Positions 1 to 19,063 of a stretch of DNA of 19,063 bases are shown piece after piece. This DNA comes from a bacterium. Lineage in GTDB: Bacteria; JAMCPX01. The translations under genes were made by a program, and so were the position numbers. Location of the stretch: assembly GCA_021789095.1 (NCBI GenBank), contig JAJYJX010000021.1, positions 1 to 19,063 of the forward strand, in the 5' to 3' direction. The stretch's first letter is position 1; each line of letters starts with the position of its first letter. The notes beneath the pieces are model-generated. The model made no database searches and had not been told where the DNA came from. It was given only the letters and a program-made list of their open reading frames with translations.

Positions 1-37
1 ATCTACGGGAGTAAAAATACCTTAGAGTACAAAACTG

Positions 38-66
38 TTGCTACCTGCAAAGCACTTGTTTATAAT
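38..66 (+). promoter_or_regulatory. Sigma-70-type promoter for the cytochrome c peroxidase gene
   Basis: TTGCTA at 38-43 and a perfect TATAAT at 61-66 are separated by exactly 17 bases. Transcription would start near 73 and leave a leader of about 23 bases carrying the AAGGAGG ribosome binding site at about 84-90. The -35 box matches consensus at four of six positions. This is pattern matching only, but the box, spacing and placement agree. Confidence 0.6.
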
Positions 67-95
67 ATCTATAAATTAAGATTAAGGAGGTTTGC

Positions 96-1166
96 ATGAA
101 GTATATAAAACCTTTGTTAATCCTTATGATTCTGTTTTTGCTTATACCATCGAGTCTCATAGCGGGTGAAAATGCCGGTCAGTCCATAACGCTTGTAAGT
201 GTTCAATCACTCGGTCCTCAAAGGATTGGAACCCTGCCGCCGGTACCTGTTCCTGTTGATAACCCTCAATCATCCAGGAAGATACTGCTTGGCAAACAAC
301 TATACTTTGATACGCGTTTGTCGAAGAACAACACAATAAGCTGTGCAACGTGCCATAACCCGGCAATGGGCTGGTCTGATATAGGCCCAACAAGTACTGG
401 TATTCATGGTCAAAAAGGTCTCCGCAGAGCGCCACCGGTCTCAAATGCAGCTTACAGTCCTTTACAGTTCTGGGACGGCAGGGCATCAAGCCTTGAGGAA
501 CAGGCAGAAGGTCCCATGCAGAACCCGGTTGAAATGGGCAATACGCTTGATAATGTGGTGAAGACACTGAACGGTATCCCGGGTTATGTCAGGGAGTTCA
601 AGCAGGTGTTCGGAACAACCCCCATCACAATCGATCAGGTTGCAAAGGCAATAGCGTCATTCGAGCGTACTGTTGTAACAACAGATTCCAGATACGACCG
701 GTATCTGAGCGGAAACAAAAATGCGCTCACACCCCTTGAAAAGGAAGGCCTGGCCGTTTTTAACGGCAAGGGGCGCTGCGCTGTGTGTCATTCAGGCCAG
801 GCATTAAGCGACGGGAAGTTCCATAATCTCGGTGCTGGGAAAGCCGGTGCATCGGCTGACACAGGCAGGTATGCTGTAACCCACGATCCACGAGACATGG
901 GCGCATTCAAGACGCCGACATTAAGGGACGTTGCTTTGCGTCCGCCTTACATGCATGACGGCTCGGAAAAAACCCTTGAATCAGTGGTCGATTTTTACAA
1001 CAAGGGAGGGATGAAGAACCCCGGACTGGACCCGTTGATCACACCCCTCGGCTTATCGCCGGAAGAGACAAAAGCCCTTGTGGCGTTTATGAAAACCGCA
1101 TTGATAAGCCTGAACCCGGAAGTAGCCGGCGTTAAACCTTTACCGCCTTCGGCCTTGCCACGGTAA
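96..1166 (+). CDS. Di-heme cytochrome c peroxidase (CcpA/MauG family), exported
   Basis: This 356-residue protein probably reduces hydrogen peroxide to water in the periplasm with electrons from small c-type cytochromes. Two CxxCH heme-binding motifs are visible, at residues 83-87 (CATCH) and 228-232 (CAVCH). A PYMHDGS segment near residues 284-290 matches the C-terminal domain of bacterial di-heme peroxidases, where the Met is the usual distal ligand of the high-potential heme. Residues 1-23 form a signal peptide (MKYIK, then a hydrophobic run ending SLIAG). Length is normal for the family. The start is supported by AAGGAGG six bases upstream and by the signal peptide. It stands alone, convergent with the next operon across a 17-base gap. 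MauG-like enzymes share this fold, but no amine dehydrogenase partner is nearby, so peroxidase is preferred. Confidence 0.92.
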   Translation: MKYIKPLLILMILFLLIPSSLIAGENAGQSITLVSVQSLGPQRIGTLPPVPVPVDNPQSSRKILLGKQLYFDTRLSKNNTISCATCHNPAMGWSDIGPTSTGIHGQKGLRRAPPVSNAAYSPLQFWDGRASSLEEQAEGPMQNPVEMGNTLDNVVKTLNGIPGYVREFKQVFGTTPITIDQVAKAIASFERTVVTTDSRYDRYLSGNKNALTPLEKEGLAVFNGKGRCAVCHSGQALSDGKFHNLGAGKAGASADTGRYAVTHDPRDMGAFKTPTLRDVALRPPYMHDGSEKTLESVVDFYNKGGMKNPGLDPLITPLGLSPEETKALVAFMKTALISLNPEVAGVKPLPPSALPR

Positions 1167-1183
1167 TACCGGGAAACGGTCGA

Positions 1184-2122
1184 TTAAATAAAACTATAGC
1201 TCAACCCTACAACCCATACGGCCTGAGGGGTGATATAAGCAGGGCCGCCTGTTGACTGGCTAAGCTTTTTTGATAATGAAAGCTCAACGGCTGCTGCAAT
1301 CCTCAGCCCCTTCACAGGTGTGAAAAAGAGTATGCCCGGCGTAATATACATGGGGTTCTCTGAAAATGTTACGCTGCTGTATGACGGGTCTGTCAATGCA
1401 TACGAACTGTACTTGCCTGCAAACTGCGACGTAAATTCGATCATGGGTTCTATGTAGTATTTTGGCAGCGGGAACAGGACGGATATGCCCATAAGCGTGA
1501 GGTTGTCGCCCCTTATGCCCATTGCATATTTACCGACAGGCGGCAGCAGGTTGTTGTCATTCGATGGTATGAGATGCTGCGTGTTGTCCCACAGGTATCC
1601 AATACGCAGGTTTGCAATCATCGGGAAAGACAGGCCTGAATTGCTCATATCATAGGATGCAAGCAAACTGAGCGTATAGCCCGTTGCATGACCATTGTAT
1701 CCTGCACTGTTGCCGCTGTTGGTGACCTTGCTGTACAGCAGCGCTTCCGCAAGTGCGCCGATGCTCAGGTGGGGCATGAATTCCCGGCTCCCCTTTATGC
1801 CTATTCTGAGATCACCTGAATAGTGAAGATTCTGGGAATTTACATCGCTTGAAGAGTTCGTTGAGCCGAGAGATACTTCAAGGTATTCGAGCGGTGCATA
1901 AGAAATTGCGCCGTAAACGGTATCATTCTCGAGTTTGCTTCCGGCTCCAAGCATGTTTTTCTGGGACGAATACGTGTTGTATAGTGCGATATTCGCACCG
2001 CCTTTTTTTATGAACGCCGTGGGTACGTTGATTGAGCCGCTTTGCCCTGTAAAGGAAACTTCCGCATATGCAACACCACTGAACAATAAAAGACTTATAA
2101 AAGCTGTAAAACATGTTTTCAT
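1184..2122 (-). CDS. Predicted outer-membrane beta-barrel protein with signal peptide
   Basis: This is a 312-residue protein with a clear signal peptide (about residues 1-20, ending VAYA before EVSF). After cleavage come a Gly/Ser-rich segment with the motif SGSINVPTA and many alternating hydrophobic stretches typical of outer-membrane strands. The protein ends in an aromatic-rich strand, VVGLSYSFI; a terminal strand close to a final aromatic residue is common in BAM-assembled barrels. The SINVPTA segment resembles the opening motif of YjbH-like exopolysaccharide proteins, but I cannot assign it to that family. The start has AAGGAG at good spacing. It lies 58 bases downstream of the radical SAM gene and may be the last gene of that operon or have its own promoter. 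Substrate and function are unknown. Confidence 0.7.
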   Translation of the reverse strand: MKTCFTAFISLLLFSGVAYAEVSFTGQSGSINVPTAFIKKGGANIALYNTYSSQKNMLGAGSKLENDTVYGAISYAPLEYLEVSLGSTNSSSDVNSQNLHYSGDLRIGIKGSREFMPHLSIGALAEALLYSKVTNSGNSAGYNGHATGYTLSLLASYDMSNSGLSFPMIANLRIGYLWDNTQHLIPSNDNNLLPPVGKYAMGIRGDNLTLMGISVLFPLPKYYIEPMIEFTSQFAGKYSSYALTDPSYSSVTFSENPMYITPGILFFTPVKGLRIAAAVELSLSKKLSQSTGGPAYITPQAVWVVGLSYSFI

Positions 2123-2135
2123 GTCATCTCCTTTG

Positions 2136-2177
2136 TTATTACATGTAATAAATAACAGGGATGCATGCCGTTTTCAA
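2136..2177 (-). promoter_or_regulatory. Palindromic operator-like site with weak promoter before the beta-barrel gene
   Basis: A perfect 16-base palindrome, TTATTACATGTAATAA, occupies 2136-2151 and ends 14 bases before the start codon at 2122. On the minus strand a possible -35 (TTGAAA, 2177-2172) and a weak -10 (TATTTA, 2154-2149) are 17 bases apart. The -10 overlaps the palindrome, a position where a repressor could act. The palindrome is directly visible; its regulatory role is inference. Confidence 0.35.
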
Positions 2178-2180
2178 TTC

Positions 2181-3251
2181 CTACCGGTCTTTTTTCCCGG
2201 AGATATGTTTTTTCTCTGCATGCCTGTGTTTTGTTTTAATGTAGTCCTTTGCCCATGGGTCATCCTTGTATTTCTGGATCCAGTCGATCTTGTTAAAGTA
2301 TTTTGAACAGTAAAAACACGGAAAGTAATCGAGATCCGTGGCGCCGCCGCTCTTTATGAACTCTATCTTGTCAATATTGAATTTGTGTATCATGTCTGCC
2401 CACATCTTATGGGCGTCGTACAGGTTTACCGTGTTAAGGTCTGCCACGGTATCGAGTTCCTGCTCCGGCGCATCAGTATAGCCTGAAAGCTGGCAGCAGA
2501 ATGTAAGCCTGCCTTTGTAGTCAACATTCGGTGAATACATTGTAAGCGCCCTGCACTGGAAGAACATGAGCGGCTCATGGTGTCCCAGTGAGAAGTTTAT
2601 CTCGATCTTCATAACTGATTTCAGCCTTTCCACCCTTTGCTCGGCTTCCCGGTACTGCTGTGGGCTCAGCACAAGGTCTTGTTCGTAGGCACGGTCGGTA
2701 GGCTCAAGGTGCGCATAGAACAGCCTTTTTAGCCCAAGTTCGGATGCAAGCATTGCCATCTGTTCTATTTCGTGAAAATTCTTTTTGTTGATGGTGATCT
2801 GTACACTTATATCGATGCCTTTTATCTTAAGTATGCTGATTGCCTGCATTATCTTTTTGAACGAACCCTTGCCCCTTATGTAGTCATGCGTTTTTTCCGT
2901 TGCACCATCAAGGGAAATGGAAACACCGGAAAGCTTGCTAAGCCTGCCTGGGAAACGGGGATCGTTAAGTATTTTCCATACGGCAAGGAAATTCCATGCA
3001 TTTGTTACAAAGTGGTACGTATATCCATACTTCACGACTGTATCTATAATCCTGCTGAAATGCGGGTGGAGCGTAGGCTCACCACCTGTAAATGCAATAT
3101 GTTGCAGGTTGTACGATTTTGCCTGCTTGAGTATGCTGTCAAACAGCTCGACGGGTATATAGCTTCTCATGTCCGCCTTGTCCCTGAGGCAGTGCAGGCA
3201 GCTCAGGTTGCACTTGTTCGTAAGCTCGAAACTCATCTCATAGAACGACAT
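2181..3251 (-). CDS. Radical SAM enzyme with SPASM/twitch-like C-terminal cysteines
   Basis: This is a 356-residue radical SAM protein. The cluster-binding motif Cx3Cx2C is at residues 14, 18 and 21 (CNLSCLHC). The SAM-binding GGEP motif is at 56-59 and a SLDG strand at 113-116. Further cysteines at 233, 252-253, 312 and 315 (the last pair in PCFYC) sit after a DYKGRLTFCC stretch like that of SPASM or twitch domains, which hold auxiliary Fe-S clusters. Relatives include peptide-modifying enzymes (PqqE type) and anaerobic sulfatase maturases; the substrate here cannot be read from sequence. The C-terminal 30 residues are rich in Lys, Arg and His. The start overlaps the upstream kinase-like gene by 14 bases and has AAGGAG inside that gene, so the two are translated from one message. 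No obvious precursor peptide gene is adjacent. Confidence 0.85.
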   Translation of the reverse strand: MSFYEMSFELTNKCNLSCLHCLRDKADMRSYIPVELFDSILKQAKSYNLQHIAFTGGEPTLHPHFSRIIDTVVKYGYTYHFVTNAWNFLAVWKILNDPRFPGRLSKLSGVSISLDGATEKTHDYIRGKGSFKKIMQAISILKIKGIDISVQITINKKNFHEIEQMAMLASELGLKRLFYAHLEPTDRAYEQDLVLSPQQYREAEQRVERLKSVMKIEINFSLGHHEPLMFFQCRALTMYSPNVDYKGRLTFCCQLSGYTDAPEQELDTVADLNTVNLYDAHKMWADMIHKFNIDKIEFIKSGGATDLDYFPCFYCSKYFNKIDWIQKYKDDPWAKDYIKTKHRHAEKKHISGKKDR

Positions 3252-4245
3252 TCTTATCTCCTTTTGCCTTATGCAATAAGTCTATCACAATCAGGGGATC
3301 TTTCAAAAGGTCCCTGCCGCACACACACCGGTACGCCCCGGCCTGGTTGAGAAGCATCTTCAACGTTTGTATGTGCCTGTCTACATACAATTTGTTAAAA
3401 AAGACCATACTTAACGACTGCGGTATGAGCAGCGACATTGCCTGTGTTTTGCTCAGGGGGGTCATCTCGGTTTTCTGTTTTTTGCCGAGTTCGATAAAAA
3501 GTATACTGTCCGGTATTACGGAATCAACTGTTTTGAAATGAGTATAGGGTATTAACGATTTTCTGGACGGCGGTTTCGGCAATTGTACATCGTTCAGCAA
3601 ATGCCTGTAATGGAGTACGGTGTTTCTGGTTGCGTGTATATTTCTTTTAAACCCGATGGCCGTAAGCTTTTTCCTGCGCCGGGCCAGCAGAACGGCGTCG
3701 TCGGAGCACAGGGTATAGCCGTTCAACGCGAGCCCGAGTGTCAGTGTTGTTTTGCCCGACATGCTCATGCCGCACAGCAGGATCGAATGCCTGTTGTCCG
3801 TAACAGCTCCGGCATGGAGATAGTAGAGGTTATGATACCTGAGGAGCTCTATCAAGGCCAATGCCAGGAAGATGGATACAAGTTCCGGGTATTTTCCCAA
3901 CGTTGCACGATCGACAAAAACAACGGCTTTTCTCTCTTTTGTGTTGATGATCATCGATGTTTTTTGATCGCACAGGAGCAAGGTGTCGTTGTCCAGGGCG
4001 TACCCCTTTATTATTCCATACGTAAACAGGAGAGGGACGCTTTTGTCATACCGTAAACGTATCTTCCGGGAAACGTAAAGTTTTACATGGATATGATGCT
4101 GTGGAGCGGCCTGCGGTGCTTTTATATCACGGGTCTTGTACCCGGCAAAAAATGCCTTTAGGGCATGAAACAATGCGCGCTTATCAGCTTCGATCAGTAT
4201 GTTTACACCGGCTATATCCAATAAGAAACTTGAACTTGAGTTCAT
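3238..4245 (-). CDS. HPr kinase-like P-loop protein (HprK C-terminal-like, ScmC-like)
   Basis: This is a 335-residue protein with a Walker A motif GMSMSGKTT at residues 159-167. Before it lies the HAGAV strand (144-148) and after it the acidic pair SDD (181-183). This order (LHAGAV, G-x-S-x-S-GKTT, then G-Y-x-L-x-SDD about 15 residues on) is characteristic of HPr kinase/phosphorylase-like domains. Those are found in true HprK, in RiPP-associated kinases, and in the ScmC proteins of SynChlorMet cassettes beside radical SAM genes. A GFKRNIHAT stretch follows at 198-206. The first 130 residues are not recognised and may bind a partner. No HPr or PTS gene is in the window, so a role as a true HPr kinase is unlikely. 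Its ATG overlaps the stop of the nucleotidyltransferase gene as ATGA, and the radical SAM gene starts inside its 3' end. The phosphorylated substrate is unknown. Confidence 0.75.
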   Translation of the reverse strand: MNSSSSFLLDIAGVNILIEADKRALFHALKAFFAGYKTRDIKAPQAAPQHHIHVKLYVSRKIRLRYDKSVPLLFTYGIIKGYALDNDTLLLCDQKTSMIINTKERKAVVFVDRATLGKYPELVSIFLALALIELLRYHNLYYLHAGAVTDNRHSILLCGMSMSGKTTLTLGLALNGYTLCSDDAVLLARRRKKLTAIGFKRNIHATRNTVLHYRHLLNDVQLPKPPSRKSLIPYTHFKTVDSVIPDSILFIELGKKQKTEMTPLSKTQAMSLLIPQSLSMVFFNKLYVDRHIQTLKMLLNQAGAYRCVCGRDLLKDPLIVIDLLHKAKGDKNVVL

Positions 4246-4940
4246 TCTTTAAAGAACCTTCTTGCAAGTTCTAATCTATCCGAACTGCCGATGTCAATCC
4301 ACAGCCCGCTGTGCACGTATCCCGCGATGAGCCTCTTGCTCCTGAGCATTTCCGGATACAGGTGCATGGTTGTTGAGGGCTGATGCAGGTTTCCGGGGAT
4401 ATAACTGATTGCCTCAGGCTTTAAGATCTGGATGCCTGTAAAGATATAGGGGGTGGTATCAGGGAAAGGTGTAAAAAGACTCTTTACGTATGCCTGTCCG
4501 TCGAGATAGATATTGGCGATGTTCATGTCCTGCGGCGTTGCTTTATACAATACCATAAGAGCGTCTGCGTTCTTCGTATGCATACGCTGCGGGAGTATGG
4601 CAAGGTCGATGTCGAACAGGATGTCGCCGTTTATGAGATAAAACGGTTCATCGAGCATGTGCCGTGCCCACAGCAAAGCTCCGGCCGTGCCTTTGATAAC
4701 GGGTTCGTGCGAGTAGCGTATGTCCAATCCATACGCCGAACCATCGCCAAGCCTGTCCTCGATCAAGGCTCCAAGGTGGTGAAGATTTATGACAACGCTT
4801 TTAACCCCTGCTTTTTTCAGTGCATCGAGCGTGTATTCAATGACGGGTTTTCCGTTTATTTCAACAAGAGGTTTTGGAATGCTTTCAGTGATGGGTTTCA
4901 GCCTTGTCCCAAATCCCGCCGCGAGTATCATTGCTTTCAT
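4242..4940 (-). CDS. Sugar-1-phosphate nucleotidyltransferase (MurU/HddC/RmlA-like)
   Basis: This 232-residue protein of the NTP_transferase family transfers a nucleotide from NTP to a sugar-1-phosphate to make an activated sugar. The N-terminus has the signature AAGFGTRL (7-14) followed by PKPL (22-25). A GTAGAL loop lies at 84-89 and NGDILFDID at 104-112 supplies the metal-binding Asp. The protein ends with GLWIDIGSSDRL, typical of short single-domain members such as MurU and HddC. It lacks the left-handed helix domain of GlmU. It is the first gene of the minus-strand operon and overlaps the kinase-like gene by four bases. The start is supported by the family N-terminus, with a modest AAGGGA upstream. 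The sugar and nucleotide specificity cannot be assigned. Confidence 0.85.
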   Translation of the reverse strand: MKAMILAAGFGTRLKPITESIPKPLVEINGKPVIEYTLDALKKAGVKSVVINLHHLGALIEDRLGDGSAYGLDIRYSHEPVIKGTAGALLWARHMLDEPFYLINGDILFDIDLAILPQRMHTKNADALMVLYKATPQDMNIANIYLDGQAYVKSLFTPFPDTTPYIFTGIQILKPEAISYIPGNLHQPSTTMHLYPEMLRSKRLIAGYVHSGLWIDIGSSDRLELARRFFKE

Positions 4941-4991
4941 GATTATCCCTTATCACAACCTTTTTACCACTGCCATAGAAAACCCCGTCTA

Positions 4992-5020
4992 TTGACTTCC
5001 ACAATATTTGGTTTTAAAAT
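4992..5020 (+). promoter_or_regulatory. Sigma-70-type promoter for htpX
   Basis: TTGACT at 4992-4997 and TAAAAT at 5015-5020 are 17 bases apart, each one mismatch from consensus. The expected start of transcription near 5027 is just upstream of the ribosome binding site AGAAGGAG at 5035-5042. That excludes a TTG codon at 5021 as the htpX start. The site lies in the 110-base divergent gap to the nucleotidyltransferase gene. Confidence 0.6.
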
Positions 5021-5050
5021 TTGATAGAGAAATTAGAAGGAGATCCAAAC

Positions 5051-5896
5051 ATGAATCAATTGAAAACCGTTTTGCTGCTCGGCACACTAACGGGACTTTT
5101 AATAGTTATAGGTGGAGCTCTTGGCGGTGAGAACGGTATGATCATAGCGTTCGCCATTGCAGTGGCTATGAACTTTTTCAGCTACTGGTTTTCCGATAAA
5201 ATTGTACTGGGCATTTACCGGGCAAAAGAACTTTCGGAATCCGATGCACCGCGACTGTTTCTCATAATCAGGAAACTCACGACAAAGGCAGGCCTGCCCA
5301 TGCCGAGGGTTTATCTGATACCGAACAAGACACCGAACGCATTCGCAACGGGCAGGAACCCGGAACATTCCGCGATCGCTGTTACAGAAGGACTGCTTGA
5401 TATGCTGAACGATGAAGAGATCGAAGGTGTTCTCGGGCATGAACTTTCACATGTCAGACACAGGGACATCCTTATCAGCAGCATATCGGCCACGATAGCA
5501 GGAGCGATTATCCTCCTTGCAAGGATGGCTATGTTTGCAGGCATGTTCGGAGGATTAAATGATAGGGACAGGAACAACAATATATTTGTAATGCTGTTTT
5601 TTGCAATACTTGCCCCTGTAGCGGCGAGCATCATCCAGCTTGCGATATCCAGGTCAAGAGAGTTTTATGCGGATGAAGGCAGTGCAGGTCTGACCGGAAA
5701 TCCCAATGGACTGATCTCGGCTTTAAAAAAACTGGAGTACGCCAATCACAGGATACCGATGAATACCAACCCGTCCACAGCGCACATGTTCATAGTAGCC
5801 CCTTTCCTCGGCAAGGGCATAGCATCACTTTTCAGCACTCATCCGCCGATAGAGGCAAGGATTGATAGACTTGAAAAAATGATGTATAATAGATAA
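5051..5896 (+). CDS. htpX: HtpX membrane zinc metalloprotease (M48B)
   Basis: HtpX is a zinc endoprotease of the inner membrane that degrades damaged or misfolded membrane proteins, working alongside FtsH. The ATG at 5051 is chosen because it has AGAAGGAG eight bases upstream and gives the usual HtpX N-terminus (MNQLKTVLLLGT); the product is 281 residues, normal length. Two N-terminal membrane helices lie at about residues 6-24 and 29-47. The HExxH zinc site is HELSH at 130-134, and the third ligand is Glu204 in SREFYADEG. Two more hydrophobic segments follow the active site (about 141-165 and 177-200). A frame extension to TTG at 5021 would overlap the predicted transcription start. It precedes the Clp ATPase gene by 15 bases, linking two protein quality-control functions. 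Confidence 0.95.
   Translation: MNQLKTVLLLGTLTGLLIVIGGALGGENGMIIAFAIAVAMNFFSYWFSDKIVLGIYRAKELSESDAPRLFLIIRKLTTKAGLPMPRVYLIPNKTPNAFATGRNPEHSAIAVTEGLLDMLNDEEIEGVLGHELSHVRHRDILISSISATIAGAIILLARMAMFAGMFGGLNDRDRNNNIFVMLFFAILAPVAASIIQLAISRSREFYADEGSAGLTGNPNGLISALKKLEYANHRIPMNTNPSTAHMFIVAPFLGKGIASLFSTHPPIEARIDRLEKMMYNR
5862..5890 (+). promoter_or_regulatory. Strong promoter match inside htpX 3' end, for the Clp ATPase gene
   Basis: TTGATA at 5862-5867 and a perfect TATAAT at 5885-5890 are 17 bases apart, matching consensus at 11 of 12 positions. Transcription would begin near 5897, giving a leader of about 15 bases that still contains the GAGGG ribosome binding site at about 5902. The boxes lie within the last codons of htpX, so the Clp gene could be expressed separately as well as by read-through. 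Confidence 0.45.
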
Positions 5897-5911
5897 CAAT
5901 AGAGGGAATAG

Positions 5912-8212
5912 ATGTTTGATTTAACCAACTATAAAGACAGACTTTCAGAGCGCACGCAAGCCATGATCAACCTGGCAATAGACGAATCCAAGAAACGCCA
6001 GCAGTTCTATGTAGGAGTGGAGCACATGTTCCTGGCATTCATAACCATTGAGAAAGAATTCTACAGCGATCTTACCAATGCGCTCGGCATTGAAAGGAAG
6101 CTCATTGAGGATCTTTTAAAAGAGCACCTCAACAATTCAAAATACTTTGTAACACGGGGTGTCAAATTTTTGCCTGATGCGACCGCTGTTTTACAGATCG
6201 CATGGGAGAACGTCCGCCGGGAGGGCAAACAGGTGGTTATGCCTGTTGACGTACTGCAGGCGATGTTCGAAGAAGGGCACTGCTATCCTGTCCAGCTTTT
6301 GAGAGGGTTCGGCTATGACCCGAGGACGGTAATCATAGAGATAGAGAGGCAGGTAAAAAAGCGAGAGGAGAAGGAAAAAGAACTGAAAAAGAAGTACGAG
6401 CTTCCGCCTTACCTCAAGCAGTTCGGCACAAACCTCAACAGGCTTGCGAGGATGGATAAGCTGCCGCCGTTGATAGGAAGGGAGCATGAATTGAACCAGA
6501 TCATGGAAATTCTGTCCCATAAAGAACGCAGCAATTCTGTCATGATCGTAGGGGAAGCAGGAGTGGGGAAGACAGCCATTGTCGAGGGCCTCGCAAGACT
6601 TATAGAGCTGGAGCCGGACAGGGTGCCTTTGAGGCTGCAGGAAAAGCAGGTCGTCAATCTTCAGATGAATACGGTTGTTGCAGGCACGATGTTCAGGGGT
6701 ATGTTCGAGGACAGGATTGAGCGCATAATTAAAGAGCTTAAAGAAAAACAGAATATCATATTGTTTGTTGATGAGGCGCACAGCCTTGTTGGTGCAGGTT
6801 CTGCAATGGGAGTCCCGAGTGATGCTGCCAACATATTCAAGTCAAGCCTTGCAAGGGGCGAGGTTCAGATGATAGGTGCAACAACGTATACCGAATACAA
6901 GGAGTTTATAGCGGAGGATGAGGCTCTTGCAAGAAGGTTCAGGCTCGTCCATGTAAAAGAGCCGTCAATATCCGAGGCACGTACAATAGTTGAAGGCGTC
7001 AGTCCCAGGCTGGAAAAACTGTACGGTGTGACTATACCGCCGGAGGTTATTGATACGGCGATTGAAATGAGCCAGAGGTACAACAGATCCGTAAGGTTGC
7101 CGGACAAGGTCATAGGCTGGCTGGATACCTCATCGGTAAAAACAGAGATAAATAACGAGGAAGTAGTAGGTGTAGATACAGTCAAAGAGGTTATTGCCCA
7201 GGAATCCCAGATACCTATGGACATGGTATTCAGGGACACAGACCAGAGGTTCCTTAATATAGACAGCATTCTCTCAAAGAGGGTTATAGGACAGGAAGAT
7301 GCGATCAAAAGGGTGACAAACCGTATAAGGCTGAACAAGGGCCCCTTGAAAGAAAACTTTAACCGGCCCGACGGTGTGTTGCTGTTCCTTGGTCCGACCG
7401 GCGTTGGCAAGACAGAGCTTGCAAAGGCACTTGCTGAATTCTTCTATGACGATGAAAACAAAATAATACGCATTGATATGTCGGAGTATGGCGATTCCTC
7501 TATAGCTATTGACAAACTTATAGGTATGCCTCGGGGGATCGTAGGCTCTGAAAGGGGCGGAACACTTACCAATATGATAAGGGACAATCCTTCATCGGTT
7601 GTACTGCTTGATGAGATAGAGAAAGCAAACAGCTTTGTCCACAACCTGCTGCTGCAGGTTTTTGATGAGGGCTGGCTTACAGACGGAAGGGGCAAGAAGG
7701 TATACTTCAGCGATGCTGTCATAATAATGACAAGCAATCTCGGGGCTGACCAGTTCAAGAAGTTTATGCAGCCGCTCGGATTTTTAAACGACGTCCAGCA
7801 GGGTATTGATACAATGCGCAAGTCCGTTATTGCGGAAGCAGAGAGAGTATTCTCTCCGGAATTTCTCAACAGGATTGATGAGATAATCGTATTTAATCCA
7901 CTGAAGTATGAGACCGTTAAAGAGATCGCGCGCAAGTACATAGGTCAGACCGCCAAACAGATGGAAAAGCAGGGCAAACAGCTCGTTGTCACAGAAGAGG
8001 CACTCGATCATGTTGTGACCAATGGATACAGCCAGAAATATGGAGCAAGGCTGTTGAAGAGAACGATAGATCAGCTCGTTAAGATTCCTTTGACCTTTAA
8101 CTGGCATAAGGGCAATAAGTTTACGGTTTACATAAACAGCGGTGAAATAGATGTGAAGGTCGATTTTGAGAATATATCTTCCCAGCAAACACTGGCATCC
8201 ATAATAACTTAA
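5912..8212 (+). CDS. ClpA/ClpC-like ATP-dependent protease ATPase subunit, divergent pore loop
   Basis: This is a 766-residue Hsp100 ATPase with two AAA+ modules that should unfold proteins for ClpP. A Clp N-domain (about 10-150) is followed by a short charged linker. The first AAA+ has Walker A GEAGVGKT (214-221), Walker B with Asp287-Glu288, and an arginine finger in ARRFR. The second has GPTGVGKT (494-501) and LLDEIEKA with Asp567-Glu568. No ClpB/ClpC middle coiled coil is seen, and the length fits ClpA. LGF at 622-624 sits where ClpA and ClpC carry the ClpP-docking IGL/VGF tripeptide. The oddity is the second pore loop: the usual GYVG is GIVG (Ile543), while the first keeps an aromatic (MFRG, Phe261). 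No clpS or clpP is nearby. GAGGG precedes the ATG. A specialised paralogue of ClpA/ClpC is possible. Confidence 0.85.
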   Translation: MFDLTNYKDRLSERTQAMINLAIDESKKRQQFYVGVEHMFLAFITIEKEFYSDLTNALGIERKLIEDLLKEHLNNSKYFVTRGVKFLPDATAVLQIAWENVRREGKQVVMPVDVLQAMFEEGHCYPVQLLRGFGYDPRTVIIEIERQVKKREEKEKELKKKYELPPYLKQFGTNLNRLARMDKLPPLIGREHELNQIMEILSHKERSNSVMIVGEAGVGKTAIVEGLARLIELEPDRVPLRLQEKQVVNLQMNTVVAGTMFRGMFEDRIERIIKELKEKQNIILFVDEAHSLVGAGSAMGVPSDAANIFKSSLARGEVQMIGATTYTEYKEFIAEDEALARRFRLVHVKEPSISEARTIVEGVSPRLEKLYGVTIPPEVIDTAIEMSQRYNRSVRLPDKVIGWLDTSSVKTEINNEEVVGVDTVKEVIAQESQIPMDMVFRDTDQRFLNIDSILSKRVIGQEDAIKRVTNRIRLNKGPLKENFNRPDGVLLFLGPTGVGKTELAKALAEFFYDDENKIIRIDMSEYGDSSIAIDKLIGMPRGIVGSERGGTLTNMIRDNPSSVVLLDEIEKANSFVHNLLLQVFDEGWLTDGRGKKVYFSDAVIIMTSNLGADQFKKFMQPLGFLNDVQQGIDTMRKSVIAEAERVFSPEFLNRIDEIIVFNPLKYETVKEIARKYIGQTAKQMEKQGKQLVVTEEALDHVVTNGYSQKYGARLLKRTIDQLVKIPLTFNWHKGNKFTVYINSGEIDVKVDFENISSQQTLASIIT

Positions 8213-8278
8213 ACACATTCAAGATCTTCCGAACATACCTTTTTAAATTTATTCCAGCTCAGAAAAGGGGTGTATTTT

Positions 8279-9211
8279 ATGATTGAGTTAAAAAATATCA
8301 CAAAAAAATATGGCGAGCGGACGGTTCTTAACAACGTCTCGTTTAAGGTGGAAAAGGGCGAAGTACTGGGATTTCTAGGCCCAAACGGTGCCGGCAAAAC
8401 AACGACAATGCGCATCATAACCGGCTATATCTCCCCGTCATCCGGCGATGTTATAGTGAACGGTCATGATATTAAAAAAGAGCCTGTAAAAGTAAAAGGT
8501 GTTATCGGTTATCTTCCCGAGCTTGCGCCCGCATATCCCGAAATGACGGTACTGGGATATCTGAGATTCATGGCTGGTGTGAAAGGACTGACGGGCACTG
8601 CTGTTGCTTCTGCTGTAGAACATGCAATAAAACAGACGAATATTGACAGGGTTAAGCACAGGATCATTGGCAATCTTTCAAGGGGATACAGACAGAGGGT
8701 CGGTATTGCCCAGTCACTGTTGAGTGATCCTCCTATACTCATACTGGATGAACCAACGGTAGGGCTCGATCCGGAACAGATCATAGAAATAAGAAATTTA
8801 ATCAGGGAACTTGGTAAGGATCACACAATCATTCTGAGCACCCACATTCTTCCCGAGGTTGCTGTGATATGCAACAGGGTGATCGTGATCAATGACGGCA
8901 GGCTCCTGACAGGCGGGGACTACAATATGCTTTCAGGCAATTTTTACAAAGAGAAGTCTTACAGGCTTATTACGGCCGGGGCGGATGACAGGGTTGTGGA
9001 CCTGTTAAAGTCTGTTTCCGGTATAAAGGACGTACAAAGACAGGGTAATGGATTCGAGATCATGACTGACAGCGGTTTTAAAAACCCCGAGGTGATAACA
9101 GACGCAATCTTTAAGGCAGGATACGGGATTAAGGAATTCTCGTCAGAAACAGCAAGTCTGGAAGATGTTTACATAAGGCTGCTCTCTCGGGACAGGGGAG
9201 GCGTACAATGA
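8279..9211 (+). CDS. GldA-like ABC transporter ATP-binding protein
   Basis: This is the 310-residue cytoplasmic ATPase of an ABC-2-type transporter. Walker A GPNGAGKT is at residues 34-41, the signature LSRGY at 133-137 followed by RQRVGIAQSL, Walker B ILILDEPT at 153-160, and the switch His in STH at 187-189. The Q-loop region reads YLPE, as in GldA and related exporters. About 90 residues after the nucleotide-binding domain form the accessory C-terminal region common in this subfamily. The ATG at 8279 is preferred over a GTG at 8270 because AAAAGGGG ends eight bases before it and the protein then starts with the usual MIELKNITKKYG. The permease gene starts within its stop (ATGA overlap). 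The exported substrate of such systems outside gliding Bacteroidetes is unknown. Confidence 0.9.
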   Translation: MIELKNITKKYGERTVLNNVSFKVEKGEVLGFLGPNGAGKTTTMRIITGYISPSSGDVIVNGHDIKKEPVKVKGVIGYLPELAPAYPEMTVLGYLRFMAGVKGLTGTAVASAVEHAIKQTNIDRVKHRIIGNLSRGYRQRVGIAQSLLSDPPILILDEPTVGLDPEQIIEIRNLIRELGKDHTIILSTHILPEVAVICNRVIVINDGRLLTGGDYNMLSGNFYKEKSYRLITAGADDRVVDLLKSVSGIKDVQRQGNGFEIMTDSGFKNPEVITDAIFKAGYGIKEFSSETASLEDVYIRLLSRDRGGVQ

Positions 9212-9984
9212 ATACCTGGAAATTATGGTCGATTGTTAAAAGGGAACTCGTATCATACTTTGAATCACCTGTTGCCTATGTGATACTTGCCATCTTTGCC
9301 CTATTAACAGGGTATTTTTTCTATGTAAGGATACAGCTTTACAACTTCCTGAGTCTTCAGTTTATGAGATACCAGAGTTATATAAGTTCGCTGAACATAA
9401 GTGATTTCATTGTAAAGCCCCTATATGCTAACCTTGGGGTGATACTGTTGCTGCTTGTACCTGTCATTACGATGAGGTCTTATGCAGAGGAGAAAAAGAA
9501 CGGCACAAAAGAGCTTATCATGACATCACCTGTTACGCTTACCGAAATTGTCCTTGGCAAGTTTATCTCGGCGTGTCTTGTATTTTCTGCGATGCTGTTT
9601 TTTACACTGACGATCCCTCTCATTCTAATATCTTATGCATCAGTGGATAAAGGCATATTGATAACAACCTATATCGGGATGTTTCTTATAGGTGCCTCAA
9701 TGATCTCCGTAGGCATGTTTGCTTCAAGTATAACCGAGAACCAGATAGTGGCTGCTGTTATTACCTTCGGCATCCTGCTTGCGTTCTGGGCAGTGGGATG
9801 GGTCTCACACGGAACCAACCCGGAGCTTTCTTCATTCCTTAGATATATGTCCCTTGTAGATGAGCACTTCCAGAATCTTTTAAAGGGGATTGTGGACACA
9901 AGGGACATTGTATACTATCTGAGCTTTACGTTCTTTTTCCTGTTCTTAACACACCGGGTTTTAGAATCCGAGAGATGGAGGTAG
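9208..9984 (+). CDS. GldF-like ABC-2 transporter permease
   Basis: This 258-residue integral membrane protein has about six hydrophobic helices. It begins with a cytoplasmic WSIVKRELVSYFESPVAYV segment typical of ABC-2 permeases. The motif RSYAEEKKNGTKELIMTSPV, between the second and third helices, is the hallmark of GldF-type and NosY-like permeases and probably contacts the ATPase. It overlaps the ATPase gene by four bases (ATGA), has GGGAGG upstream, and is followed after four bases by the GldG-like gene, so the three should form one complex in the inner membrane. Confidence 0.9.
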   Translation: MNTWKLWSIVKRELVSYFESPVAYVILAIFALLTGYFFYVRIQLYNFLSLQFMRYQSYISSLNISDFIVKPLYANLGVILLLLVPVITMRSYAEEKKNGTKELIMTSPVTLTEIVLGKFISACLVFSAMLFFTLTIPLILISYASVDKGILITTYIGMFLIGASMISVGMFASSITENQIVAAVITFGILLAFWAVGWVSHGTNPELSSFLRYMSLVDEHFQNLLKGIVDTRDIVYYLSFTFFFLFLTHRVLESERWR

Positions 9985-9988
9985 TCCT

Positions 9989-11503
9989 ATGAAAACTGCG
10001 GTATGGATTGCAGGTATATTGTTCCTTATAATCGGTCTGTTCGCATACCTTGTTGCGTCATGGAATGCATGGGCAATAGCATTTTCTGCAGCTGGTTTCC
10101 TGTCTCTCGCGGTATGGTCTTTTATTCACAGGCGCGAGCTGAAGGAGTCATTAAAACGCAGGCAGTTATTTTACGGTGCAAACATGGTTTTTCTTCTCAT
10201 GGTTATTCTTGGACTGATAGCAGTGGCAAATTATGTATCATCAAGCTATTACAAAAGATGGGATCTAACATCAAACAGGCAATTTACCCCTTCCAATGAG
10301 ACAGCAGAGGTTTTAAAACAGCTCCGGCACAGACTGAAGATCACAGCATTTTTTCAGGAAGGCACGGATTCCGACATAAGGAGTCTGCTCTCCGAATATG
10401 CCTATATCAGCAGGAAAGTTCAATATGAGGTTGTGGACCCGGACAAGGAGCCTACCCTTGCAAAGAGCTACGGCATAGACACAAATGGAGTTGTTGTGCT
10501 GCAGTACGGTGATAAAACGATAAAAACAAAACAGGCGGATGAAAATGGAATAACAAATGCAATAATCAAGCTGCAAAGAAGCAGGGTTATAACTATATGT
10601 TACATAACGGGCCATGGAGAAAGGGACCTGACCGATAAAACAGGGGAGTACGGCTACGGTGATTTCAAACAGGCGCTTATTGATCAGGATTATAGGGTCG
10701 AAAACCTTCTGCTGTCATCTGTTTCATCTGTGCCGACGGTGTGTACAATTGTTATGGATGCAGGTGCCGTTAAACCGTTCCTGTCTTCCGAACTGGATAC
10801 ATTAAAGTCCTATCTTGAAAACGGAGGGTATCTGTTCATAATGACAGACCCACGTACAAACACGGGTATACCGGAATTTCTTTCAAAATACGGGATTGAT
10901 ACAGGCAATAACGTTGTTCTTGATCAGGTTGTAAGGCTGTTCCAGGGACCAGGGATCGGGATAGAACCCATAGTCACAAGCTACAGCAGGGGAAGCGGAA
11001 TAACCAGAGATTTTAAAGGTACAACAATATTCCCGCTTGTAAGAACAGTCGGGGTGGTAAACACGGGCAAACCTGGTATAAGTATTATCCCGATCGCTAA
11101 AACGAGCGATACGAGCTGGGCTGATACCGATCTCAATGCCCTTTTCTCCAAAGGTACGGCAAAATTCGGGTCGAATGATATCAAAGGTCCCGTAAGTGTG
11201 GTTGTAGCTGGTACTATAAAAACAGAAAAAAAGACTGCACGCATAGCAGTATTCGGAACGTCCCTGATAGCAGCAAACAAATATCTAAGCGCACTGTTCG
11301 ACAAGGACCTTGTTATGAATACCGTAAGCTGGCTTGCAAAAGAGGAGAATCTTATTACGATAAGGCCTAAAAAAGAAAACAATCAGCAGATGTTCCTGAC
11401 AGCTGCCCAGGGCAATATGATCTTCTATTTGACGGTCGTATTAATACCTGTTCTGCTGTTTTTCGGAGGCATACTTGCCTATATCAGGATGAAAAGGCTA
11501 TAG
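9989..11503 (+). CDS. GldG-like ABC transporter auxiliary protein
   Basis: This 504-residue membrane-anchored protein belongs to the family of auxiliary components of Gld-type ABC systems. Three hydrophobic segments at the N-terminus (about 5-25, 28-47 and 62-83) are followed by the family motif RWDLTSNRQFTPSNET. A large extracytoplasmic domain comes next (about 90-475; it includes YITGHGERDL near 205-214). A last membrane helix lies near residues 478-500, before a short basic tail. In Flavobacterium, GldG works with GldA and GldF in gliding; in non-gliding bacteria the role is undefined. GGAGG precedes the ATG. The DUF4340 gene follows after eight bases, with a ribosome binding site overlapping this gene's stop codon. 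Confidence 0.88.
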   Translation: MKTAVWIAGILFLIIGLFAYLVASWNAWAIAFSAAGFLSLAVWSFIHRRELKESLKRRQLFYGANMVFLLMVILGLIAVANYVSSSYYKRWDLTSNRQFTPSNETAEVLKQLRHRLKITAFFQEGTDSDIRSLLSEYAYISRKVQYEVVDPDKEPTLAKSYGIDTNGVVVLQYGDKTIKTKQADENGITNAIIKLQRSRVITICYITGHGERDLTDKTGEYGYGDFKQALIDQDYRVENLLLSSVSSVPTVCTIVMDAGAVKPFLSSELDTLKSYLENGGYLFIMTDPRTNTGIPEFLSKYGIDTGNNVVLDQVVRLFQGPGIGIEPIVTSYSRGSGITRDFKGTTIFPLVRTVGVVNTGKPGISIIPIAKTSDTSWADTDLNALFSKGTAKFGSNDIKGPVSVVVAGTIKTEKKTARIAVFGTSLIAANKYLSALFDKDLVMNTVSWLAKEENLITIRPKKENNQQMFLTAAQGNMIFYLTVVLIPVLLFFGGILAYIRMKRL

Positions 11504-11511
11504 GAGGGTGA

Positions 11512-12825
11512 ATGAACATCAAGCTAACGGTGTATCTCACGGCGGTTCTTGCTGCTGCAATCATAGTGGCTGTATTTGTTATAAACCCGCGGAATAAGCG
11601 TATTGCCGGAGAGAAGATTACGGAGAAACGCGTGTTCAATACGGATATAGGCAATGTTAACAACGTGGAGATCCGGAATGCACACGGCGATTTTGTTTTA
11701 CAGCAGAGCGGGCCGGGTAAATGGGAAATAACATCTCCCGTTCATACCAATGCTGATAATGCTACGGCTTATGCCATAGTAGACGGCATCAAATCGCTCA
11801 ACTATGAAAACGAAATCGGCAAGGGCTCGCTGTCGGCTTTCGGATTAAGCCCCGCTTCAATAACAGCGACTGTAACATCATCCTCCAATCAGGTATACAG
11901 GCTTGAAATAGGTACAACAACCCCTGTTGGACAGTACTATTACGCGAGGGCGGACAACGGGCATAAAGGCATTTTTACGATAGCAGGCTGGTTCAAAAAC
12001 AAGCTCGATGATGACCTGTTTCAACTGCGGGACAAAAATATTTTATCGCTTTCAGCCGACAGCATAACGGCAATATCAATTACAAAAGATTCAAGACCTG
12101 TTTATACCCTTAGAGAGAGTCATAATGTTTGGGCTTTTACAAAGCCGTCTTACGACAGGATTCAACCGTCGATAATGGACAACATGCTTTCCAAACTTCA
12201 CAGCCTGTCCGCGGTCAATATTATTGACAATCCATCTGATGTCAAAAGCATGGGGCTTGAAAAGCCGTCAGAAGTTATTAGCATAGTATTCATGGATAAC
12301 AGGCATAATAGTATTAAAATAGGTAAAAATACAGGTCAGGGTAAGGTATATGCAAGTGTTTCAGGCCAAGGGCCTGTTTATATAATAAAAAAAGATGAAC
12401 TTGCTATATTCAATAACCCTGTTCATGCGGCAATAGATAACAGATTGTTGATACAGGATAAATGGGCTGTTTCCTCAATAATGATTACAAAAAACGGCAG
12501 AACAGTCATACTGAACAGGAAATCGTACAACGAATGGTATAAAAACGGTTCGAGGTTTACGAATTCAACATATATTGATAAATTCCTTGATAAGCTGGCA
12601 TCATTAAATGCAGCAAAGTTTGTTGATAATACAGGTTTATTCAAGAGATCAGCAATTACATTTACAGTTACCGGTACAACCCGGCCAACCATGACCACTG
12701 TGTCTATAGGCAACAAAAACGGTAATACTGTTTATGCGAAGACTTCGATAGATCCACGGTTGGCGGTTTTAAACGCTGTTGATGTTAATGCACTTGAAAC
12801 ATACGCAAGTAAGATCTATCAATAG
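11512..12825 (+). CDS. DUF4340 domain protein with three tandem repeats
   Basis: This is a 437-residue membrane-anchored protein of the DUF4340 family, which often follows GldG-like genes. A single N-terminal helix (about residues 5-24) suggests anchoring with the rest outside the cytoplasm. Three repeats of roughly 120-130 residues can be aligned by eye, at about 48-180, 183-315 and 320-437. Each begins with a strand pair (VEIRNAHGDFVL, ISITKDSRPVYTL, IMITKNGRTVIL), then a Trp (W71, W207, W342), then a helix ending in a leucine-rich stretch (DGIKSLNYEN, SKLHSLSAVN, DKLASLNAAK). A beta-rich part follows with an Ile-Gly motif (LEIGTTT, IKIGKNT, VSIGNKN). It is probably a structural or substrate-handling part of the transporter. 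GGAGG precedes the ATG. Confidence 0.85.
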   Translation: MNIKLTVYLTAVLAAAIIVAVFVINPRNKRIAGEKITEKRVFNTDIGNVNNVEIRNAHGDFVLQQSGPGKWEITSPVHTNADNATAYAIVDGIKSLNYENEIGKGSLSAFGLSPASITATVTSSSNQVYRLEIGTTTPVGQYYYARADNGHKGIFTIAGWFKNKLDDDLFQLRDKNILSLSADSITAISITKDSRPVYTLRESHNVWAFTKPSYDRIQPSIMDNMLSKLHSLSAVNIIDNPSDVKSMGLEKPSEVISIVFMDNRHNSIKIGKNTGQGKVYASVSGQGPVYIIKKDELAIFNNPVHAAIDNRLLIQDKWAVSSIMITKNGRTVILNRKSYNEWYKNGSRFTNSTYIDKFLDKLASLNAAKFVDNTGLFKRSAITFTVTGTTRPTMTTVSIGNKNGNTVYAKTSIDPRLAVLNAVDVNALETYASKIYQ

Positions 12826-12840
12826 GGGGTAAGGTGTATT

Positions 12841-13269
12841 ATGCCAGAAAACGACGATGACGTTAAAGTAACCGATAAAAGACGGTTTAAGCTTGATGAA
12901 GAGGGCGGCGAGAAGGATACAGGGGAAAACAAGGAGGAGAGGCACGATGGTGCAGATGAAGACACCGGCGGTGTAATACATGAAGCAAAGACCGCGTACC
13001 CCGGCAGAGATGCCGGCTTCAAGATAAACTTCATAGATCTTGTAAATTCCCTTGCAGGGACAACCCTTATTCAGCTTGGTGCAGTAGCTGACCCGCAGAC
13101 TAATATCGTGCGGAAAGATTTGAATGCTGCAAAGCAAACTATAGAGGTTTTGGAACTTTTAAAGGAAAAAACTGTGGGAAACCTCACAAATGAAGAAGCA
13201 ATGATGCTTGATAATGTACTTTTTGACCTCAGAATGAGGTATGTCATGGTACAGGAAGGCAAGAAGTAA
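12841..13269 (+). CDS. DUF1844 domain protein
   Basis: This is a 142-residue soluble protein. Residues 1-55 are highly charged and look disordered (rich in Glu, Asp and Lys). Residues 58-142 match the DUF1844 family, with INFIDLVNSLAGT, LIQLGAV and a helical segment (DLNAAKQTIEVLELLKEKT). The ending LDNVLFDLRMRYV is the family's usual closing helix. Function is unknown in all members I know of. It lies 15 bases after the DUF4340 gene and 11 bases before the HtrA gene, so it is probably cotranscribed with both. The ribosome binding site (GGTAAGG) is moderate. Confidence 0.82.
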   Translation: MPENDDDVKVTDKRRFKLDEEGGEKDTGENKEERHDGADEDTGGVIHEAKTAYPGRDAGFKINFIDLVNSLAGTTLIQLGAVADPQTNIVRKDLNAAKQTIEVLELLKEKTVGNLTNEEAMMLDNVLFDLRMRYVMVQEGKK

Positions 13270-13280
13270 GGAGGAAAGTT

Positions 13281-14807
13281 ATGAGAAAGAAAGGTTATAC
13301 AATATTAGGCATAGGTGTTATTGTGATAGCATCCGTTGTGGCAGGTTTGATCCTTGCTGCGAGGATGAATATTACAACATCCACCAATGCAACGGAAACA
13401 AAAATATGGAGCGAAAAGCCTGCGGACAGCCAGTCAAAGGATACTGAATCTCCGCAGGGTTATGTGCCCGCGTCTTTTGCTCCGCTTGTTAATAGGGTCA
13501 AGAACGCGGTTGTAAACATATCAACAACAAAGATTGTTAAGGCCAATTCTCCTATGCAGCAGTTTGGTCCTATGGGCGAACAGTTCAGACAGTTTTTCGG
13601 ACCGCATTTCTTTGAACAGTTTATGGGACCTCAGGGACCGCAGGAATACAAGGAACATGCACTTGGCTCCGGATTTATCATAAACAAGGATGGTTACATA
13701 CTTACAAACAACCATGTAATAGCCGGTATGACCGATATTAAGGTTATAACCGACAATGGTGACCAGTATACAGCAAAGGTTATAGGTGCTGATCCGCAAA
13801 CGGACCTCGCCCTTCTGAAGATCACGGCAAAAAAACCTCTTGATGTTGCGTACCTTGGTGATTCATCAAAGGTACAGGTTGGTGACTGGGTTGTTGTTAT
13901 TGGCAATCCATTCGGATTGGATCATACGGTAACAGCAGGTATAATCAGTGCAGAGGGCAGGAGGCTTAATTCAGGCAATTACGACCAGTTCCTTCAGACA
14001 GATGCTGCTATAAACAGGGGCAACAGCGGAGGTCCGGTGTTCAACCTTAACGGAGAGGTTATAGGCATAAGCACAGCTATAATTGCCCCAAGTATAGGAC
14101 AGGGTATTGGATTTGCAATACCTATAAATGTAGCAAAAACAATCATCCCCCAGTTAATCGAGCACGGCAAGGTGATCAGGGGCTGGCTGGGAGTTTACAT
14201 ACAGAACATTTCTCCTGATCTTGCCGAGTCTTTCCATCTTAAAAGAGATCAGAAAGGTGCAATCGTTACAAAGATTGTCAAGGACGGTCCTGCGTTCAAG
14301 GCTGGCATAAAAGAGGGTGATGTTATAGTGGATTTCGACGGGAAGGATGTTGTTAGTGCTGATGCCCTTCCATGGATTGTATCCAATACGCCTGTTGGCA
14401 GCAAGGTTAATGTGAAAGTCCTCAGAAAGGGTAAAGAAAAGACATTTAAAGTGACAATAGGCGAACTGCCTTCAAAGGTGGAAGCATCGGTTGAGCCTCA
14501 ACAAAAATCTGAGAAAGTAAGCGAGAAAAAGATCGGTTTGAGTGTTGGCAACATAACCCCTGATATGAAGAAGGAATATGGGCCGGATACAAATACAGGT
14601 GTTATTGTAACGAATATTGCCGAAGGAAGCCCTGCAGATATGGCTGGCATACAAAAGGGCGATGTTATAAGACAGGTAAACCAGAAAGAGGTTAGCAATA
14701 CCTCAGATTATGACAAGATTGTATCTTCTGTTAAGAAGGGTGAGATGGTGTCCCTGCTTATAACCAGAGGCAATGCAAATATCTATGTTGCAATGACAGC
14801 AGAATAG
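13281..14807 (+). CDS. htrA: Do-family serine protease HtrA/DegP-like, two PDZ domains
   Basis: This is a 508-residue envelope protease and chaperone that degrades misfolded periplasmic proteins. One N-terminal hydrophobic segment (about 7-27) acts as a signal anchor or signal peptide. The trypsin-like domain carries the catalytic triad His145 (TNNHVI), Asp175 (TDLALLK) and Ser249 (NRGNSGGP). Before it lies a flexible stretch rich in Gln, Phe, Gly and Pro (about 90-122), corresponding to the LA loop of DegP. PDZ1 covers about 295-385 and PDZ2 about 420-505, both with the AGIKEGDVI or AGIQKGDVI motif. The ATG has TAAGGAGG at ideal spacing, 11 bases after the DUF1844 gene. The hairpin at 14876-14907 probably ends the transcript. 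Confidence 0.95.
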   Translation: MRKKGYTILGIGVIVIASVVAGLILAARMNITTSTNATETKIWSEKPADSQSKDTESPQGYVPASFAPLVNRVKNAVVNISTTKIVKANSPMQQFGPMGEQFRQFFGPHFFEQFMGPQGPQEYKEHALGSGFIINKDGYILTNNHVIAGMTDIKVITDNGDQYTAKVIGADPQTDLALLKITAKKPLDVAYLGDSSKVQVGDWVVVIGNPFGLDHTVTAGIISAEGRRLNSGNYDQFLQTDAAINRGNSGGPVFNLNGEVIGISTAIIAPSIGQGIGFAIPINVAKTIIPQLIEHGKVIRGWLGVYIQNISPDLAESFHLKRDQKGAIVTKIVKDGPAFKAGIKEGDVIVDFDGKDVVSADALPWIVSNTPVGSKVNVKVLRKGKEKTFKVTIGELPSKVEASVEPQQKSEKVSEKKIGLSVGNITPDMKKEYGPDTNTGVIVTNIAEGSPADMAGIQKGDVIRQVNQKEVSNTSDYDKIVSSVKKGEMVSLLITRGNANIYVAMTAE

Positions 14808-14875
14808 ATAATCCGGATTTTTTAGGTATTCAGTACATAGATTCTGGGAAAGACGTGGATTGGAGAGAGGATTTT

Positions 14876-14918
14876 TGTAGGGGGCGTATTCCAATACGCC
14901 CCCTACAGTATTTTTTTA
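14876..14918 (+). terminator. Perfect 15-bp hairpin, REP-like palindrome and probable terminator
   Basis: TGTAGGGGGCGTATT at 14876-14890 is followed by a two-base centre (CC) and its exact reverse complement at 14893-14907. Three bases later comes a run of seven T at 14911-14917. On the plus strand this fits an intrinsic terminator for the operon ending in htrA, although the three-base gap before the T run is not ideal. The sequence also resembles the TAGGGGCG...CGCCCCTA palindromes that I know as dispersed REP-type repeats in many bacteria, so it may be a repeat copy used as a terminator. Only one copy is in this window. Confidence 0.65.
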
Positions 14919-14931
14919 ATAAAAATGTCCT

Positions 14932-15501
14932 ATGAAAATAATAGGGGGCAGATTTAAAGGCAGGAAGCTTAAAACCCCTGCTAACGATGCTGTAAGGCCG
15001 ACACTTGCAAAGATAAGAGAGGCTTTTTTCGACATTATAGGGCAGTACATCCAGGGCAGCTGTTTTCTCGATCTGTATGCCGGCACAGGTGCAATTGGTA
15101 TAGAGGCGTTAAGCCGGGGCGCAGGCATGGTCTATTTTGTAGAGAGCTCAAGGGACGCATCCACATTATTATTAAAAAACCTTGCCTTAATAAAAGATAA
15201 TTTGTTAGACAATAATCTATACAGGGTTATCAGGATGGATGTAAACAGGGCGATAGAAAAGATAAAAGAGGCTAATGCCAGAGTCGACATAGCTTATATT
15301 GATCCTCCCTATGAGAACACAGAGGCATATGAAGATATTCTTCCCCTGCTGGTTGAAAGCAGAATAATGAATACTATGTTTATAGTGGGCGTAGAACATG
15401 ACAGGTCAATGAAGGACGTAATGGGTAAGATTGTTTCAGGCTTTCATTTTAAAACATACGGGTATGGAGATACATGCCTTACTGTTGTAAGGAGAAATTA
15501 A
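14932..15501 (+). CDS. rsmD: 16S rRNA (guanine966-N2)-methyltransferase RsmD
   Basis: RsmD methylates N2 of G966 in 16S rRNA during 30S assembly, using S-adenosylmethionine. The 189-residue protein starts with the family's MKIIGGRFKGRKL, followed by the substrate-binding VRPT segment (21-24). The SAM-binding motif I is FLDLYAGTGAIGIEALSRG at 45-63, and the catalytic DPPY motif at 124-127 is intact. Length is normal. The start is fixed by the family N-terminus, yet no Shine-Dalgarno sequence is visible in the AT-rich bases before it, which is unusual in this window. The coaD gene starts two bases after its stop; rsmD-coaD is a common pair. Confidence 0.95.
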   Translation: MKIIGGRFKGRKLKTPANDAVRPTLAKIREAFFDIIGQYIQGSCFLDLYAGTGAIGIEALSRGAGMVYFVESSRDASTLLLKNLALIKDNLLDNNLYRVIRMDVNRAIEKIKEANARVDIAYIDPPYENTEAYEDILPLLVESRIMNTMFIVGVEHDRSMKDVMGKIVSGFHFKTYGYGDTCLTVVRRN

Positions 15502-15502
15502 A

Positions 15503-16015
15503 ATGCCAGGTATAGCCGTATATCCAGGCTCGTTTGATCCGATTACCTATGGACATATAAACATTATTGATAGGGGCCTCAAGATTTTCGACAGTATTAT
15601 CATTGCGATCTCTTACAATCAGTCAGGTAAAAAGTCGTTCTTTTCATTAGAAGAACGGGTTAGCATGGTTCAGGAGACCTTCAAGGATGAAAAGAGGGTG
15701 GTTGTAGAAACCTTTAAGGGTTTGCTTGTTGATTATCTTCAATCCAGGAATGCAAAAATAATATTAAGAGGATTAAGAACTGTTGCTGATTTCGAATTTG
15801 AACTTCAAATGTCTCTGGCTAATAAAAAGATGAGCGGTAATATTGAAACTGTTTTTATGATGACAGAGGGAAAATATTCCTTTTTGAGTTCTAGTATAAT
15901 CAAGGAGATACTTTTGCTCGGGGGGCCTGTGAAGGACCTTGTACCCGATGTGGTTGTAAAGCTGTTCAACGAACGGCTCAAAGAAAGAAAAAGCGATATA
16001 GTATCATGGGAATGA
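15503..16015 (+). CDS. coaD: Phosphopantetheine adenylyltransferase CoaD
   Basis: CoaD makes dephospho-CoA from 4'-phosphopantetheine and ATP, the penultimate step of coenzyme A synthesis. The 170-residue protein begins AVYPGSFDPITYGH, with the nucleotidyltransferase TxGH motif at 15-18. RGLR at 89-92 and SSSIIKE at 129-135 (the equivalent of the ISSTxVRE motif) complete the active site. Length is slightly above the usual 160. AAGGAG lies at good distance before the ATG, within the last codons of rsmD. Confidence 0.96.
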   Translation: MPGIAVYPGSFDPITYGHINIIDRGLKIFDSIIIAISYNQSGKKSFFSLEERVSMVQETFKDEKRVVVETFKGLLVDYLQSRNAKIILRGLRTVADFEFELQMSLANKKMSGNIETVFMMTEGKYSFLSSSIIKEILLLGGPVKDLVPDVVVKLFNERLKERKSDIVSWE

Positions 16016-16051
16016 TGTTTCATGGAATAATAAAAGTAAAAGGAGGATCTT

Positions 16052-17239
16052 ATGTTATCTAAAAGGGCCAAAGCTATCAAGCCGTCAGCCACACTGGCTA
16101 TTGATACCAAGGCAAAAGAGTTAAAGGCGCAGGGCGTTGATGTTGTTGGTTTCGGGGCAGGCGAACCGGATTTCGACACTCCTGAAAATATCAAACAGGC
16201 CGCAATTGATGCGATAAACAAGGGCTTTACAAAGTATATGCCTGTTGACGGTATTCCGGAACTTAAGGATGCTGTTATAGAAAAATTCAAACGAGATAAT
16301 GGTCTTGAGTATGCAAGGAATGAGATAATAATTTCAGTTGGTGCAAAACACGCTTTGTTTAATATAGCGCTTGCAATGATAAATCCGGGCGACGAGGTTA
16401 TAATACCAACTCCTTACTGGGTATCTTATCCTGAAATGTTTGGTGTTGCAGGTGCAAAACCGGTGTTTGTAAAGACAAAGGAAAAGGATAACTTTGCATT
16501 AAAGCCGGAAGCAGTTCAAAAAGCCATAACAAAAAAGACAAAGATACTGCTGATAAACAGCCCCGGAAATCCTTCTGGCGCTGTATACCCCCAAGAGATC
16601 CTGGAAGAGATAGCCGAGGTCGTAAAAAAGCATAATATGTTTGTCGTGACCGATGATATATACGAGAAGCTTATATATGATGGAGAAAAATTTTTCACAA
16701 TAGCCCAGGCTAAGGACATGAAATCGAGAACGCTGGTTGTTCATGGCGTGTCAAAAACATATGCAATGACTGGCTGGAGGATCGGGTTTACTGCAGGACC
16801 AAAGGAAATAATAAGCGGCATGAAAAACATCCAGAGCCAGAGCACATCCAACCCTACATCAATAGCAATGAAAGCAAGCGTAGAGGCATTAAGAGGTCCT
16901 CAGGAATCTGTTTCTAAGATGGTCGCCGAGTTTGACAACAGGAGAAAATTTATTGTTGAAGGACTGAACAGGATAAAAGGGATCAGCTGTATTACACCGA
17001 AAGGTGCATTTTACGCATTCCCGAATATCAGCGAACTTTACGGCAAAAAGTTTAAAGGCAAAGTGATAAAGGATTCTTTTGATTTTGCGGATTTCCTGCT
17101 GGAGCAAGCGAAGGTTGCTGTTGTCCCGGGTGCCCCGTTTGGAACAAAGGATAATATGAGGCTTTCATACGCAACGTCTCTTGAAACTATAAAAAAGGGA
17201 CTCGAGAGGATAGAACAGGCCGTAGCTATGCTTGAATAA
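16052..17239 (+). CDS. aspC: Class I aspartate aminotransferase (PLP-dependent)
   Basis: This 395-residue cytoplasmic enzyme probably interconverts aspartate and oxaloacetate with glutamate and 2-oxoglutarate. The PLP-binding lysine is Lys235 in GVSKTYAMTGWRIGF. Other fold-type I landmarks are GAGEPDFDTP (36-44), PTPYWVSYPEM (119-129), NSPGNPSGAVY (169-179) with the substrate-binding Asn, and DDIYEKL (201-207). A conserved Arg near 374 in MRLSYATS binds the alpha-carboxylate. The sequence fits the Bacillus/Thermus-type subgroup rather than the E. coli type; some members of this subgroup also accept prephenate or other amino acids. AAAGGAGG precedes the ATG, 36 bases after coaD. No terminator is evident downstream. 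Confidence 0.92.
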   Translation: MLSKRAKAIKPSATLAIDTKAKELKAQGVDVVGFGAGEPDFDTPENIKQAAIDAINKGFTKYMPVDGIPELKDAVIEKFKRDNGLEYARNEIIISVGAKHALFNIALAMINPGDEVIIPTPYWVSYPEMFGVAGAKPVFVKTKEKDNFALKPEAVQKAITKKTKILLINSPGNPSGAVYPQEILEEIAEVVKKHNMFVVTDDIYEKLIYDGEKFFTIAQAKDMKSRTLVVHGVSKTYAMTGWRIGFTAGPKEIISGMKNIQSQSTSNPTSIAMKASVEALRGPQESVSKMVAEFDNRRKFIVEGLNRIKGISCITPKGAFYAFPNISELYGKKFKGKVIKDSFDFADFLLEQAKVAVVPGAPFGTKDNMRLSYATSLETIKKGLERIEQAVAMLE

Positions 17240-17322
17240 ACACAGTATTATATTAACGCCTATCCACATTTACCCACCTGATGTTTATACTACTTAGGGA
17301 TGTTGGCATAGAATATCTCTTA

Positions 17323-17709
17323 TCATAAATGTCCGTACTTCTTTACATATTCCTCTTTATGGACTTCCATTCTATTTCTATCATCATTTAGCAATACAAT
17401 ATTTTTCGCATTGCTTAATGCATAATATAAAGGAATAACCATGCCTTGATCTAAATCAGTTATTCTGGTCTTTAAATTTTGTTCTAATGAATTTATTTGC
17501 TTATCTCTCTCATGATCGTAAGCATAAAGAAATCCGATTAAAACGTACAATCCACCTATGGCTATTAGAATAAAAGTAGTTGTAGTCATAAGTTTAAATT
17601 CCTTTACCAACCATAACAATAATAAGTAAATGATTGGAACTATAATTGACTTTAAAAGGCTCTCCCATATCCATCTTATTATTTTTTCTGAAAATTCTTT
17701 TTTGTTCAT
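17323..17709 (-). CDS. Small two-helix membrane protein, unrecognised
   Basis: I do not recognise this 128-residue protein. It has a short amphipathic N-terminus (EKIIRWIWESLLKS) and two hydrophobic helices at about 20-35 and 44-64. A charged, coiled-coil-like stretch follows (HERDKQINSLEQNLK, about 66-90), then a soluble C-terminal domain with YYALSNAKNIVLLNDD. GGGAGG at good spacing supports the ATG at 17709. It lies 51 bases after the transposase-like gene on the same strand, so cotranscription is possible. One hand-counted 60-base line (17641-17700) has 15 G or C, about 25%, far below the core genes, which suggests acquired DNA. Confidence 0.6.
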   Translation of the reverse strand: MNKKEFSEKIIRWIWESLLKSIIVPIIYLLLLWLVKEFKLMTTTTFILIAIGGLYVLIGFLYAYDHERDKQINSLEQNLKTRITDLDQGMVIPLYYALSNAKNIVLLNDDRNRMEVHKEEYVKKYGHL

Positions 17710-17760
17710 AGTATCCTCCCTTTATTTGGGAAGTTATCATGTTTTTTAGTGTACCGTAAA

Positions 17761-18846
17761 TCATTTTGTACCTCCATTGTTTTTTCGTTCGCTTATCTTT
17801 TTGATTGCATAAAGAGTAGTTAAAGTTCCGCCAATTATAGCAGTCCACCCTAAAAAATATTTCCAATTAGATTTAGGTGTTTCTTTGTAGTATTTTTTTA
17901 TGTGCTTAGGGTTTGGATAATAAGGGTGTGCTGGTTCTGTAAAGTCCTCATAGGTTCTTGACCTCTGAAACATTAAAAGTTTAAGCACGTCATTGAATAC
18001 CTCTATCGGATTCCGTCTATTGTCGAACCGTACCGTAAACTCATTGAGATAGTTCTGCAAATGCTTTTTCGATACAAACCTATGTGTACCAGTGATCCAT
18101 GCTTTCAGATTTGAAAATACAATATGTATCTTAGGAAGCTGTTTACTTGCATCCTCTGGAATGTTTAGTCTTACTGGTTTGTGGTTATATCCAAATCTTT
18201 TTAAGCCATTGTAACCACCCCAGCTATCCGTTATAATTGTTGATCCCTTTACTATATGATCCTTTACAAAGCTTTCAAGGTTTGCGGCACTGGCAGAGCT
18301 TATTTCCCTTAAAAATACCCTTCCAGAAGCATATCCCTTATAAACCTCTACCGCACCCACTACAAGAGCTTTATTGCCCTTTAAAGAGCGTCCCTGTTCG
18401 TCTCCGCTGTATAAATAGGTTTCGTCAACCTCAACTGTGCCTTTCAGCTTGTCTGTTTCATCTTCTGATACCATTCCAAGCCTTAATTTCTGTAACCACG
18501 CCCATGCGGTCTGATATGAACCAAAATCCATCTGCCGGTATAATTCCATAGCGGATATGCCTGTTTTTTGTGTTGATATGGTATAGATAGCCCAGAACCA
18601 TTCTGCAAGGGGTTTATGGGTGTTTTTCATAATGGTCTCTGATATAATGCTTTCCTCGTGTCCACAGCGGTTACATCTTACTGACTCGTGGGAAGGTAAG
18701 TATGTATATTGGTTGTAATTGCATATCCGGCACGTCCATCCGTCCTTACCGAATTTAAGATCGATGATATAGGCAAGGCATTTCTCATCAGTATTAAAGT
18801 ACCGCATGAAGTCCATTACTGTGCGTATGTGAGGAAGATCAGTCAT
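17761..18846 (-). CDS. IS1595-family (ISXO2-like) transposase with C-terminal membrane segment
   Basis: This is a 361-residue protein from ATG at 18846, which has AAAGGA upstream; an in-frame ATG at 18876 has no ribosome binding site. Residues 39, 42, 58 and 61 are cysteines of an N-terminal zinc ribbon, normal for IS1595 transposases. The DDE-like domain shows Asp141 (VEVDETY), Asp207 (ITDSWGGY) and, instead of a third Glu, His241 with Asn246 in HIVFSNLKAW. That pattern corresponds to a known IS1595 subgroup. The GTHRFVSKKHLQNYLNEFTVRF helix region follows. After about residue 300 the protein continues into an atypical tail with a hydrophobic helix (331-348), flanked by Lys and Arg. No convincing terminal inverted repeats were found. 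It starts five bases after the stop of an upstream gene. Confidence 0.85.
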   Translation of the reverse strand: MTDLPHIRTVMDFMRYFNTDEKCLAYIIDLKFGKDGWTCRICNYNQYTYLPSHESVRCNRCGHEESIISETIMKNTHKPLAEWFWAIYTISTQKTGISAMELYRQMDFGSYQTAWAWLQKLRLGMVSEDETDKLKGTVEVDETYLYSGDEQGRSLKGNKALVVGAVEVYKGYASGRVFLREISSASAANLESFVKDHIVKGSTIITDSWGGYNGLKRFGYNHKPVRLNIPEDASKQLPKIHIVFSNLKAWITGTHRFVSKKHLQNYLNEFTVRFDNRRNPIEVFNDVLKLLMFQRSRTYEDFTEPAHPYYPNPKHIKKYYKETPKSNWKYFLGWTAIIGGTLTTLYAIKKISERKNNGGTK

Positions 18847-18850
18847 ATAT

Positions 18851-19063
18851 TTATCCTTTAAAATAATATTTAACATGCAACCATAAAATCCGTATACTCC
18901 ATTTCAAAGAATAATGAATATTCTTACTGAGTATATCTCTTAATATTGCTGATTCTCTTTTTATAGTATCAGTAAGTTCAATTATTTTTTCTTTATTATT
19001 ATAAAAAAGTTTATTCCAATTATCAAAATTAGGATGATTAAGCTCTGTTGTTTTAGAATAAAG
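18851..19063 (-). CDS. 3' end of an unrecognised gene, truncated by the window edge
   Basis: An open frame enters from the right edge and runs for 70 codons to TAA at 18853-18851. The visible part contains NWNKLFYNN, a helical stretch KEKIIELTDTIKRESAILRD, and a basic, hydrophobic C-terminus (SLKWSIRILWLHVKYYFKG) that could lie on a membrane. The base composition is extreme; the 60 bases at 18961-19020 contain only nine G or C. Its stop is four bases before the transposase start codon, and the transposase ribosome binding site lies within its last codons, as expected for genes of one operon. The frame could be chance because AT-rich DNA has many stops and this stretch has none, which favours a real gene, but the evidence is limited. 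Confidence 0.5.
   Translation of the reverse strand, partial: LYSKTTELNHPNFDNWNKLFYNNKEKIIELTDTIKRESAILRDILSKNIHYSLKWSIRILWLHVKYYFKG

Follow-up and report, generated by a model that had tools for sequence, protein, structure and literature searches.

Kinase-tailored lasso peptide pathways, e.g., those of paeninodin and pseudomycoidin, are the described systems that come closest to the locus considered here. The kinases of these pathways, PadeK and ThcoK among them, phosphorylate a serine residue of the precursor peptide and need, as demonstrated by mutation, a His-Lys-Asp-Asp motif, and PsmN, a protein annotated as a nucleotidyltransferase, puts hexoses on the phospho-Ser of pseudomycoidin (PMC9266682). 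In addition, about 300 lasso-model RREs located beside radical SAM enzymes were counted in the RRE-Finder work, where the passage devoted to them calls them false positives (PMC7470986). The window, i.e., the whole stretch of 19,063 nucleotides that was analysed, belongs to a MAG of 2.15 Mb in 203 contigs and carries an HprK/PEPCK-type kinase gene overlapping a radical SAM gene. We are fairly confident that both products are tailoring enzymes of a RiPP pathway dispersed over at least three loci, acting according to the scheme proposed below.

The gene run in the window and its enzyme families

The run consists of four genes on the minus strand. A sugar-1-phosphate nucleotidyltransferase gene (4940-4242, 232 aa) overlaps by 4 bases (4242-4245) the gene for an HprK/PEPCK-type P-loop kinase (4245-3238, 335 aa), a presumed Ser/Thr kinase acting on the precursor, which in turn overlaps by 14 bases (3238-3251) the gene for a radical SAM enzyme (3251-2181, 356 aa), a presumed peptide maturase with a truncated SPASM/twitch-like C-terminus. 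Both overlaps, and the domains assigned to the three products in the initial annotation, were verified, the latter using Pfam, NCBIfam, PDB sequences and fold comparison, with a low NCBIfam score for HprK. A fourth gene (2122-1184), left out of that annotation, lies 59 nt downstream of the radical SAM gene and encodes an outer-membrane-type protein with a signal peptide, judged by eye from its sequence to be β-barrel-like and devoid of any match in Pfam and NCBIfam. The nucleotidyltransferase matches Pfam NTP_transferase (E 1.8e-28) and PDB 8hhd (E 3.6e-27), and its closest family is MurU, matched over the full length with 170.8 bits, under the equivalog cut-off of 250.

The kinase scores 35.1 and 41.7 bits with the NCBIfam models HprK_rel_A and HprK_rel_B, under the curated cut-off of 200, and its profile matches HPr kinase among the PDB sequences (1ko7, E 4e-9). 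The HprK fold previously proposed for this P-loop protein was checked by structure prediction: the model (pLDDT 90) matches in Foldseek the folds of PEPCK (E 1e-9) and HprK (4e-6), and confirms an HprK/PEPCK fold with a Walker A motif and catalytic His and Asp residues. His144, Gly-Lys 164-165 and Asp182-Asp183 are invariant, and His144, Lys165, Asp182 and Asp183 correspond to the His-Lys-Asp-Asp motif of the lasso kinases.

The radical SAM enzyme matches Pfam Radical_SAM (E 2.4e-21). Its CX3CX2C motif (C14, C18, C21) is invariant in 22 sequences, and so is a C-terminal arrangement C233-X13-G247-X4-C252-C253 ... C312-X2-C315, which substantiates the extra cysteines pointed out in the initial annotation. 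C233-X13-G-X4-C252 together with C312-X2-C315 reads as a one-cluster twitch-type domain, so that the enzyme combines CX3CX2C with SPASM/twitch cysteines and a predicted auxiliary cluster; Cys253, an extra invariant Cys, could be catalytic. In its AlphaFold model (pLDDT 89), the nearest folds are those of SkfB, SuiB, BlsE and PqqE, which places the predicted structure nearest to RiPP maturases. The best NCBIfam match is ScmF/ScmE, with at most 90.6 bits for an equivalog cut-off of 400, and the enzyme accordingly falls outside both the ScmE and ScmF equivalogs of the SynChlorMet cassette.

The conserved pair and the overlapping nucleotidyltransferase

The kinase and the radical SAM enzyme form a conserved pair, in line with what had been supposed from the window. 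They are kept together in 21 of the 22 related loci, from several phyla, with the kinase gene upstream of the radical SAM gene on the same strand, mostly overlapping it or within 60 nt; the exception, L044, is an 8-kb contig, and at L049 the kinase frame is broken. Five of the nine genomes of the window's family (G000-G008) have the kinase gene, each time next to the radical SAM gene, and the family copies share 72-82% (radical SAM) and 43-50% (kinase) identity with those of the window. Relatives retrieved with the radical SAM profile come from Schekmanbacteria, Sericytochromatia, Deltaproteobacteria, Nitrospira, Thermodesulfovibrionia, Desulfosarcina, a gammaproteobacterium, Trueperaceae and the anammox planctomycetes Brocadia, Jettenia and Loosdrechtia, whereas searching the genome contigs with the kinase alone gave no matches.

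The three overlapping genes do not make up a single pathway. The nucleotidyltransferase gene adjoins or overlaps the pair in four family genomes (that of the window, G001, G004 and G006), and a MurU-like nucleotidyltransferase was found at none of the 17 related loci outside the family. In G003, it lies next to the outer-membrane-type gene on a different contig from the kinase and radical SAM genes. In G002 (92% complete), the same two genes stand side by side and no kinase, radical SAM enzyme, PqqD, NTP_transf_5, precursor or lasso-type B2 was found, and in G005, a congener of G002, the radical SAM gene occurs at a contig end beside the outer-membrane-type gene. Since G002 keeps the nucleotidyltransferase gene without the pathway and G003 has it apart from the pair, this gene is probably a bystander despite the overlap. 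The presence or absence of the kinase and radical SAM genes thus follows that of the peptide pathway, which does not hold for the other two genes, and the latter most likely represent a separate unit travelling together. Scattering of homologues in related genomes, named beforehand as evidence against a common unit, was therefore encountered for the nucleotidyltransferase and not for the kinase and radical SAM pair.

Dispersed partners, precursor peptides and surface proteins

The lack of a PqqD gene and of a precursor, on which the initial annotation remarked, is real within the window; both genes are nevertheless present in other parts of this genome, and the search for them in association with the enzymes found both at related loci. 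Profile searches of the 17 loci outside the family identified PqqD in 15, B2 in 15 and NTP_transf_5 (PF14907) in 10, so that a leader-binding RRE/PqqD protein co-occurs with the modifying enzymes, as is a feature of RiPP pathways. The B2-type transglutaminase-like leader peptidase exceeds the NCBIfam cut-off for lasso B2 (NF033537), and all 19 aligned sequences retain its Cys and GHxW, corresponding to the lasso feature of a B2 peptidase with Cys/His; the matches of PqqD to the lasso PqqD models remain under the respective cut-offs. The window's family has the cassette split into the kinase and radical SAM locus, a second locus with PqqD, B2, NTP_transf_5 and two lipoproteins, and a third where the precursor adjoins a large lipoprotein. 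The second locus, with the gene order 917-aa lipoprotein, PqqD, WD40-like lipoprotein, B2 and NTP_transf_5, was found in G001 (C2), G004 (C389) and G003 (C54); PqqD also occurs in G006, G007 and G008, and NTP_transf_5 in G006 and G007. In G003, B2 and NTP_transf_5 appear frame-broken, which may reflect decay of the pathway in this genome or a faulty assembly. In the window's genome, the second locus is divided between contigs C195 (PqqD) and C179 (B2 and NTP_transf_5), with the contig end inside the WD40-like gene; all genomes are MAGs, and C134, C140, C179 and C195 are linked through binning. Both lipoproteins of the second locus, the one of 917 aa and the propeller protein, were considered as substrates and rejected, since neither a leader nor an FF core was seen.

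Genetically encoded precursors with a leader and a core occur both in cis and in trans. An all-against-all ORF comparison yielded 13 precursors of 52-62 aa in 12 loci, upstream of the kinase, with invariant Pro, Leu, Thr and FF..F. Their lasso-like leader contains ...EPKLTFIEPKLTKHGDATKIT, and their core, GGFFGTFxP, with the variants SFFGTF, AFFGSFRP and SFFNVFTPA, follows the general motif FFG[TS]F; in nearly every precursor core, a Ser or Thr lies at most two residues from FF. The leader Thr is invariant in 17 of 17 precursors and corresponds to the lasso feature of a Thr at -2, for which the same role as in lasso systems (PMC10885120) and, by analogy, the cleavage site are assumed. The Trueperaceae precursor passes the lasso-leader model (23.7 bits for a cut-off of 19).

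For the window's family, only a whole-genome profile search revealed the precursor, with weak matches in G000, G003, G005 and G001. The first of these matches, weak alone (E 0.017 and 0.027), gain weight because they are mutually homologous and because of G049, a distant relative in which the enzymes stand together and four trans precursors, ending TFF or SFF, occur at three other places. The precursor of the window's genome, a 64-aa peptide encoded on C140, includes '...FIEPELREYPSLKEVTLLTMSGVSGATFFKTFK'; its leader (FIEPELREYPSLKEVT) is of the lasso type and its core ends in TFFKTFK. The family precursor ORFs are 53-68% identical to the G000 copy, share FIEPEL[RK]EYP[SP]L.E[VI]TLL and a TFFKTF[KR] end, and are refound by their own profile at E 1e-31 to 1e-35. 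Pairwise comparison over 24 aligned codons gave 10-15 synonymous versus 2 non-synonymous differences, an excess which makes the family precursors conserved coding genes under purifying selection. Precursors were identified in five of the seven family genomes searched, G006 possessing a divergent candidate ending GGSVY and lacking FF. The family profile found none in G002, and in G004 (87% complete, 410 contigs), where the enzymes are present, the precursor search gave only a chance-like match. The precursor profile retrieved none for L043, L044 or G047, and leader-like small ORFs around the family's two enzyme loci gave chance-like matches only.

Nearly all loci, in cis as well as in trans, have a large secreted protein or lipoprotein adjoining the precursor. 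In G049, each of the three precursor places is located directly upstream of one lipoprotein of ~1050 aa, the three being paralogues; a lipoprotein of 907-971 aa comes after the precursor in G000 and G001, a related secreted protein comes before it in G005 and G006, and a domain of ~110 aa is common to the large secreted proteins of nine loci. Large secreted anammox proteins encoded upstream of the precursor end in GFFGRFYP, GFFGRFRPK, GFFGRFRP and SFFGRFRP (four cases in three loci), the same motif as in the precursor cores GFFGTFVP and SFFGTF. Among 1483 long ORFs of all loci, some of them duplicates, a C-terminal FFxxF was restricted to the anammox proteins, another Brocadia protein sharing the tail and two unrelated ORFs (L059 and L109). 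The bare FFG[RS]F codon pattern shows no genome-wide enrichment over the control, so that the C-terminal position is the point. These tails suggest recognition of the motif by a common factor or modification of the tail itself, and the recurring pairing of a precursor with a large surface protein suggests a cell-surface function rather than a diffusible antibiotic.

Proposed pathway and comparison with known systems

The best reading is a RiPP pathway whose logic would resemble that of the kinase-tailored lasso systems, the lasso cyclase being replaced by a radical SAM enzyme. The protein families, the conserved catalytic residues, the co-occurrence and joint absence of the parts and the purifying selection on the precursor are observed; the catalytic steps, their order and the role of the product we infer. 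The PqqD/B1 protein (C195) would bind the precursor leader, the HprK-like kinase would phosphorylate a core Ser/Thr near Phe-Phe, and the NTP_transf_5 protein (C179) would possibly extend the phosphate, by analogy with the proposal for PsmN. The radical SAM enzyme would then make a C-H modification in the FF core and the B2 peptidase (C179) would cut after the conserved Thr-X, freeing a peptide of about 6-16 residues, expected to act with the large surface lipoprotein whose gene adjoins that of the precursor. Different modifications may be envisaged. A sactipeptide-type thioether is ruled out, since the cores contain no Cys, and an aromatic three-residue crosslink (F-x-T) fits FFGTF and FFKTF but not the cores ending TFF or FFGGF, whereas Cα epimerization, by analogy with the fold neighbour EpeE, would be consistent with the additional invariant Cys253.

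Other explanations deserve to be weighed against this pathway. The initially proposed processing of a small molecule or a glycan by the kinase, the nucleotidyltransferase and the radical SAM enzyme, one after the other, draws on the adjacent or overlapping genes of four family genomes and on the sugar-1-phosphate activation performed by MurU-type enzymes; it has practically no chance of being right, with a nucleotidyltransferase that is unlinked in G003, present alone in G002 and absent from all 17 outside loci, and with a peptide precursor and a leader-binding PqqD protein encoded at other loci. In this respect, the comparison with RiPPs, also made at that time, has proved the better lead. 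A true lasso peptide pathway with its cyclase encoded elsewhere would agree with the complete set of lasso-type parts (B1-like PqqD, B2, HprK-type kinase, NTP_transf_5 and leader) and with the one precursor leader that exceeds the lasso-leader cut-off, but is very improbable. No asparagine-synthetase-like lasso cyclase was found in the cassette loci, and this defining test argues that the system is not a lasso peptide system; moreover, cores of 6-8 residues such as SFFGTF and GFFGTFVP, without Asp or Glu, cannot form a macrolactam. An AsnB-like gene near the second locus of the window's genome was tried as a lasso cyclase and rejected (214 for a cut-off of 525); its best match is the XrtA/PEP-CTERM amidotransferase (523.8 bits), and it does not adjoin the second locus in G001.

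A protein-modification or surface-sorting system, with the large secreted protein as the target and the peptide as its regulator, cofactor or tag instead of a free natural product, is considered rather unlikely. The secreted protein or lipoprotein beside nearly every precursor, the precursor-core motif ending the anammox partners and the ~110-aa domain of nine loci speak in its favour; however, the leader with the conserved Thr on which PqqD/B2 systems rely is limited to the small peptides, and the C-terminal copy of the motif is confined to anammox loci, outside the window's family. Returning to the tailoring of a peptide precursor, we propose tentatively, as a possibility more than an expectation, that a widespread and so far undescribed RiPP class, occurring in Nitrospira, anammox planctomycetes, Schekmanbacteria and others, relies on a kinase and a radical SAM enzyme to modify a Phe-Phe core, and that its product is the dedicated partner (tag, cofactor or ligand) of the adjoining large surface protein, which in anammox bacteria carries FFGxF at its own C-terminus. 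Few RiPPs are known from the host groups of the pathway. With the precursors, the core motif and the full enzyme set named, the chemistry becomes directly testable by co-expression. The locus also illustrates how the reading of a single window can fail, the precursor, leader-binding protein and peptidase being encoded in trans and the overlapping gene being no member of the pathway.

A literature search, with most subscription papers outside its reach, found no description of the cassette, the precursors or the partner proteins. The present loci may belong among the ~300 RREs of RRE-Finder (PMC7470986), which are only counted in the passage concerned, with no cassette, precursor or partner described there. 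MurU, the N-acetylmuramate-1-phosphate uridylyltransferase, resembles the overlapping nucleotidyltransferase over its full length, but the latter remains below the equivalog cut-off and, on present evidence, stands outside the peptide pathway. The HprK-related kinase A/B systems (TIGR04352/TIGR04355) share a P-loop region matched by both models, and the PqqD of the present pathway weakly matches TIGR04353, the PqqD of HprK-related systems; they differ by scores of 35-42 here against cut-offs of 200 and by the radical SAM enzyme and B2 found here. The SynChlorMet cassette (ScmC/D/E/F) provides the best match of the radical SAM enzyme (ScmF/ScmE) and a weak match of PqqD (ScmD), but the radical SAM score stays far from the cut-off (90.6 against 400), and the present cassette has one radical SAM enzyme, a B2 peptidase, NTP_transf_5 and a different precursor. 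The kinase-tailored lasso peptides (paeninodin with PadeK/ThcoK; pseudomycoidin with PsmK/PsmN) have in common with it PqqD/B1, the B2 leader peptidase, an HprK-like kinase with the H-K-D-D set, a nucleotidyltransferase-type gene (PMC9266682) and a leader with a conserved Thr at -2 (PMC10885120). In contrast to them, the present pathway has a radical SAM enzyme instead of a lasso cyclase, short FF cores without a macrolactam acceptor and precursors often encoded in trans, and would thus combine radical SAM chemistry with leader recognition, cleavage and kinase tailoring of the lasso type.

Secreted proteins encoded beside the cassette

Several large secreted proteins of anammox bacteria, encoded next to the precursor gene (L048:435-1712 and 5146-9519, L049:2687-6250, L050:3848-6652), possess C-terminal GFFGRFRP-like tails that repeat the core motif of the precursor. 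Otherwise dissimilar large secreted proteins, encoded 5' of the kinase gene in loci L046 to L052, L054 and L055, have in common a domain of ~110 aa ('ICLK..F.FFVDVLG'), usually located close to the C-terminus, to which neither Pfam nor NCBIfam gave a name among the proteins scanned. A smaller conserved secreted protein of ~180 aa is encoded upstream of the cassette in six loci (L046:3340-3915, L047:1942-2493, L051:1415-1969, L052:1708-2232, L054:2323-2898 and L055:5522-6076). Judged by eye from its sequence, this protein looks like the STN domain of secretins; a Pfam search with two of these proteins returned no match.

Neighbouring genes and related clusters

In the window, a gene for a MauG/di-haem cytochrome c peroxidase (96-1166) adjoins the operon, and a 77% identical gene is likewise found close to the operon of the relative G004 (L018). 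An IS1595-type transposase (17761-18876) occurs close to the window's end. HprK-like kinases accompanied by NTP_transf_5, without the window-type radical SAM enzyme, were found in G055:C12 (L023) and G009:C19 (L025), the latter also containing PqqD; these are related cassettes of a composition different from that of the kinase/radical SAM cassette. A Paceibacterota contig (L059:2203-7650) carries five consecutive radical SAM genes.

Broken and divergent pathway components

The second locus of G003, on C54 (L140:5600-7400), displays split frames in the B2, NTP_transf_5 and WD40-like genes, reflecting either true decay or faulty assembly. In a Brocadia contig (L048:10296-11847), a further HprK-like kinase gene, the second there and broken between frames, comes after a second precursor. 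The G006 precursor on C93 (L162:1486-1674) retains its leader, with GGSVY replacing the C-terminal TFFKTFK, an ending which recalls the Val-Tyr C-terminus of the mycofactocin precursor.
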